From contig NZ_FQXT01000004.1 of NCBI RefSeq assembly GCF_900130045.1, positions 248,001 through 312,000 on the forward strand: a DNA stretch of 64,000 nt, read 5' to 3'. Below, one piece after another: positions 1-64,000 of this stretch. The stretch is from Leeuwenhoekiella palythoae. Its GTDB lineage: Bacteria > Bacteroidota > Bacteroidia > Flavobacteriales > Flavobacteriaceae. The position numbers and the translations under genes are program-made. Within the stretch, counting starts at the first letter, position 1. Each line of letters opens with the position of its first letter. Under the pieces are notes generated by a model, which saw nothing but the letters and a program-made list of their open reading frames with translations, had not been told where the DNA came from and searched no databases.

Positions 1-2
1 GT

Positions 3-1172
3 TTAGTGTATACGTTCTCCACCATTTGCAGGCATTGCCGTAAATGTAGAGAGTTTAATATTGAATTGTTTATGATATGCTTTTTTAGCAGCTTCCACAT
101 AGGCGTCAATGTGGTCCTCGTGAATTAGATTGATGGTACAGCCACCAAAACCACCGCCCATCATTCGGCAACCTAAAACAGCATCATAATTCTTAGAAAA
201 ATCGGTAAGAAAATCTAATTCTTTACAACTCACTTGATATTTGTGCTGAAGTCCTTCGTGAGAACCATACATTAAAGTTCCGAAGGTTTTTAGATCTTCT
301 GCTTTAAGCGCTTTAGCCGCTAACGCCACACGCTGGTTTTCTTCTAAAACATATTCACATCGCTTATAAACCACGGGATCAAAATCGGCTTTGTGTTTTT
401 GCAACTGTTCTAAAGTTACATCACGCAGGGTTATGATCTCAGGATACCACTTTTGTAGCAATGCGACGCCTGCTTCACATTCTGCTCTGCGTACATTGTA
501 CTCGCTCGTAGACAGACTGTGAGAAACATTGGTGTTCAATAGGAGCAACTTGTAAGGTTCAATGGCAAACGGAAGCAATTGATATTCGAGACTTTGACAA
601 TCCAATTGGATCACGTGGTTCTCTTTGCTCATCACAGAAGCAAATTGATCCATAACACCACATTTGGTGCCAACATAGTTGTGCTCAGCCATTTGTGATA
701 ATTTGATGATTTCCAGATCAGTCAAGCCTAAATCAAAAAGTTCATTAATCCCTTTGGCTAAACCACATTCTAAAGCCGCTGAAGAACTGATGCCGGCCCC
801 CATAGGCAGATTGCTGTACATCATACAATCAAAACCTTTAAGGCTATGCCCCAGTTTTTTAATTTCTTCCACAACACCAACAATATATCGTGTCCATTCG
901 GCGCCGTTAGGATCATAGGTCGCAACGTCAAAACTAAAATGCGAATCATAGTTTAAACTGGTGATGCGTGCCTGAGACGGAGTACCATTCTTTTTTAAAT
1001 AAAACTGAATGGTTTTATCAATTGCGGTAGGCATCACAAAACCATTATTATAGTCAGTATGCTCACCAATAAGGTTGACGCGTCCTGGTGAATTGATAAC
1101 AACCTCGGCTTTAAATGCACCTAGCTGCGCAATATGTTCGGGAGATTGCGAATGTGTAATTTGCTGTTCCAA
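3..1172 (-). CDS. galK: Galactokinase
   Basis: Phosphorylates alpha-D-galactose with ATP to galactose 1-phosphate, the first cytoplasmic step of the Leloir pathway. The 389-residue protein shows all GHMP-kinase galactokinase signatures: GRVNLIGEHTDY at residues 30-41, the ATP loop MGAGISSSAA near 124-133, the catalytic-base context GVMDQF with Asp175, and the C-terminal GGGFGGC motif near 340. Length matches the family (380-390). It is divergent from a sugar symporter, which suggests uptake and phosphorylation of galactose are linked. The stop codon is the third base pair of the window, so the operon may continue to the left. Confidence 0.96.
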   Translation of the reverse strand: MEQQITHSQSPEHIAQLGAFKAEVVINSPGRVNLIGEHTDYNNGFVMPTAIDKTIQFYLKKNGTPSQARITSLNYDSHFSFDVATYDPNGAEWTRYIVGVVEEIKKLGHSLKGFDCMMYSNLPMGAGISSSAALECGLAKGINELFDLGLTDLEIIKLSQMAEHNYVGTKCGVMDQFASVMSKENHVIQLDCQSLEYQLLPFAIEPYKLLLLNTNVSHSLSTSEYNVRRAECEAGVALLQKWYPEIITLRDVTLEQLQKHKADFDPVVYKRCEYVLEENQRVALAAKALKAEDLKTFGTLMYGSHEGLQHKYQVSCKELDFLTDFSKNYDAVLGCRMMGGGFGGCTINLIHEDHIDAYVEAAKKAYHKQFNIKLSTFTAMPANGGERIH

Positions 1173-1212
1173 AATACCGTTGAGGATTTAGATTAGTTGT
1201 GTAAATGAATGT

Positions 1213-1220
1213 CAAAGATA
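1213..1220 (-). promoter_or_regulatory. Putative -7 promoter box of galK
   Basis: The minus strand reads TATCTTTG, a perfect match to the Bacteroidota -7 consensus TAnnTTTG, 40 bases before the galK start. No TTG was seen at the expected -33 distance, so it is supported by one element only. Confidence 0.5.
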
Positions 1221-1582
1221 CATATATAATATTAAATGTAATTTGTACGTTTAAAAATTTTTAAACTATTTTTGTGAAATTCAATAAGATACTGATGGTG
1301 TGAACGATGCGCTCAGGTGCTTTTTGAGCAATACCATTTTGAACTTTAAAAAAGTAAGGTGAATAGGGCAATTAGTTTTTGGAAGACTTTGATTAATCGC
1401 GCTTCTAAAAAACACAACAAAATCTTGTGGTGAATAAAAATTGACGCATTTTTGTAGGGTTTTGACATTTTTTGAGCCCTATTTTTAATAAATACCAAAT
1501 CGTTTAGTTTACATTTGGAGGCAGAAAAAATGAGCATTCATAACACCTAACTACAACGGTGTAGTTTGATAAACTTAAATTT
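1221..1582 (+). promoter_or_regulatory. Divergent intergenic region with two candidate promoters for the symporter
   Basis: No credible gene is present here. Two plus-strand -7 boxes are visible: TATTTTTG at 1267-1274 with TTG at 1243-1245 (21-base spacer), and TACATTTG at 1510-1517, about 66 bases before the symporter start. Use of the distal box would give a leader of about 300 bases. A six-codon ORF starting at 1530 ends before the symporter. Which box is used cannot be decided from sequence. Confidence 0.45.
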
Positions 1583-3166
1583 ATGGCATTAATTTCCTTT
1601 TTAGCATTTACCATTTTAGTAGCGGTCATTTCTTGGCTGGCTGTTCGAAAATCTGATGAATCTACCTCTGACGGTTACTTTTTAGGTGGACGTAGTTTAA
1701 CCGCCGGAGTGATCGCAGGTTCTTTACTTCTAACCAACTTATCTACTGAGCAGATCGTAGGTCTAAACGGAAGCGCTTATAAAGACGGTTTATCTGTAAT
1801 GGCCTGGGAAACGCTGGCAGCACTCTCTATCGTTGTAACGGCGATCTTTTTATTGCCGCGCTATTTAAAAGGAGGGATCACCACAGTACCGCAATTTTTA
1901 GCGGAACGTTTTGATACCACGACTAAGACCATCACTTCAGGCTTGTTTTTAACCGGTTATGTAGTGGTTTTACTTCCCGTGATCTTATACTCTGGTTCTG
2001 TAGCCATCAGCGGTATGTTTGACGTACCTACCTTACTGGGCGTTTCAGATACTACGGCACTTGTAATTTGTATTTGGGGAATCGGGATCATCGGTTCTAT
2101 TTATGCGGTTTTTGGCGGACTCAAAGCGGTTGCGGTTTCTGATAGTATCAATGCAGTAGGATTGATCATCGGCGGGGTAATGATTCCTGTTTTTGGTCTG
2201 ATGGCTATTGGTGACGGAAGCGTTCTAGAAGGGTTAAGCACTTTAGTAGATGCAAATCCAGAGCGTTTTGATTCTACCGGTGAACCGGGACAGGAGGTGC
2301 CTTTTGCTACGATTTTTACCGGGATGATGCTTGTACAGTTATTTTACTGGGGAACCAACCAGCAAATTATACAAAGAGGATTAGGCGCAAAAAGTTTAGC
2401 TGAAGGTCAAAAGGGACTTTTACTTGCAGCGTTCTTAAAGATCTTAGGTCCGATTATTTTGGTATTACCTGGGATGATCGCCTATTATTACTTTGAAGGT
2501 GAATTAGCAAGTAGTGATCTTGCGTATCCTGAACTAGTGCGTGCAGTGCTTCCAAAGCCGTTAATGGGCTTTTTTGCTGCGGTATTGTTTGGAGCTATTT
2601 TGAGTTCGTTTAATAGTGTGTTGAACAGTTCTGTAACCTTATTCGGTATTGATATTTATAAGCAGCATATTAACAAAGAAGCTTCAGAAAGTGTGGTAGT
2701 TAAATACGGAAAGATCTTTGGAGTATGTCTTGCGCTGGCTGCGATGTTTATTGCACCTTTGATCGCAAACGCCGGAAGTTTATTCAGCTATTTACAAGAA
2801 ATCAACGGTATTTACAGTATTCCAATTTTTACCATCATCGTAGTGGGTTATTTCACAAAACGTGTTCCGGCTATTGCGGCAAAAATTGGGATCGTTTCAG
2901 GTTCTATTCTGTATATCATTAGTCAGTTTGTGATGAAGCCTTACTTTGGCGAAGAGAATTATCCGCACTATCTGCACGTGATGGCAATCCTGTTTGTGAC
3001 CAATATTATTATTATGTTGCTTATAGGAAAAGTAGTTCCTAGAAAAGAACCATTTGTACTCGAGTACACTAAAAAGGTTTCTATAGAGCCTTATAAATAT
3101 GTGAATCAGGTGGGTATTGTGATCTGTCTGATCGTAGTTGGTATTTATATCTATTTTGCCAAATAG
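1583..3166 (+). CDS. Sodium/sugar symporter, SSS (SLC5) family, vSGLT-like
   Basis: Inner-membrane transporter of 527 residues with about 14 hydrophobic segments. It follows the Vibrio sodium/galactose transporter vSGLT along its length. Shared stretches include the N-terminal DGYFLGGRSL region, the SAEQ-like LSTEQIVGLNGS segment near residues 53-64, and a FYWGTNQQIIQRGLGAKS region near 255-272. Divergent galK makes galactose a reasonable substrate, but other sugars or inositol are possible in this family. A strong terminator follows the stop, so it appears to be a single-gene transcript. The ATG at 1583 begins directly before the first membrane helix. Confidence 0.88.
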   Translation: MALISFLAFTILVAVISWLAVRKSDESTSDGYFLGGRSLTAGVIAGSLLLTNLSTEQIVGLNGSAYKDGLSVMAWETLAALSIVVTAIFLLPRYLKGGITTVPQFLAERFDTTTKTITSGLFLTGYVVVLLPVILYSGSVAISGMFDVPTLLGVSDTTALVICIWGIGIIGSIYAVFGGLKAVAVSDSINAVGLIIGGVMIPVFGLMAIGDGSVLEGLSTLVDANPERFDSTGEPGQEVPFATIFTGMMLVQLFYWGTNQQIIQRGLGAKSLAEGQKGLLLAAFLKILGPIILVLPGMIAYYYFEGELASSDLAYPELVRAVLPKPLMGFFAAVLFGAILSSFNSVLNSSVTLFGIDIYKQHINKEASESVVVKYGKIFGVCLALAAMFIAPLIANAGSLFSYLQEINGIYSIPIFTIIVVGYFTKRVPAIAAKIGIVSGSILYIISQFVMKPYFGEENYPHYLHVMAILFVTNIIIMLLIGKVVPRKEPFVLEYTKKVSIEPYKYVNQVGIVICLIVVGIYIYFAK

Positions 3167-3186
3167 GATACGGAAATCAATAGTTT

Positions 3187-3216
3187 AAAGCCCGTTGCAA
3201 AACGGGCTTTTTTTTT
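3187..3216 (+). terminator. Intrinsic terminator after the symporter gene
   Basis: A perfect 10-bp stem AAAGCCCGTT / AACGGGCTTT with a 4-base loop is followed by an uninterrupted T run. Confidence 0.9.
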
Positions 3217-3276
3217 GGTTTAGCCGAAAGTTTAAAGCATCAAAACCTATCTAATATAGTGCTAAAGTAAGTGCGT

Positions 3277-3312
3277 AAAAAAAGCCTTGAGGTTCAATAC
3301 ATCAAGGCTTTT
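3277..3312 (-). terminator. Terminator of the acyl-CoA dehydrogenase gene
   Basis: An 11-bp inverted repeat (AAAAGCCTTGA / TCAAGGCTTTT, loop 11) lies just past the stop of the minus-strand gene. Read on that strand it ends in a run of seven T. Confidence 0.8.
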
Positions 3313-3334
3313 GTATTAAAGAAGTTTGTTTGTG

Positions 3335-4474
3335 CTAGCTCAGTAAACCTCTAGAGATTACGATCTTTTGAATTTCAGAAGTACCTTCATAGATCTGAGT
3401 GATCTTGGCGTCACGCATCAAGCGTTCAACATGATATTCTTTGACAAAACCATTTCCTCCGTGTACTTGTACCGCTTCAACAGTAACATCCATGGCAACT
3501 TTAGAAGCATAGAGCTTAGCCATTGCACTCGAAATATCATAATTGTTTCCTTGATCTTTATCCCAGGCTGCTTTCATTACTAAATGACGCGCAGCTTCGA
3601 TCTCAACATTCATATCGGCAAGCTTAAAGGCGATGGCTTGATGGTTGCAAATTTCGGTGCCAAAAGCTTTGCGCACTTTTGAGTAATCGCGAGCCAACTC
3701 ATAGGCTCCGGCAGCAATACCTAGCGCTTGCGCTGCTATACCTATGCGACCACCGCTTAAGGTTTTCATAGCGAACTTAAACCCAAAGCCGTCCTCACCA
3801 ATGCGATTTTCTTTGGGGACTTTTACGTCGTTAAAAATCAGGGAATGCGTGTCACTTCCGCGAATTCCTAGTTTTTGCTCTTTAGGGCCTACTTCAAAAC
3901 CTTCCCAGCCTTTTTCAACAATAAAAGCATTGATGCCGCGATGTTTCTTTTCTTTATCGGTCTGAGCGATGACTAAGTAATAATCTGCAGAACCGCCGTT
4001 AGTGATCCAGTTCTTAGTTCCGTTTAAAATGTAGTGATCGCCTTTGTCGATCGCGGTGGTTTTTTGAGAAGTAGCATCACTTCCTGCTTCTGGTTCGCTT
4101 AAACAGAATGCGCCTAATTTTTCACCGGTCGTTAATTTAGAAAGGTACTTTTCTTTTTGAGCCTGACTGCCATAATTAGCCAGACCATAATTAACCAAAC
4201 TATTATTAACTGAAACAATCACCGAGGCCGAAGCGTCTATCTTAGATAATTCTTCCATGACCAGAACATAAGAGATGGTATCCATACCGCCACCGCCAAA
4301 CTCGGTTGGTGCCATCATTCCTAAGAATCCCATTTCACCCATTTTCTTGATCAATTCTTTAGGGAAATGCTGCTGCTCATCGCGCTCAATCACTCCGGGT
4401 AGTAATTCATTTTGAGCAAATTCGCGAGCTGCGTCCCGAATCATTAAATGCTCTTCACTTAAACTAAAGTCCAT
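3335..4474 (-). CDS. Acyl-CoA dehydrogenase (short-chain/butyryl type)
   Basis: FAD enzyme that introduces the alpha-beta double bond into acyl-CoA, passing electrons to ETF. The 379-residue protein has the three-domain family layout: helical N-domain, central beta-domain with the signatures CLSEPEAGSDA and WITNGGSADY, and C-terminal helical domain with RVGIAAQALG-like text. The catalytic base is Glu363 in the YEGTSEIQ motif, the position used by short- and medium-chain members. The gene stands alone, with its own terminator. Exact acyl chain preference cannot be read from sequence; butyryl-CoA or branched-chain substrates are most likely. Confidence 0.93.
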   Translation of the reverse strand: MDFSLSEEHLMIRDAAREFAQNELLPGVIERDEQQHFPKELIKKMGEMGFLGMMAPTEFGGGGMDTISYVLVMEELSKIDASASVIVSVNNSLVNYGLANYGSQAQKEKYLSKLTTGEKLGAFCLSEPEAGSDATSQKTTAIDKGDHYILNGTKNWITNGGSADYYLVIAQTDKEKKHRGINAFIVEKGWEGFEVGPKEQKLGIRGSDTHSLIFNDVKVPKENRIGEDGFGFKFAMKTLSGGRIGIAAQALGIAAGAYELARDYSKVRKAFGTEICNHQAIAFKLADMNVEIEAARHLVMKAAWDKDQGNNYDISSAMAKLYASKVAMDVTVEAVQVHGGNGFVKEYHVERLMRDAKITQIYEGTSEIQKIVISRGLLS

Positions 4475-4703
4475 ATTAACTTGTGCTTTTAGATTGTACT
4501 ATATCGTTTTCTTAAATTGTGTTCAGTTTAAAATATAAAGGTGTTATTTGGGTATAAATTAATCAATTTATTATGCTTGCATAACACTTTGTAAATTAAA
4601 CCAATTTATTTATAGAAAATTCAAAAACTAATGATAAATATGCCGTAATTTAAATATTCTTTATAATTATAGCTAGTTTTTAAGAAAAAGCATAATTCAT
4701 TTT

Positions 4704-5774
4704 ATGAATTCAACCACTTATTTAATGCTCGGTGTGATGAGCGGAACCTCTTTAGACGGAGTTGATCTTGCTTATGTGCGCTTTACGAAAACCAAGCATT
4801 GGCAGTACGAACTGCTTTCTTGCGAGACTATACCTTACGAAACAGAGTGGGTTATACGCTTACAAAATGCCGTAGACCTGCCTCAGTCAGCCTTGGTAAG
4901 TTTAGATCAAGAATACACGGCTTATTTGGCAACCCTAATACAAGATTTTCGGGCTAGAAATCCGTTAAGCCATATAGACGCAATCGCCTCTCACGGTCAT
5001 ACCATTTTACATCAACCAGCTCAGGGAACTACTTATCAAATTGGCAATCGCCCAGAACTGGCAAGGCTTTGCAATAATCTGGTAGTTTGTGATTTTAGAG
5101 TTGAGGATGTGGCTTTAGGTGGGCAAGGAGCACCATTAGTGCCTATAGGAGATCAACTCTTGTTTCACAAGTATGATGCGTGTTTAAATATTGGCGGTTT
5201 TGCAAATTTGTCATTTCAGAAGGGAGAAGCGCGTATAGCTTTTGATACGTGTCCGGCTAATATCGTGCTTAATCAGCTTACTCGTAAACTTGGGCTGCCT
5301 TTTGATAAGGACGGTCTGATTGCTAAAAGTGGAAAGATTGACACAGCTGTTTTAGACCAACTGAATGCGTTACCGTTTTATTCGCAAACCGGCCCAAAAT
5401 CCTTGGGTCTTGAATGGGTTAAGGCTGAAATTTTTCCTATACTGAATGCGAGCGATGTTGCGGTAGAAGATCTTATTGCAACCTTTACGCAACATATTGC
5501 GGTTCAGCTTGCAAAAACGTTCGTCCAACTGCCAGCGACAAAAAACGGAATATTAGTAACCGGCGGTGGTGCGTTTAACAAACACCTTATAGCTATCACC
5601 CAAAATCTAGTGCAGCATAAGCTGATCGTGCCTGAAGCGAGCCTCATCGAATTCAAAGAAGCATTGATTTTTGCTTTTATGGGTGTTTTGCGTTTGCGCA
5701 ACACAAACAATGTACTCAAGTGTGTTACAGGAGCTTCAAAAGATCATTGCGCAGGTTTACTGTATTCACCTTAA
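4704..5774 (+). CDS. anmK: Anhydro-N-acetylmuramic acid kinase
   Basis: Converts 1,6-anhydro-MurNAc to MurNAc 6-phosphate with ATP during recycling of the organism's own peptidoglycan. The N-terminal signature GVMSGTSLDGVD (residues 10-21) is diagnostic. The GGFANLSF segment and a GGGAFN motif near the C-terminus complete the ASKHA-type fold. At 356 residues it is close to the usual 360-370. It is divergent from the acyl-CoA dehydrogenase and 66 bases before a dehydrogenase that has its own -7 box. The 229-base region upstream is very AT-rich, and no consensus -7 box was found in it. Confidence 0.95.
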   Translation: MNSTTYLMLGVMSGTSLDGVDLAYVRFTKTKHWQYELLSCETIPYETEWVIRLQNAVDLPQSALVSLDQEYTAYLATLIQDFRARNPLSHIDAIASHGHTILHQPAQGTTYQIGNRPELARLCNNLVVCDFRVEDVALGGQGAPLVPIGDQLLFHKYDACLNIGGFANLSFQKGEARIAFDTCPANIVLNQLTRKLGLPFDKDGLIAKSGKIDTAVLDQLNALPFYSQTGPKSLGLEWVKAEIFPILNASDVAVEDLIATFTQHIAVQLAKTFVQLPATKNGILVTGGGAFNKHLIAITQNLVQHKLIVPEASLIEFKEALIFAFMGVLRLRNTNNVLKCVTGASKDHCAGLLYSP

Positions 5775-5812
5775 ATTAATATGAAAACGATAGGGAAAAC
5801 CACCTAAGTCGT

Positions 5813-5820
5813 TATATTTG
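5813..5820 (+). promoter_or_regulatory. Putative -7 box of the Glu/Leu/Phe/Val dehydrogenase gene
   Basis: TATATTTG, a perfect TAnnTTTG match, lies 20 bases before the start codon. No clear TTG was seen at -33. Confidence 0.6.
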
Positions 5821-5840
5821 TCAACCCTCTAGATTAATTA

Positions 5841-7067
5841 ATGAAAGATTTACTAAAACGTTACGAGAATAAAGAGCCGGAAATTGTTTTTCACTGGAAC
5901 GATCCCGAAACCGAAGCCGAAGGCTGGACGGTGATCAATTCGCTTAGAGGCGGAGCTGCCGGTGGCGGAACAAGAATGCGTGTAGGGCTTGATCGAAACG
6001 AAGTGTTATCACTTGCCAAAACCATGGAGGTGAAGTTTACCGTGTCTGGCCCGGCGATTGGCGGAGCTAAAAGCGGAATCAACTTTGACCCTTCAGATCC
6101 TCGAAAAAAAGGAGTGCTAGAGCGCTGGTATGCAGCCGTCTCGCCTTTGCTTAAAAGTTACTACGGGACCGGAGGAGACCTTAATGTAGATGAAATTCAC
6201 GAAGTGATTCCGATTACCGAAGAAAGCGGTGTGTGGCATCCACAAGAAGGTGTTTTTAACGGGCACTTTAAACCTACCGAAGCAGATAAGATCAATCGCA
6301 TTGGGCAATTGCGTCAAGGAGTGATCAAAGTGCTTGAGAATTCGGTATACTCTCCTGATGTTTCCAGAAAATATACGGTTGCAGATATGATCACCGGTTA
6401 TGGTGTAGCCGAAGCCGCACGCCATTTCTATGAGATTTACGGCGGAAATTTAGAAGGAAAACGTGCCGTTATACAAGGTTTTGGTAATGTGGGTTCTGCG
6501 GCAGCGTATTATTTGGCGCAACAAGGAGCCAAGATCGTTGGGATCATTGATGCAGCAGGCGGACTCATAAATGAAGAAGGTTTTTCTTTTGAAGAAATAA
6601 AAGATTTGTTCCTGAATAAAAAGGGCAATACATTGGTAGCCGAAAATCTTATTCCTTTTGAAGAGGTGAATAAGCGCATTTGGGAGATCAAAACCGAAAT
6701 TTTTGCGCCTTGTGCAGCATCAAGATTGGTTACTAAAGCCCAAATAGATACGATGATTGATGCCGGGTTAGAGGTGATCTCTTGTGGTGCAAATGTACCT
6801 TTTGCAGATAAAGAGATTTTTTTTGGGCCTATTATGGAATATACCGATGCTAAAGTTTCAGTGATTCCTGATTTTATATCCAATTGTGGGATGGCTCGTG
6901 TTTTTGCCTATTTTATGGAGCGTCGCGTACAAATGACAGATGAAGCGATCTTTAACGATACTTCATTGACCATTAAAAACGCAATTCAGAATACATTTAA
7001 TCACAACAGCAGTAAACAAAATTTGAGTGAAACTGCTTTTGAGCTAGCATTGCAGCAGCTCGTTTAA
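5841..7067 (+). CDS. Glu/Leu/Phe/Val dehydrogenase
   Basis: NAD(P)-dependent oxidative deaminase of an amino acid to its 2-oxo acid and ammonium. Catalytic-domain signatures are GGAAGGGTRMR (37-47), the active-site Lys77 in GPAIGGAKSG, and the Asp-containing TGGDLNVDE stretch near 110-118. A Rossmann GFGNVGS motif near residue 215 binds the cofactor. The 408-residue length lies between leucine dehydrogenases (about 365) and hexameric glutamate dehydrogenases (about 450), so the substrate cannot be assigned firmly. It precedes nhaB by 37 bases and may be cotranscribed with it. Confidence 0.9.
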   Translation: MKDLLKRYENKEPEIVFHWNDPETEAEGWTVINSLRGGAAGGGTRMRVGLDRNEVLSLAKTMEVKFTVSGPAIGGAKSGINFDPSDPRKKGVLERWYAAVSPLLKSYYGTGGDLNVDEIHEVIPITEESGVWHPQEGVFNGHFKPTEADKINRIGQLRQGVIKVLENSVYSPDVSRKYTVADMITGYGVAEAARHFYEIYGGNLEGKRAVIQGFGNVGSAAAYYLAQQGAKIVGIIDAAGGLINEEGFSFEEIKDLFLNKKGNTLVAENLIPFEEVNKRIWEIKTEIFAPCAASRLVTKAQIDTMIDAGLEVISCGANVPFADKEIFFGPIMEYTDAKVSVIPDFISNCGMARVFAYFMERRVQMTDEAIFNDTSLTIKNAIQNTFNHNSSKQNLSETAFELALQQLV

Positions 7068-7104
7068 TATTAAAATTGAATAATTAACCAACAAACGAAT
7101 ACAA

Positions 7105-8577
7105 ATGTTAAAGTACTTTTTGGGTAGCAGCCCACGCTGGTTTAAGATGGCTATGATCGCTTTCTTAATATTTAATGTCATCTCTTACTATGTTTTAGGA
7201 CCTATGGTAACCGCTTGGCTTTTTATTGGGGAATTTATTTTTACCCTGGCGATGGCTCTTAAATGCTATCCGTTACAATCAGGAGGTATCTTAGCCTTAG
7301 AAGCATTGATCTTAGGGCTTACGAGTCCGGAGGCTGCTTATGAAGAAGTTGACCAAAACCTAGAAGTAGTGTTACTGCTTGTGTTTATGGTGGCCGGTAT
7401 CTACTTTATGAAACCTATGTTGATGTATATCTTCTCTAAGGTGTTCACTAAAATAAAATCTAAAGTAGTGCTCTCTATGCTGTTTGTTTTTCTGGCAGCA
7501 GTGCTTTCTGCTTTCTTAGATGCGTTAACAGTAACCGCTGTATTGATCAGTGTGGCAGTAGGATTCTATGGAGTTTATCATAAAATTCACTCTATGGAAA
7601 GTGCCGATTATGATGCAGATAAAGTTCCGGATAGAGAAGCTTTAAGTGGTGAAACGCTTGAGCAGTTTAGAGGTTTTCTTCGTAGTTTGATTATGCACGG
7701 TGTTGTAGGTACTGCTCTTGGAGGGGTATGTACACTTGTAGGAGAGCCACAAAACTTATTGATTGGTGAAAAAATGGGTTGGGAATTTATTGAGTTCTTT
7801 GAGCGTATGGCGCCAATCACTATTCCGGTTTTAGTATGTGGTTTACTTACCACCTTCTTACTAGAAAAAACAAAGTTATTTGGTTTTGGAGATAAGCTTC
7901 CGGCTGTAGCGCGTACGATCATTGAGAACTACACCGCTGAGGTTGACGAAAAAAGAACTCCAAAAGAATCTTTCGGTCTTTGGATTCAAGGTATTTCTGC
8001 GATCTTATTGATTTTAAGTTTAGCATTGCACTTAGCGCCTGTAGGGTTCATAGGTTTATTCTTGATCGTAGTTCAAACGGCATTTATGGGAATCACTGAC
8101 GAGCACAGTTTAGGTAAGGCTTTTGAAGAAGCGCTTCCGTTTACGGCACTTTTAGTGGTATTCTTTGTGGTGGTTGCGATGATTCACGACCAGCATCTAT
8201 TTACTCCAATTATTGAGTATGTTCTTGAAATGGATCCTGCAAGTCAGCCTTCGATGTTCTACTTAGCTAACGGAATTTTATCAATGATTAGTGATAACGT
8301 ATTTGTGGCTACGGTTTATATCAACGAAGTTCAAGTGGCCTTTGATGCCGGGAATATTACGCGTGAGCAATTTAATCACTTGGCTGTGGCGATCAATACC
8401 GGTACAAACTTGCCTAGTGTTGCAACACCTAACGGTCAGGCTGCATTCTTATTCTTATTAACTTCTTCATTGGCTCCGCTCATCAATCTTTCTTACGGAA
8501 GAATGGTAAAAATGGCGCTTCCGTACACTATTGTTTTAGGAGGTGTGGGCTTACTGGGAGTTTATATGTTCTTGTAA
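7105..8577 (+). CDS. nhaB: Na+/H+ antiporter NhaB
   Basis: Exchanges cytoplasmic sodium for external protons. The 490-residue polytopic protein is recognisable as NhaB from its N-terminus ([10 protein letters not shown]), [15 protein letters not shown] and the [19 protein letters not shown] block. It also has a [13 protein letters not shown] segment near 133-145, a region typical of this family and of related ion transporters. E. coli NhaB is 513 residues, so this copy is close to full length. Its presence fits a marine, sodium-exposed lifestyle, and the ExbB-like gene follows after 77 bases. Confidence 0.93.
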
Positions 8578-8654
8578 AATTTTTAAATCCTGTATTTGAG
8601 CATATAATTTAAAACGCTTTTGCACGTTAACTTCATAACTAATTAAGAAAAACT

Positions 8655-9359
8655 ATGCTTACACTCTTGTTGCAAGAAGGTGCTGAAACTTTGCCATCAC
8701 TTGCTGCCGAAGAAGAACCGGTAGAAAAGACGCTTTCGCTTTTTGATTTATTGATGAGCGGCGGATTGCCGGGACAAATAATTATACTCGTGCTTTTTGT
8801 GCTGCTTTTTGTGGCGATCTATATTTATTTTGAACGTTTGTTTGCCATAAAAGCTGCTTCCGGAATGGATAGCAACTTTATGAATCAAATTAAAGACAAC
8901 GTCGCTAACGGAAAGATCGAAGCTGCAAAAGTGCTTTGCGCACAGCAAAACAGTCCGGTTTCAAGATTAACCGCTAAAGGAATCAGCCGTATTGGAAGTC
9001 CGTTAGAAGATATCAATACAGCCATTGAAAATTCTGGTCGTCTTGAAGTCTATCGTCTGGAGAAAAACGTGAGTGTTTTAGCAACGATTGCCGGTGCTGC
9101 CCCTATGATTGGATTTTTAGGAACGGTGATCGGGATGGTACTTGCTTTTCATCAGCTAGCAACCAGTAGCGGTCAGGCAGAGATGGGTAATCTAGCCGAA
9201 GGTATTTACACGGCGATGACTACAACAGTTGCAGGTTTAATCGTGGGTATCATCGCTTATATTGGCTACAATCACCTTGTGGTGCGTACTGATAAAGTAG
9301 TACACCAGATGGAAGCTACTGCGGTAGATTTCTTAGATATGTTAAACGAACCGGTTTAG
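8655..9359 (+). CDS. MotA/TolQ/ExbB-family proton channel
   Basis: Inner-membrane subunit of the proton-driven energiser that powers TonB-dependent outer-membrane transport. The 234-residue protein has one hydrophobic helix near 35-60. A later helix pair (about 140-165 and 185-210) contains the AAPMIGFLGTVIGMV and YTAMTTTVAGLIVGI signatures of the family. The ExbD gene starts one base after its stop, giving translational proximity. Tol-type and Exb-type cannot be separated by eye, but the downstream TonB-like gene favours an Exb role. Confidence 0.9.
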   Translation: MLTLLLQEGAETLPSLAAEEEPVEKTLSLFDLLMSGGLPGQIIILVLFVLLFVAIYIYFERLFAIKAASGMDSNFMNQIKDNVANGKIEAAKVLCAQQNSPVSRLTAKGISRIGSPLEDINTAIENSGRLEVYRLEKNVSVLATIAGAAPMIGFLGTVIGMVLAFHQLATSSGQAEMGNLAEGIYTAMTTTVAGLIVGIIAYIGYNHLVVRTDKVVHQMEATAVDFLDMLNEPV

Positions 9360-9360
9360 T

Positions 9361-9753
9361 ATGAACCTACGCGGAAGAAATAAAGTGAGTCCGGAGTTTA
9401 GTATGAGCTCCATGACAGATATTGTATTTCTGTTGTTGGTGTTTTTCTTACTAACCTCTCCTGCGATCACTCCAGATGCCCTTGACTTAATTTTGCCAAA
9501 GGCGAAAGGGAAAACGAGTAATCAGCAAAATCTTTCTGTAAGCATTACAAAAGATTTGGATATTTACGTTAATAAAGAGCGGGTTTTGCCTAATAATCTT
9601 GAATCCTTTATCAATAGTGAACTTTCAGGAGTAGAAGATCCTACCATTATTTTACGAGCGGAAGAAGGAGTTCCTATCGAAGAAGCTGTTTCGGTGATGG
9701 ATATCGCAAATCGCAACAAATACAAAATCGTATTGGCCGTTAGGCCAAACTAA
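9361..9753 (+). CDS. ExbD/TolR-family biopolymer transport protein
   Basis: Partner of the preceding channel protein: 130 residues with a short cytoplasmic N-terminus, one membrane helix (about 19-35) and a periplasmic domain. The SSMTDIVFLLLVFFLL helix carries the essential Asp of the ExbD/TolR family, expected to bind the translocated proton. It abuts the ExbB-like gene and ends five bases before a strong terminator hairpin, so the two energiser genes form a unit that can stop before the TonB-like gene. Confidence 0.92.
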   Translation: MNLRGRNKVSPEFSMSSMTDIVFLLLVFFLLTSPAITPDALDLILPKAKGKTSNQQNLSVSITKDLDIYVNKERVLPNNLESFINSELSGVEDPTIILRAEEGVPIEEAVSVMDIANRNKYKIVLAVRPN

Positions 9754-9758
9754 AAATC

Positions 9759-9792
9759 ATCAAACCGAATAGCAGTATTCGGTTTGATTTTT
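9759..9792 (+). terminator. Terminator between exbD and the TonB-like gene
   Basis: A perfect 13-bp stem (9759-9771 with 9776-9788), a 4-base GCAG loop and a T run to 9792. It overlaps a TTG at 9791 that could be mistaken for the start of the next gene, and so argues for the later start at 9824. Confidence 0.88.
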
Positions 9793-9823
9793 GATTCATA
9801 GATGTTCAACCAATATTGCTGTC

Positions 9824-10657
9824 TTGAGCTTTTTAGATACAAAACATAAACGCAAGTCTTTTACCTTAACAAGCATCATCTATGTCTTGTTTTTGATTTT
9901 GTTGTTTTTCGCCGGACTCACGTATCTAGATCCTCCGCCAGAAAGTGGTATTGCGATAAATTTTGGGACTTCAGATGTAGGTTCAGGAACCATTCAACCT
10001 CAGGCTGCAGTTGAGTCCGCGCCGCGAAATACCACTCCAGAACCTCCGCAAGTTGAGAAATCTACAGAGGTGAAAGAGGAGGTGGTAACGCAAGAGACCG
10101 AAGAAGCTCCGGTGATCAAAGAAGAGCCCAAAAAAGAAATTAAAAAGCCTGTTGAGCAACAGCCAAAGAAAACCGAAACCAAACCGGTTGAAGCTAAAAA
10201 ACCTGATCCAAAACCAGATAAGTCTACCACAGATGCGCTGTCAAGTATTTTAAACGGTCCTAAAAGTTCGGGTACTGAGCGTGGAGGTGAAGGCAATGAT
10301 AATCAAGCCGGAGATAAGGGAGATCCCAATGGCGATCCTAATGCATCAAGTTATTACGGAAACGGAAAGGGTTTAGACGGTGATGGAAATTATCAGTTAG
10401 GTGGTCGTAAGGCTTTAAGTAAACCTAAACGCGTTCAGGATTGTAACGAAGCCGGAATAGTGGTCGTGAGTATCGAGGTAGACCGCAATGGAAATGTGAT
10501 TAAAGCGACGCCAGGAGTGCGCGGAACTACAAATAATAGCCGTTGTTTGCTAGATCCTGCAAAAGCCGCTGCTTTGGCGACTAAATTCAATCCGGATACT
10601 GATGCTCCTTCACGACAGATCGGTAAAATAGTGTACAAGTTTAGTCTTTCAGAATAA
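9824..10657 (+). CDS. TonB-like energy transducer
   Basis: Probable periplasm-spanning partner of the ExbB/ExbD pair. From the TTG at 9824 it has 277 residues: a basic N-terminus (SFLDTKHKRKS), one membrane helix, a long Pro/Lys/Glu-rich spacer, a Gly/Asp/Asn-rich stretch, and a C-terminal domain ending in IGKIVYKFSLS. That domain has two Cys (QDCNEAG and SRCLLD) that could pair. An upstream TTG at 9791 is in frame but lies in the T tail of a terminator. The stop overlaps folC by one base. The TonB assignment rests on architecture and context. Confidence 0.8.
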   Translation: MSFLDTKHKRKSFTLTSIIYVLFLILLFFAGLTYLDPPPESGIAINFGTSDVGSGTIQPQAAVESAPRNTTPEPPQVEKSTEVKEEVVTQETEEAPVIKEEPKKEIKKPVEQQPKKTETKPVEAKKPDPKPDKSTTDALSSILNGPKSSGTERGGEGNDNQAGDKGDPNGDPNASSYYGNGKGLDGDGNYQLGGRKALSKPKRVQDCNEAGIVVVSIEVDRNGNVIKATPGVRGTTNNSRCLLDPAKAAALATKFNPDTDAPSRQIGKIVYKFSLSE

Positions 10658-11880
10658 TGAACTATCAGCAAACGCTGCAGTACATGTTTGAGCGCTTGCC
10701 CATGTTTCAGAGACAGGGCGCTTCAGCATTCAAAAAAGATTTAGGGAATATCACCAAATTGTGTGACTACCTAAATAATCCTCAAAATACATTCAAGTCA
10801 ATTCACGTAGGCGGAACCAATGGTAAAGGCTCTACAAGTCATATGCTGGCTTCTGTTTTGCAGGAAGCCGGTTACAAGGTGGGATTGCATACTTCACCGC
10901 ATTTAAAAGACTTTAGAGAGCGTATACGCGTTAATGGGGAGATGGCTGAGGAAAACTTCGTTGTCGAGTTTGTAGAGGCACATAAAGCTTTTATTGAAGC
11001 GCACCAGCTTTCTTTTTTTGAGCTTACCGTTGGGATGGCCTTTGAATACTTTAAAATCCAGCAGGTAGATGTTGCGATTATTGAAGTAGGACTGGGAGGA
11101 AGGTTAGATTCAACAAATATCATTACTCCAGAATTATCGGTGATTACCAACATTGGTTTAGATCATACTGCTTTTTTGGGAGACACATTAAAGGCAATAG
11201 CTGGAGAAAAAGCAGGAATAATAAAACCGAATATTCCTGTGGTGATCGGCGAGCGCCAAGAAGAAACTACAGAAGTTTTTGAGACCGCCGCAAAAAAGAA
11301 TCACGCGCCTATTGTTTTTGCTTCAGATAATCAGTTTCCTGATTTAGAAAGCGAATTAAAGGGTAGCTATCAGCAGAAAAATAAAGCTACCGTGCAACAG
11401 GCGGTACACGTCTTAAATCAAAAAAACGATTTTCAAATTCCGGAAGCTGCGTTAATAACCGGGATCAAAAATGTCATTCGCAATACAGGCTTGGTGGGGC
11501 GTTGGCAGATTATACAGGAATCCAATCCTAAGATCGTTTGCGACACAGGCCATAATAAAGAAGGTCTGACCTATGTGATGCGCCAATTGAAAGAAGAGCA
11601 GTATAGGCAACTCCATATTGTTTTAGGAGTGGTTTCTGATAAAGATTTGAATAGTGTGTTGCCGTTATTTCCTAAAGATGCGGCCTATTATTTCAGTAAG
11701 CCTGATGTGCCAAGAGGACTTTCTGAAGAAGATTTACAGCAAAAAGCATTGCATTTTGGCCTTCGCGGAAAAAAGTTTGAAAAAATTTCACAAGCTTTAA
11801 ATGCTGCTAAAAAGGCGTCAGATCCTGAGGATCTGATATTTGTGGGAGGAAGCACTTTTGTGGTTGCAGAAATAATTTAA
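10657..11880 (+). CDS. folC: Folylpolyglutamate synthase / dihydrofolate synthase
   Basis: ATP-dependent Mur-ligase-family enzyme that adds glutamate to dihydropteroate and folates in the cytoplasm. The 407-residue protein begins with a family-type N-terminus, then the P-loop GGTNGKGSTSHML (about 52-64). The NIGLDHTAFLGDT block (about 164-176) is a Mur-ligase/FolC signature, and CDTGHNKEG marks the C-domain. Its ATG overlaps the TonB-like stop codon (TAATG), so translation is probably coupled, although the functions are unrelated. Confidence 0.94.
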   Translation: MNYQQTLQYMFERLPMFQRQGASAFKKDLGNITKLCDYLNNPQNTFKSIHVGGTNGKGSTSHMLASVLQEAGYKVGLHTSPHLKDFRERIRVNGEMAEENFVVEFVEAHKAFIEAHQLSFFELTVGMAFEYFKIQQVDVAIIEVGLGGRLDSTNIITPELSVITNIGLDHTAFLGDTLKAIAGEKAGIIKPNIPVVIGERQEETTEVFETAAKKNHAPIVFASDNQFPDLESELKGSYQQKNKATVQQAVHVLNQKNDFQIPEAALITGIKNVIRNTGLVGRWQIIQESNPKIVCDTGHNKEGLTYVMRQLKEEQYRQLHIVLGVVSDKDLNSVLPLFPKDAAYYFSKPDVPRGLSEEDLQQKALHFGLRGKKFEKISQALNAAKKASDPEDLIFVGGSTFVVAEII

Positions 11881-11898
11881 TTTTTTTGAAAAAAGGCT

Positions 11899-11927
11899 TT
11901 GCGAACTTAAAAATTGGTTTATATTTG
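11899..11927 (+). promoter_or_regulatory. Promoter of tRNA-Val
   Basis: TTG at 11899-11901, an 18-base spacer and TATATTTG at 11920-11927 match the Bacteroidota vegetative promoter. The mature tRNA begins 17 bases after the -7 box. Confidence 0.75.
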
Positions 11928-11943
11928 CATCCGCTAACAGCAA

Positions 11944-12018
11944 GGGCGCGTAGCTCAGTTGGTTCAGAGCACTTGGTTTACACCCAAGGGGTCAGGGGTT
12001 CGAATCCCTTCGCGCCCA
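11944..12018 (+). tRNA. tRNA-Val (anticodon TAC)
   Basis: A full cloverleaf can be drawn. The acceptor stem GGGCGCG pairs with CGCGCCC (12011-12017), discriminator A at 12018. The D-arm has GTAGCTCAGTTGGTT. The anticodon stem CTTGG / CCAAG encloses the loop TTTACAC with anticodon TAC, reading valine GUA codons. The T-arm contains GGTTCGAATCC. The next bases are CA, so the final CCA may be incomplete in the gene. A promoter precedes it and a terminator follows immediately, so it is a single-tRNA unit. Confidence 0.97.
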
Positions 12019-12020
12019 CA

Positions 12021-12048
12021 AAGGCTTCCAGAAATGGAAGCCTTTTTT
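12021..12048 (+). terminator. Terminator of the tRNA-Val transcript
   Basis: AAGGCTTCCA pairs perfectly with TGGAAGCCTT around a GAAA loop and is followed by a T run. Confidence 0.9.
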
Positions 12049-12423
12049 GGTTTTATACTTTTCCTTAAGTCGCGAACTTTCTTACCATTTAAAAGTTGTG
12101 CACTTGCGATCGTACAATTGAGCTCGGTTTTAAATACTCAAAGAAATTCAACTTGTTAAAATTCTTAACACATATAATTTTTTCAAGTTTTTACAGTTGT
12201 TACATACAAATGCGCTAAAAGTTTGATTTAAAGTAGGTTTAATCTTACCTAGAAGATTTTCTCAAACCATTTCGTTTTTTAGATTAAATCGCAGTAGACA
12301 TTGAATTTACTGGGCTTATTTGCATTTTTCTTAAATAAATATTAAAATTGAATGCGTTTAGATGTGCTAATAACACGTTTAAATGCTAGTTTTGAACCCC
12401 TAATTTCAAGACCCCGACTCTAA
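12049..12423 (+). promoter_or_regulatory. Intergenic region with the promoter of the serine hydrolase gene
   Basis: This AT-rich stretch of about 375 bases shows no convincing gene. The one clear signal is TAGTTTTG at 12387-12394, matching the -7 consensus TAnnTTTG, 29 bases before the hydrolase start. Confidence 0.5.
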
Positions 12424-13719
12424 ATGATTGTACGAAAGCCACTTGTGATCGGCACCTTAATTGTCTTGATCGCTGTATTTGCACTTACTAGACCTCAGTT
12501 TCATTCCCAAACGGTACATAAGCAACCCGCAGCCGAATTCTTAAACCCCCTTATTTTAAAAGAGCAACAAGAAAAGGCCCGTGTTTTTAAAATGCGTAAA
12601 GCCGCTTTGCAAACAGCTATTGATGCGTATTTTAAAAAGGCGATAGAGGATCGTTTGATCATAGGCGCAGGGGTAAGTATCGTGACCGGCGATTCAATTA
12701 TTTTAAAATCAGGTTACGGAAAGCGCAACGTCTACAAATCTGATACGGTGAACGATCAAACGGTTTTTAGATTGGGTTCGCTTTCTAAAGGCTTTACAGG
12801 AATACTTGCGGGGATTGAAGTTAAAGAAGGCAACTTGAGCTGGGAAGATAAACTTATAGATGCCGTGCCGGCTTTTGGTTTAAAAGATAAAGCAAATGCT
12901 CAGACGATCACGTTATCTAATGTTTTATCGCATACCACCGGTGTCCCTTACCACTGCTATACAAATCTTGTTGAAGATGGATTGAAGCTTCAGACGATTG
13001 CAGATCGGTTTAAGGTAATCAACACTTATACAAAGCCGGGATTGATCTACAGCTATCAGAACGCAATGTTTGCATTGAGCGGTGAGATGATGCACGCAGC
13101 CACAGGCCAAACCTTGCAGGCGTTACTTCAGAATAAACTATTCACTCCGCTGCATATGAATACGGCTTCTACAGATTATGAGGCGATGATCACTACAAAT
13201 AACTATGCATTTCCGCATAAAAGCACGTGGAAGGGCTGGAGACGTTTACCTGTGAATAAAAAGTATTTTAATGCTGTAGCGGCCGGTGGTGTGAATGCCA
13301 GTGCAGACGATATGGGTAAATGGATGCGCTTCTTATTGGGACATAACGAAACTATTCTTGATGCTGAAGGTCTTGCAGCAGTTTTTAAGCCGGAAATAGA
13401 AATTCCTGATGCGCATAAATATTATCAGCGCTGGAAAGGTCACTTGAGATCTTCTTACGCTTACGGCTGGCGAGTACACGAATTTGTAGATGCAGAAACA
13501 GGCAATGCGTCTACAATGATTCATCACGGCGGAAGCGTGAGTGACTTTAGAAATGAGATCGCGATTTTTCCGGGAGAGGATTTGGGGATTTGTGTGCTGT
13601 TTAACAGTCAAACTTCATTAGCAAGTTCAGTGATTCCTGAGCTACACGAGTTGGTTAAAAATGTGATGAACACACCTGTGGAAGGGCTTGAGTTGGGTAA
13701 ACTAGCTAGTGCCTACTAA
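12424..13719 (+). CDS. Serine hydrolase of the beta-lactamase/PBP4* fold
   Basis: The 431-residue protein has an uncleaved-type N-terminal hydrophobic helix (about 7-22), so it is probably anchored with its catalytic domain in the periplasm. The class C-type active-site motifs are present: SLSK at 119-122 (nucleophile Ser119, Lys122), YQN at 211-213, and HHGGS in place of KTG near residue 365. Such proteins may be esterases, D-amino-acid peptidases or beta-lactamases; sequence alone does not choose, and true AmpC activity is not implied. It has its own promoter and terminator, so it is monocistronic. Confidence 0.88.
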   Translation: MIVRKPLVIGTLIVLIAVFALTRPQFHSQTVHKQPAAEFLNPLILKEQQEKARVFKMRKAALQTAIDAYFKKAIEDRLIIGAGVSIVTGDSIILKSGYGKRNVYKSDTVNDQTVFRLGSLSKGFTGILAGIEVKEGNLSWEDKLIDAVPAFGLKDKANAQTITLSNVLSHTTGVPYHCYTNLVEDGLKLQTIADRFKVINTYTKPGLIYSYQNAMFALSGEMMHAATGQTLQALLQNKLFTPLHMNTASTDYEAMITTNNYAFPHKSTWKGWRRLPVNKKYFNAVAAGGVNASADDMGKWMRFLLGHNETILDAEGLAAVFKPEIEIPDAHKYYQRWKGHLRSSYAYGWRVHEFVDAETGNASTMIHHGGSVSDFRNEIAIFPGEDLGICVLFNSQTSLASSVIPELHELVKNVMNTPVEGLELGKLASAY

Positions 13720-13745
13720 ATGTTATGTCAAACATATAGATTTTT

Positions 13746-13771
13746 AAAGCTGCTTATTAGCAGCTTTTTTT
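13746..13771 (+). terminator. Terminator of the serine hydrolase gene
   Basis: AAAGCTGCT pairs with AGCAGCTTT around a TATT loop and runs into a T tract, 27 bases after the stop. Confidence 0.88.
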
Positions 13772-14050
13772 ATGGTGCGCCGCTCTTCGGTGTAAACTCT
13801 CAAATTGATTTACGAATTGATAAATCACGTATGTTTGGTATTTTTAAAAATAGAATTAGACTCTGTTTTTATTAAAGAATTGATATTTCCTGATTTTTAA
13901 AGTACTAAATAACGTTAAGAGCTTATTATTCTTCATCACGTTACAGTAACTTAGGTTTTTATTGGCTGTGTCAAATGGATAGAATACCCAAGGACGCGGC
14001 TAGAGATAACATTTTATTTTATCTTATTTAGAGACTAAAACCAACTAGAA
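13772..14050. other. Intergenic region before the SDR-glucosidase genes
   Basis: About 280 AT-rich bases with no ORF worth calling and no perfect TAnnTTTG box. The promoter for the SDR gene must lie here, but I could not identify it. Confidence 0.4.
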
Positions 14051-14869
14051 ATGCAAAAACCTAATGAACGACTTAAAAATCAAACGGCAATAGTTACCGG
14101 TTCCAGTACGGGGATTGGAGCAGCTGTTGCACTTGCCTTAGGAAGAGATGGGGCTAATGTGGTGGTCAATTATCACTCTTCTGAAGAAGAAGCTCAAGAA
14201 GTCGCAGATCAAATCAATAAGGAATCGCTGTGCGGAGAAGCAATCATAGTTCAATGTGATGTAAGTAAGGAAGAAGAAGTGCAGGCGATGTTCAAAAGAA
14301 CCATCGAAAAATTCGGTACCGTAGATATTCTTGTTGCCAATAGCGGACTCCAGAAAGATGCTGCACTTCACGAGATGACATTAAAAGATTGGCAAACGGT
14401 TATTGATGTGAACCTCACTGGGCAATTTTTATGTGCTCGAGAAGCTATTCGCGAATTTATGAGACGTGGGATGCGTGAAGACGTGTCAAAAGCGCTGGGG
14501 AAAATCATACATATGAGTTCTGTGCATCAGGTGATTCCTTGGGCAGGTCACGCGAATTACGCTGCTTCTAAAGGAGCATTAAAAATGTTGATGGAAAGCA
14601 TCTGCCAAGAATATGCACCTTTAAAAATTCGTTGTAACAGTATTGCTCCGGGTGCGATAAAAACCGATATTAACAAGGATGCTTGGGAAACCGAAAGCGC
14701 TTTGCAAGAACTATATAAGGTTATTCCATACAAGCGTATTGGAGTACCTGAAGATGTAGGCGATACAGCTGCTTGGTTAGCTTCAGATGAATCAGATTAT
14801 ATTAATGGTACGACGCTATTTGTAGATGGCGGTATGACGTGCTATCCAGGATTTACAACAAATGGGTAA
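14051..14869 (+). CDS. SDR-family oxidoreductase, glucose 1-dehydrogenase-like
   Basis: Classical short-chain dehydrogenase of 272 residues. The cofactor motif TGSSTGIG spans 16-23, NSG is near 97-99, and the catalytic triad is Ser157, Tyr170 and Lys174 in YAASK. The C-terminal IAPGAIKTDIN and VDGGM stretches are typical of glucose 1-dehydrogenase-like members. It overlaps the following GH63 glucosidase gene by eight bases, so the two are probably translated together. A plausible but unproven link is oxidation of the sugar released by the hydrolase. Confidence 0.88.
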   Translation: MQKPNERLKNQTAIVTGSSTGIGAAVALALGRDGANVVVNYHSSEEEAQEVADQINKESLCGEAIIVQCDVSKEEEVQAMFKRTIEKFGTVDILVANSGLQKDAALHEMTLKDWQTVIDVNLTGQFLCAREAIREFMRRGMREDVSKALGKIIHMSSVHQVIPWAGHANYAASKGALKMLMESICQEYAPLKIRCNSIAPGAIKTDINKDAWETESALQELYKVIPYKRIGVPEDVGDTAAWLASDESDYINGTTLFVDGGMTCYPGFTTNG

Positions 14870-17495
14870 AAAAAATACAGTAGAACAAAAACGCCTAGAT
14901 GCGCATTACGCAGGGCAAGAAGATTGGTTACATTGGGGGCCTTATTTGAGCGAAAGACAATGGGGAACGGTAAGAGAAGATTATAGTCCGCAAGGTGATG
15001 CCTGGGGCTATTTTCCCCACGATCACGCACGGAGTAGAGTCTACCGTTGGGGAGAAGACGGCTTAGCCGGATTTACTGATAGGTATTGCAACGTATGCTT
15101 TGGTTTGGCGTTGTGGAACGGTAACGATTCCATTTTAAAAGAACGTTTATTTGGTCTTACCGGCCCCGAAGGAAATCACGGTGAAGACGTCAAAGAACTT
15201 TATTATTATCTGGAAAATACGCCTACGCATTCTTATATGAAGCATTTGTATAAGTACCCGCAGGCAAAATTTCCATACGGAGATTTGGTGCGCGAAAACC
15301 AAAAACGCAATCGTAAAGAAGCAGAGTTTGAACTAATAGACACCGGAGTTTTTAAGAATGATGCGTATTTTGATGTGGTTACAGAATACGCTAAAGCAGG
15401 CCCGGACGATATTTGTATCAAAATTTCGGTAACAAATAGGAATACTAAAAAAGCCGAATTGCACGTGTTGCCGCAGCTATGGATCCGTAATTTCTGGAGT
15501 TTTAGGGACATGCCTTTTAAGCCTTCGATTACTAAAAATGAGGGTGATAAACATTCGGTACACGTAAAGCATCCGTACACGGGAGATTATAATTTCTACT
15601 TTGAGAAGCCAGATCAGCTGTTGTTTACAGAGAATGAAACCAATGATGAGCGGTTGTATCTTCAGCCTAATGATCATCCTTATAAAAAGGACTTTTTTCA
15701 TACAGCAGTTATTAATAAGAATTTCCGCCTTGCGAAAAAGAAAGAGGAAGGAACCAAGTTTGCTCCTTATTACAAACGAAAATTAAAAGGAGGTGAGACC
15801 GTCGTGTTCAAAGTACGCCTCACCACCGAAACCCTAACCGAAGCATTCTCGTCTGACTTTGATGCGTTATTCACTCAGCGCTATGAAGAGTGTGTTGATT
15901 TTTATGAAGGTGTAAATCAAATTGAAAATACCGAAGCTAAAGGGATTCAGCGGCAGGCATTTGCCGGTTTGCTTTGGTCAAAACAATACTACAATTATGA
16001 AGTAGAGCAGTGGATCAAAGGTGATCCCAAGGTTTCTACACCGCCCGAATCGCGAAAATCTGGGCGCAATAGTAATTGGAAAACGCTACGGAATCACGAC
16101 ATCCATCTTATGCCAGATAAATGGGAATACCCGTGGTATGCAGCTTGGGACAGTGCATTTCATTGTATCACGATGGCCTATGTAGATCCTGAGTTTGCTA
16201 AGAAACAATTGCTGCTATTTACTAAAGAATGGTATATGGCGCCTAACGGGCAGATCCCGGCGTATGAGTGGAATTTTAGTGATGTGAATCCGCCTACTCA
16301 AGCCTTTGCCGCGCTTCAGATTTTTAAAATCGAGCGCGATACGGTTGGCAAACAGGATATAGATTTCCTCAAACGCATATTTAATAAATTGTCGCTCAAC
16401 TTTACGTGGTGGGTGAATCAAGAGGACCGTAGACAGAACAATGTTTTTCAAGGAGGTTTTTTAGGACTTGATAATATTGGGGTTTTTGATCGCAGTAGCG
16501 GGATACCGGGTAATGCGCATCTTGAACAAGTTGATGGTACTTCGTGGATGGCGTTGTACTGCCTAAATATGCTTGAAATAAGTATCAAAATTGCTTTTGA
16601 AGATCCTTCGTACGAGGAGATGGCGACGAAGTTTTTTGGGCATTTTATTTTTATTGCCGAGGCACTTAACAAGCTCAATGAGGATTTTGAAGGCACTTGG
16701 GACGAAGAAGAAGGTTTCTTTTATGATAAACTGGTGTTTGAAGATGGAACCTTTCAGCCTATAAAAGTGCGCTCTATCGTTGGGATTATGTCGCTTATTG
16801 CAGTGCTGCATATCAGTAAAGAAACCTTAGACCGCCTGCCCAATTTTAAGTATAGTGTCAATTGGTTTAGAAAGTATAGACAGGCCAATTTAAAATATCA
16901 GGTGATTCAAGAATTTTCAGAGGATTCAGATTTGCTTTTGGCGTTAGTGCCTAAAGAACGTGTTGAGATTATGCTGAAAGCAGTTTTTGATCAAAACGAA
17001 TTTTTAAGCGATCACGGTTTGCGCTCGTTGTCTAAAATTCACGAGGAGATCTATAAAATTGATATCAACGGAACCAATTATGAAATCAAATATGAACCGG
17101 CAGAATCTGAGTCGTCAATGTTTGGAGGAAACTCTAATTGGCGTGGTCCTGTGTGGATGCCGTTCAATTACTTATTTGTAACTGCCATAAAAGAATTTAG
17201 AGATTATTATGGCAAAGATCTGGAAGTAGAATACCCTACAGGCAGCGGAAAGATCTTAGGCTTGAATGAAATTCGTAATGATTTAATGAAGCGATTGCTG
17301 TCTCTTTTTCAAACGGATGAAGAGGGAAGTCGCCCTGTAAATGCACAGCATGACCAACTGTACAAAGATGTGAACTTTAAAGATCTGGTGATGTTTTATG
17401 AGTATTTCCACGGAGATACAGGAAGAGGGATTGGCGCTTCTCATCAAACCGGTTGGACAGCGCTTATTGCCAATATGATCAATGAAATTTATTAG
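14862..17495 (+). CDS. MGH1-type glucosidase, glycoside hydrolase family 63-like
   Basis: An 877-residue protein without a signal peptide, so it probably acts in the cytoplasm. The N-terminal WLHWGPYLSERQWGTVREDYS stretch and the WGEDGLAG motif are typical of bacterial proteins annotated as glucosidases of the mannosyl-oligosaccharide glucosidase family. The (alpha/alpha)6 catalytic domain follows; YPWYAAWDSAFH near residue 424 carries the likely general-acid Asp. A second conserved block, GNSNWRGPVWMPFNYL, lies near 752. The substrate is unknown; bacterial GH63 members act on small alpha-glucosides. The next gene begins within or just after its stop codon. Confidence 0.85.
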   Translation: MGKKNTVEQKRLDAHYAGQEDWLHWGPYLSERQWGTVREDYSPQGDAWGYFPHDHARSRVYRWGEDGLAGFTDRYCNVCFGLALWNGNDSILKERLFGLTGPEGNHGEDVKELYYYLENTPTHSYMKHLYKYPQAKFPYGDLVRENQKRNRKEAEFELIDTGVFKNDAYFDVVTEYAKAGPDDICIKISVTNRNTKKAELHVLPQLWIRNFWSFRDMPFKPSITKNEGDKHSVHVKHPYTGDYNFYFEKPDQLLFTENETNDERLYLQPNDHPYKKDFFHTAVINKNFRLAKKKEEGTKFAPYYKRKLKGGETVVFKVRLTTETLTEAFSSDFDALFTQRYEECVDFYEGVNQIENTEAKGIQRQAFAGLLWSKQYYNYEVEQWIKGDPKVSTPPESRKSGRNSNWKTLRNHDIHLMPDKWEYPWYAAWDSAFHCITMAYVDPEFAKKQLLLFTKEWYMAPNGQIPAYEWNFSDVNPPTQAFAALQIFKIERDTVGKQDIDFLKRIFNKLSLNFTWWVNQEDRRQNNVFQGGFLGLDNIGVFDRSSGIPGNAHLEQVDGTSWMALYCLNMLEISIKIAFEDPSYEEMATKFFGHFIFIAEALNKLNEDFEGTWDEEEGFFYDKLVFEDGTFQPIKVRSIVGIMSLIAVLHISKETLDRLPNFKYSVNWFRKYRQANLKYQVIQEFSEDSDLLLALVPKERVEIMLKAVFDQNEFLSDHGLRSLSKIHEEIYKIDINGTNYEIKYEPAESESSMFGGNSNWRGPVWMPFNYLFVTAIKEFRDYYGKDLEVEYPTGSGKILGLNEIRNDLMKRLLSLFQTDEEGSRPVNAQHDQLYKDVNFKDLVMFYEYFHGDTGRGIGASHQTGWTALIANMINEIY

Positions 17496-17499
17496 TTTT

Positions 17500-17961
17500 A
17501 TGGCTAAAGATGTTTTTAAGAAGTCATTTATTCTTTTTTCAATACTATTTACAATGCATGCACTGAATGCTCAGGATTTTAAATTCACTAAAGATCACGA
17601 TGCTTTACTGGTCAAAGATTTAGAAAAGTCAGCTCAATTTTACAGCACTATTTTAGGTCTTCCGGAAATCTATAATGCAGGTTTGGGACCAAAGTTTAGA
17701 TGGTTTGCTCTTGATAATAAGGTGCAAATTCATTTGATCGAGAGTGAAGATGATTCCTTTACACCGCACAAAGGCGTGCATTTAGCACTAAATGTGGATG
17801 ATTTAGATGGCTTTATGACATTTCTAAAACAAAAGAATATTCCTTTTGAGAATTGGCCCGGTGAACCCGGGATCACAAATACGCGTCCAGATGGGGTGCG
17901 GCAAATCTATTTAAGAGACCCTGATGGGTATTGGATAGAAATAAATACAAATACGCTATAG
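17500..17961 (+). CDS. Exported VOC-superfamily (glyoxalase-like) protein
   Basis: From the ATG at 17500 this is a 153-residue protein with a standard signal peptide (basic MAKDVFKKS, hydrophobic core, cleavage near ALNAQ). One vicinal-oxygen-chelate unit follows, from [17 protein letters not shown] to [11 protein letters not shown]. Candidate metal ligands are the His in KDHDALL and the Glu in YWIEI. An in-frame ATG at 17482 would overlap the glucosidase gene by 14 bases and lengthen the signal. Its substrate is unknown; position in the glucosidase run suggests shared expression rather than a proven pathway link. Confidence 0.82.
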
Positions 17962-17962
17962 C

Positions 17963-19234
17963 ATGGATTTTTACCTCATCACTGCAATCTTAGTGGGTTT
18001 AGCGGCTGCTTTTGGATACATCAATGTTCGTTTTTTAAAGCTCCCAAATACCATAGGCTTAATGCTGATAACCTTGTTATTTACTTTGGCGGTTTTGGCC
18101 TTAAGTGCAGTTGATGATACTTTATTAGAAGCCGAAAAAGAAATCATTAGCAACATTGATTTTGAAAAAGTACTCCTTGATGGAATGCTAAGCTTCTTAC
18201 TCTTTGCGGGAGCATTACATACCAATTTTGAACAGTTGAGGTTGCAGCGTTGGCCGGTTATGGTTTTTGCGACTGTGGGTGTTTTAACCTCTACGTTTTT
18301 AGTGGGTGGCGCACTTTATTATGTGTTGATGCTTCTAGGTTTTGACATCAGTTTTATCTACTGTTTACTTTTTGGAGCGTTGATATCACCTACAGATCCC
18401 ATTGCGGTCTTGGGAATTTTAAAACAAGCCGGTGCGCCTAAGAAGTTAGAAACTAAAATCGTTGGGGAGTCTTTGTTTAATGATGGTGTCGGGGTGGTTG
18501 TATTTTTGACCTTATATAAAATAGCTGGGTCAACCGAAGCTGTTACTACTACTGATATTCTAGAATTATTTGGGCTTGAAGTATTAGGAGGTATTGCACT
18601 TGGTTTGGCTTTAGGATGGGTTGCCTATAAATTGATGAAATCCATAGATGATTATGATATTGAAGTTATTATCACTCTTGCTGCAGTAATGGTGGGTACA
18701 GTGATCGCGCAAAAATTACATATGTCTGCGCCGCTTGCGATGGTTACCGCCGGTCTTGTGGTGGGTAATGACACGGTGCGCAAAACAACAATGTCCAAAC
18801 AAACCGAAACCTATGTTGACAAATTTTGGGAGCTGATAGATATATTACTCAACACCATATTGTTTGTTCTAATTGGGATGGAAATGCTGGTGCTCACTTT
18901 TGATACCAGCGCTTTGCTTGCAGGCTGTATTGCTATTCCTGTAGTGCTGCTGTGTAGATATATTTCGCTTTTACTACCTATAAACTTTTTTGAAAAACAC
19001 CTCAATTTTGTCCCGCGAACCGATGTGATAATGACGTGGGGCGGCTTACGTGGCGGGATTTCTATCGCACTTGCATTGAGCTTAACACAAGAAATGCATC
19101 GTGATTTATTTTTAGTGATTACCTATGTTATCGTTGTTTTCTCAATCATCGTGCAAGGTCTTTCGGTGGGCGCGGTAATTAAACGTCTAGGTGTGAGTGA
19201 AACTGCTAATGCTGCTGAACCTTCAGGGCATTAG
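17963..19234 (+). CDS. Sodium/proton antiporter, CPA1 (NhaP-like) family
   Basis: A 423-residue inner-membrane protein with about twelve hydrophobic segments. The conserved [16 protein letters not shown] segment lies near 137-152, and [15 protein letters not shown] (about 168-182) carries the Asn-Asp pair of electroneutral CPA1 exchangers. [18 protein letters not shown] block near 352-368 is also characteristic. It starts one base after the VOC gene stop, so it is cotranscribed with the SDR-glucosidase-VOC genes. It is the second sodium/proton antiporter in this window after NhaB. Confidence 0.9.
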
Positions 19235-19538
19235 GTTATTAGCTGTTCAAATTCAGTTCTTCTTTAGATTAAAGCGCTTCAATAGATTCCTTTTGCGCTG
19301 CTTTATTATTTCTGATAGTATTTGAACGAATTCTTTTTTCGAAAAATGATTATTTTTAATAATAATTATATGTATTATTGTACAAGTATTATCGATGGAA
19401 ATTAATAGTGGTTTGTTGGATGATTGAAAGTAATTCAATTTAAAATTACGAGAAGCTTTCCGCCGAAATTTTTTAAAAAGAAAACAGTCAGATTGGGTTT
19501 AGGGACTCGTTCTTTATAGAACATTAGATCTGGCTACT
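19235..19538. other. AT-rich gap between convergent genes
   Basis: About 300 bases with no consensus -7 box on either strand and only one implausible minus-strand ORF. It lies between the antiporter stop and a strong terminator, so it would be an unusually long 3' untranslated region or could hold a small RNA. Confidence 0.35.
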
Positions 19539-19562
19539 AGCCTCCGAAAGGAGGCTTTTTTT
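19539..19562 (+). terminator. Plus-strand intrinsic terminator
   Basis: AGCCTCC pairs perfectly with GGAGGCT around a GAAA tetraloop and ends in seven T. It lies 305 bases after the nearest plus-strand stop codon. Confidence 0.88.
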
Positions 19563-19581
19563 ATGCCAAAGTTTGATGAGT

Positions 19582-20637
19582 CTATTCGGCGCGTTCTAAA
19601 CCTTCTTCAATGCGTTCTTCAACTTCTTCTTCGATCTCTTTTTCAACTTCAGGCGGAGAAATGGGTTTACCATTCTCTAACCAAAAAGAGAAGAACATCG
19701 GGTAATGATCGGAGCCAATATGGGGCAGGCGCATCATTTTATCTACGGTCACATTAGTGGAGTGAAACAAGTGATCGATAGGAAATCGAAGATACCAGTA
19801 ATCTGCGTGAAAAGTAGGGAAGAGTCCGCGACCAATGCGTGGGTCTATAAGCCCGGTGACTTTTGCAAATAATTTGCTTACGCGAGACCAGACCACATCG
19901 TTTAGATCACCGCAAACAATAATGGGGTGGTTATCTTCTAGAATGCGTACCGCTTTACCTACGATGAGTAACTCGGCATCACGTTCTTCAGAGGTTTCAT
20001 TTTCGGTGGGACTAGGTGGGGCAGGATGCACGCAAATGAGTTCAAGTGGAGTTGAACCGCCGTGATGCACTTTAGTGAAAATTGAAGGGACATCCTTTTC
20101 GACCAAATAATTCACCTGCGTTTCAGAAAGTTCGTATTTGCTATACAAATGCATTCCGTAGAAATTATCAAGCGGAACCCGCACAACGTTGGGATAATCT
20201 TGTTCGATTTCGCTTAAACCCTCTTCCCATTGTTTATCGGTTTCCATAACCAGTAATAGATCGGGCTTGTGCAGGTGCACCTGCTCTATAAGTTTGTGGT
20301 ATTCTCTATTGGTTTGTAGTACGTTAGAGCTGAGTAAACTTATTTTATTGAGGTTTGCCGTGTTTTTGGGTTTCTTGCTTTGGCGCGGAAAAAAGCTGGT
20401 GTACGGAAAAACCACATAAAGTTGAAATACTAAGGTAATGGCGAGACTGATGAGCACCACATATTGCCAGGATGCTTCTGGGTATTCAAGCCAAAGGAGT
20501 AATCCGAGCACAATAATTTGCAAAACAGAAGTTTGTACACGAATGAAGTCCCAGCCTCTAATAATCCAATGCGTGCCTTGCGTTAAAGGTAGTAAGGCGA
20601 TGATAACCAGAAAAATAGCAAAGGCATATAAAACCAT
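19582..20637 (-). CDS. Membrane-anchored endonuclease/exonuclease/phosphatase-family protein
   Basis: The 351-residue protein has about three N-terminal membrane helices (residues 1-80), then an EEP domain. Visible motifs are LSSNVLQTNREY, LLVMETDKQW (metal-binding Glu), VCGDLNDV (Asp-x-Asn) and a C-terminal GSDHYPMF with the catalytic His. A highly acidic Glu-rich tail ends the protein. Members of this fold cleave phosphodiesters or phosphomonoesters in nucleic acids, lipids or inositol phosphates; the substrate here is unknown. It lies six bases after gldA and is probably in its transcript. Confidence 0.85.
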   Translation of the reverse strand: MVLYAFAIFLVIIALLPLTQGTHWIIRGWDFIRVQTSVLQIIVLGLLLWLEYPEASWQYVVLISLAITLVFQLYVVFPYTSFFPRQSKKPKNTANLNKISLLSSNVLQTNREYHKLIEQVHLHKPDLLLVMETDKQWEEGLSEIEQDYPNVVRVPLDNFYGMHLYSKYELSETQVNYLVEKDVPSIFTKVHHGGSTPLELICVHPAPPSPTENETSEERDAELLIVGKAVRILEDNHPIIVCGDLNDVVWSRVSKLFAKVTGLIDPRIGRGLFPTFHADYWYLRFPIDHLFHSTNVTVDKMMRLPHIGSDHYPMFFSFWLENGKPISPPEVEKEIEEEVEERIEEGLERAE

Positions 20638-20643
20638 GGGGTA

Positions 20644-21537
20644 TTAGTTTGTGAGTTGCTGAAAAAGATGTTCTAGTGAAGTATTTTTTTTATTGAGCTG
20701 AAGGATTTTCAGCCCATTATCGTGCGCAAAATCAAAGAGTACGGCACGCTTGTCTTGCTGTGTATTGAAGGTGATCTCATAGACAAAGCCTACGGGATTG
20801 GCAACGTGCGTAACCCGATCAAGTTGTTGAAAAAATTCAAGCTCCACGCGATAATCAAATTCAACCACTATGATTTGATCACTTCCAGATTTCAGTTCGT
20901 CTAAACGCTTATCGGCAACAATTTTACCTTTATTAATGATGATCACACGATCGCAAACAGCTTCAACCTCTTGCATAATATGAGTAGAAAGTAAAACCGT
21001 TTTTGTCTTTCCGATACTTCTTATTAATGCGCGAATTTCTCGTAGTTGATTAGGATCTAAACCTGTCGTGGGCTCGTCAAGGATCAAAACTTCGGGATCG
21101 TGAATCAGTGCTGCGGCTAACCCTACGCGCTGCTTATAGCCTTTACTCAGTTGTTTTATTTTTTTTGAGATTTCAGGCTGCAATCCGGTTAAAGCTATGA
21201 CTTCATCTATTCGAGACGTAGATATCTTGTTCAATTCTGCATGCAGCTTTAAGTATTCTCTAATGTACATTTCAGGATAAAGCGGATTGTTCTCTGCTAA
21301 ATATCCCACACTTTTACGCACTGCTAAAGGTTGCTTTTCTGTTGAGTAGGTATTTACCGTAGCCTCGCCTGAGGTTGGTTTTAAATAGGTGGTTAAGATT
21401 TTCATCATAGTGCTTTTTCCGGCACCATTGGGTCCTAAAAAACCGGTGACTTCACCTTTGTTTACAGAGAACGATAAACCATCTAAGGCTTTCTGCGAAC
21501 CATAATTTTTGGTAATGGTTTCTACATTAATAGACAT
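20644..21537 (-). CDS. gldA: Gliding-motility ABC transporter ATP-binding subunit GldA
   Basis: ATP-hydrolysing subunit of the GldA-GldF-GldG ABC transporter first described in Flavobacterium johnsoniae gliding. The 297-residue protein has Walker A GPNGAGKST near 35-43, the signature LSKGYKQRVG near 128-137, Walker B VLILDEPTTGLDP, and the H-loop in LLSTHIMQEV. The N-terminus and overall length match GldA. The permease genes gldF and gldG are not in this window. A bacitracin- or antibiotic-type exporter ATPase is the main alternative, but the match to GldA and the presence of gldBC elsewhere in the window favour gliding. Confidence 0.85.
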   Translation of the reverse strand: MSINVETITKNYGSQKALDGLSFSVNKGEVTGFLGPNGAGKSTMMKILTTYLKPTSGEATVNTYSTEKQPLAVRKSVGYLAENNPLYPEMYIREYLKLHAELNKISTSRIDEVIALTGLQPEISKKIKQLSKGYKQRVGLAAALIHDPEVLILDEPTTGLDPNQLREIRALIRSIGKTKTVLLSTHIMQEVEAVCDRVIIINKGKIVADKRLDELKSGSDQIIVVEFDYRVELEFFQQLDRVTHVANPVGFVYEITFNTQQDKRAVLFDFAHDNGLKILQLNKKNTSLEHLFQQLTN

Positions 21538-21756
21538 ATTGCAAGAATTGGAGAAGGTTTAAAAGTTAAAAGTACACATTTAGCTTGCAGCCTTTTGTTT
21601 TTAAAACCTTAAAATTTATAAGATCAAGTTCGTGCGAGGGTTGGAGTTAAGGAGTTGTAATGTATTTTTTAATTAAATGACTAAATATGGGGTCTATATT
21701 TTGTCATGTTTAAATAAAATCAAGGATTGCTTTAATATGTGTAAAAATTAGCGGCT

Positions 21757-21790
21757 TTGAATCGAGTTCCTATTTATTTATTTACTTTAG
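21757..21790 (+). promoter_or_regulatory. Candidate promoter of the aromatic amino-acid operon
   Basis: TTG at 21757-21759, a 23-base spacer, and TACTTTAG at 21783-21790 (seven of eight matches to TAnnTTTG). Transcription would begin around 21797, about 14 bases before the leader ORF. Confidence 0.5.
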
Positions 21791-21810
21791 CAGCATAATT
21801 AAACAAGAGC

Positions 21811-21882
21811 ATGTCTAACGTACTTTACTTTTATAACCGCTATTACTTCTTTTTCTTCTGGAAAGAGATGGGACCGCTATAG
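21811..21882 (+). CDS. Aromatic-rich leader peptide of the Phe/Tyr operon
   Basis: A 23-codon ORF beginning ATG TCT AAC and ending CTA TAG. Codons 6-17 are almost entirely aromatic: Tyr-Phe-Tyr at 6-8, then Asn-Arg, then Tyr-Tyr and four Phe at 11-16, then Trp at 17. That is ten aromatic residues in a window of twelve. It sits 83 bases before prephenate dehydratase and directly before an attenuator hairpin. Its role is regulatory translation: the ribosome should stall in this run when charged Phe or Tyr tRNA is scarce. The peptide itself is not expected to have a function. Confidence 0.88.
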   Translation: MSNVLYFYNRYYFFFFWKEMGPL

Positions 21883-21943
21883 AGTAACGTATAGTATTAC
21901 AATATCATATAGGGTCCCGATTTAATAAATCGGGACTTTTTTT
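21870..21943 (+). promoter_or_regulatory. Transcription attenuator: competing antiterminator and terminator
   Basis: The terminator is a perfect 10-bp stem, 21914-21923 with 21927-21936, 3-base loop, then seven T (21937-21943). The antiterminator pairs GGGACC (21870-21875) with GGTCCC (21913-21918), and CTATA (21877-21881) with TATAG (21908-21912), 11 bp with one bulged G. It shares bases 21914-21918 with the terminator, so the two exclude each other. The antiterminator 5' arm is formed by the last codons of the leader ORF. A ribosome reaching the stop would cover it and permit termination, whereas one stalled on the Tyr/Phe codons would leave it free. Confidence 0.85.
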
Positions 21944-21965
21944 GTTATAAACCGAAGTTAACCAG

Positions 21966-22790
21966 TTGAAACATAAAGTAGCCATACAAGGAATTAAAGG
22001 GTCTTTTCATCATAAAGTCGCTCAGGATTTTTTTAGTGAAGACGTTGAGGTGATTGATTGCAACAGCTTTCAAGACCTGGTGAATCGTCTGATTAAAGGT
22101 GATGCGACAGATGCTGTTATGGCGATCGAGAACTCTATTGCAGGAAGCATTATTCCTAACTACGCTTTACTCGATCATCATAATTTGAATATCGAAGGAG
22201 AGCGCTACTTGGCTATAAGTCAGAATCTGATGGTGATGCCGGGCCAAAAGCTTGATGATATTCACGAGGTGTGGTCGCATCCTATGGCGCTTTTGCAGTG
22301 TAAAGAATTCTTTAAAGATAAAGAACACATCAGGTTGGTAGAAGATGACGATACCGCAGGTGCCGCGAAACGCATTGCAGATGGAAATCTGAAAGGGATT
22401 GGTGCTATTGCCGGAACAACCGCGGCTTCAATTTACGGTTTAGAGGTGATTGCGCACGATATTCAGACGATTAAAGATAATTCAACACGCTTTTTTATAC
22501 TGAATACTAACGGGCGTACAGAGGCAGATGTTCCCGATAAAGCTTCAGTTAAATTTTTGACCGATCACAAACGCGGAAGCCTTGCCGCGGTTTTGAATGT
22601 GATGAGTGATTGCAGACTTAATTTGACCAAGATTCAGTCGCTTCCAGTCATTGAAACGCCTTGGAAATATTCGTTCTTCGTTGATGTGACTTTTGAGGAT
22701 TATGCAGATTTTGAAAAGGCTAAAAAACTATTAGATATTATGGCTCAGGAATTTAAAATTCTGGGTGAATATAAAAACAGAAAATCATGA
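21966..22790 (+). CDS. pheA: Prephenate dehydratase
   Basis: Converts prephenate to phenylpyruvate for phenylalanine synthesis. The 274-residue, monofunctional protein (no chorismate mutase domain) starts with TTG. It has the N-terminal GIKGSFHHKVAQDFF motif, the catalytic Thr174-Arg175-Phe176 in DNSTRFF, and a C-terminal ACT domain from about 195. In that domain the E. coli regulatory motifs GALV and ESRP correspond to GSLA (204-207) and QSLP (224-227). First structural gene after the attenuator; its stop overlaps the aminotransferase start (ATGA). Confidence 0.95.
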   Translation: MKHKVAIQGIKGSFHHKVAQDFFSEDVEVIDCNSFQDLVNRLIKGDATDAVMAIENSIAGSIIPNYALLDHHNLNIEGERYLAISQNLMVMPGQKLDDIHEVWSHPMALLQCKEFFKDKEHIRLVEDDDTAGAAKRIADGNLKGIGAIAGTTAASIYGLEVIAHDIQTIKDNSTRFFILNTNGRTEADVPDKASVKFLTDHKRGSLAAVLNVMSDCRLNLTKIQSLPVIETPWKYSFFVDVTFEDYADFEKAKKLLDIMAQEFKILGEYKNRKS

Positions 22791-23935
22791 TTATAGCATC
22801 GGCTAACAGGCTAAACCAAACTTCTGAGTACTACTTTTCGCGTAAGCTAAAAGAAGTACGTGCTCTTGCAGCTGCCGGGAAACCTATAATCAATATGGGA
22901 GTTGGTAGTCCAGATTTACCGCCGCCGCCACACGTCATTAAAGCTTTGACAAGTTCGCTGGTCGATGCTCCTGCGCATCAATATCAGAGTTATAAGGGGC
23001 TTCCTCAGCTTACTGAGGCTATGGCAGATTTCTATCAGAAACGATATGCAGTAACGCTTAATCCTGAAGACGAAATTTTACCCTTGATGGGATCAAAAGA
23101 AGGTATTATGCATATCAGCATGGCTTTTTTAAATCCGGGAGATGAAGTTTTGATTCCCAATCCGGGATATCCAACCTATACTTCGGTAACGCGTTTGGTT
23201 GAAGCTGAGCCGATTTATTACAACTTGGATGCTTCAAACAATTGGATGCCTGATTATTCAGCTTTGGAAAAAAGAGATTTGAGTAAGGTGAAATTAATGT
23301 GGGTAAACTATCCGCATATGCCTACAGGAGCTAAAGCGACTACCGCCGACTTTGAGAAATTGGTAGCATTTGCAAAAGCAAATAAAATTCTCTTGGTAAA
23401 CGACAATCCATACAGCTTCATTCTTAATGAAAATCCGCAGAGTATTTTAAGCGTCGCGGGTGCAAAAGAAGTGGCTATTGAGTTGAACTCTTTGAGTAAG
23501 TCATTTAATATGAGCGGATGGCGCGTTGGGATGTTGCTCGGTGCAGTAGATTATGTAAGCACGGTGCTTACTGTAAAAAGTAATATGGATAGCGGAATGT
23601 TCTACGGAATTCAAAAAGGAGCCGCTGCCGTACTGACTGAAGGAGAAGCCTGGTTCAGCGGCTTGAACGAAATTTATGAAAAGCGCCGCGAGCAAGTTTG
23701 GAAGCTGGCTGATTTGCTAGGATGTACTTATGATAAAAATGCAGCCGGAATGTTTGTTTGGGCAAAACTGCCTGAAGGGACAGGAGATGCCGAAGCTTTT
23801 ATCGATGATATTTTGATCAATAAAAGCGTGTTTATCACGCCGGGAAGTATTTTTGGTTCGCAAGGCGCCGGGTACATTCGCTTTTCACTTTGTGTAACCG
23901 AAGATAAAATTAAAGAAGCCATTGGAAGATTTTAA
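22787..23935 (+). CDS. Class I/II PLP-dependent aminotransferase, probably aromatic
   Basis: A 382-residue fold-type I aminotransferase. It has the substrate-loop NPGYPTY near 125-131, a NDNPYS cofactor stretch near 205-210, the Schiff-base Lys238 in NSLSKSFNMSGWRVG, and a C-terminal GYIRFSLC with the carboxylate-binding Arg. Overlapping both the prephenate dehydratase and dehydrogenase genes, it most likely interconverts phenylpyruvate or hydroxyphenylpyruvate with Phe or Tyr. The family also includes aspartate and LL-DAP aminotransferases, so specificity is inferred from the operon. Confidence 0.88.
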   Translation: MIIASANRLNQTSEYYFSRKLKEVRALAAAGKPIINMGVGSPDLPPPPHVIKALTSSLVDAPAHQYQSYKGLPQLTEAMADFYQKRYAVTLNPEDEILPLMGSKEGIMHISMAFLNPGDEVLIPNPGYPTYTSVTRLVEAEPIYYNLDASNNWMPDYSALEKRDLSKVKLMWVNYPHMPTGAKATTADFEKLVAFAKANKILLVNDNPYSFILNENPQSILSVAGAKEVAIELNSLSKSFNMSGWRVGMLLGAVDYVSTVLTVKSNMDSGMFYGIQKGAAAVLTEGEAWFSGLNEIYEKRREQVWKLADLLGCTYDKNAAGMFVWAKLPEGTGDAEAFIDDILINKSVFITPGSIFGSQGAGYIRFSLCVTEDKIKEAIGRF

Positions 23936-24782
23936 AAACATATTCGTTCTGGGAATCGGACTCATAGGTGGTTCGTTGGCGCGTGATTTAAAACGTGTGT
24001 TGCCGGGGAGTACGATCTATGGTGTTGATAGCAACGATGATCATCTTGATGAAGCCGTTGGTCTGGGTGTGATTGATCATTCGGCGCGCTTTGAAGCGAT
24101 AAACCAAGCCGATTTAGTGATCTTGGCGATTCCGGTAGATCAAGCCAATTTATTTTTGCCACCGGTTTTAGACGCGATTGCACCTAATGCTTTGGTGATG
24201 GACGTAGGTTCAACTAAAGGCAGTGTGTGTGATGCGGTTCAAGATCATCCTAAACGCGATCAGTTTTTGGCAGCGCATCCGATTGCAGGAACCGAATTTT
24301 CAGGACCATCGGCAGCGATCGAAAATTTGTATAAAAACAAGACTATGATTCTATGCGAGGTTGAAAAAACCCGTGAAGATCTATTGGCAAAAGCTATGCA
24401 GATTTTTGAGGCATTGCCCATGCAAATTCGGTATATGAATCCGCATTCGCATGATAAGCATATTGCTTATGTGTCGCATTTATCGCACATCAGCAGCTTT
24501 ATGCTGGGGAAAACCGTAATCGAAAAGGAGAAAAACGAAAAAGATATTTTTGATATGGCAGGCAGTGGATTTGCTTCCACAGTACGCCTGGCAAAAAGTA
24601 ATCCGGCGACGTGGACGCCTATTTTTAAAGAAAATAAGGCTAACGTCCTGGAGAGCTTAACCGAATACATCAATAATTTAACGCATTTCAAAAATGTTCT
24701 AGAAGCCGAAAATTATGAAGAGGTTTTTAATGAAATGCACAATACAAACCACATAAAATCAATACTTAAAGGATTATCGTAA
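23922..24782 (+). CDS. tyrA: Prephenate dehydrogenase
   Basis: NAD(P)-dependent oxidative decarboxylation of prephenate to 4-hydroxyphenylpyruvate on the tyrosine branch. The 286-residue protein has a Rossmann motif GIGLIGGSLA at 11-20, the HPIAGTEFSG stretch near 120 with a conserved substrate-site His, and the SHLSHISSFML helix that contributes to the dimer. No ACT domain is present. A TTG start at 23922 overlaps the aminotransferase gene by 14 bases, indicating translational coupling. It is monofunctional, unlike E. coli TyrA, because the mutase is fused to the next gene. Confidence 0.94.
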   Translation: MEDFKNIFVLGIGLIGGSLARDLKRVLPGSTIYGVDSNDDHLDEAVGLGVIDHSARFEAINQADLVILAIPVDQANLFLPPVLDAIAPNALVMDVGSTKGSVCDAVQDHPKRDQFLAAHPIAGTEFSGPSAAIENLYKNKTMILCEVEKTREDLLAKAMQIFEALPMQIRYMNPHSHDKHIAYVSHLSHISSFMLGKTVIEKEKNEKDIFDMAGSGFASTVRLAKSNPATWTPIFKENKANVLESLTEYINNLTHFKNVLEAENYEEVFNEMHNTNHIKSILKGLS

Positions 24783-24810
24783 TCAGCTAAAAGCTGTAAA
24801 TTTGTTGAAT

Positions 24811-25902
24811 ATGGAAAATAAGAAAGAACTTAGAAACTGGTTAGACGCTTTCAATCTGGATCATCCGCTTGTAATCGCAGGTCCTTGTAGCGCAGAAACT
24901 GAAGAGCAAGTATTAAAAATTGCTCACGAGCTAAAAGACACAGATGCTACTGTTTTTAGAGCAGGAATCTGGAAACCACGTACCCGCCCGGGAATGTTTG
25001 AAGGTGTGGGAGCGCTAGGTTTGAAATGGCTTCAGAAAGCTAAAGAGGAAACCGGGATGCTGACGACTACCGAAGTTGCAAATCCTAATCACGTAGAGCT
25101 TGCGTTAAAGCACGATGTAGATATTCTATGGATTGGTGCGCGTACCACCGTTTCTCCTTTCAATATTCAAGAAATTGCTGAAGCGCTTAAAGGAACAGAT
25201 AAAACAGTTCTTATCAAAAACCCCGTGAATCCTGATCTGGCTTTATGGTTAGGGGCTGTGGAGCGTTTTTATACGCAGGATGTTAAAAATCTTGGTGTGA
25301 TTCACAGAGGTTTTTCAACCTATGAGAAAACCCGTTACCGAAATAATCCAGAATGGCAAGTTGCTGTAGATTTACAAAACCAGTTTCCGGACCTTCCATT
25401 AATTTTAGATCCATCACATATCGCCGGGCGTCGTGATATTATTTTTGATCTATGCCAGACTGGTCTTGATCTTAATTATGACGGAATTATGGTGGAGACC
25501 CACTACGATCCAGACAATGCGTGGAGTGATGCTAAACAGCAAATCACACCGGCTACTTTGGTGCAGATTATGAAAGATCTAAAAATTCGTAAAGAAGAAG
25601 GTACCGCTGCAGAATTCAATAATAAACTGAATACGCTGCGTACACAGATCGATGTAGTTGATCATCAATTGATAGAAAGCTTAGGAAAGCGTATGAAGAT
25701 CGCTGATGCTATAGGTGAATTAAAAACGGAAAATAACGTTGCGATTCTTCAGTCTAAACGTTGGAACGAGATTTTAGGCGCAATGATCTTAGAAGGTGAA
25801 AAGCACAATTTGAGCGAAGAATTTATTCTACGTGTTTTTAAAGCGATTCACCAAGAGTCTATTAATCACCAGAAGAAAATTTCTAGAATGGAAGAAGCTT
25901 AG
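24811..25902 (+). CDS. Bifunctional DAHP synthase / chorismate mutase
   Basis: Catalyses both the entry step of the shikimate pathway (PEP plus erythrose 4-phosphate) and, through a C-terminal domain, chorismate to prephenate. From the ATG at 24811 it has 363 residues. The N-terminal type I-beta synthase carries VIAGPCSAE, FRAGIWKPRTRPG, WIGARTT and DPSHIAGRRD. The mutase (about 270-355) shows RTQIDVVDHQLIESLGKRM. The same synthase-then-mutase order is known from Porphyromonas, where the mutase domain mediates prephenate control. An in-frame TTG at 24802 is a less likely start. Confidence 0.94.
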   Translation: MENKKELRNWLDAFNLDHPLVIAGPCSAETEEQVLKIAHELKDTDATVFRAGIWKPRTRPGMFEGVGALGLKWLQKAKEETGMLTTTEVANPNHVELALKHDVDILWIGARTTVSPFNIQEIAEALKGTDKTVLIKNPVNPDLALWLGAVERFYTQDVKNLGVIHRGFSTYEKTRYRNNPEWQVAVDLQNQFPDLPLILDPSHIAGRRDIIFDLCQTGLDLNYDGIMVETHYDPDNAWSDAKQQITPATLVQIMKDLKIRKEEGTAAEFNNKLNTLRTQIDVVDHQLIESLGKRMKIADAIGELKTENNVAILQSKRWNEILGAMILEGEKHNLSEEFILRVFKAIHQESINHQKKISRMEEA

Positions 25903-25919
25903 GCTCTTGCATAAATTTT

Positions 25920-25955
25920 AAAAAAAACGGCGCTCATTGAGCGCCGTTTTTTTTT
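25920..25955 (+). terminator. Terminator of the aromatic operon
   Basis: ACGGCGCTC pairs with GAGCGCCGT around an ATT loop. A runs before it and T runs after it make it potentially active on both strands, serving also the convergent small gene. Confidence 0.92.
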
Positions 25956-26005
25956 TGAACCGCCAATAGGTGAAATACCCCCGATTCTTACTTTTCGGTG
26001 TTTTC

Positions 26006-26464
26006 TTATCCCTGCTTAGGTCTTTTAAAAATATAGCGGGTTACGTAAATCCCGTTTTCATCATCTTTTCCACCGTAACTTTCAACACCGCTGTTTACAA
26101 ATGCAAGTTCCCAGCCTTCTTCGGCCATAGCGTTAATTTTTGACGTCACTACTGCGTCATTTGCAGCAATATTTTGAAATCGTATTCCGCCTAAATTAAA
26201 GAAGTTGAGCAGTTTAGTTTCCTCAAAATTCTTTACGCGAATATCACCCCGATCAGCTTTATTTCGGGAATTATCTTCTTCAGAGCGTTCACTGGTAAAT
26301 TCTTTGTAATCGCGTTCAGCTTCGGTTGAGATCATTCTTGAACGTCCAATTCCGTTAGGGATGATAGATTCAATAACGGTTACGGTTTGGTATTCCATCA
26401 CTTGCGCACATAGCGGAATGCTTAACAAGCCAAAGAAAAGGAGCAACGTAGTTTTAAATTTCAT
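26006..26464 (-). CDS. Exported protein of unknown function
   Basis: A 152-residue protein with a clear signal peptide (MKFKTTLLLFFGLLSIPLCA, cleavage likely after LCA), so periplasmic or secreted. The mature part has a charged, Arg/Glu/Asp-rich middle. It ends with a MAEEGWELAFVNSGVES segment and YVTRYIFKRP, which resemble the short DUF4177-type fold (a 'GWEL' motif followed by a final strand). That similarity is judged by eye and is weak. The gene is convergent with the aromatic operon and divergent from rsgA, so context says nothing about function. Confidence 0.7.
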   Translation of the reverse strand: MKFKTTLLLFFGLLSIPLCAQVMEYQTVTVIESIIPNGIGRSRMISTEAERDYKEFTSERSEEDNSRNKADRGDIRVKNFEETKLLNFFNLGGIRFQNIAANDAVVTSKINAMAEEGWELAFVNSGVESYGGKDDENGIYVTRYIFKRPKQG

Positions 26465-26542
26465 AATGTAGGATTTTAAGCGTTAACGATTTTAGTTACT
26501 TTAAAATAAAGTAGTTTTACATGTTGAAATTAGTAAAAAGAT

Positions 26543-27499
26543 TTGTTGAAAGGAATAGTTTATAAATCAACCGGAAGCTGGTACAGTGTAAAAGATGATT
26601 CAGGCAATTTTTACGATTGCCGCATCAAAGGTCGTTTTAGGATTCAGGGTATCAAAAGCACCAATCCTGTTGCGGTAGGTGACCGTGTTGTTTTTGAACT
26701 TGAAGAAACCGGCGATGCGGTCACCGGGGTGATCAAGGCGATTGAGGATCGTGATAATTACATCATTAGAAAATCGGTTAACCTTTCAAAACAAACGCAT
26801 ATTATTGCGGCTAATATAGATCGCTGTTTTTTAATTATTACACTAAACAATCCGCCTACTTTTACAGCTTTTATTGATCGCTTTTTGGTGACCTGTGAAG
26901 CTTATGGCATTGAAGCGGTTTTGCTCTTTAATAAAGTAGATACGCTTTCGGCAGAAGAATTTGGCGAAGTAAAATACCTTGCAGAAATGTACCGAGAAAT
27001 CGGTTATACCTGCATTGGAATTTCGGCAAAAACGGGTAAAAATGTAGATCAGGTTAAAGCCTTGATGACCGGAACTACGAGTATGTTCTCGGGACATAGT
27101 GGTGTGGGAAAATCTACCTTAGTCAATGCTATTGAACCGGCGCTTGATTTAAAAACTAAGGCTATTAGTGATCAACATATGCAAGGCCAGCATACGACTA
27201 CTTTTGCTGAAATGTTCGACTTAAGTTTTGATGCTAGAATTATAGATACACCGGGTATTAAGGGCTTTGGAGTGGTTGACATTGAAAAGGAAGAATTAGG
27301 AGATTATTTTCCGGAATTCTTTGCGCTAAAAGAGCATTGTAAGTTTAATAATTGCTTGCATCTAGAAGAGCCTAAATGTGCTGTGAAAGAAGCCCTAGAG
27401 CGGGATGAGCTGCACTGGTCACGATATGAAAGTTATAAGCAGATCATTGAAGGTGATGAGGAGAATTACCGCCGTAATATTTATGATCAAAACCCCTAA
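26543..27499 (+). CDS. rsgA: Ribosome small-subunit-dependent GTPase A
   Basis: Circularly permuted GTPase that assists late maturation of the 30S subunit. The 318-residue protein has an N-terminal OB-fold, then permuted G motifs: NKVD (G4), GHSGVGKSTLVN (G1) near 189-200, and DTPG (G3). The C-terminal zinc-binding cluster is CKFNNCLH followed by Cys near 282-295. The start is one of two adjacent TTG codons (26543 or 26546). The dtd gene follows after ten bases, probably in the same transcript. Confidence 0.94.
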   Translation: MLKGIVYKSTGSWYSVKDDSGNFYDCRIKGRFRIQGIKSTNPVAVGDRVVFELEETGDAVTGVIKAIEDRDNYIIRKSVNLSKQTHIIAANIDRCFLIITLNNPPTFTAFIDRFLVTCEAYGIEAVLLFNKVDTLSAEEFGEVKYLAEMYREIGYTCIGISAKTGKNVDQVKALMTGTTSMFSGHSGVGKSTLVNAIEPALDLKTKAISDQHMQGQHTTTFAEMFDLSFDARIIDTPGIKGFGVVDIEKEELGDYFPEFFALKEHCKFNNCLHLEEPKCAVKEALERDELHWSRYESYKQIIEGDEENYRRNIYDQNP

Positions 27500-27509
27500 A
27501 AACAATTAA

Positions 27510-27962
27510 ATGCGAGTAGTTGTACAACGCGTGAGCGAAGCTTCGGTCACTATCGAAAATGTCATTAAAAGCAAAATAGGAATTGGTTTTGTAGTGCTTT
27601 TAGGGATCACTTCAGAGGATACCGAAGAGGATATAGAATGGTTGACTTCAAAGATTTGTGGGTTACGTGTTTTTGGCGATGCCGAAGGTTTAATGAATGA
27701 AAGCATTCTTGATAAAAACGGAGAGATTTTGTTGATTAGTCAGTTTACTTTATTTGCTTCTACCAGAAAAGGAAACCGCCCTTCTTTTATTAAAGCCGCG
27801 AAGCCTGATCAGGCGATTCCTTTATATGAAAAATTCATTGGGGAACTTTCAAAAAAGTTACAGCGTCAAGTACAAACTGGTGAGTTTGGTGCAGATATGA
27901 AAGTAGCTTTGGTTAACGATGGCCCTGTGACCATCAGTATTGATTCCAAGAATAAAGAATAA
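27510..27962 (+). CDS. dtd: D-aminoacyl-tRNA deacylase
   Basis: Removes D-amino acids and mischarged glycine from tRNA. The 150-residue length is standard. Diagnostic stretches are MRVVVQRVSEASV at the N-terminus, the SQFTLFASTRKGNRPSF block near 77-93 that forms the active site, and NDGPVTI near the end. Ten bases after rsgA and 48 bases before a set of exported transglutaminase-like genes. Confidence 0.95.
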   Translation: MRVVVQRVSEASVTIENVIKSKIGIGFVVLLGITSEDTEEDIEWLTSKICGLRVFGDAEGLMNESILDKNGEILLISQFTLFASTRKGNRPSFIKAAKPDQAIPLYEKFIGELSKKLQRQVQTGEFGADMKVALVNDGPVTISIDSKNKE

Positions 27963-28009
27963 TTTAAGATTATATTAAGATTTTGCTATATTGCCATACA
28001 ATCTATTGA

Positions 28010-29911
28010 ATGGCAAAAAAACTACTTCTATTACTATTTGTTACATCTTCTGTAGCTTTTAGTCAAGACTTAAAACTTTCTGCGCTTACTGTAAACCCCG
28101 AACTTTCTGAGGGTGCAGATAGTGTGTTTCGCAACGAAGAAATTACGTTAGATCTTTCTCGGGAAGGTAAATTAAAGACGCTTATTTCTCGAGTAGTAAC
28201 CGTTTATAACAAAGCCGGTTTAGGTGATGTTGCGGCATATGTGGGTTACGACAACAACACCAAGGTGAACAGCATCGAGGCGTATATTTACGATCTTTCA
28301 GGTAAAGAACGCGAGCATTTTAAAGAACGCGATTTTAAAGATGTAAGCGCTGTTGATGGTGGTACGCTGTATGCTGATAGCAGAGTACTTTACTTAGATT
28401 ATACGCCAACAACTTATCCGTTTACGGTACATTTTATATCAGAAACCACTTCAGAAACTACCGCCTTCTTAAGACCTTGGATGCCCTTATCGCGCTATAA
28501 AAGCGGCACCGAATTTTCAAAATTTACAGTGATTTATCCACCAGAGCAAACGCTTCACGTCAAAGAAACACACCTTGATGGATATGCTATTGAAAAGGAG
28601 GAATTAGCAGACAGAACGGTCTGGACGGCCAAGGATCTTGCACCGGTTACTTGGGAGTATAGTGCCCCTGATCTTGATCAACGAGTGCCTCGAGTGAAAT
28701 GTTTTTTTGATACGTTTTATTTATCAGGCGTTCCGGGTATAGCTAAAACCTGGAAAGACTTTGGCCGTTGGATGTACACTGATTTAGTGAAAGACACACA
28801 AGATCTGGATCAAGCCACAATCACCGAAGCAAAAGCCTTAGTTGCCGGTTTAGAAACTGACGAGGAAAAAGCCCGCGCTATTTATCAATATGTGCAGGAT
28901 AAGGTACGCTATATCAGCGTACAGGTAGAGATTGGCGGCTGGAAACCTATGAACGCATCAGATGTGCATCGTTTGGGATACGGTGATTGTAAAGCCTTGA
29001 GCAATTACACGCAGAGTTTGTTAAAAGCTGTGGGGATTAAATCGTATTACACGGTGTTGTATGGGAAATCTGATAAGGAATCTCTAGATACAGATGTGGT
29101 CGCTATGCAAGGAAATCACGCGATTTTAGGTGTGCAATTGGGAGACGAAATCCAATTTTTAGAGTGTACCAGTCAGGAAACACCTTTTGGGTACATGGGT
29201 TCGTTTACTGATGATCGCGAGGTTTTACTCTTAACTGAGGACGGCGGTAAACTTGCAAGAACCACAAAATATGAGCAAGATGAAAACCGGGTAGCGCTTG
29301 AAGCCGCTTTTAAATTTGATGCTTCAGGTGGTCTTGAAGGCACGATCACACGAGCATCTTCGGGGATTTTTTACGCTAATCGTATGTCGTTAGCACGCTT
29401 AGATCAGAAAGATTTGTCTGATTATTATTATAAAGCCTTTGATGCTATAAACGGACTTTCAGTTAGTAATATTCAGCTGAATAATGATCGAATGAATGTG
29501 GTTTATACGGAGTCGCTTGATGCACGTGCCACAAATTACGGTAGTAAAGTAGGGGCTAATTTTCTCTTGCGTCTTAATGCTTTTGCTTTAGGAAGAGATG
29601 CTATTCCACCTAAATATGCTCATCGAAAATCTGAGCTAATCATCCTGCGCGGCACAACTCAAGAAGATAAAATTGCGATAACGCTTCCCGAAGGTTATGA
29701 GGTAGGAGCTCTGCCAGAAGATGTGGTTATTGAAGAACAATTTGGTAGTTATCACGCTACTTTTCGCAGAGAGGGAACACAACTTTACTACACCCGTACC
29801 CTTAAATTCAATGAAGGAAATTACCCGGTAGCTCAGTATGAAAACTATCGGGATTTTTATAAAACTGTCGTACGCAACGACAGTCAGAAAGTATTAATAC
29901 AAAAGATATAA
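28010..29911 (+). CDS. Exported DUF3857/transglutaminase-like protein, Cys and His retained
   Basis: A 633-residue protein with a signal peptide (about 1-18). It consists of an N-terminal DUF3857-type beta domain, a transglutaminase-like core and a C-terminal beta domain. The core keeps the catalytic Cys327 in YGDCKAL and His370 in GNHAI, with Glu385 where Asp is usual (FLECTSQ). It is therefore the only one of three tandem relatives likely to be catalytically competent. It begins a run of three tandem relatives, and the next gene starts two bases after its stop. Substrate unknown; protease- or peptide-bond-directed activity in the periplasm is typical of the fold. Confidence 0.85.
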   Translation: MAKKLLLLLFVTSSVAFSQDLKLSALTVNPELSEGADSVFRNEEITLDLSREGKLKTLISRVVTVYNKAGLGDVAAYVGYDNNTKVNSIEAYIYDLSGKEREHFKERDFKDVSAVDGGTLYADSRVLYLDYTPTTYPFTVHFISETTSETTAFLRPWMPLSRYKSGTEFSKFTVIYPPEQTLHVKETHLDGYAIEKEELADRTVWTAKDLAPVTWEYSAPDLDQRVPRVKCFFDTFYLSGVPGIAKTWKDFGRWMYTDLVKDTQDLDQATITEAKALVAGLETDEEKARAIYQYVQDKVRYISVQVEIGGWKPMNASDVHRLGYGDCKALSNYTQSLLKAVGIKSYYTVLYGKSDKESLDTDVVAMQGNHAILGVQLGDEIQFLECTSQETPFGYMGSFTDDREVLLLTEDGGKLARTTKYEQDENRVALEAAFKFDASGGLEGTITRASSGIFYANRMSLARLDQKDLSDYYYKAFDAINGLSVSNIQLNNDRMNVVYTESLDARATNYGSKVGANFLLRLNAFALGRDAIPPKYAHRKSELIILRGTTQEDKIAITLPEGYEVGALPEDVVIEEQFGSYHATFRREGTQLYYTRTLKFNEGNYPVAQYENYRDFYKTVVRNDSQKVLIQKI

Positions 29912-29912
29912 T

Positions 29913-31943
29913 ATGCGTAAAATTACTTGGTTTGCTTTTTTACTAGTGACTTCATGTGGGGTTGCACAGGATTTTAGATTCGGTAAAGTAACTGTTGAAG
30001 AGCTGCAGGAAGAGGTACACTCAAAAGATGCTGATGCAGATGCTGCAATTTTATATAGAGAGCAGTTTTCTCATATAGATTATTTTGAAAATGATGGGCT
30101 GATGTTGACAACGGAAGTTTATGAGCGCATTAAAATTTACAATACAGATGGCTTTGACTGGGGAACCCAACAAATTCCTTTATATACCGGCGGTTCAAAA
30201 AACGAGAGTGTAGGTAAAATAAAAGGGGTTACCTATACACTCAATGGAGATAAAATTGAAGAAAGTAAATTGCGCAACGATGGTATTTTTGATGAGGAGA
30301 AAAATAAATTCTACGATGTAAAAAAGTTCACCATGCCCAACTTACAGCCTGGTTGTGTGATAGAATTTCAATATGAAGTGGTGTCGCCCTATTTGTCGAC
30401 AATAGATGAGATCAGATTGCAGGAAGAAATACCTGTAAATAAAGCAGATGTTAGCTTTTATACGCCAGAATGGTTGGTTTATCAATTGCACCGAAAAGGT
30501 ATTTTCCCTTTAGATATTGAGCAGACAAGTAAAGCTGCGACGATCAATTATCGTGTGCGTCAAGGTGTTTCTAATGGAGGGTCAGTAGGATTTGCGCAAA
30601 GAAGTAGTGTGGGTAGCGGGGTTCAAATGCGTAAAATAGATTATCAAAAGAAAGGCTATAAGGTTTTGGCTCAAGATATTCCGGCAATGCGCGAGGAGGC
30701 TTATTCATCAAATATTGATAATTACAGAGCCGCTTTAAGTTTTGAACTTTCATTCACTCAATATCCTGGCGAGCCTCTGGAAACCATTACAAGTAGTTGG
30801 GAGGCAGTTTCTAAAACTATCTATGATTCAGAAAACTTTGGAGGTCAGCTCAAGTCGGTACGTTTTTTTGATGATGATATAGACGAACTGCTTGCAGGAG
30901 CAAATGATCCTGTTGAAAAGCTTGCGCGCATTTATGAATTTGTGAAGCAAAAGATGGTTTGGAACAAATACATAGGTATTTATGCAGATGAAGGGGTAAA
31001 AGAAGCTTACAAATCAGGAGTTGGAAACAGTGCAGATATCAACTTGATGCTGGTAAGTATGCTTCGGTATGCAGGCTTAGATGCAAACCCGGTGATACTA
31101 AGCACGCGTGATAACGGAATCCCAGTCTTTCCTACGCGTAATGGCTTTAACGACGTAATTGCCGGAGCCAAAATAGGAGAGCATACCTTTTTGATGGATG
31201 CTACAAACAAAATGGGAATGCCAGACCTGCTAGATGAAGAGTTACTTAACTGGAATGGTCGAGTTATTAGAGAGGATGGATCTTCAGAATGGGTGAATTT
31301 ATATCCTAGCAAGCACGCTACTGAAAGCACCATTATAAGCTCAGAAATCACCGAAGATTTGGTTGCTGTAGGAACATTGCAAAGTAGATATACAGGGAAT
31401 TATGGTTTAACATATAGAAAAAATTTAGGTTCTAGAACAGAAGAAGAGCAATTGAAAGCTTTTGAGCAAATGCATTCTGGAGTTGACATCGCTGACTTAG
31501 AATTGAAAAACGCTTTAGAAGTATCAAATCCGTTAGAGGTGGCTTATAATTTTGAGATGCTTAACGGAGTAGAAGAAGTAGGGGGTAAGTTGTATGTCTC
31601 GCCGTTGCTACATGTAACCACTACTGAAAATCCGTTTAAATCTGAGGTGCGTGCACATCCGGTAGATTTTAAATTCCCTTGGAAAGACCGCTATATTATA
31701 AGTATTAAAATACCTGAAGGATATACAGTTGAAAGCCTTCCGGAAAGTGCCTTGTATCATATGACTGATAAGATGGCTTCTTATGTTTACAGAGTTTCAG
31801 CGTCAGAGGATAAAATCAATATCTCTACAGAGATGGCGTTCAATTCTTCGATTATTGCTCCTGATTACTATCAAGATCTTAAAAAGTTTTACGAGACTAT
31901 CGTAACAAAACAAAATGAGAAGATCGTTCTTACTAAAATTTAA
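29913..31943 (+). CDS. Exported DUF3857/transglutaminase-like protein, degenerate triad
   Basis: A 676-residue relative of the preceding protein with a signal peptide ending near CGVAQ; a Cys at 15 also allows lipoprotein processing (VTSCG). The DUF3857 domain and transglutaminase core are recognisable, but the catalytic Cys position is Ser373 (VGNSADIN) and the His position is Asp414 (FNDVI). Only Asp429 (LMDAT) remains. It should be inactive as a thiol enzyme and may bind peptides or partner proteins. It is two bases from the upstream gene and eleven from the downstream one. Confidence 0.85.
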   Translation: MRKITWFAFLLVTSCGVAQDFRFGKVTVEELQEEVHSKDADADAAILYREQFSHIDYFENDGLMLTTEVYERIKIYNTDGFDWGTQQIPLYTGGSKNESVGKIKGVTYTLNGDKIEESKLRNDGIFDEEKNKFYDVKKFTMPNLQPGCVIEFQYEVVSPYLSTIDEIRLQEEIPVNKADVSFYTPEWLVYQLHRKGIFPLDIEQTSKAATINYRVRQGVSNGGSVGFAQRSSVGSGVQMRKIDYQKKGYKVLAQDIPAMREEAYSSNIDNYRAALSFELSFTQYPGEPLETITSSWEAVSKTIYDSENFGGQLKSVRFFDDDIDELLAGANDPVEKLARIYEFVKQKMVWNKYIGIYADEGVKEAYKSGVGNSADINLMLVSMLRYAGLDANPVILSTRDNGIPVFPTRNGFNDVIAGAKIGEHTFLMDATNKMGMPDLLDEELLNWNGRVIREDGSSEWVNLYPSKHATESTIISSEITEDLVAVGTLQSRYTGNYGLTYRKNLGSRTEEEQLKAFEQMHSGVDIADLELKNALEVSNPLEVAYNFEMLNGVEEVGGKLYVSPLLHVTTTENPFKSEVRAHPVDFKFPWKDRYIISIKIPEGYTVESLPESALYHMTDKMASYVYRVSASEDKINISTEMAFNSSIIAPDYYQDLKKFYETIVTKQNEKIVLTKI

Positions 31944-31954
31944 ATTAAGAGAAA

Positions 31955-33940
31955 ATGCGTTATAAACTTTTGATGATTACTATGGTAGTTTTGATGGGTG
32001 CGGTTCACTGCGCTCAGGCCCAAAAAATAAAACTAGACAAAGTGACTAAAGACGAGTTGGAGCTAAAGGTGTATGCTGAAGATTCGACCGCTGCGGCTAT
32101 CTACCTTGACAAGGTAAGAGAGACCTACTTTGATTACAAAACCTCAAGCGGATTTTTGATCATCAACGAATTTAAAGAGCGTATAAAAATCTTATCAAAA
32201 GAGGGGCTAGACTACGCAACAAAAAAGATTTTGAACTATAAAAATGATAGTGATAAAGAGCTCGTAGATGACATAGAGGGAGTGACGTATAATCTTGTTG
32301 ATGGTAAAATTGAAGAAATCGAACTCAAAAAAGATGGAATTTTTGAAAATGAGCGCTCTGAGCATTGGGACGAAACCTCCATTACGATGCCGGCAGTACA
32401 GGTTGGGAGTATCGTAGAATGGAGTTACACCACCATATCGCCGTTTTACAAAATCGATGATTTGATCTTGCAAGAAGACCTTCCTATTGTCGAATACTAT
32501 GCAAAGATCAGAACTCCGGGAATGTTTACTTTCCGCAGATTAAAAAAAGGATATTTTGACATTACTCCTAAAGAGTCTATCGTTGATGGTGGGGTGAATT
32601 TTGAGAATGCTTATGGTCAATCTAATTATGCTAGTTATAAGGAGTTGGTTGCAGAATATACGCAAAACGACGTTCCGGCATTAAAGGAAGAAGTGTTTTT
32701 GATAAATCCTGATAATTACCGAAGAAGCATCGTATATGAGTTGATCTCTACTGAATTTACTGAAGGAAATAAAAAAGAATATGCAACGACTTGGGAAGAA
32801 GTTGCTAAGACAATTTTTAAGCAAAGAGAATTCGGCGGACAGATGAGTCCGTCTCTATCCTTAAAAAAAGTTGCTGCTCGTATGGTAGCTGATCATAAAA
32901 CCCAAGCCGAGAAAATTGAAGCTGCTTTGGCCTATGTCAAGTCTAAAATAAAGTGGAATGGCAACTACGGGAAATATACAGACGACGGCATCGATGATGC
33001 ATTAAAGCGTGGCTCGGGTGATGTGGCTGAAATAAACCTTTTGCTTACGGTGTTGCTGAGAGAGTGTGGCGTACAGGCAAATCCTGTGTTGATAGGTACC
33101 AAGCAACACGGTATTCCGTCTTTTCCAACGCTAGAAGGTTATAACTATGTGGTTGTTGGTGTGAGAGATGGTCTTAAAACCATTCTTCTTGATGCTACTG
33201 ATAAGTTTAGCGCGCCTAATATTTTGCCTACACGCGTTTATAATTGGTATGGTAGAATGGTAAATAAAGAAGGTGTTTCTCAGGAGATCGATTTGTATGA
33301 GACCATTAGTCCGCAGAAAGATCGTTACGTGATGGCAGACTTAAATGAAGATGGAAGCATCAATGGTGTGCTCAAGCAGCGCTATAAAAGTCTTGAAGCT
33401 TTTGAGCTTAGGCATAAGGTTGATGAAGAAAGCTTAGAAACATATACTCAAGAACGAGCAGTTGATCTGGGAGTTGATGAAGTTACTAATCTCAAATTAG
33501 AAGGTATTGAAGAATTAAGCGCACCAATAACAGAATCCTTAGAATTCAAAATTAATCAAGGAGTAGATCAGATTCCCGGGCAAATTTATCTCAACCCACT
33601 ACTGTTTTTTACAATGGGCGATAATCCTTTTAAGTCTGATGTGCGTATTTCGCCAGTTGAATTTAATTATCCATTTTTTCATAACACCAATGTCACTCTA
33701 AAGCTGCCGGAGGGTTACGAAGTACAACAATTGCCAGAGCCTATAAAGATCGCGCTACCCGGCGAATTGGGTAGCTTTGTTTATTCAATTACGCATATGG
33801 GGCAAACCTTGCAGGTGATGACTAAGTTTAATCTAACCGGAACCTTTGTTCCTTATGATTATTATCAAAGCCTTAAAGAGTTTTTTAATCGCAGGGTGGC
33901 AAAAGAGACCGAGAAGGTGATTCTTCAGAAAAGTATTTAA
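31955..33940 (+). CDS. Exported DUF3857/transglutaminase-like protein, degenerate triad
   Basis: Third of the set, 661 residues, with a signal peptide cleaved near CAQA. It is closer to the second copy than to the first. Shared blocks include ERIKI, GVTYNL, KKDGIFE, KAYANPV-like NPVLIG and LLDATDKF. The catalytic Cys position is Val357 (SGDVAEIN) and the His position is Tyr398 (YNYVV), while Asp413 is kept, so thiol catalysis is excluded. A short terminator follows the stop, closing the three-gene unit. Function unknown. Confidence 0.85.
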   Translation: MRYKLLMITMVVLMGAVHCAQAQKIKLDKVTKDELELKVYAEDSTAAAIYLDKVRETYFDYKTSSGFLIINEFKERIKILSKEGLDYATKKILNYKNDSDKELVDDIEGVTYNLVDGKIEEIELKKDGIFENERSEHWDETSITMPAVQVGSIVEWSYTTISPFYKIDDLILQEDLPIVEYYAKIRTPGMFTFRRLKKGYFDITPKESIVDGGVNFENAYGQSNYASYKELVAEYTQNDVPALKEEVFLINPDNYRRSIVYELISTEFTEGNKKEYATTWEEVAKTIFKQREFGGQMSPSLSLKKVAARMVADHKTQAEKIEAALAYVKSKIKWNGNYGKYTDDGIDDALKRGSGDVAEINLLLTVLLRECGVQANPVLIGTKQHGIPSFPTLEGYNYVVVGVRDGLKTILLDATDKFSAPNILPTRVYNWYGRMVNKEGVSQEIDLYETISPQKDRYVMADLNEDGSINGVLKQRYKSLEAFELRHKVDEESLETYTQERAVDLGVDEVTNLKLEGIEELSAPITESLEFKINQGVDQIPGQIYLNPLLFFTMGDNPFKSDVRISPVEFNYPFFHNTNVTLKLPEGYEVQQLPEPIKIALPGELGSFVYSITHMGQTLQVMTKFNLTGTFVPYDYYQSLKEFFNRRVAKETEKVILQKSI

Positions 33941-33948
33941 TAAGCCGT

Positions 33949-33970
33949 GTGAGTTTGCACTCATTTTTTT
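33949..33970 (+). terminator. Weak terminator after the DUF3857 genes
   Basis: TGAGT pairs with ACTCA around a TTGC loop, extended by one G-T pair, followed by seven T. The stem is short. Confidence 0.5.
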
Positions 33971-34011
33971 GCTTTACCTTAATTTAGCATCTTCATAAAG
34001 ATTATATACCT

Positions 34012-34338
34012 ATGAAAATTGATGATGCTCAAAAAGCAGTTGATGAATGGATCAATAATCACGGCGTTCGCTACTTCAACGAATTGACCAATATGGCCCA
34101 ACTTACCGAAGAAGTAGGTGAGGTTGCACGTATTATCGCGCGCCGCTACGGGGAGCAAAGTGAGAAGGAAAGCGACAAAAATAAAGATCTGGGAGAAGAA
34201 CTTGCCGATGTTCTTTTTGTGGTGTTGTGTTTAGCCAATCAAACCGGAATTGACCTTCAAGATGCTTTTGATAAAAAGCTTGACCTTAAAACCAAAAGGG
34301 ATCACGACAGGCATCATAATAATAAAAAGTTGCAGTAA
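34012..34338 (+). CDS. mazG: MazG-family nucleotide pyrophosphohydrolase
   Basis: A single-domain, 108-residue all-alpha NTP pyrophosphatase that hydrolyses NTP or dNTP to NMP and pyrophosphate. The metal-binding pattern is visible as EEVGE near 41-45 followed by EELAD near 65-69. It is much shorter than two-domain E. coli MazG (263), matching the short dimeric MazG-like type. aroA starts 35 bases downstream, so the two may share a transcript. Confidence 0.88.
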   Translation: MKIDDAQKAVDEWINNHGVRYFNELTNMAQLTEEVGEVARIIARRYGEQSEKESDKNKDLGEELADVLFVVLCLANQTGIDLQDAFDKKLDLKTKRDHDRHHNNKKLQ

Positions 34339-34372
34339 TCCACAACAAACAATCAACCAAAAACCACGCATT

Positions 34373-35596
34373 TTGAAACTGAAACTCCACCAAAAAGAAC
34401 CGCATTTAGACGGAGACATAGCAATTACAGGATCTAAAAGTGAGAGCAACAGATTGCTTTTACTTCAGGCTTTATTCGGGAATTTTAAGATCAAGAATCT
34501 GTCTAATAGCCACGACAGTCAGGTGATGCAAAAAGCATTAGCGTCAAAAGAAAAGGAGGTTGATATACATCACGCGGGTACTGCTATGCGTTTCTTAACG
34601 GCGTATTTTGCAGCTTTTGAAGGTAGAGAAACCATTCTTACAGGAAGTTCGCGTATGCAGGAGCGCCCTATTGGCTTGCTGGTTGATGCCCTGAGAGAAT
34701 TAGGAGCAGACATTACTTATCAAAATAATGAGGGCTACGCACCGCTTTTGATCAAAGGGAAAAAGCTTACTAAGAGTACGGTTTCACTTGCTGCAAATGT
34801 GAGCAGTCAGTACATTTCTGCGTTGATGATGGTGGGCGCTTCGTTACCAGGCGGAATTGAAATTAATCTCATAGGTCAGATCACTTCAGTGCCTTATATA
34901 GAAATGACTCGCTCGCTCCTTACGCAGTTAGGAATCGAAAGTAGTTTTGAAGGACAGCAAATAAAAATTAAACCAGCCGGTGCGATCAACGTTTCAGAAA
35001 TGGTCGTAGAATCAGACTGGAGTAGCGCTTCGTACTATTACAGTTTAGCAGCACTTTGTGATACAGCAAAGCTGAAAATTTCTAGTTATAAAAAAGACAG
35101 TTTGCAGGGCGACTCTGTGTTGGCAGAATTATATCAAAAATTGGGAGTCAAGACTACTTTTGAAGGGCATGCGGTACTTCTGGAAAAAGTAGATCAGCCA
35201 AAACCGAAACGTGTAGAGTTTGACTTGGCTAACAGCCCTGATATTGCTCAAACCATCGCAGTGACTTGTTACGGGTTGGGCATAGCGTGTGACCTTTATG
35301 GCTTGCATACCCTAAAGATCAAAGAAACGGATAGGCTTGAGGCGCTAAAAGCCGAATTGACAAAATTAGGAGCGCATATTTCGGTGACTGACAAATCCTT
35401 GCATTTAGAAGGTTCGACCAATTTTCAGTCAGATGTAACGATCAAAACCTATCAGGATCACCGGATGGCCATGGCGTTTGCACCTTTCGGTTTGCGAGCT
35501 TCCATTCTTTTTGAAGATGCCGAAGTAGTTAATAAATCCTACCCTGATTTTTGGGAAGATCTACACACTTTGGGCTTTAAAATTAATGAAGTGTAG
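34373..35596 (+). CDS. aroA: 3-Phosphoshikimate 1-carboxyvinyltransferase (EPSP synthase)
   Basis: Sixth step of the shikimate pathway: joins PEP to shikimate 3-phosphate. From the TTG at 34373 it is 407 residues. Motifs are GSKSESNRLLLLQAL (N-terminal Lys/Ser), GTAMRFLTAY, GSSRMQERPIG, SSQYISAL, and KETDRLEALKAEL with the YQDHRMAMAFAP stretch near the end. The reading frame stays open 123 bases upstream, but that extension overlaps mazG and has no aroA similarity. It lies apart from the aromatic operon at 22-26 kb and carries no attenuator of its own that I can see. Confidence 0.93.
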   Translation: MKLKLHQKEPHLDGDIAITGSKSESNRLLLLQALFGNFKIKNLSNSHDSQVMQKALASKEKEVDIHHAGTAMRFLTAYFAAFEGRETILTGSSRMQERPIGLLVDALRELGADITYQNNEGYAPLLIKGKKLTKSTVSLAANVSSQYISALMMVGASLPGGIEINLIGQITSVPYIEMTRSLLTQLGIESSFEGQQIKIKPAGAINVSEMVVESDWSSASYYYSLAALCDTAKLKISSYKKDSLQGDSVLAELYQKLGVKTTFEGHAVLLEKVDQPKPKRVEFDLANSPDIAQTIAVTCYGLGIACDLYGLHTLKIKETDRLEALKAELTKLGAHISVTDKSLHLEGSTNFQSDVTIKTYQDHRMAMAFAPFGLRASILFEDAEVVNKSYPDFWEDLHTLGFKINEV

Positions 35597-35657
35597 CACT
35601 TATTTTTCTGCTGAAAATACTGCGATTGCTTGGTTTTTAAATTAATCGCTTATTTAC

Positions 35658-35689
35658 TTGACAACCCCTACCTTGAGGTTGTATATTTG
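35658..35689 (+). promoter_or_regulatory. Promoter of queA, with an inverted repeat over the spacer
   Basis: TTG at 35658-35660 and TATATTTG at 35682-35689 are separated by 21 bases, a full Bacteroidota consensus. ACAACC (35661-35666) and GGTTGT (35677-35682) form an inverted repeat within the spacer that might be an operator. Confidence 0.7.
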
Positions 35690-35730
35690 CACGCTATTTT
35701 AAATACCTAAAAAACAGAGGTCCCATGGGA

Positions 35731-36780
35731 ATGAAACTTTCACATTTTAACTTTGATTTGCCCAAAGAACTACTCGCTGAATATCCTGCGGAAAACAGAG
35801 ATGAGGCGCGTTTGATGGTTCTTAATCGCAAAACACAAACTATAGAGCACAAGTTATTTAAAGACTTGATCGACTATTTTGAGCCTAACGATGTGATGGT
35901 ATTGAACAATACCAAAGTGTTTCCTGCACGACTTTACGGAAATAAAGAAAAAACCGGAGCGCGTATCGAGGTGTTTTTACTTCGTGAATTGAATTCAGAA
36001 ACGCGTCTTTGGGATGTGCTTGTAGATCCTGCACGTAAAATACGTATTGGTAACAAATTGTACTTTGGAGATGACGAAAGTCTAGTTGCTGAAGTTATTG
36101 ATAACACTACCTCAAGAGGAAGAACTTTACGTTTTTTATATGACGGTTCGTATCAGGAATTCAGAAATAAATTGACTGAACTTGGTGAAACGCCACTTCC
36201 TAAATACATCAAGCGTGATGTGGAGCCGGAAGACGCAGAGCGTTACCAAACGATTTTTGCTAAAAATGAAGGTGCAGTTGCTGCTCCTACTGCGGGTCTA
36301 CACTTTAGTAAACACTTATTAAAGCGTTTAGAAATTAAAGGATTAAACTTTGCAGAAGTAACGCTTCACGTAGGTCTAGGGACGTTTAGCCCGGTTGAGG
36401 TAGAAGACCTTTCTAAGCATAAAATGGATAGTGAGGAAGCGTACATTGATAGTTCTGCAACTACTACTATAAACAAAGCAATTGGTGAAAATCGTAAAGT
36501 TTGCGCTGTAGGAACTACCGTAATGCGTGCTTTAGAAAGTTCAGTGAGCTCTAATAAAACGCTTAACGAATTTAGCGGTTGGACAAATAAATTTATTTTC
36601 CCTCCGTATGATTTCAGTATTGCAAACTGTATGATCACAAACTTCCATACACCAAAATCAACTTTGATGATGATGGTTTCTGCATTTGCAGGACACGACT
36701 TTATGAAAGAGGCTTATGAGCAAGCAGTAAAAGAAAAATATAAGTTTTATAGCTATGGTGATGCGATGTTAATCATCTAA
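35731..36780 (+). CDS. queA: tRNA preQ1(34) S-adenosylmethionine ribosyltransferase-isomerase
   Basis: Transfers and isomerises the ribosyl group of S-adenosylmethionine onto preQ1 at tRNA position 34, giving epoxyqueuosine. The protein (349 residues from ATG 35731) shows the family text [42 protein letters not shown] and [12 protein letters not shown] second in-frame ATG six bases upstream (35725) is equally possible. It has its own promoter and a strong terminator, so it is monocistronic. Confidence 0.96.
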
Positions 36781-36801
36781 TCACTTATTTATTCAGCATA
36801 A

Positions 36802-36830
36802 AAAATCCCCGTGCAAACGGGGATTTTTTT
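36802..36830 (+). terminator. Terminator of queA
   Basis: AAAATCCCCGT pairs with ACGGGGATTTT around a GCAA loop and runs into further T. Confidence 0.92.
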
Positions 36831-36868
36831 ATAATCAAAATTCCGGTTTAAGAGAGCGACTTAATTGA

Positions 36869-36876
36869 TAACTTTG
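36869..36876 (+). promoter_or_regulatory. -7 box overlapping the start region of rlmN
   Basis: TAACTTTG, a perfect TAnnTTTG match, ends only four bases before the GTG start at 36881. If it is used, transcription would begin at or next to the start codon and the mRNA would be leaderless or nearly so. Confidence 0.5.
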
Positions 36877-36880
36877 CAAC

Positions 36881-37924
36881 GTGAAAAATACACAGAAAGA
36901 CATACGAGCACTATCGCGAGAAGAACTGCGTGATTTCTTTGTTTCGCAGGGCGAAAAGGCCTTCCGTGGAAATCAGGTGTATGAATGGCTTTGGGTAAAA
37001 GGCGCGCATTCTTTTGATGATATGACCAATATTTCAAAAGAAACTCGTGCGTTTCTAGACGAGCATTTTGTGATCAATCATATCAAAGTTGATCAAATGC
37101 AGCGCAGTTCAGACGGTACGATCAAAAATGCTGTAAAACTTCACGACAACCTTACGGTAGAATCGGTTTTGATCCCTACGGCGTCGCGTACTACAGCTTG
37201 CGTTTCTTCACAAGTAGGTTGTAGTTTAAATTGTAAGTTTTGTGCTACCGCCCGCTTAAAGCGTATGCGCAATCTTAACCCTGATGAAATTTTTGATCAA
37301 GTGGTGGCGATCGATCAGCAAAGTAGGTTGTACCACAACAGACCGTTGTCTAACATTGTTTTTATGGGAATGGGCGAGCCGCTTATGAACTATAAAAACG
37401 TGGTAAAGTCTATCGAAAAAATCACAGATCCTGAAGGTTTAGGAATGTCTCCCAAGCGTATTACGGTATCAACTTCCGGTGTGCCAAAGATCATCAAGAA
37501 GATGGCTGATGATGAGGTGAAATTCAATCTTGCGGTTTCGCTGCACTCGGCTTTAGATGATGTGCGTACCGATATTATGCCGTTTAATGAGCAAATGCCG
37601 CTTCAGGAATTGAAAGAAGCTTTGCAATACTGGTATGTGAAAACCAAAAAACGCATCACCTATGAATATGTAGTGTGGCGCGGTATTAACGACCAGGATA
37701 AAGATATTGAAGCATTAATTGATTTCTGTCTGGCGGTTCCTAGTAAAGTGAACTTGATTGAATACAATCCTATAGATGACGGCCAATTTCAACAGGCAGA
37801 CCCATTAGCAATTGATCGCTATGTGGCAAAACTTGAAGATCGCGGAATCACCGTAACCGTACGTCGCTCCCGCGGGAAAGATATTGATGCGGCCTGCGGA
37901 CAATTGGCTAATAAAAATGGATAG
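36881..37924 (+). CDS. rlmN: 23S rRNA / tRNA adenine(2503/37)-C2 methyltransferase
   Basis: Radical-SAM enzyme that methylates C2 of A2503 in 23S rRNA and A37 in some tRNAs. The 347-residue protein carries the [4Fe-4S] motif Cys114-x3-Cys118-x2-Cys121 (GCSLNCKFCATA) and the MGMGEPLMNY stretch. The catalytic Cys lies in the C-terminal AACGQLA. The start is GTG at 36881. It is separated from queA by the terminator and carries its own -7 box very close to the start codon. Confidence 0.95.
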   Translation: MKNTQKDIRALSREELRDFFVSQGEKAFRGNQVYEWLWVKGAHSFDDMTNISKETRAFLDEHFVINHIKVDQMQRSSDGTIKNAVKLHDNLTVESVLIPTASRTTACVSSQVGCSLNCKFCATARLKRMRNLNPDEIFDQVVAIDQQSRLYHNRPLSNIVFMGMGEPLMNYKNVVKSIEKITDPEGLGMSPKRITVSTSGVPKIIKKMADDEVKFNLAVSLHSALDDVRTDIMPFNEQMPLQELKEALQYWYVKTKKRITYEYVVWRGINDQDKDIEALIDFCLAVPSKVNLIEYNPIDDGQFQQADPLAIDRYVAKLEDRGITVTVRRSRGKDIDAACGQLANKNG

Positions 37925-37936
37925 TATTAAAAATAG

Positions 37937-37944
37937 TATTTTTG
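37937..37944 (+). promoter_or_regulatory. Putative -7 box of the polyprenyl synthase gene
   Basis: TATTTTTG, a perfect TAnnTTTG match, 50 bases before the TTG start. Confidence 0.55.
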
Positions 37945-37994
37945 CTACAACCTAATAATTTCTAAAAGCGAACTAACTGCACTAAAATTAAAAC

Positions 37995-38972
37995 TTGAAA
38001 GTAGTCGAACAAATTAAGCAGCCTATTGCTCACGAAATGGAACTTTTTGAGCAGAAGTTCTCGCTTTCGATGAAATCAAAAGTTCCGCTTCTCAATCGCA
38101 TCACGCATTATATCGTAAACCGCAAAGGGAAGCAAATGCGCCCGATGTTTGTGTTTCTTGTGGCTAAAATGTTGGGGGACGAGCGCCTCAACGATCGTAC
38201 CTATCGCGGTGCTTCGGTTATAGAATTAATACATACCGCAACATTAGTGCACGACGACGTGGTTGATGACAGCTATCGCCGTCGCGGTTTCTTCAGTTTA
38301 AATGCGCTATGGAAAAATAAAATTGCCGTTCTTGTTGGTGATTTTTTACTCTCCAAAGGACTTTTGCTTTCTATAGATAACGAAGATTTTGATTTGCTGC
38401 AGATCATTTCGGTAGCTGTTAGAGAGATGAGTGAGGGCGAACTACTTCAAATCGAAAAAGCCCGAGATCTCGATATTACCGAAGAAGTCTACTTTGAGAT
38501 CATTCGGCAAAAAACGGCAACGCTTATCGCTGCCTGTTGCGCAATGGGTGCTTGCGCTATTCACGCGAGCAAAAAGGATGTGGAGGCGATGCGTAAGTTT
38601 GGCGAACTCATAGGTCTTGCTTTTCAGATTAAGGATGACCTTTTTGATTACGGTTCGCAAAAAATAGGAAAGCCCACTGGCATTGATATCAAAGAGCAAA
38701 AGATGACGCTTCCCCTAATTTATGCAGTGAATAACAGCGATAAAAAGCAAAGCAAGTGGCTCATCAATTCGGTTAAAAATCACAATAAGGATAAAAAGCG
38801 GGTGAATGAGGTGATTACTTACGTGAAAGAATCCGGCGGATTGGATTACGCCGTGGCAAAAATGAAAGCATTACAGCAAGAGGCTTTAAAAATTCTAGAT
38901 AAATATCCTGAGTCTAAGTACAAAGAGGCTCTTGTGCTGATGGTAAATTACGTGATTGAACGAAAAAAATAA
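37995..38972 (+). CDS. Polyprenyl diphosphate synthase (trans, long-chain)
   Basis: Condenses isopentenyl diphosphate onto an allylic primer to make the long isoprenoid tail, probably of menaquinone. The 325-residue protein has the first aspartate-rich motif HDDVVDD (Asp87, Asp88, Asp91) and the second, IKDDLFD, near 213-219, with the GKxxRP-like GKQMRPMF near 45-52. Bulky residues just before the first motif set chain length, but I do not predict it. Starts with TTG. Confidence 0.92.
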   Translation: MKVVEQIKQPIAHEMELFEQKFSLSMKSKVPLLNRITHYIVNRKGKQMRPMFVFLVAKMLGDERLNDRTYRGASVIELIHTATLVHDDVVDDSYRRRGFFSLNALWKNKIAVLVGDFLLSKGLLLSIDNEDFDLLQIISVAVREMSEGELLQIEKARDLDITEEVYFEIIRQKTATLIAACCAMGACAIHASKKDVEAMRKFGELIGLAFQIKDDLFDYGSQKIGKPTGIDIKEQKMTLPLIYAVNNSDKKQSKWLINSVKNHNKDKKRVNEVITYVKESGGLDYAVAKMKALQQEALKILDKYPESKYKEALVLMVNYVIERKK

Positions 38973-39091
38973 TTTTTTAAATTACTGATATTTAGTTATT
39001 TGAAAATTTATTTCAAATTATTTTATCTTCCGGGCAACCATTTTAAACTTTTCTGCGTCTTTATTAATGAAGACAGTTTTAAACAGGATTT

Positions 39092-39661
39092 GTGAAAGTC
39101 ATTACATTCTTTAATAGCGAGAAACAACTCATAAAGAAAGCCGCGCAGGGCAATCGCGAAGCGCAACGCAAGCTTTATGATACGCACGCACCTAAAATGC
39201 TGGGCGTTTGTCGTCGCTACTTAAATGACGTGATGCAAGCCGAAGAAGCGATGTGTAACGGATTTTTAAAGGTGTTTAAAAACCTGGATCGCTTTAGAGA
39301 TGAAGGTAGTTTTGAAGGTTGGGTGCGACGCATTATGGTTAATGAATCGATCTCCTATTTGCGTAAAGAACAGAAAATCACCTTTACAGATTATGAGCAG
39401 CAGGCTGATGATACAACCTATAATCCTGTGGATAGCGAACTCGACGCCGAAGAAATTCAGTTTTTGATAGATCGCTTGCCAGAAGGCTATCGCGCCGTTT
39501 TTGTGATGTATGCGGTAGAAGGATATAAGCATCAGGAGATCGCAAAAATGCTTGATATTTCTGAAAGTACTTCTAAGTCTCAGCTTTTTAAAGCGCGTAA
39601 ACTGCTTCAACAAAAGTTAAACGAACTCAATACCTATCAGTATGGCACCGATAAAGTTTGA
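39092..39661 (+). CDS. ECF-type RNA polymerase sigma factor
   Basis: A 189-residue sigma-70 family protein containing only regions 2 and 4. Region 2 includes MLGVCRRYLNDVMQAEEAMCNGFLKVFKNL and the FEGWVRRIMVNESISYLRK stretch. Region 4 includes LPEGYRAVFVMYAVEGYKHQEIA followed by a helix-turn-helix with SESTSKSQLFKARKLL. The start is GTG at 39092. The following gene overlaps it by 20 bases and encodes a one-helix membrane protein, the usual arrangement for a sigma factor held by a membrane regulator. Target genes are unknown; the barrel protein downstream is a candidate. Confidence 0.92.
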   Translation: MKVITFFNSEKQLIKKAAQGNREAQRKLYDTHAPKMLGVCRRYLNDVMQAEEAMCNGFLKVFKNLDRFRDEGSFEGWVRRIMVNESISYLRKEQKITFTDYEQQADDTTYNPVDSELDAEEIQFLIDRLPEGYRAVFVMYAVEGYKHQEIAKMLDISESTSKSQLFKARKLLQQKLNELNTYQYGTDKV

Positions 39662-40406
39662 AGATAACATTAGAGAGCGGTTGGAGCACCGGGAGATCAA
39701 ACCATCGGCTGAAGCTTGGCAAAAGCTAGAGGCTTCCCTTGATCAAGAAGCCAAGCCTGCAAAAAGTAAAAAAAGCTACGGTTGGGTTTTGATCGCAGCA
39801 AGTTTTATAGGAATTCTTATTCTTGCAGGACGCTATGTTTTTCAGGATGAGATGGATAAAAACCCTGTAAATCAAGTGGTGGAAACTCCGGCTGAAATGC
39901 AAAATGAGCAAAAAAACGAACCTACAGAAACCTTTCAGCAAAAGCAACAAGAGATTGTAGTGCAAGAAGAAACAAGTGTAGCAGTTCACGAAGAGCATCA
40001 GATCGCTGAACCGCCTAAGAAACGCAAGGAGAAACCGGTTATTCAAAAGTATGAAGAAGCAGTAGCGGTGACCGATTCTCAGAAAGCTTCAGCAGATGAA
40101 AAGCTTGATCAAACGACTCAAAGTAAAATTGATGCTGAAGTAAATGATTTGATCAGTAAAGTACAGGAGCAGCAAAACAGCGGAGTCGCCTATTCTGATG
40201 CAGAAATTGACCAACTTTTACGAGATGCACAGCGAGATATCATTTCAGAAAAAATGTTTGACCGTGAGCGTAATACGATTAGTGCAGAAGCTTTGCTTTA
40301 TGAGGTTGAAGAAGAACTGGATCCTTCTTTTAGAGACCGCATTTTTGAAGCGCTTAAAGATGGCTTTATGAAAGCTCGGGAAGCTATTGTTTCTCGCAAT
40401 AATTAG
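39642..40406 (+). CDS. One-helix membrane protein, putative anti-sigma factor
   Basis: A 254-residue protein: a short cytoplasmic part (FEDNIRERLEHREIKPSAEAWQKLEASL), one membrane helix at about 46-66 (WVLIAASFIGILILAGRYVF), and a long charged periplasmic region rich in Glu, Gln and Lys. The 20-base overlap with the sigma gene suggests coupled translation. The N-terminal part is the likely sigma-binding segment. No catalytic motif is seen. The anti-sigma call is from context and topology and needs experiment. Confidence 0.75.
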   Translation: MAPIKFEDNIRERLEHREIKPSAEAWQKLEASLDQEAKPAKSKKSYGWVLIAASFIGILILAGRYVFQDEMDKNPVNQVVETPAEMQNEQKNEPTETFQQKQQEIVVQEETSVAVHEEHQIAEPPKKRKEKPVIQKYEEAVAVTDSQKASADEKLDQTTQSKIDAEVNDLISKVQEQQNSGVAYSDAEIDQLLRDAQRDIISEKMFDRERNTISAEALLYEVEEELDPSFRDRIFEALKDGFMKAREAIVSRNN

Positions 40407-40473
40407 TAAACTACCTCGGGGTATGTTAAGCCTCTTTGGTACCAATAAAAATTCATTCATCAATCTAAAGGAA

Positions 40474-40511
40474 GTTGGTCTTCCCGTCTCGACGGGGCGG
40501 GAAGCTGCAAC
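40474..40511. repeat. GC-rich imperfect palindrome
   Basis: CTTCCCG (40480-40486) pairs with CGGGAAG (40498-40504), flanked by GTTG / CAAC at 40474-40477 and 40508-40511. An alternative inner stem CCCGTC / GACGGG (40483-40488 with 40491-40496) overlaps the first. The GC content is far above the flanks. It lies 21 bases before the start of a barrel-protein gene and is not followed by a T run, so it is not a standard terminator. It may be a REP-like intergenic repeat. Confidence 0.6.
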
Positions 40512-40531
40512 CTTTAATTAAATCAACAATT

Positions 40532-41569
40532 ATGAGATTCTTACTATTACTTTTAATCACCTTGTCAAGTGTCTTGCCGCAAAAAACTTTTGCGCAGGAA
40601 ACCGAAAAAGAAGAAACGATCGCCACGTTAAACGCGAAAAAAGAAGAAGTGGTGCAAAAAGAAAAAGAAGCGCTTAAAATTGAAGTGCTTGCCATTAACA
40701 AACGTTTTGAAAACGGAGAATTAACCGAAGAAGAAGCGACTATTTTAAAAAAAGAAGCTGCAAAAAAGCACGCTAGGAATATCGAAGATAAACTCGCTAT
40801 TTTAGAAAGTAAAATTGATTTGCTGGAACGCAACGAGACTGATCTGGATGATGATTCTATTTTTGGAATTTTTATAGGGAACGATAAAGTGACCTTAGGT
40901 TCTGGCGATAAAGAAGAGGTGGTTTATGACCGTCGCACAACCTCAGATATCGTATTGGGGATTGGGTTTAATAATGCGATCATTGACGGGCAATCGCTTA
41001 ACGATTCCCCCTATAAAATAGGAGGGAGCCGTTTCTTTGAACTTGGTCTTGCCTGGAAAACCCGTGTTTTTGACAATACCAATTTTCTGAGATTAAAGTA
41101 TGGATTCAGTTTTCAGTTTAATGGTTTGAAAATAGACGATAATCAATATTTAGTAGAACAAGGTGATCAGACCGTTTTAGAAACGTTTCCGCTAGATCTG
41201 GATAAGTCAAAATTCAGAATGGATCATCTGGTATTTCCTGTGCATTTTGAGATTGGTCCTTCCACTAAAAAAGTACACGACGATTACTTTAGATATTCTA
41301 CGCATAACCAATTTAAGCTTGGTTTGGGAGGCTATGCAGGATTCAATTTGCTCACGATTCAGAAATTAAAATATGAGGAGAACGGAGAGGATCGCAAGGA
41401 TAAATTCAAGCAGAATTTCAATACAAATAATTTTATCTATGGCGTAAGTGGCTACATCGCGTTTGGAGATACAGCGCTCTATGTAAAATATGATTTGAAC
41501 ACGATCTTTAAAAATAATCCGGTAGAGCAGCGCAATTTTTCAGTAGGTCTGCGTTTTGACATGGATTAG
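40532..41569 (+). CDS. Putative outer-membrane beta-barrel protein with a coiled-coil N-terminal part
   Basis: From the ATG at 40532 it has 345 residues. A signal peptide (MRFLLLLLITLSSVLPQ, cleavage near TFAQ) is followed by about 85 charged residues with heptad-like Glu/Lys/Leu spacing, suggesting a periplasmic coiled coil. The rest is strand-rich with alternating hydrophobic and aromatic residues, ending in NFSVGLRFDMD, as expected for an outer-membrane barrel. The frame is open upstream to 40475, but that part runs through the palindrome and lacks a signal. Cotranscription with the sigma pair is possible. Function unknown. Confidence 0.75.
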   Translation: MRFLLLLLITLSSVLPQKTFAQETEKEETIATLNAKKEEVVQKEKEALKIEVLAINKRFENGELTEEEATILKKEAAKKHARNIEDKLAILESKIDLLERNETDLDDDSIFGIFIGNDKVTLGSGDKEEVVYDRRTTSDIVLGIGFNNAIIDGQSLNDSPYKIGGSRFFELGLAWKTRVFDNTNFLRLKYGFSFQFNGLKIDDNQYLVEQGDQTVLETFPLDLDKSKFRMDHLVFPVHFEIGPSTKKVHDDYFRYSTHNQFKLGLGGYAGFNLLTIQKLKYEENGEDRKDKFKQNFNTNNFIYGVSGYIAFGDTALYVKYDLNTIFKNNPVEQRNFSVGLRFDMD

Positions 41570-41597
41570 ATACAAGCAGCCTTAGTTAAGTAAATAG

Positions 41598-41635
41598 AAT
41601 ACCTGTGCGATTAAACCCGTACAGGTATTTTTTAT
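41598..41635 (+). terminator. Terminator after the barrel-protein gene
   Basis: AATACCTGTGCG pairs with CGTACAGGTATT (one G-T pair) around an 8-base loop and is followed by a T run. Confidence 0.82.
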
Positions 41636-41638
41636 TAG

Positions 41639-41646
41639 TAAATTTG
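41639..41646 (+). promoter_or_regulatory. Putative -7 box of dnaG
   Basis: TAAATTTG, a perfect TAnnTTTG match, lies 45 bases before the TTG start and immediately after the preceding terminator. Confidence 0.6.
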
Positions 41647-41690
41647 CGACCACCTTTTTTTAATTTTAACCGAAGAAATTTTCATTTTTT

Positions 41691-43673
41691 TTGATTTCAA
41701 AAACCACCATAGATGCCGTATTTGAGACCGCTCGCGTTGAGGAGGTAATCGGTGATTTTGTTCAGCTGAAAAAATCAGGATCGAATTTTAAAGGCTTGAG
41801 TCCGTTCTCAGATGAGCGCACTCCGAGTTTTATGGTTTCTCCGGTAAAACAAATCTGGAAGGATTTCTCAAGTGGAAAAGGAGGTAATGCGGTTGCTTTT
41901 TTGATGGAGCACGAGCATTTTACGTATCCCGAAGCGATCAAGTATCTCGCAAAAAAGTACAATATTGAGGTTGAAGAAACTGAGCAAACCGATGAGCAAA
42001 AGGAGCAGGCTAATGAGCGGGAGAGTATGTATGTGGTTTCAGAGTTTGCACGTGATTATTTTCACAAAACTTTACTGAATTCTGAACAAGGCAAGGCGAT
42101 AGGTTTGTCGTATTTTAAAGAACGCGGATTTACCGAAGAAACGATCGAGAAGTTTCAATTGGGGTATTCTCCTGATGTTTGGGACGCGTTTACCTCAGAA
42201 GCGATTCGCAAAGGCTACAAGCTGGAGTTTTTAGAAAAAACCGGGCTGACCATCGTTAAGGAAGAGAAACAGTTTGACCGTTTTAAAGGTCGGGTAATGT
42301 TTCCTATTCATTCATTGAGCGGTCGTGTTTTGGGTTTTGGAGGCCGAATTCTTACTAATGAGAAAAAGGCGGCAAAGTATCTAAATAGTCCGGAGAGCGA
42401 GATCTACCACAAATCAAAAGTGCTTTATGGTATTTATTATGCCAAGCAGGCGATCGCTAAAGAAGATAATTGCTATTTGGTTGAAGGGTATACCGATGTG
42501 ATCCAGCTGCATCAATTGGGGATTGAAAATGTGGTTTCTTCTTCAGGTACTGCTTTGACTCCAGAGCAAATACGCTTGATCAATAGATTGACACCTAATA
42601 TCACGGTACTTTTTGATGGAGATGCGGCGGGGCAGCGGGCTTCCCTACGCGGAATCGATTTGATTTTGGAGCAAGGAATGAACGTAAAGGTGTGCAGCTT
42701 TCCGGAAGGTGAAGACCCCGATAGTTTTTCAAAATCCCATACGCTTACTGAGGTCGAAGATTTTTTAAAGAAAAATGCTAAAGATTTTATTCAGTATAAA
42801 GCTTCGTTGCTTGTAAAAGAAGCTCAGGGGGATCCCATCAAAAAAGCGGGTCTCGTACGCGATATGGTAGAAAGTATCGCTAAAATCCCTGATGTGATCA
42901 AGCGCGAAATTTATGTGCAAGAGTGCGCACGTATTATGGATATTAAAGAAGATGTGCTTTTTAATACCCTTGCGCAAATTAGAAATAAAGGTAAAAAAGA
43001 TGCTGTTCAAACCACCGAAAAACGTCCTGCCGAAGGTGAGATGATTCCGCTTAAAAACGAAGAAAAGGTAAAGTTTGAGCGGCAATACGAGTTGGAACAA
43101 AACATTATAAAGTTGCTCATTACGTTTGCAAATGAACCGGTGCAGTTTGTAGATCTCGTATATGATGAGGATAAAGACGGAAAACTCATAGAGCGAGAAG
43201 AAAAGCGAGAATTGATCATCTACGAAAAGATCTATTTAGACTTGCAGGAAGACGAGGTAGAGTTTGCTAATGATGATTTTAAGGCGATTTATCCATTACT
43301 TATAGAGCATTTAACCAGAGAAGAAGGCGATATCAAGTTAGATCAATTGGGCGAAGTGTTGCCGGCTTCTCAAATGGAGAAAATTTCATCTATAGCTTTT
43401 GAACCTGAAAAGCATACGCTGCACGCGTGGGATCGCCACGAGATCTATGTAAAAACCTTAAAGGAAAATTCAGGTTTAGAAACGGTACAAACCCTACTCA
43501 ATCTGCGTCACTTTCTTATTCAGCGTAAAATGGCAGAATTTGGAGAGCAGCTAAAAACTGGAGAACTACCAGAAAATGCGCAGGAATTCCTTGAGGACTA
43601 CAAAGATTATAAAACGCTAGAAGTACTTATTGCCAAAAAGCGAAATCTGGTGATTATGCCTTTTATGCGTTAG
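41691..43673 (+). CDS. dnaG: DNA primase lacking zinc ligands
   Basis: Synthesises RNA primers at the replication fork. The 660-residue protein starts with TTG and aligns from its N-terminus (TTIDAVFETARVEEVIGDF). The N-terminal CHC2 fold is present, but its four metal ligands are replaced by Ser37, Ser40, Asp58 and Ser61 at the normal 3-18-3 spacing. The catalytic TOPRIM domain follows, with VEGYTDVI near 265 and FDGDAAGQRAS near 305. The C-terminal third should bind DnaB. Its stop overlaps the convergent response-regulator gene by four bases. Confidence 0.93.
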   Translation: MISKTTIDAVFETARVEEVIGDFVQLKKSGSNFKGLSPFSDERTPSFMVSPVKQIWKDFSSGKGGNAVAFLMEHEHFTYPEAIKYLAKKYNIEVEETEQTDEQKEQANERESMYVVSEFARDYFHKTLLNSEQGKAIGLSYFKERGFTEETIEKFQLGYSPDVWDAFTSEAIRKGYKLEFLEKTGLTIVKEEKQFDRFKGRVMFPIHSLSGRVLGFGGRILTNEKKAAKYLNSPESEIYHKSKVLYGIYYAKQAIAKEDNCYLVEGYTDVIQLHQLGIENVVSSSGTALTPEQIRLINRLTPNITVLFDGDAAGQRASLRGIDLILEQGMNVKVCSFPEGEDPDSFSKSHTLTEVEDFLKKNAKDFIQYKASLLVKEAQGDPIKKAGLVRDMVESIAKIPDVIKREIYVQECARIMDIKEDVLFNTLAQIRNKGKKDAVQTTEKRPAEGEMIPLKNEEKVKFERQYELEQNIIKLLITFANEPVQFVDLVYDEDKDGKLIEREEKRELIIYEKIYLDLQEDEVEFANDDFKAIYPLLIEHLTREEGDIKLDQLGEVLPASQMEKISSIAFEPEKHTLHAWDRHEIYVKTLKENSGLETVQTLLNLRHFLIQRKMAEFGEQLKTGELPENAQEFLEDYKDYKTLEVLIAKKRNLVIMPFMR

Positions 43674-44308
43674 AGGTCTGAAGTTTGTAAGAGTCGTGCC
43701 TGCTGAATGAGTTCTGCTAAGCTTCCGGCGTCTAGCTTTTTAAGCAAACGCGTTTTATACGTACTTACCGTTTTTTCGTTAATATCCAGAGATTCAGCGA
43801 TGTCTTTGTTGCGTTTTCCAGAAGAAAGCATATTTAAAACTTCGGTCTCACGCGTAGAAAGCTTTTTGTAGCGATATGCCAGCGTACTATTGTGAGAAGG
43901 ATCAGTATTAGAAAGCATTTCCACTAAATTATTGTTGAGGTAAATACCACCACGCGCTACTTGAATTACCGCTTTTAAAACAGTTGCAGTATCAGCAGTT
44001 TTGCCAATGTAACCCATTGCGCCGGCTTTAATGGCGCTGAGCGCGTACATACCTTCGGGGTGTGTGCTGTACACCATAATTTTAATTCCGGGGAAAAGCT
44101 TACGCAGTTCTTTAATCGCAGTAAGGCCTTGAAGGTTGGGCATGTCAATTTCCATGATTACCAGATCAGGCACCTCTTCTTCTAGTGATGCGATTAGGTC
44201 TTTTCCGTCTGAAACCACATCGATGATCTCGTGAATGGTATTCTTAAGAATATGGGTTAATCCATCAACGATTATAGGGTGATGATCTGCAATTGTGATA
44301 GTAATCAT
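43670..44308 (-). CDS. NarL/LuxR-type response regulator with Glu at the phospho-acceptor site
   Basis: A 212-residue two-domain transcription regulator. The receiver domain starts IADHHPIIVDG, and the phospho-acceptor position in PDLVIMEIDMPN is Glu53 instead of Asp. The usual acidic pair is Asp8-His9. The conserved Ser/Thr and Lys (VYSTH, YIGK) are kept. The C-terminal LuxR helix-turn-helix is intact: LSTRETEVLNMLSSGKRNKDIAESLDI and VSTYKTRLLKKL. No histidine kinase gene is adjacent. It may act without phosphorylation or be constitutively active-like. Confidence 0.88.
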   Translation of the reverse strand: MITITIADHHPIIVDGLTHILKNTIHEIIDVVSDGKDLIASLEEEVPDLVIMEIDMPNLQGLTAIKELRKLFPGIKIMVYSTHPEGMYALSAIKAGAMGYIGKTADTATVLKAVIQVARGGIYLNNNLVEMLSNTDPSHNSTLAYRYKKLSTRETEVLNMLSSGKRNKDIAESLDINEKTVSTYKTRLLKKLDAGSLAELIQQARLLQTSDL

Positions 44309-44405
44309 AGTGAGTTTTATACGCTTTGAGACGAAAATAAAACCAATAATTGTAACTGCAAATGCTTTTCGCTGTAAGAATTAATTTACAGGATGAACTT
44401 CAAAA

Positions 44406-45200
44406 TTATTTCAAATCTTCAGGGATCGTACAAACGGGAATGGGCTCCATCTTATGTTTATTGGCATTATTAAAGCCTTTATAAATAGAAAACACCTGCT
44501 TTTGTCTACCTTCAAAATCTTCGCTTGATTTACCTTGCTCATCTTGAAGCATCGCCCACTCGAGTTCGTCATAAGTAGCGCCAATTTGATCTTCATCGCT
44601 ACGGTCGTCTCCCCACAAACCATCGGTAGGTTTAGCGACTTGAATGCTTTCAGGAACTCCAAGTTCTTTGGCTAACGCATAAACTTCACTTTTCATCAAG
44701 TCTGCAATCGGACTCAAATCAACACCGCCATCACCATATTTTGTATAAAAACCAACACCAAAATCTTCAACCTTGTTACCTGTTCCGGCAACCAGATAGC
44801 CGTGTAAACCTGCAAAATAATATAAGGTACTCATGCGTAAACGAGCACGCGTGTTCGCCAAGCTTAACTCAAGCCCGGGATTCGTATCTGTTTCGGCAGC
44901 TGGTAATGCAGTTTTAAAAGTTTCAAAAGTTTCGGTGAGATCTACTCGCACATCAGAAACATTCGCAAAACGTTTTTTAAGTTGAGCAATATGCTCCTGC
45001 GCTCGCGTAACATGACTTGGAGGTTGGTGAATGGGCATTTCTACACAAAGCACACGTAATCCTGTTTTAGCGCAAAGGCTTGAGGTAGTAGCGCTATCAA
45101 TTCCGCCACTAATACCTACAACAAAACCTTGAATATTTGCGTTGGTTGCATAGGTTTTTAGCCAGTTAACAATATGATCTATTACTTTTTCGGTTTGCAT
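44406..45200 (-). CDS. nadE: NAD+ synthetase, ammonia-dependent
   Basis: Last step of NAD synthesis: amidates nicotinic acid adenine dinucleotide via an adenylate. The 264-residue protein has the PP-loop SGGIDSA near 30-36, a TGNKVEDFGVGFYTKYGDGGVDL block typical of the family, and GLWGDDRSDEDQIGATYDELE. It lacks a glutaminase domain, so it uses free ammonia. It is divergent from gldB, with 51 bases between the two start regions. Confidence 0.94.
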   Translation of the reverse strand: MQTEKVIDHIVNWLKTYATNANIQGFVVGISGGIDSATTSSLCAKTGLRVLCVEMPIHQPPSHVTRAQEHIAQLKKRFANVSDVRVDLTETFETFKTALPAAETDTNPGLELSLANTRARLRMSTLYYFAGLHGYLVAGTGNKVEDFGVGFYTKYGDGGVDLSPIADLMKSEVYALAKELGVPESIQVAKPTDGLWGDDRSDEDQIGATYDELEWAMLQDEQGKSSEDFEGRQKQVFSIYKGFNNANKHKMEPIPVCTIPEDLK

Positions 45201-45229
45201 AAGAAACAGGATTTATGGTTTGTAAATGC

Positions 45230-45237
45230 TACCTTTG
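45230..45237 (+). promoter_or_regulatory. Putative -7 box of gldB-gldC
   Basis: TACCTTTG, a perfect TAnnTTTG match. It excludes gldB starts upstream of about 45240, because transcription would begin near 45243. Confidence 0.6.
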
Positions 45238-45251
45238 CGCAGCAATTTATA

Positions 45252-46265
45252 ATGGTGAATTTACTAAAAAATGAAATGTTTCAGCAGGTGCGCATCGCGT
45301 TAAGTATGGGTTTTAGGTTTTTTTTAGGGCTTACCGTGTTTTTGATGGTGGGTTGTAAGAATGATGTAAAAATCCCTGAAGAAATTTCACAGATTCCTAT
45401 CGCTTTAGAAGTAGATCGATTTGATCAGAAGTTTGCCAAAGTTGATGCTTCAGAACTCCCAGAATTGATCGCTGCATATCCTTATCTTTTTCCCGAGCAG
45501 TATGATGAGCAGTTTTGGCGCGATAAAATACAGGACACCATTCAGCTTGAATTGAATAGCGAAGTAGCTCAATCTTTTCCTGATTTTAATGAGGAAACTC
45601 AAGAGCTTGACAATTTATTTAAGCATATAAAATATTATTATCCAAAAACGCCATTGCCTAAAGTGGTTACCATTACTTCTGATGTCGCATACCGAACCCC
45701 GGTGATTTTGACTGATAGTCTGTTGATCATAGGATTGGATAATTACTTAGGAGAAGATCATCATTTTTACAAGGGTATTCAGCGTTTTTACACGCAGAAT
45801 TTCCGCAAGGAACAGATAGATGTGGATGTCGCTGATGCTTTTGTAAGAACCTTAGTGCGCAAGCAGGGAAGCCGTCGTTTTTTAGATGAAATGATTTATC
45901 ACGGCAAACGACTGTATATGATGGAGCAGCTTTTGACCTTAGAAGCCAAGAACGAGATCATAGGCTATACGCCTGAGCAGCTGGATTGGGCAGAAGCTAA
46001 TGAAGTAGATATCTGGACGTATTTTGTTGAAAATGAATTGTTATTTGATACAGATAGTAAGCTATTAAGCCGTTTTATCAACCCTGCGCCATTTTCAAAA
46101 TTCTATTTAGAATTTGATAACGAAAGTCCGCCAAGGTTGGGTCGCTATATCGGTTGGCAAATGGTAAAAGCGTATATGCAGCGCAATACCATACCTTTGC
46201 AAATGCTGCCCGGTAAAAGCAGTGACGAGATTTTTAAACAAGCAAATTATAAACCCCGCAAATAA
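45252..46265 (+). CDS. gldB: Gliding motility lipoprotein GldB
   Basis: Lipoprotein required for gliding and the linked type IX secretion phenotype in Flavobacterium. The signal ends in the lipobox-like FLMVGC, so the mature protein begins with that Cys. Next come the GldB-type stretches FDQKFAKVD, LPELIAAYPYLFP, YRTPVILTDSLLIIGLDNYLG and WQMVKAYM. Start choices in frame are 45252, 45276 and 45306; the last gives the shortest classical signal (17 residues). I give the longest that agrees with the promoter. gldC follows after nine bases. Confidence 0.9.
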   Translation: MVNLLKNEMFQQVRIALSMGFRFFLGLTVFLMVGCKNDVKIPEEISQIPIALEVDRFDQKFAKVDASELPELIAAYPYLFPEQYDEQFWRDKIQDTIQLELNSEVAQSFPDFNEETQELDNLFKHIKYYYPKTPLPKVVTITSDVAYRTPVILTDSLLIIGLDNYLGEDHHFYKGIQRFYTQNFRKEQIDVDVADAFVRTLVRKQGSRRFLDEMIYHGKRLYMMEQLLTLEAKNEIIGYTPEQLDWAEANEVDIWTYFVENELLFDTDSKLLSRFINPAPFSKFYLEFDNESPPRLGRYIGWQMVKAYMQRNTIPLQMLPGKSSDEIFKQANYKPRK

Positions 46266-46274
46266 TAACAGTTG

Positions 46275-46598
46275 ATGAAAACTGAAATCAAACTAAGTGT
46301 AGAATTAGATGAGAACAGAGTGCCGGAGAAAATCTCTTGGAATGCACCCGACGGTGGTGTCTCGCACGAGCCGGCAAAAGCTTTGATGCTTTCGCTTTGG
46401 GATCACAAAAAGCAGGAAGCTGCGCGTATAGATTTATGGACCAAAGATATGCCGGTTGATGAGATGAAGGTGTTTTTTCATCAGACTTTAGTGAGTATGG
46501 CTAATACCTTTAAGCGCGCTACAGACGATGATAAAATGTCTGCTACGATGATGGATTTCTGTGATTATTTTGCCGAAAAGCTAGAATTGAAAAAGTAA
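46275..46598 (+). CDS. gldC: Gliding motility protein GldC
   Basis: Small cytoplasmic protein of 107 residues without signal or membrane helix. The sequence KTEIKLSVELDENRVPEKI, then SWNAPDGG and AKALMLSLWD, matches GldC, which in Flavobacterium lies next to gldB and improves gliding efficiency. The first codons are TTG ATG; the ATG at 46275 is preferred. The short distance to gldB indicates a shared transcript. Confidence 0.93.
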   Translation: MKTEIKLSVELDENRVPEKISWNAPDGGVSHEPAKALMLSLWDHKKQEAARIDLWTKDMPVDEMKVFFHQTLVSMANTFKRATDDDKMSATMMDFCDYFAEKLELKK

Positions 46599-46615
46599 TT
46601 TAATAGTTCCGGAAG

Positions 46616-46984
46616 GTGATCACACTTCTCTTTGTTTACAATGCACGTTCTGGAACATTAAATGCACTTTTAGATGGTGTTCACAAGATTGTGAGTCCGT
46701 CTACGTATTCATGTAAGTTGTGTAGGCTCACGCATGGCGCATTTCAAGAGCGTGAAATGTGGAAGGCATTTAGGCAATCTACAGCTTTAAACATGGAATT
46801 TTACCATCGTGATGAGTTTCTTCAAAACTGTACGGCTGAAAGGAATGACCAATGGGAGTTTCCGGTAATTCTGAGTAAAACCGAAACAGGTCTAAACGTT
46901 TTTCTGTCTAAAGAAGAATTAGAAACATTAAATACCGAAGCAGCGCTTATTCAAGCGATAAAAGCAAAGCTTAAGACTCTTTAA
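46616..46984 (+). CDS. Small protein of unknown function with a CxxC motif
   Basis: A 122-residue protein from GTG at 46616, 17 bases after gldC. It begins ITLLFVYNARSGTLNALLDG, followed by HKIVSPSTYSCKLCRLTHG with a Cys-x2-Cys pair near 33-36, then EMWKAFRQ and EFYHRDEF. I recognise it as a conserved flavobacterial-type protein but cannot assign a function; some databases may label it GTPase, yet no G motif is present. The CxxC suggests metal or redox chemistry. Its end overlaps the convergent engB gene by 14 bases. Confidence 0.75.
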   Translation: MITLLFVYNARSGTLNALLDGVHKIVSPSTYSCKLCRLTHGAFQEREMWKAFRQSTALNMEFYHRDEFLQNCTAERNDQWEFPVILSKTETGLNVFLSKEELETLNTEAALIQAIKAKLKTL

Positions 46985-47579
46985 GCTGTTCGTTTATCGC
47001 ATTTATATAGTCGAGAATCTCATCTTTTCCCGTACTATTTGTAGCGCTGCTAATAAAATAATTAGGCATTTCGGCCCAAGCGCCTGCGAGTAATTCCTGT
47101 TTATAATGTTCAATATTGCGTTCTAAAGCTTTTGGCTTCAGTTTATCTGCCTTTGTGAAGATTATAGAAAATGGAATCTGTTTTTCGCCAAGATATTGCA
47201 TAAACTCTCGGTCAATAGGCTGTGGTTCATGGCGACAATCTATAAGTACAAACGCTGAAACCAACTGCTCACGCTCTTCAAAATATTGCGTGATGAATTT
47301 CTGAAATTCCTTCTTTACTTTTTTTGATACACGAGCATAACCGTAACCCGGTAAATCGACGAGATACCAAGTTTGATTGATCACAAAATGATTGATCAAT
47401 TGTGTCTTTCCCGGTCTTCCGGAAGTTTTAGCTAGATTTTTACGATCGGTAAGCATATTGATCAAGCTCGACTTACCAACATTTGATCGTCCTATAAATG
47501 CATATTCAGGCATCTTATTTTTAGGGCACTTGGCCACATTAGAATTACTTACAAGAAATTCAGCAGATTTTATATGCAT
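46971..47579 (-). CDS. engB: Ribosome biogenesis GTP-binding protein YsxC/EngB
   Basis: Essential GTPase of large-subunit assembly. The 202-residue protein has GRSNVGKSSLINML (G1) near 31-44, DLPGYGYARV (G3) near 75-84, TKADKL (G4) and the C-terminal SSATNSTGKDEIL (G5-like). Length fits the family (about 200). It lies 12 bases after the alpha/beta hydrolase gene on the same strand, so the two probably form one transcript. Confidence 0.95.
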   Translation of the reverse strand: MHIKSAEFLVSNSNVAKCPKNKMPEYAFIGRSNVGKSSLINMLTDRKNLAKTSGRPGKTQLINHFVINQTWYLVDLPGYGYARVSKKVKKEFQKFITQYFEEREQLVSAFVLIDCRHEPQPIDREFMQYLGEKQIPFSIIFTKADKLKPKALERNIEHYKQELLAGAWAEMPNYFISSATNSTGKDEILDYINAINEQLKES

Positions 47580-47591
47580 AAGAAGAGTGTA

Positions 47592-48356
47592 TTAGAAATT
47601 GCGCTCTTTTAACCACCGTGAAAGAATCTCATTAAATTCTTTTGGGTGCTCCATCATTGCGGCGTGACCGCATTTATCAATCCAGTATAAATCAGAATCT
47701 GGTAAGAGCTTATCAAAATCTTCGGCAACCTCAGGAGGCGTGACATTGTCGTTACGGCCCCAGATGATACATGTAGATGTATTCATATGTGGGAGATCCT
47801 GAGCCATATTATGGCGTATAGCGCTTTTGGCAATCGCAAGTGTTTTTATGAGTTTGTTTCGGTCGTTTACCGTCTCATAAACTTCATCTACAATTTCTTT
47901 GGTCGCTACTGCAGGATCATAAAACACATCTTCAGCTTTTTTCTTGATGTATTCATAATCTCCGCGTTTCGGATAACTCTCGCCCATTGCGCTCTCGTAA
48001 AGCCCCGAACTTCCGGTGATCACCAAGGCTTTCATCACTTCCGGATAGAGCTTAGTGTGGTATAATGCGATATGACCGCCGAGTGAATTCCCTAAAAGAA
48101 TAACTTCTTTAAAGCCTTTCATCGCGATAAAGTCGTTGAGGTATTTCGCAAATGTTTTAACCCCTGTTTTGATAAGAGGCATAGAATATAAAGGTAATTC
48201 TGGAATTACGACTTTATAGCCGTTTTGCGAAAAGTGATCGGTTACCGCGTCAAAATTGCTCAGGCCACCCATCAGTCCGTGAAGAATTACGATAGGGGTT
48301 CCTTCGCCTACTTCTAAGTAAGTAAATTTTCCCTCGGTTTTTAATTGGTGCTTCAT
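47592..48356 (-). CDS. Alpha/beta-hydrolase fold protein
   Basis: From the ATG at 48356 it has 254 residues. The oxyanion motif VILHGLMGG lies near 20-28. The nucleophile elbow GNSLGGH near 90-96 provides Ser, IWGRNDNVTPPEV supplies the acid, and the His lies in CGHAAMMEHP. It is a typical soluble hydrolase; ester, C-C or lactone substrates are all possible. The frame extends 42 bases upstream, but a -7 box on that strand places transcription start inside that extension, so the shorter form is chosen. Confidence 0.88.
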   Translation of the reverse strand: MKHQLKTEGKFTYLEVGEGTPIVILHGLMGGLSNFDAVTDHFSQNGYKVVIPELPLYSMPLIKTGVKTFAKYLNDFIAMKGFKEVILLGNSLGGHIALYHTKLYPEVMKALVITGSSGLYESAMGESYPKRGDYEYIKKKAEDVFYDPAVATKEIVDEVYETVNDRNKLIKTLAIAKSAIRHNMAQDLPHMNTSTCIIWGRNDNVTPPEVAEDFDKLLPDSDLYWIDKCGHAAMMEHPKEFNEILSRWLKERNF

Positions 48357-48385
48357 AATTAATAGGTCGGCAAGCGGCTTTGCCA

Positions 48386-48393
48386 CAAATATA
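48386..48393 (-). promoter_or_regulatory. Putative -7 box of the hydrolase-engB transcript
   Basis: The minus strand reads TATATTTG, a perfect TAnnTTTG match, ending 29 bases before the hydrolase ATG. Confidence 0.6.
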
Positions 48394-48519
48394 GACATTT
48401 AGCCCAAATTGAAAATCTAAAAATACACTTGTCTTCAATGCTTGCGCCGCCTTGAGATAACAAGAGGTTTTAAGCCAGCCTACTAACCTAATGTTAAGAT
48501 TTTCAGAATAATTAACAAG

Positions 48520-48565
48520 TGGGATAATTTATCAACAAAGTGGTAGAATGTGGGAGGATGTGGTA
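48520..48565 (+). promoter_or_regulatory. Putative MraZ operator (TGGKA boxes)
   Basis: Three direct repeats TGGTA, TGGGA and TGGTA begin at 48541, 48551 and 48561, exactly 10 bp apart with 5-base spacers. A fourth, TGGGA, is at 48520, 21 bp further upstream. In E. coli, MraZ binds TGGGN repeats separated by five bases upstream of its own gene. These boxes cover the region just upstream of the mraZ -7 element, where a bound protein would block the polymerase. Confidence 0.75.
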
Positions 48566-48575
48566 TAAAATTCTA

Positions 48576-48583
48576 TATATTTG
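48576..48583 (+). promoter_or_regulatory. -7 box of the dcw cluster
   Basis: TATATTTG, a perfect TAnnTTTG match. It overlaps the TTG at 48581, ruling out that codon as the mraZ start. No TTG is present at -33; the TGGKA boxes occupy that area. Confidence 0.7.
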
Positions 48584-48613
48584 AAAATATTATACCTAAA
48601 ACCTACTGTATTC

Positions 48614-49087
48614 TTGCTCAGTCTTATAGGAACATATGAGTGCAAAGTTGACGCAAAAGGAAGGCTCATGATGCCGTCTGCGTTGAAAAAACAGCTTGCA
48701 AAAGAGTTGCAGGAGGGCTTTGTGGTGAAGCGTTCTGTGTTTAATTCGTGTTTAGAGTTGTGGCCAATGTCTGAATGGGAGGTGATGATGAAAAAGCTCA
48801 ACGGACTCAATCGCTTTGTGAAGAAAAACGTGGATTTCATCAGAAGGTTCACCGCAGGTGTAAAGTTAGTTGAAGCTGACGCTTCCGGGAGGTTGTTGAT
48901 TCCTAAGGATCTGATCGCATTTGCGTCGATTACAAAGGATATCGTATTGACTTCCGGAGGAAATATCATTGAGATCTGGGATGCTGTAGGTTATGAAGAG
49001 GCGGTGAGCAATGATGATGGAGATTTTGCTGCCTTAGCAGAAGAAGTAATGGGAGATCAAAATGACATACCTGATGGATTATCATAA
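48614..49087 (+). CDS. mraZ: Transcriptional regulator MraZ
   Basis: First gene of the division and cell-wall cluster; the family forms ring oligomers that bind DNA and repress the cluster promoter. From the TTG at 48614 it has 157 residues with two SpoVT/AbrB-like halves: GTYECKVDAKGRLMMPSALK (about 6-25) and VEADASGRLLIPKDLIAF in the second half. A TTG further upstream (48581) lies inside the -7 box. The rsmH gene overlaps its 3' end. Confidence 0.92.
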   Translation: MLSLIGTYECKVDAKGRLMMPSALKKQLAKELQEGFVVKRSVFNSCLELWPMSEWEVMMKKLNGLNRFVKKNVDFIRRFTAGVKLVEADASGRLLIPKDLIAFASITKDIVLTSGGNIIEIWDAVGYEEAVSNDDGDFAALAEEVMGDQNDIPDGLS

Positions 49088-49970
49088 CCCGGTCTTATTA
49101 AAAGAAACTGTTGATGGTTTGGCGATCAAACCTGACGGAGTTTATGTAGATGTGACTTTTGGTGGAGGTGGTCATTCTCGAGAGATCCTAAAACGTCTAG
49201 GTGCTGACGGTAAATTGTTTGCTTTTGACCAGGATAAAGACGCGTTGGAGAATGCTATTGATGATCCTAGGTTTACGCTCATTAATGAGAATTTTCGCTT
49301 TGCGAAGCGTTTTTTGAGGTTTTATGGAGCGGCACAAGTAGATGGTATTTTGGGTGATTTTGGAGTGTCGTCTCATCAGTTTGATGTTGCTGAGCGCGGA
49401 TTCTCGACTCGTTTTGATGCAAAACTTGATATGCGCATGAATCAAGGTGATAAGCTTTCGGCGTATCACGTGGTTAATGAATATGCAGAAGAAGATCTGT
49501 CTCGAGTGTTGTTGCAGTACGGTGAATTGAGAAGTGCGCCTAAGCTGGCGAGAACTTTAGTTTCTGTGCGCAAAGATCAGCCTATAGAGACTACTGAAGA
49601 TTTAAAGCAAGCGCTTCAATCGTATTTGCCTAAAGGGCGCGAGCATAAATTGTTGGCGCAGATTTATCAGGCGATCCGTATTGAAGTGAATCAGGAGTTA
49701 GAGGTGTTGAAAGAATTTCTTCAGCAAACTGAAGAAATGTTGAAACCCGGAGGGCGTTTGAGTTTGATCTCGTATCACTCATTAGAGGATAGGTTGGTAA
49801 AGCGCTATATGCGCAACGGTCTTTTTGAAGGGGAACCGGAGAAAGACATTTTTGGAAATTTCAGCGTGCCCTTTAAAAAGGTTGGCGGCTTGATCGTTCC
49901 ATCTAAAGAAGAAATAAAACAAAACAACAGAGCGCGTAGTGCAAAGCTGCGTGTTGCTGAAAAATTATAA
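49074..49970 (+). CDS. rsmH: 16S rRNA (cytosine(1402)-N4)-methyltransferase
   Basis: Methylates N4 of C1402 in the ribosomal P site. From ATG 49074 it has 298 residues. Recognisable stretches are YHNPVLLKETVDGL, VDVTFGGGGHSREIL (SAM site), GILGDFGVSSHQFD, and GGRLSLISYHSLEDRLVKR near the C-terminus. An in-frame ATG at 49062 is also possible. Either start lies within the 3' end of mraZ, as is usual in this cluster, suggesting coupled translation. Confidence 0.95.
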   Translation: MDYHNPVLLKETVDGLAIKPDGVYVDVTFGGGGHSREILKRLGADGKLFAFDQDKDALENAIDDPRFTLINENFRFAKRFLRFYGAAQVDGILGDFGVSSHQFDVAERGFSTRFDAKLDMRMNQGDKLSAYHVVNEYAEEDLSRVLLQYGELRSAPKLARTLVSVRKDQPIETTEDLKQALQSYLPKGREHKLLAQIYQAIRIEVNQELEVLKEFLQQTEEMLKPGGRLSLISYHSLEDRLVKRYMRNGLFEGEPEKDIFGNFSVPFKKVGGLIVPSKEEIKQNNRARSAKLRVAEKL

Positions 49971-49975
49971 GGGAT

Positions 49976-50293
49976 TTGAAAGAAGGTATTTATCACATAC
50001 TTAAAGGTAAGTTCCTGTTTAGTGACGATGCGGTTAAAAACTGGCGTATGATCATTTTTTTGTCGGTTTTGGCAATTGTGATGATCGGGAGTTCGCATCG
50101 TGCAGATAAAAAAGTGCATCTGATCTCTCAGTTAAATGCTGAAGTAAAAGAATTGCATAGTGAATTTGTAGATACGCGGCTTGAAGCCCGGAGGTTAAAA
50201 ATGGAAACCGTGGTAACGCGGCAAGTGGCAGAGCAAGGTTTAGCGCCTTCCTTGACGCCGCCCAAAAAAATTAAAGTAACAAAAACACCTTAA
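49976..50293 (+). CDS. ftsL: FtsL-like cell division protein
   Basis: A 105-residue one-helix protein with cytoplasmic start, membrane segment (about 24-41, IIFLSVLAIVMIGSS) and a coiled-coil-like periplasmic part with Leu/Glu spacing (LISQLNAEVKELHSEFVDTR). Sequence similarity to E. coli FtsL is low, as is normal, so the call rests on size, topology and position between rsmH and ftsI. In E. coli FtsL bridges FtsB and FtsQ to FtsW and FtsI. Starts with TTG. Confidence 0.82.
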   Translation: MKEGIYHILKGKFLFSDDAVKNWRMIIFLSVLAIVMIGSSHRADKKVHLISQLNAEVKELHSEFVDTRLEARRLKMETVVTRQVAEQGLAPSLTPPKKIKVTKTP

Positions 50294-50300
50294 GTTCAAA

Positions 50301-52295
50301 ATGGCTACTAGCGAAAAGAACATATTGAACCGGATGTATTTAGTGGCAGGAGGTATGTTTCTCTTCGCCCTTTTTGTTGCGTTTAAACTTTGCGACATTC
50401 AGTTGGCTGAAGGTGATAAATACAAAGAGCTTGCAGAAGCCCGTACCGAGCGTATGTTTACGATTCCGGCGAATCGCGGGAATTTGTATGCGGGTGACGG
50501 TAGCTTGTTAGCTACTTCGGTACCTAAATATGATATTCGTTTTGATGCTTTGGCTCCAAAGCAAACTGATTTTGAAGAAAACATTCAGGGACTTTCTAAA
50601 GGACTTGCTGAGCAATTGGGGAAACCGCAGTCTTATTATATAGACCTTTTGCGCAAAGCGCGAGTGAATAAAAACCGCTACTTGCTACTGGCGCGTAATC
50701 TGGGGTATTCAAAATATCTCGCGATTAAAAAATTGCCGCTATTTAATAAAGGTCCTTATAAAGGAGGAATTATCACCGAACAACGTACCGTGCGTGAGCA
50801 TCCACTAGATAAAATTGCCGAGCGCACCATAGGTTACGATCGTCTTACAGAATATGGTCGTTATAGCGAAGCCGGTTTAGAAGGAGCTTTCGGTCCTTAT
50901 TTAAGAGGTAAAGAAGGAAGACGTCTTAAGCAGCGCATTGCAAAAGGTCAATGGAAGCCCATAGGCGATGATAATATTGTTGAACCGCAGGATGGCTATG
51001 ATGTAATTTCAACGATTGATGTCAATATTCAAGATATCGCGCATCACGCGTTATTGGCTTCGTTAGAAAAGTTTGAAGCAGACCACGGTTGTGTGGTGGT
51101 GATGGAAACAAAAACCGGTGAGATCAAAGCAATCTCAAATCTAGGTCGTACCGAAGATGGTGATGGGTATTATGAAGATCGAAATTACGCCGTTTACGAG
51201 TCGGCTGAACCGGGTTCTACTTTTAAGCTGATGGCGATGGTTGCTGCTCTTGAAGACCGGGTGATCGATACGAGTGATGTGGTAGATACCGAAAATGGCC
51301 GTGTGCGTTTTTATAATAGAACGGTATATGATTCACATTGGGGTGGATATGGGAAAATCTCTGCTGCGCGTGCATTCGAACTTTCTTCAAACACGGCTTT
51401 TGCTAAAATTATCAATGAAGGTTACAAAGATGACCCTAAGCGTTTCTTGAAGCGTCTTTATAATATGGGGCTTAATGACAAGTTGGGGCTTGAGATCAAG
51501 GGAGAAGGAAGTCCTAAGTTTCCGTACCCCGGTGATGCTAACTGGTACGGGACGACTTTACCTTGGATGGCTTTTGGTTATGGAGTTTCGCTTACGCCGT
51601 TGCAAACCCTGACGTTTTATAATGCCATAGCAAATGATGGAGAGATGGTTAAGCCACGCTTCATCAAAGAGGTTAAAAAATGGGATGCTTCCATAGAAAA
51701 ATTTGAAAAAGAAGTGATCAATCCGGCGATCTGCTCGCAGTCTACAATTGATAAAGCACAGGAGATGATGAAGAATGTGGTAGAGCGCGGCACCGGAAAG
51801 GATATTTATTCTAAAAATTTCTCAATGTCCGGTAAAACAGGAACCTGCCAAACAGAATACTGGAAAGAAGAGGGGAAATACATCGCCTCTTTTGCTGGTT
51901 ATTTTCCGGCTGAGAATCCTGAATATTCGTGCATAGTGGTTATTCATAAACCGAATAAAAAAATAGGCTATTATGGTGGTGTTGTCGCTGCGCCGGTGTT
52001 TAGAAAGATCGCACAAAAAGTGTACAGCGATACGCCGCTAGTTGATGAAGTAAAACTGGCTGATGCAAATACTTCTTCCGTAGAAAAAGATTTTGAGAAC
52101 TATTATCAGCAAGCTCAGAAGGCAGCTGAGACAATTCCTAATGTAAGGGGGATGAGTGGGATGGACGCTGTTTCCCTGTTGGAGAATTTAGGCTTACAGG
52201 TAGAGTTTTCAGGAAGTGGAAAAGTAAAAAGCCAGTCACTTAAAGCCGGACAAAAATTAAGTAAAAATCAGAAAATCATTTTACAACTGTCGTGA
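50301..52295 (+). CDS. ftsI: Penicillin-binding protein, division transpeptidase with PASTA domain
   Basis: Septal peptidoglycan transpeptidase of 664 residues. An N-terminal membrane anchor (about 12-30) is followed by a PBP dimerisation region (RGNLYAGDGSLLATS). The transpeptidase domain has the catalytic Ser306 in STFK (306-309), SSN near 364 and KTGT near 513. A C-terminal PASTA domain (about 600-664: IPNVRGMSGMDAVSLLENLG) is present, as in Gram-positive division PBPs but not E. coli FtsI. Its stop overlaps the murE start. Confidence 0.95.
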   Translation: MATSEKNILNRMYLVAGGMFLFALFVAFKLCDIQLAEGDKYKELAEARTERMFTIPANRGNLYAGDGSLLATSVPKYDIRFDALAPKQTDFEENIQGLSKGLAEQLGKPQSYYIDLLRKARVNKNRYLLLARNLGYSKYLAIKKLPLFNKGPYKGGIITEQRTVREHPLDKIAERTIGYDRLTEYGRYSEAGLEGAFGPYLRGKEGRRLKQRIAKGQWKPIGDDNIVEPQDGYDVISTIDVNIQDIAHHALLASLEKFEADHGCVVVMETKTGEIKAISNLGRTEDGDGYYEDRNYAVYESAEPGSTFKLMAMVAALEDRVIDTSDVVDTENGRVRFYNRTVYDSHWGGYGKISAARAFELSSNTAFAKIINEGYKDDPKRFLKRLYNMGLNDKLGLEIKGEGSPKFPYPGDANWYGTTLPWMAFGYGVSLTPLQTLTFYNAIANDGEMVKPRFIKEVKKWDASIEKFEKEVINPAICSQSTIDKAQEMMKNVVERGTGKDIYSKNFSMSGKTGTCQTEYWKEEGKYIASFAGYFPAENPEYSCIVVIHKPNKKIGYYGGVVAAPVFRKIAQKVYSDTPLVDEVKLADANTSSVEKDFENYYQQAQKAAETIPNVRGMSGMDAVSLLENLGLQVEFSGSGKVKSQSLKAGQKLSKNQKIILQLS

Positions 52296-53755
52296 TTCTT
52301 TTAAAAGACATATTGTATAAAGTGACGCTGGAGTCGGTTACCGGAAATCCAAATGTACCTGTGAACGCGATTCATTTTGATTCGCGTAAGGTGGGGCTTA
52401 ATGATGTTTTTGTGGCGATCAGCGGGACGCAAAGTGATGGTCATGATTTTATAAAAAAGGCTGAAGAACAAGGTGCGATAGCGATCATCTGCGAGCGCAT
52501 GCCTGAAGTTTTTGTCAACGGCATTACGTATGTGCAAACTTCAGATACGGCACAGGCTTTGGCGGTGATGGCGTCTAATTATTATGAGAATCCATCTGAA
52601 AATTTAAAGTTAGTGGGCATCACCGGTACCAACGGTAAAACCACCATTGCGACTTTATTGCATCAGTTGTTTACTAAAGCTGGTTTTAAAGCCGGATTGC
52701 TTTCAACCGTAAAAGTTTTGGTAGGAGATGAGGAGTTTCCGGCAACGCATACCACTCCAGATTCGCTTACGATCAATAAATACCTGGCGATGATGAATGA
52801 TGCCGGTGTAGAATATTGCTTTATGGAAGTGAGTTCGCACGGAATTCATCAAAAACGCACCGAAGGATTGCACTTTGAAGGTGGAATCTTTACCAATCTT
52901 AGTCACGATCACTTGGATTATCACAAGACGTTTGCAGAGTATCGGGATGTGAAGAAATCGTTCTTTGATCATCTGCCTAAAACGGCATTCGCCTTATCGA
53001 ATATAGACGATAAGAACGGGCAGGTGATGTTGCAAAATACGCAGGCTAAAAAAGTGACTTATGCGCTAAAATCTTTTGCAGATTATCGCGCGCAGATTTT
53101 AGAAAATCAATTCACCGGACTGTTGTTAAAAGTGAATGATCAGGAAGTTTGGGTGAAGTTGATAGGCTCGTTTAATGCTTACAACGTATTGGCGATTTAT
53201 GCTGCTGCAGAATTGCTAGGCTTAAGTCAGCTTGAAGCGCTTCAGTATTTATCAGAATTGACCAGTGTGAGCGGCCGATTTCAGTATATGATTTCAGCTA
53301 AAAAGATCACGGCAATTGTTGATTATGCGCATACACCTGATGCACTCAAAAATGTGCTGGAAACGATCAACGACATCCGTACAAAAAATGAAGAGTTGAT
53401 TACCGTTGTGGGTTGTGGTGGAGATCGCGATCGAACCAAAAGACCAAAAATGGGAAAAATCGCTGCTGCACTAAGTACAAAAGTGGTTTTTACGAGCGAT
53501 AACCCGCGTAGTGAAGATCCTGATGCGATTATTGAGGAGATTGAAAAAGGCGTGGAGCCTGTAGATTATAAGAAGACTGTAGCAATCACTTCGCGTAAGC
53601 AAGCGATCAAAGCAGCCTGCCAGATGGCAGAAGAAAATGACATCATTTTAATCGCCGGAAAAGGACACGAGACCTACCAAGAGGTAAAGGGAGAGCGTAC
53701 CGATTTTGATGATTTTAAAATTGTAAAAGAACTATTAACCGAGCTGAATAAATAA
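52292..53755 (+). CDS. murE: UDP-MurNAc-L-Ala-D-Glu:meso-diaminopimelate ligase
   Basis: Adds meso-diaminopimelate to the peptidoglycan precursor. The 487-residue ligase has the ATP loop GITGTNGKTTIATLL near 109-123 and the SDNPRSEDP stretch near 405-413, where the DNPR motif marks DAP rather than lysine specificity. The start is GTG at 52292, overlapping ftsI by four bases (GTGA). The cell wall is thus of the DAP type. Confidence 0.96.
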   Translation: MILLKDILYKVTLESVTGNPNVPVNAIHFDSRKVGLNDVFVAISGTQSDGHDFIKKAEEQGAIAIICERMPEVFVNGITYVQTSDTAQALAVMASNYYENPSENLKLVGITGTNGKTTIATLLHQLFTKAGFKAGLLSTVKVLVGDEEFPATHTTPDSLTINKYLAMMNDAGVEYCFMEVSSHGIHQKRTEGLHFEGGIFTNLSHDHLDYHKTFAEYRDVKKSFFDHLPKTAFALSNIDDKNGQVMLQNTQAKKVTYALKSFADYRAQILENQFTGLLLKVNDQEVWVKLIGSFNAYNVLAIYAAAELLGLSQLEALQYLSELTSVSGRFQYMISAKKITAIVDYAHTPDALKNVLETINDIRTKNEELITVVGCGGDRDRTKRPKMGKIAAALSTKVVFTSDNPRSEDPDAIIEEIEKGVEPVDYKKTVAITSRKQAIKAACQMAEENDIILIAGKGHETYQEVKGERTDFDDFKIVKELLTELNK

Positions 53756-53785
53756 GCAAAAGCCAAAGGCGAAAAAGAATTTTAA

Positions 53786-55018
53786 ATGCTGTATTACCTT
53801 TTTGAATATTTAGAGCGTGCATACAACTTCCCCGGGGCAAGTTTATTTGGCTTTATCACGTTTCGCGCGGCAATAGCGATTATCATGTCGCTGGCGATTT
53901 CTACCATTTGGGGAAAGCGCATCATCTTGTATTTACAGAAAAAACAATTGGGCGAATCTATACGTGACTTAGGGTTAGAAGGTCAGGTAGAGAAAGCAGG
54001 AACCCCAACAATGGGTGGATTAATCATCATTTTGGCCACATTGATTCCGGTGTTTTTGTTAGCTAAGCTCGAAAATATTTATGTCATCCTTCTTATTGTG
54101 ACCACGTTGTGGATGGGTGCCATAGGTTTTATGGATGATTTCTTGAAAATCAGAAAGAAGAACAAAGAAGGACTTCAGGGCAAGTTTAAGATATTTGGTC
54201 AGGTTGGTTTAGGAATTATTGTGGGTGCAACCATTTTCTTCCATCCGGGTGTGACTGTAAAAGATGAGATCGCAAATAAACCGGCGCAACAAGAAGAATT
54301 GGTTGACAGTTCTACGACCGAATTTTCTTCGGAAGAAAAAGCCTTAACGACCACCATTCCTTTTGTGAAAAATAATGAGATCGATTATAGCATTCTAGTG
54401 AGTTGGTTGGGCGAAGACTATGTGAAATATGCTTGGTTATTATTTATTCCTATTGTCATATTTATTGTTACTGCTGTGTCTAATGGGGCCAACCTTACGG
54501 ATGGAATAGATGGCTTGGCTGCCGGCTCTTCAGCGATCATCGTACTCACTTTGGGAATTTTTGCGTGGGTGTCTGGTAACATCATCTTTAGTGATTATCT
54601 CGATGTGATGTACATCCCGCGTTCGGGAGAGATGGTAATTTTTATTACTGCATTCGTGGGAGCTCTAGTAGGGTTTTTATGGTACAACACGTATCCCGCC
54701 CAAATTTTTATGGGAGATACGGGAAGTTTAACCATAGGCGGAATCATCGCCGTGATCGCCATAGCTATTCGTAAAGAATTACTCATTCCATTACTATGCG
54801 GGATTTTCTTTATGGAAACGCTTTCGGTAATGCTGCAGGTGAGTTGGTTTAAATACACCAAGAAAAAAACAGGTGAAGGCCGTCGCATTTTTTTAATGTC
54901 GCCGTTGCATCACCATTACCAGAAAAAGGGCCTTCACGAGAGTAAGATCGTGACGCGCTTTTGGATTATAGGCATTTTACTCGCGATCATCACCATTGTC
55001 ACTTTAAAAGTTAGATAG
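53786..55018 (+). CDS. mraY: Phospho-N-acetylmuramoyl-pentapeptide transferase
   Basis: Integral membrane enzyme that makes lipid I from UDP-MurNAc-pentapeptide and undecaprenyl phosphate. At 410 residues it is about 50 longer than E. coli MraY (360). The catalytic aspartates are Asp117-Asp118 in GFMDDFLK, and [11 protein letters not shown] spans 235-245. The HHHYQKKG loop lies near the C-terminus. The extra length is a hydrophilic Glu/Ser/Thr-rich segment at about 156-215, between two membrane helices. The murD start follows its stop directly. Confidence 0.95.
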
Positions 55019-56353
55019 ATGAAGCGGCTAGTGATCTTGGGTGGTGGTGAAAGCGGAATTGGCACCGCTATTTTGGGTAAAAAGGAAGGTTTTGAAGTTT
55101 TTGTCTCAGACTTTGGGAAGATAAAACCAAAATACCTTGACGTTCTTAAAAACATTGAAATTGAATGGGAAGACGGTGGTCACACCGAAGCAAAAATTCT
55201 CAATGCAGACCTCGTGATGAAGAGTCCGGGAATTCCTGATAAAGCACCACTAATTAAAAAGTTGGTTGAAGCAGGTATTTCTGTGATCTCAGAAATTGAG
55301 TTTGCAGCACGCTATACTAAGGCAACCTTGGTAGGGATTACCGGAAGCAATGGTAAAACCACCACCACTATGCTTATGGCGCACCTGCTTAAGCAAGCCG
55401 GATTGAAAAGTGTGGCTGCGGGAAATATTGGAGACAGTTTTGCAAAATGGGTGGCGCTTGATGATCAGGATTTTTATGCTCTAGAAATTAGCAGTTTCCA
55501 GCTAGATGGTATTGTAGATTTTGCGCCTCATATCGCGATTTTGACCAACATCACACCAGACCATTTGGATCGCTACGAGTACAAGTTTGAAAATTATATC
55601 AAGTCAAAATTCCGCATAGCGGAAAACCAGACCGAAAAGGATTACTTGATCTATGATGCAGACGATCCTGTGATTACTGATTGGTTAGCAAAGCATCCCG
55701 TGCGATCGCAGTGCATACCTTTTTCGATTTCAAAACAACAAAAAAAAGGAGCTTATTACGCTCAAGAAGAAATAAACATTTTAATTGACGATACAACAAT
55801 GACTATGTCAACAAAAAACTTAACTATTAAAGGGGCGCATAACACTAAGAATGCGATGGCTGCGGCAACTGCTGCACGTTTATTAAGCATTCGCAAGGCG
55901 ACCATTAGAGAATCTTTAGAGGGTTTTCAAGGGGTTGAACATCGCTTAGAGCAGGTGCTTAAGATCAATCACGTGTCTTATATCAACGATTCAAAAGCGA
56001 CTAATGTGAACGCTACGTTTTATGCCTTAGATAGTATAAGTGCTCCAACGGTTTGGATTGTTGGCGGAGTGGATAAAGGAAATGATTATAAAGATCTTTT
56101 TCCATTAGTGAATGAAAAAGTAAAAGCGATCATTTGCCTTGGTGTTGATAATGCAAAGTTGATGCAGACCTTCTCAGGAATGGTAGAGAACATCATTGAA
56201 ACTCAATCGATCACCGAAGCAGTGAAGATCGCTTACAAATTGAGCGATAAAGGAGATAATGTGTTGTTATCTCCAGCATGTGCAAGTTTTGACTTGTTTG
56301 AGAATTATGAAGATCGCGGGCGTCAATTTAAAGAAGCTGTACGCAATCTATAA
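55019..56353 (+). CDS. murD: UDP-N-acetylmuramoylalanine--D-glutamate ligase
   Basis: Adds D-glutamate to UDP-MurNAc-L-alanine. The 444-residue cytoplasmic ligase opens with LVILGGGESGIGTAI. The ATP loop is GITGSNGKTTTTMLM near 108-122, the NITPDHLDRY metal-binding stretch follows, and NDSKATNVNAT lies near 323-333. The start immediately follows the mraY stop. In E. coli murF lies between murE and mraY, but no murF is present here. Confidence 0.96.
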   Translation: MKRLVILGGGESGIGTAILGKKEGFEVFVSDFGKIKPKYLDVLKNIEIEWEDGGHTEAKILNADLVMKSPGIPDKAPLIKKLVEAGISVISEIEFAARYTKATLVGITGSNGKTTTTMLMAHLLKQAGLKSVAAGNIGDSFAKWVALDDQDFYALEISSFQLDGIVDFAPHIAILTNITPDHLDRYEYKFENYIKSKFRIAENQTEKDYLIYDADDPVITDWLAKHPVRSQCIPFSISKQQKKGAYYAQEEINILIDDTTMTMSTKNLTIKGAHNTKNAMAAATAARLLSIRKATIRESLEGFQGVEHRLEQVLKINHVSYINDSKATNVNATFYALDSISAPTVWIVGGVDKGNDYKDLFPLVNEKVKAIICLGVDNAKLMQTFSGMVENIIETQSITEAVKIAYKLSDKGDNVLLSPACASFDLFENYEDRGRQFKEAVRNL

Positions 56354-56367
56354 AATAGAAAGTAACG

Positions 56368-57570
56368 TTGAGTAGAACCAAAAACATATTTTCAACCTTA
56401 AAAGGAGATCGAGCGATCTGGGCAATCACTGCCTTTTTAGCGCTGTTTTCCTTTTTACCGGTATTTAGTGCGAGCAGTAACCTTGCCTACTTATATGGTA
56501 ATGGGGAAACATTGCCGTTTTTGGTGCGTCACTTTATGCATTTGGTTTTAGGTTTTGCGATCATTTATGGGGTGCACAAAGTGCCTGCGCATTACTTTAA
56601 GGGACTGTCAATTATAGGAATTCCTATTGTGATCATCCTTTTGTTGATCACGATGGCACAAGGGACGACCATTGATGGTGCCAACGCCAGTAGATGGATA
56701 AAAGTGCCGTTTGTTGGGATTACGTTTCAAACCTCGACTTTGGCTTCGGTGGTGTTGATGATCTATATCGCGCGTTATCTTTCAAAAATTAAGGATGAGC
56801 AAATCACGTTTAAAGAAAGCATTTTACCGCTTTGGGTACCGGTGGCTTTGGTTTTAGGATTGATCCTTCCGGCGAACTTTTCAACCACAGCGATCATTTT
56901 TGCGATGGTGTTGACGTTGGTGTTTATGGGCGGCTACCCGTTTAAATATTTAGCCATAATCGTAGCGACCGGTTTGCTAGCACTTACAATGTTTGTTTTG
57001 GCAGCTAAAGCATTTCCGGGGGTGTTTCCCAACCGTGTAGATACCTGGATGAGCCGTATAGACAGTTTTGCTGATGATGAAGATAGCGAAGGCGATTACC
57101 AGATAGAGAAAGCTAAAATCGCGATTGCAACCGGAGGCCTTACCGGTTTAGGACCGGGTAAAAGTGTTCAGAAAAACTTTTTGCCTCAATCCTCATCAGA
57201 TTTTATTTATGCGATCATCGTAGAAGAATTTGGTCTGGTAGGAGGTTTGATGTTGTTGTTAATGTATTTGCTACTGCTATTTAGAATTTTAGTAGTAGCA
57301 CATAAAGCCGATACGGTTTTCGGGAAGCTCGCCGTAATGGGAGTGGGTTTGCCTATCGTATTTCAGGCATTGATTAATATGGCGGTTGCGGTAGAATTAT
57401 TTCCGGTGACCGGGCAGACCTTGCCACTGGTGAGTAGTGGTGGAACCTCGATCTGGATGACGTGTTTAGCGATCGGGATTATTTTAAGCGTAAGTGCTAA
57501 GCGTGATGAAGTGCGCGCTAAAGAAGAAGATGAGATGAATCCGCTTGATGTATTAAGCGAAGCGATGTAA
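56368..57570 (+). CDS. ftsW: FtsW septal glycosyltransferase
   Basis: SEDS-family membrane glycan polymerase that works with the division transpeptidase. The 400-residue protein has about ten membrane helices. The [17 protein letters not shown] segment near 106-122 and the ETG-like [16 protein letters not shown] loop near 349-364 are typical of FtsW/RodA. The large loop contains a [18 protein letters not shown] segment. A TTG start at 56368 lies 15 bases after murD. Context in the dcw cluster makes FtsW more likely than RodA. Confidence 0.93.
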
Positions 57571-57584
57571 ACGAAAGTAACGAT

Positions 57585-58679
57585 TTGAAGAACTATAAAT
57601 TCATACTATCAGGAGGCGGAACCGGGGGGCACATTTACCCGGCGATTGCAATTGCCGATGCTTTAAAAGCAAAGTATCCGCAAGCGGAATTCCTTTTTGT
57701 GGGATCTCAAGATCGTATGGAAATGGAGAAAGTTCCTAAAGCAGGTTACGAGATCAAAGGACTGTGGATCGCGGGGCTTCAACGAAAGTTGACCTGGTCC
57801 AATTTAATGTTTCCATTTAAGCTGATCAGTAGTTTATTCAAGTCGGCAGGAATTATTAGAAAATTTAAGCCAGACGTAGTTATCGGTACCGGTGGTTTTG
57901 CGAGTGGTCCTTTGTTAGAAATGGCCACGCGTTACAACGTGCCGGCATTGATTCAGGAACAGAACAGTTATGCAGGTATAACCAATAAGCTTCTGGCTAA
58001 AAAGGTTCAGAAAATTTGTGTAGCGTATGATGAAATGCAGCGCTTTTTTCCGCAAGATAAGATTGTAAAAACAGGTAACCCTGTGCGTCAGGATTTGCTA
58101 GCGATTGATAGTTTGCGAGAGCAAGGGATGGCAAAATTCAACCTTAAAAAGAATAAAAAAACCTTATTGGTTTTAGGAGGAAGTCTGGGAGCTCGAGCCA
58201 TTAATAAAATGCTGGATAGAGAATTGCAGTTCATCTTAGATCAAGAGGTGCAAATCATCTGGCAAAGTGGGCAATTGTACTATGAAGAATATAAAAAGCA
58301 TAATGCCGTTGAGGATGTACAAGTGTTGCCATACATAGACACGATGAATCTGGCTTATGCTGCAGCTGATATCATTATCAGCAGAGCTGGGGCAGGATCT
58401 GTGTCTGAATTGATGTTAGTTGGGAAACCGGTGATTTTTATACCATCTCCCAATGTGGCAGAAGATCATCAGACCAAAAATGCAGAGGCGATCGTATCAA
58501 AAAACGCAGCGATTCTGTTGAAAGAGAAAGAAGCAGAACAACAGTTTAAGCCTGTTTTTAAAACACTAGTTCACGATGAAGCCAAGCAACAGCTTTTGGG
58601 TGATAATATTAAAAAGATCGCATTGCCACAGGCAACAGAACATATTGTAAACGAAGTAGAAAAATTATTAAAGCAGTAG
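57585..58679 (+). CDS. murG: Undecaprenyldiphospho-muramoylpentapeptide beta-N-acetylglucosaminyltransferase
   Basis: Makes lipid II by adding GlcNAc to lipid I at the inner face of the membrane. The 364-residue GT28 enzyme has the N-terminal [18 protein letters not shown] loop, [14 protein letters not shown], and the UDP-GlcNAc-binding stretch [23 protein letters not shown] near 267-289. TTG start at 57585. The murC start follows the stop without a gap. Confidence 0.96.
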
Positions 58680-60029
58680 GTGAAAACGCTTGATCACATA
58701 TCGCATATTTATTTCATCGGCATTGGCGGAATTGGGATGAGCGCGCTTGCGCGTTATTTTCACGCTGCCGGGAAAGAAGTGGCGGGTTATGATAAAACAC
58801 CTTCGCAGATTACAAGATCTCTTGAAGAGCTTGGGATCAGAATAAGTTATCAAGATACTTTGGAAGCGATTCCTGCTGAATTTAAAGTTTTAGACAAAAC
58901 GCTGGTGGTTTATACACCTGCGGTTCCTAAAGCGCATACAGCCTATCAGTTTTATTTAACTGAAGGTTTTCAGATCAAAAAGCGGGCTGAAGTTTTAGGT
59001 TGGTTGACTCAAGAGAAATTCTGTTTTGCAGTCGCCGGAACCCACGGAAAAACCACAACCAGTGCAATGCTTGGTCATTTGATGGCATTTTGCGAGCTGC
59101 CGATGACCGCATTTTTAGGTGGAATTGCAGAAAATTATCAGAGTAACTTGATTCAGCAAGGTGAGGAAATTGTGGTTGTGGAAGCAGATGAGTTTGATCG
59201 CTCGTTTATGCAACTGTTTCCTAATATCGCGGCAATCACTTCGATGGATGCAGATCACCTGGATATTTACGGTGATGCTGAAGCTTTGCAGAAAAGCTTC
59301 AGAGATTTTGCAGCTCAAGTAAAAGAAGACGGTGTCCTGTTTGTAAAAAACGGATTACCGCTCGACGGAATTACTGTAGGTGTAGAAGACCATTCAGCCT
59401 ATGCTGCTTTAAATGTAAAAATAGAAAACGGAGCTTACCATTTTGATTTAAAACATCCTGATGGGCTCATAGAAGATTTAGTGCTTAACCTGCCCGGTAG
59501 ACATAATTTGTCTAATGCAACAACCGCTTTGGCGATGGCTTTACATTACGGCTGCCCTGCCGATAAGCTCGCCAAAGCTCTGTTTGCATTTAAAGGGGTT
59601 AATCGCAGGTTTACGTATCGTATTAAAAAGGAAAATGAGGTGCTCATTGATGATTATGCGCATCATCCTGCCGAAATAAACGCAGTGCATAGTGCTGTAC
59701 GCGAGATGTACCCGAACAAACGAGTTTTGGCAGTTTTTCAGCCGCATTTGTTCAGTCGTACTCGTGATTTTATGGAAGAGTTTGCAGCGAGTTTAGCACA
59801 GTTTGATGAGTTGCTGCTTTTAGATATTTATCCGGCTCGCGAGGAACCTATAGAGGGAGTTACTTCTGAAAAGTTATTGGAGTTAATTCCGCTTACGCGA
59901 AAAGAAGTGATCTCAAAAGCACAACTGGAAGAGAAGTTGCAGGCGTCAAAAGCTACGATAAAAGTAATGATGGGGGCAGGAGATATAGGAGAAGAAATTT
60001 TAAAACTGACTAAAACATTAGCGGTATGA
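58680..60029 (+). CDS. murC: UDP-N-acetylmuramate--L-alanine ligase
   Basis: First amino-acid ligase of the peptidoglycan stem peptide. The 449-residue protein has the UDP site IYFIGIGGIGMSALA near 10-24, the ATP loop AGTHGKTTTSAMLG near 118-131, and DDYAHHPAEI near 321-330. The start is GTG directly at the murG stop; the ftsQ ATG overlaps its own stop by four bases. murB and ddl, which follow murC in E. coli, are absent here. Confidence 0.96.
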   Translation: MKTLDHISHIYFIGIGGIGMSALARYFHAAGKEVAGYDKTPSQITRSLEELGIRISYQDTLEAIPAEFKVLDKTLVVYTPAVPKAHTAYQFYLTEGFQIKKRAEVLGWLTQEKFCFAVAGTHGKTTTSAMLGHLMAFCELPMTAFLGGIAENYQSNLIQQGEEIVVVEADEFDRSFMQLFPNIAAITSMDADHLDIYGDAEALQKSFRDFAAQVKEDGVLFVKNGLPLDGITVGVEDHSAYAALNVKIENGAYHFDLKHPDGLIEDLVLNLPGRHNLSNATTALAMALHYGCPADKLAKALFAFKGVNRRFTYRIKKENEVLIDDYAHHPAEINAVHSAVREMYPNKRVLAVFQPHLFSRTRDFMEEFAASLAQFDELLLLDIYPAREEPIEGVTSEKLLELIPLTRKEVISKAQLEEKLQASKATIKVMMGAGDIGEEILKLTKTLAV

Positions 60030-60742
60030 AAATCAATTGGTTTTACATAAGAATGCTGGTTTTGGTGGTCCTTACTCTGGGCTTGGTTGCCTTTACGCAT
60101 AAGCGCAATGCCAACCGAAAAGTAAAAGAGGTTCAAATCAATTTTGAAGCAGGTGCAAACCTCTTTGTTACAGCAGAATCGGTTGATAAATTGTTGATAC
60201 AAAACGGGAAACCTATTGAGGGGCAGTACAAAGAAATTTTAGATTTGAAAGACCTCGAAGATAAACTCGATGCGCACGCAATGATCGCAGATGCAGATGT
60301 TTATATGACGTTAGATGGTGTAGTGGGAGCGACTGTAAAGCAAAGAAAACCTCTAGCTCGAGTTCAGACTCAGACCCCGTTTTATATTGATGAAGAAGGC
60401 AAGACGATGCCGCTATCATCTAACTATTCGGCACGTGTGCCCTTAGTGACAGGTGTTTCACAAGAGCAGGTAAAAGAAGTTTATCCGCTTTTAAAGTATA
60501 TACAAGAAGATAAAGTTCTGGCAACTCAGGTTGTTGGGATTTCAAGATTTAAAAATGGCGATTATAGTCTCACGTTAAGAGTGCTTGATTATGATGTCGT
60601 AATAGGCAAAATAGAGCAGTTGTCTAGTAAATTTTCTAACTACAAGGCATTTTATCAAAAGGCGATAAAAGACAATAGTCTTGAAGTTTATAAAAGTGTT
60701 GATCTGCGCTTTAAAGGGCAGGTCGTAGGGACAAAAAAGTAA
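60026..60742 (+). CDS. ftsQ: Cell division protein FtsQ/DivIB-like
   Basis: A bitopic division protein of 238 residues. The membrane helix (about 7-25) follows a short cytoplasmic start, and the periplasmic part begins with a POTRA-like region (VKEVQINFEAGANLFVTAESVDKLL). Next come KQRKPLARVQT and FYIDEEGKTMPLS, resembling the FtsQ beta domain. Sequence conservation is low, so position between murC and ftsA is important evidence. It overlaps murC by four bases and is followed by ftsA after three. Confidence 0.88.
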   Translation: MKINWFYIRMLVLVVLTLGLVAFTHKRNANRKVKEVQINFEAGANLFVTAESVDKLLIQNGKPIEGQYKEILDLKDLEDKLDAHAMIADADVYMTLDGVVGATVKQRKPLARVQTQTPFYIDEEGKTMPLSSNYSARVPLVTGVSQEQVKEVYPLLKYIQEDKVLATQVVGISRFKNGDYSLTLRVLDYDVVIGKIEQLSSKFSNYKAFYQKAIKDNSLEVYKSVDLRFKGQVVGTKK

Positions 60743-60745
60743 GTT

Positions 60746-62095
60746 ATGGAGCATAAGGACATAGCAGTAGGGCTAGATATTGGTACCACAAAGATTGTGG
60801 CAATGATAGGTAGGTATAACGAATATCATAAGCTAGAGATCTTGGGTATTGGTAAGTCTAAAAGTTTAGGCGTACATCGCGGGGTAGTGAATAATATCAC
60901 GCAGACCATTCAGTCTATTCAGCAAGCTGTGCAGGAAGCGGAAAGTGTTTCCGGGATGAAAATAGAAGATGTAGTTGTGGGTATTGCCGGGCAGCATATA
61001 CGCAGTTTGCAACATAGCGATTATATCACTCGTGCCGATGCAGATCAGGTAATAGGACCTAAAGACATCGATATGCTTTGCAACCAGGTGCATAAACTGG
61101 TTATGCTTCCGGGAGAAGAAATTATTCACGTGCTTCCGCAGGAATATAAAGTAGATGGTCAAGCCGAAATCACACAACCAATTGGGATGTATGGTGGAAG
61201 GTTAGAAGCCAATTTCCATGTGGTCGTAGGGCAGGTGAGCAGCATACGCAACATTGGTCGTTGTGTAAAAAGTGCAGGTCTCAATCTTGATAAAATAACG
61301 TTAGAGCCATTAGCTTCAGCAAACGCGGTACTGAGTCAGGAAGAGAAAGAGGCAGGAGTCGCACTTATTGATATAGGTGGTGGTACAACAGATCTCGCCA
61401 TTTTTAAAGACGGAATCATTCGGCATACGGCGGTAATTCCATTTGGAGGTAATGTGATCACCGAAGATATCAAAGAAGGCTGCAGCATTATAGAAAAGCA
61501 GGCAGAGCTTCTTAAAATAAAGTTTGGTTCAGCGTGGCCAGGAGAGAATAAAGATAACGAGATCGTTTCTATTCCCGGATTACGTGGTAGAGAACCAAAA
61601 GAAATTACACTTAAAAACCTCTCTAAGATCATTCACGCACGCGTGGTAGAGATCGTAGAGCAGGTGTATCTCGAGATCAAAAATTACGGTCACGAGGAAC
61701 AGAAGAAAAAGCTTATTGCAGGGATTGTACTTACCGGTGGTGGTTCACAACTGAAACACTTAAAGCAACTGGTAGAGTACATCACGGGGATGGATACACG
61801 TATAGGTTATCCTAACGAGCATTTGGCAGGTGATAGCGATTCAGAAACTACGAGTCCGTTGTATGCAACAGCCGTAGGTTTGGTGATGAATAGTTTAGAG
61901 CATCAACGCAACATTCAGGACGACGAGCCGCAGGATACTGCAGTGGTAGAAGAAGAACCTGTTATAGAACCGCTTCTGGAAGATGATCCTGCTGAACAAG
62001 AAGAAGAAAAGCCGGCAGCGGCAAAGAAACCACGCAAAAGCATTTTTGATACGTGGGCAGAAAAGTTTAAAGACTTTTTGGATAACGCAGAATAA
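60746..62095 (+). CDS. ftsA: Cell division protein FtsA
   Basis: Actin-like membrane tether and regulator of FtsZ. The 449-residue protein opens with IAVGLDIGTTKIVAMIG (phosphate loop 1). VVVGIAGQHIRS and the SHS2-type 1C region follow; ALIDIGGGTTDLAIF near 206-220 and VLTGGGSQLKHLKQL near 329-343 complete the ATP site. A Glu/Pro-rich linker precedes the terminal basic-aromatic segment KSIFDTWAEKFKDFLD, expected to be the membrane-targeting amphipathic helix. ftsZ follows after 83 bases. Confidence 0.96.
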   Translation: MEHKDIAVGLDIGTTKIVAMIGRYNEYHKLEILGIGKSKSLGVHRGVVNNITQTIQSIQQAVQEAESVSGMKIEDVVVGIAGQHIRSLQHSDYITRADADQVIGPKDIDMLCNQVHKLVMLPGEEIIHVLPQEYKVDGQAEITQPIGMYGGRLEANFHVVVGQVSSIRNIGRCVKSAGLNLDKITLEPLASANAVLSQEEKEAGVALIDIGGGTTDLAIFKDGIIRHTAVIPFGGNVITEDIKEGCSIIEKQAELLKIKFGSAWPGENKDNEIVSIPGLRGREPKEITLKNLSKIIHARVVEIVEQVYLEIKNYGHEEQKKKLIAGIVLTGGGSQLKHLKQLVEYITGMDTRIGYPNEHLAGDSDSETTSPLYATAVGLVMNSLEHQRNIQDDEPQDTAVVEEEPVIEPLLEDDPAEQEEEKPAAAKKPRKSIFDTWAEKFKDFLDNAE

Positions 62096-62178
62096 AATAA
62101 AAAAACGATAAGCGAATACGTTTATAAAGCCAATAGAAAAAGAGAAAACAAAAGAAACAACCGGTAAAACGATATATT

Positions 62179-64000
62179 ATGAGCAACACAGATTTTGAAA
62201 ACATTTCGTTTGATTTACCAAAAAATCAGAGCAACGTCATCAAAGTGATAGGCGTAGGAGGTGGTGGTAGTAATGCCATCAACCATATGTTTAGTCAGGG
62301 GATTAAAGGAGTAGACTTTGTAGTCTGCAATACAGATGCACAAGCTTTAGAAAACAGTCCGGTGCCTATTAAAATTCAGTTGGGAGTAAGTCTTACTGAA
62401 GGTTTAGGTGCAGGCGCCAATCCTGAAGTTGGTGAGAAAGCAGCTATCGAGAGCTCTGAGGATGTAAAACAAATGTTAGGAACCAATACCAAAATGGTAT
62501 TTATCACTGCCGGAATGGGTGGTGGTACCGGAACCGGAGCAGCTCCTGTGATTGCAAAAATGTCAAAAGAGATGGATGTACTTACCGTAGGTATTGTGAC
62601 CATTCCGTTTCAGTTTGAAGGTAAAATGCGTAATGAACAAGCGCAGTTGGGAGTTGAAAAATTACGCTCGCATGTTGATTCGCTTATCGTGATCAACAAC
62701 AATAAATTACGTGAGGTATATGGTAATCTTGGTTTTAAAGCAGGATTCAGCAAAGCAGACGAAGTTCTTGCTACCGCTTCAAGAGGTATTGCCGAAGTGA
62801 TCACGCATCACTACACGCAAAACATTGACCTTCGTGATGCAAAAACCGTATTGAGTAATAGCGGAACCGCTATTATGGGTAGTGCTAATGCCAGTGGTGC
62901 GAGTCGTGCTCAGGACGCCATCAGAAAAGCATTAGACTCACCATTGTTGAACGACAATAAAATTACCGGTGCCAAGAACGTACTGTTGCTTATCGTTTCA
63001 GGAACCGAAGAGATCACTATTGATGAGATCGGTGAGATCAACGATCACATTCAAGATGAGGCTGGTCATAGCGCAAATATCATTATGGGTGTTGGAGAAG
63101 AAGAAAGCCTTGGAGATGCGATATCGGTAACAATTATCGCTACGGGGTTTAATGTAGAACAGCAAAATGATATCGTTAATACCGAAACGAAGAAGATCAT
63201 TCACACCCTAGAAGATGAGCAGCGTGCACAACACGATTTAACGCCTAAAAATACCGGAGGGACGTTAAACTTTGACACACCTGCACCAAAAAAGGAAGCG
63301 CCGGCTCCTGAGAAAAAACCTATCGTGCATACGCTTGATGATACGGATGATCCAATGGATCTGATGGTAAATAAGCCTAAGAAGGAAACACCAAAGCCTA
63401 AAATGGATTTGATCCCGACGACAGAGTTGATCAGAAACCTTCAGGTGGTGTACGAGGAAGTTTTAGATCACTCTGAACCAGAGATCACTTTTGAAGAAGA
63501 GGAGGAAGAGCTAGAATTTAAAATCGTAAGTGTTGAAGAACCTACGTACAAACCTCAGGCAGATTTGTTTAATCAAGAGGAAGAAGAGCAGTTTACGCTT
63601 TCTTTTGACTTGCCATTAAATGAAAAAGCTTCTCCGACCCAAGAAGAATTTATTGCAGAAGATGAGGAGGAAGAAGTGGTGTATAATTTAGATGATGATA
63701 TCAACGATATTGAGGTGAATAACCCTGTGGAAATCGTTTCGGTAACCGAAGTGAATGAAAACGGAGAAAAGCGTTACAGCCTTGATGATTATATGGAGAT
63801 GGAAGATCATTTAAACAGTGCACAACCTACTCAGCAAAAACGAGCAGAACCTCAAAAGAAACAAGAGGAAGAGATCGCTTTTGAGCGCAAAACTGTTGCG
63901 CCTGTTGAGAAAGAAGAGGTAAAGGAAGAAGATGGTGATCCTATGAATGCGCCCATCTCTCAATTGCTTACCGAGCGCGCTGCAGAACGCAGACGTATGA
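62179..64000 (+). CDS. ftsZ: Cell division protein FtsZ (3' end beyond the window)
   Basis: Tubulin-like GTPase that forms the Z ring. The frame is open from the ATG at 62179 to the window edge, 607 codons. The G-box GMGGGTGTGAAP is near 112-123, IGVGGGGSNAINHM near 24-37, and the T7 synergy loop is NIDLRDAKTVL near 215-225. After about residue 330 a very long, Glu/Asp/Pro/Lys-rich linker of more than 270 residues follows, whereas E. coli FtsZ totals 383. The C-terminal peptide that binds FtsA lies outside. Long linkers are a lineage trait in Flavobacteriia. Confidence 0.96.
   Translation, partial: MSNTDFENISFDLPKNQSNVIKVIGVGGGGSNAINHMFSQGIKGVDFVVCNTDAQALENSPVPIKIQLGVSLTEGLGAGANPEVGEKAAIESSEDVKQMLGTNTKMVFITAGMGGGTGTGAAPVIAKMSKEMDVLTVGIVTIPFQFEGKMRNEQAQLGVEKLRSHVDSLIVINNNKLREVYGNLGFKAGFSKADEVLATASRGIAEVITHHYTQNIDLRDAKTVLSNSGTAIMGSANASGASRAQDAIRKALDSPLLNDNKITGAKNVLLLIVSGTEEITIDEIGEINDHIQDEAGHSANIIMGVGEEESLGDAISVTIIATGFNVEQQNDIVNTETKKIIHTLEDEQRAQHDLTPKNTGGTLNFDTPAPKKEAPAPEKKPIVHTLDDTDDPMDLMVNKPKKETPKPKMDLIPTTELIRNLQVVYEEVLDHSEPEITFEEEEEELEFKIVSVEEPTYKPQADLFNQEEEEQFTLSFDLPLNEKASPTQEEFIAEDEEEEVVYNLDDDINDIEVNNPVEIVSVTEVNENGEKRYSLDDYMEMEDHLNSAQPTQQKRAEPQKKQEEEIAFERKTVAPVEKEEVKEEDGDPMNAPISQLLTERAAERRRM

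Follow-up and report, generated by a model that had tools for sequence, protein, structure and literature searches.

A predicted ribosome-mediated attenuator with mixed aromatic codons ahead of the pheA operon of Leeuwenhoekiella palythoae and other Bacteroidota

The pheA leader region and its predicted folds

We analysed a stretch of 64,000 nucleotides of the Leeuwenhoekiella palythoae genome (hereafter the window, to which all coordinates refer), in which a short open reading frame crowded with aromatic codons, followed by an intrinsic terminator, precedes four genes of aromatic amino acid biosynthesis. The features of the locus are as follows.

21783..21790, + strand: candidate Bacteroidota -7 box, TACTTTAG, matching TAnnTTTG at 5 of its 6 fixed letters
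21811..21882, + strand: leader ORF of 23 codons plus stop, encoding MSNVLYFYNRYYFFFFWKEMGPL
21818..21895, + strand: predicted region 1:2 protector structure, in which the aromatic codons pair with the purine-rich end of the ORF and its flank; the inner hairpin spans 21848-21868
21870..21881, + strand: arm 2, the predicted 5' arm of the antiterminator, inside the final ORF codons (from folding)
21908..21918, + strand: segment of arm 3 predicted to pair with arm 2 (from folding and from the 2:3 covariation of group A)
21911..21943, + strand: intrinsic terminator, with arm 3 at 21911-21923, a loop of 3, arm 4 at 21927-21939 and then a T run
21966..22790, + strand: pheA, prephenate dehydratase, TTG start as listed; best model below the curated cut-off
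22787..23935, + strand: PLP aminotransferase; best models below the cut-offs
23922..24782, + strand: tyrA, prephenate dehydrogenase; over the NCBIfam cut-off
24802..25902, + strand: DAHP synthase with a C-terminal chorismate mutase domain; best models below the cut-offs

The leader ORF, which had no NCBIfam match, contains ten Phe, Tyr or Trp codons (codons 6, 7, 8 and 11-17), and is the same 23-codon frame, with the same ten codons among codons 6-17, that an initial annotation of this DNA had pointed out. The four downstream genes, assigned there as prephenate dehydratase, aminotransferase, prephenate dehydrogenase and DAHP synthase/chorismate mutase, match the corresponding family models with tiny E-values, with the curated NCBIfam cut-off passed by prephenate dehydrogenase only. 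The closest named match to the PheA of the window is that of Leeuwenhoekiella blandensis MED217, at 97% identity.

A sigma-70-type promoter scan found no site. The candidate -7 box, scored against the Bacteroidota consensus TAnnTTTG as given in passages of PMC9723704, would leave a short 5' UTR ahead of the leader ORF. Within the 60 nt before the leader ATG, the best such box scores 5-6 of 6 in 135/138 of the loci compared below, versus 794/1380 letter shuffles, and a lone match is thus weak evidence. The nearest upstream ORF (20644-21537) lies on the opposite strand and is divergent, and therefore the terminator at 21911-21943 serves no upstream gene of the + strand.

A terminator scan of 21540-22300 returned a single site, on the + strand, with 13 pairs and a T run, where 0.5 sites were expected by shuffling; this confirms the annotated hairpin at 21914-21936 and lengthens its stem to 21911-21939. 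When the RNA from the leader ATG through arm 3 was folded, 21870-21881 paired with 21908-21918, coordinates identical to those first proposed for an antiterminator, and this helix and the terminator (21911-21939) are mutually exclusive. RNA ending before arm 3 is predicted to fold instead as a 1:2 structure (-17.2 kcal/mol), in whose minimum-energy form just two bases of 21870-21875 in arm 2 are paired, the pairing being carried by the flank from 21876; once arm 4 is included, the predicted fold is the terminator. The RNA left free by a ribosome placed at Trp17 is predicted to adopt the antiterminator (-15.4), and that left free by one at the leader stop to adopt the terminator (-16.8). Both hairpins of the initial annotation were thus borne out, although it had missed the region 1:2 hairpin predicted by folding. 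An early idea of our own, of an element lacking a 1:2 hairpin, was rejected, as the folds of relatives show one.

Distribution across the phylum and comparison with chance

PheA was found in all 13 genus genomes, in 228/249 sampled family genomes, in 87/146 order genomes and in 215/247 phylum genomes. Our core set of 121 loci (L001-L121) comprises the 13 genus genomes and 108 others, and covers 110 of the 228 family PheA matches with a bias toward better PheA scores. An aromatic leader precedes pheA in 121/121 of these loci, at most 400 nt away in 120/121; within that distance the best ATG ORF has 8-10 aromatics per 12 codons, again in 120/121, and the exception (L082) has a leader with 9 aromatics at -457. 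Such an ORF arose in 1/2420 shuffles (dinucleotide, with letter-shuffling as fallback) and in 0/121 reverse complements. Close relatives were thus checked for an absence of aromatic ORFs and hairpins, and the element proved to be conserved across the core set. Six further family loci (L131, L132, L138-L141) have leaders with 7 to 9 aromatics.

Across all 161 loci from genus to phylum (L001-L161), at least 7 aromatics were found in 148. The 13 loci without an ATG ORF of at least 7 aromatics in 450 nt (L082, L122, L124, L150, L127, L133-L137 and L142-L144) include two short leaders with 5 aromatics (L122, L124) and one with 10 that starts from GTG (L150). No convincing leader was seen in family f4 (L130, L133-L135), in the 0.6-Mb genomes of f15 (L136, L137), in L127 or in L142-L144. 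The last three belong to one genus outside the order; the 450 nt before their pheA, which have no aromatic leader, resemble the end of aroA, and control may sit further up. The four-gene order is complete in 104/161 loci, the extracted sequence ends after tyrA in 40 more, and 17 are otherwise arranged.

We additionally identified leader-like elements in other orders and beyond the class. Among named or MAG loci, partly of the same species, a leader was present in 35/36, the exception being a Ktedonobacteraceae MAG. We inspected 18 loci outside the class of the window (L161, L271-L287). An aromatic leader (8-10) is present in each of the four whose PheA match reaches E<1e-60 (L161, L271-L273), and inspection by eye shows a hairpin with a T run behind it, arm 2 not being significant in L161 (p 0.31). 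In the 14 whose PheA is more divergent, no stretch of 12 codons exceeds 5 aromatics. The element therefore tracks the operon type of pheA. It is not confined to flavobacteria, the group in which it was first pointed out.

A terminator finder placed a hairpin, in some cases a weak one, before a T run in 146/148 leader loci; the other two (L159, L160) have visible GC-rich repeats before a T run. The duplex of arm 2 with arm 3 was better than shuffles at p<=0.05 in 138/146 loci with leader and terminator, and the remaining eight were dropped (L017, L032, L069, L100, L107, L129, L130 and L161), of which L130 probably has no true leader. Later counts use the 138 loci retained in this way, a selection that favours 2:3 pairing. 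A genome search with RNA model R1 gave one match each in 20/31 genomes and none in 11/31; all 18 matches in genomes with a placed pheA lie directly before that gene, the other two being in G014 and G611.

These distributions bear on the simplest alternative, that a plain constitutive terminator, or the terminator of another transcript, lies beside a chance ORF. The hairpin is strong in isolation, as this would have it; however, the upstream ORF is divergent, the ORF, arm 2 and their spacing are conserved jointly, and the shuffles yield such an ORF so rarely that we consider this explanation exceedingly improbable. Nothing was found in favour of a different cis sensor, namely a T-box, an amino-acid riboswitch or an RNA-binding protein, and we give it equally little credence, since conservation falls on codons and on ribosome spacing, and an Rfam scan of the window at gathering score returned a tRNA as its sole match, with no leader, T-box or riboswitch family. 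The tRNA-Val (tac) gene, at 11944-12019, is the sole tRNA within the window.

Covarying helices, ribosome spacing and the proposed mechanism

The alternative helices are predicted folds, for which we sought comparative support in three alignments drawn from the 138 loci: A1 (33/41 of group A), A2 (50/56, leaving out L004, L005, L008, L025, L098 and L113) and A3 (42/44, leaving out L109 and L121). In group A (n=50), 96.6% of cells in helix 2:3 were paired with 13 cells changed on both sides, and 98.9% of cells in helix 3:4 were paired with 8 such cells; 0/500 shuffles were as high on either measure for either helix. Of the other measures, 7/500 shuffles reached the 2:3 value for pairs with changes on both sides, 7/500 that for further pair types, and 59/500 the 3:4 value for further pair types. 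Sliding the helices by 1-3 columns lowered pairing to 18.5-58.3%. Helix 2:3 of group B (n=42) is nearly invariant (99.6% paired) and showed no covariation. Antiterminator and terminator thus covary beyond shuffles in one group. In 132/138 loci, arm 2 binds the arm 3 of the same element better than it binds 15 others on average. The 2:3 pairing from an early arm alignment was set aside, since taking best-duplex partners inflates pairing.

For the 1:2 hairpin, 93.7% of cells were paired in 33 ungapped group A sequences versus 47-60% when slid, and 92.3% versus 35-59% in group B, slid controls that favour a structure taken from one member. Against shuffles, the paired percentage in group A was reached by 4/500 and the covariation score by 3/500; in group B 126/500 reached the paired percentage, with no clear excess. 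A locus's own region 1 fits its own region 2 better in energy than the mean of 20 others in 117/138. Synonymous-codon permutation of 46 loci (every third of the 138) offers mild support, the native sequence exceeding the mean of the permutations in pairing at 34 loci and lying below it in energy at 37. Differing sequences keep the fold, as in AACGGUUUU:GGGACUGUU (L017), AGCAAU:AUUGUGCU (L138) and CAUAUUA:UAAUAUG (L145), all from folds. The case for this predicted hairpin rests on conserved pairing and own-versus-swapped energies, its covariation being weak.

An Asn codon lies within the aromatic run of 118/138 leaders, and of 110/121 family leaders. Of these 118 codons, 100 have one or more bases paired with RNA beyond the last aromatic codon and 18 have none; all three bases are paired in this way in 62, of which 56 have AAC with GUU. 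The conservation of this non-aromatic codon is thus accounted for by the predicted use of its bases in 1:2 pairing. Asn invariance within A1 was discounted as circular, the pattern by which that alignment was picked having demanded Asn at one column.

These data speak to a further alternative, modelled on TnaC, in which a free amino acid causes the nascent peptide to block the ribosome exit tunnel. An aromatic peptide acting in this manner would fit the strong conservation of the peptide, including the Asn in its run. However, predicted RNA pairing accounts for the Asn codon, the aromatic residues exchange between relatives, and the logic of the locus suits starvation control of a biosynthetic operon; we regard peptide arrest as very unlikely.

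The spacing of the element was examined across the 138 loci. The last aromatic codon, measured at its first base, lies a median of 13 nt before arm 2 (sd 1.65), with 10-15 nt in 132/138, whereas the stop codon wanders from 6 to 42 nt past the same base (sd 6.5), and looser distances also separate the ATG from arm 2 (sd 4.7) and arm 2 from the stop (sd 6.0). The layout therefore tracks the control codons and not the stop, and a tight spacing of this kind is what a ribosome waiting at control codons would require. We modelled the ribosome as a mask that, counted from the first base of the A-site codon, extends 15 nt in the upstream and 11 nt in the downstream direction; this is textbook E. coli ribosome geometry and was chosen after viewing the window. 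With the A site on the last aromatic codon, the mean probability of 2:3 was 0.81; a ribosome one codon further along gave 0.42, one two codons further along 0.03, and one at the stop 0.03. In the mask model, then, the spacing lets a ribosome at the control codons free region 2 and one at the ORF end cover it, in agreement with the control region as defined in PMC1183508. In two loci (L019, L108) the stop stands 3 nt after the last aromatic codon, ahead of arm 2; together with L065, L071, L090 and L138, in which it falls within 3-9 nt, these are natural variants in leader termination.

In our judgement, the pheA-aminotransferase-tyrA-DAHP synthase operon is highly likely to be governed by a ribosome-mediated transcription attenuator of the classical four-region type. 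The mixed Phe/Tyr leader attenuation originally suggested for this DNA, with Trp as a further candidate signal, remains the best reading of a conserved element with group A covariation and a spacing that fits a ribosome. We infer the transcription start, translation, stalling, termination in vivo and the acting amino acids as follows. Transcription would begin just upstream, and the leader would be translated immediately. When charged tRNA-Phe, tRNA-Tyr or (where its codons are present) tRNA-Trp is scarce, the ribosome would wait at an aromatic codon and cover region 1, leaving arm 2 free to pair with arm 3, so that the terminator is blocked and the operon transcribed. When aromatics are plentiful, a ribosome at the last codons or the stop would cover arm 2, allowing 3:4 to form and transcription to end. 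If translation fails, 1:2 would form first and termination is expected; at equilibrium, folds without a ribosome still give 2:3 a mean probability of 0.60, and the outcome of this state therefore depends on kinetics.

Aromatic codons as a class, related leaders and known systems

The 138 leaders contain 786 Phe, 488 Tyr and 91 Trp residues, with both Phe and Tyr present in every leader and Trp in 90. The last aromatic codon is Phe in 114, Trp in 12 and Tyr in 12. We compared nearest relatives as 60 disjoint pairs from the 121 loci, of which 30 were usable (equal length, at least half identical), all being leaders chosen as aromatic-rich overall. Within the aromatic run 13/22 replacements were aromatic-to-aromatic, mostly F with Y, and 9/22 were to a non-aromatic residue, with seven further aromatic-to-other changes located after the run; in the whole leader the figure was 13/29 of the replacements involving an aromatic. 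As 13% of single-base missense changes in these codons are expected to stay aromatic (binomial p 4e-7 for 13/22), we read selection as acting on 'aromatic' as a class and not on one residue. A higher count, 26/27 aromatic replacements in the ungapped alignment A1, was discarded as circular, because A1 had been picked by its aromatic/Asn column pattern; using the nearest-pair counts in its place makes the any-aromatic reading slightly less likely.

Whether Tyr and Trp codons are mere passengers, with the near-terminal Phe codons alone exerting control, can be weighed on the same data. The predominance of Phe as the last aromatic codon fits such a Phe-only attenuator, as does the mask model insofar as control is sharpest by the codons nearest arm 2. 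Yet in that model arm 2 is also freed by stalling at earlier positions of the run, wherever these lie, Tyr accompanies Phe in all leaders and Trp in 90, 13/22 in-run replacements swap aromatics, and the operon makes Phe, Tyr and their common precursor; we therefore think a Phe-only device unlikely. More probably one leader reads Phe, Tyr and often Trp. The Trp codons make sense because the DAHP synthase of the operon also feeds Trp, and the leader may respond to Trp as well.

We also found candidate leaders before other amino-acid operons. At hisG loci including that of the same genome (L162-L173), at least 4 His per 10 codons occur in 10/12, the leader of the window's own genome being MRKTALHHHHFYSRTQAR, in ORFs whose starts precede the HisG domain by about 285-381 nt. 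As a control, nine other residues were counted, and the best of them reaches 4 in 4/12 of these loci, so that the His count alone is weak and the case rests on a His block at a similar place. Three adjacent Trp codons occur in 8/9 trp loci (L215-L223; own leader MKNKTVNTWWWISQQ), before a trpE-sized ORF in 7/9 and before a trpD-sized ORF in L223. At homoserine dehydrogenase loci (L224-L234), at least 8/12 Thr/Ile codons were found in 8/11 (own leader MKAINTITTSTIATTGLAIAFIIITPLGYSFNI), preceding an aspartokinase-homoserine dehydrogenase-sized gene; ilvD loci gave a few suggestive cases only. Short ORFs with matching codons ahead of his, trp and thr operons in the same genomes would be a suite of leaders. 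We lean slightly toward the broadest reading, in which the pheA leader is an ancient, phylum-wide any-aromatic OR gate of Bacteroidota that answers scarcity of any one of charged tRNA-Phe, -Tyr or -Trp by acting on a joint operon for Phe, Tyr and their precursor, and is one of this suite of his, trp and thr leaders.

Ribosome-mediated attenuation is textbook knowledge for Proteobacteria. A study by Lopatovskaya et al. in 2010 reportedly treats attenuation across bacteria and may cover Bacteroidetes. Our literature search, with most subscription papers outside its coverage, found no mixed aromatic attenuator described for Bacteroidota. For Flavobacterium psychrophilum and other Flavobacteriaceae, structured 5' elements without Rfam hits have been reported to precede pheA and hisG, with 'strong clues' for leader-peptide attenuation ahead of amino-acid operons (PMC9723704, 2021). 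The F. psychrophilum pheA element is very probably the same as ours, given the same gene, the same family, no Rfam hit and suspected attenuation; the passages of that paper that concern it describe neither its anatomy, codons and covariation nor any occurrence outside the family. The initial view that the element was undescribed in Bacteroidota thus stands, within that search, for mixed aromatic attenuation, but not for a pheA 5' element as such. Leader-like sORFs are mentioned for Bacteroides thetaiotaomicron in PMC7366714, attenuation of this kind is predicted for Actinobacteria in PMC1262725, and statements on Bacteroidota in the papers covered are brief predictions only. The element is well supported, classical in its proposed mechanism and partly anticipated in print; what is new is its anatomy, the probable mixed aromatic sensing and the phylum-wide spread.

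If the element works as proposed, the supply of aromatic amino acids in a large phylum, with members in the sea, in soil and in association with hosts, would be set by ribosome stalling on a mixed leader. Control needs the first ribosome to be abreast of RNA polymerase, and the element is thus a natural assay of transcription-translation coupling in Bacteroidota. The OR gate and the suite to which it would belong, if real, would imply close coupling even though translation in this phylum starts without Shine-Dalgarno pairing, such sequences being absent from Bacteroidota according to PMC6847099. The element additionally provides an annotation model for a regulator missed here by Rfam and NCBIfam families.

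Like the enterobacterial pheL/pheA, trpL and hisL systems, the theory of which is treated in PMC1183508, the element has leader control codons before region 2, predicted regions 1-4, and a biosynthetic operon downstream. Unlike them, it mixes Phe, Tyr and often Trp codons, partly interchangeable, in one run, has no Rfam match, belongs to a phylum without Shine-Dalgarno initiation, and lies before an operon that joins pheA, tyrA and DAHP synthase. Multivalent leaders are known from enterobacteria, in the thr (Thr/Ile) and ilvGMEDA (Ile/Val/Leu) operons, and these likewise sense several end products of a branched pathway by one leader; in contrast to them, the Bacteroidota leader has three aromatics that drift as one class.
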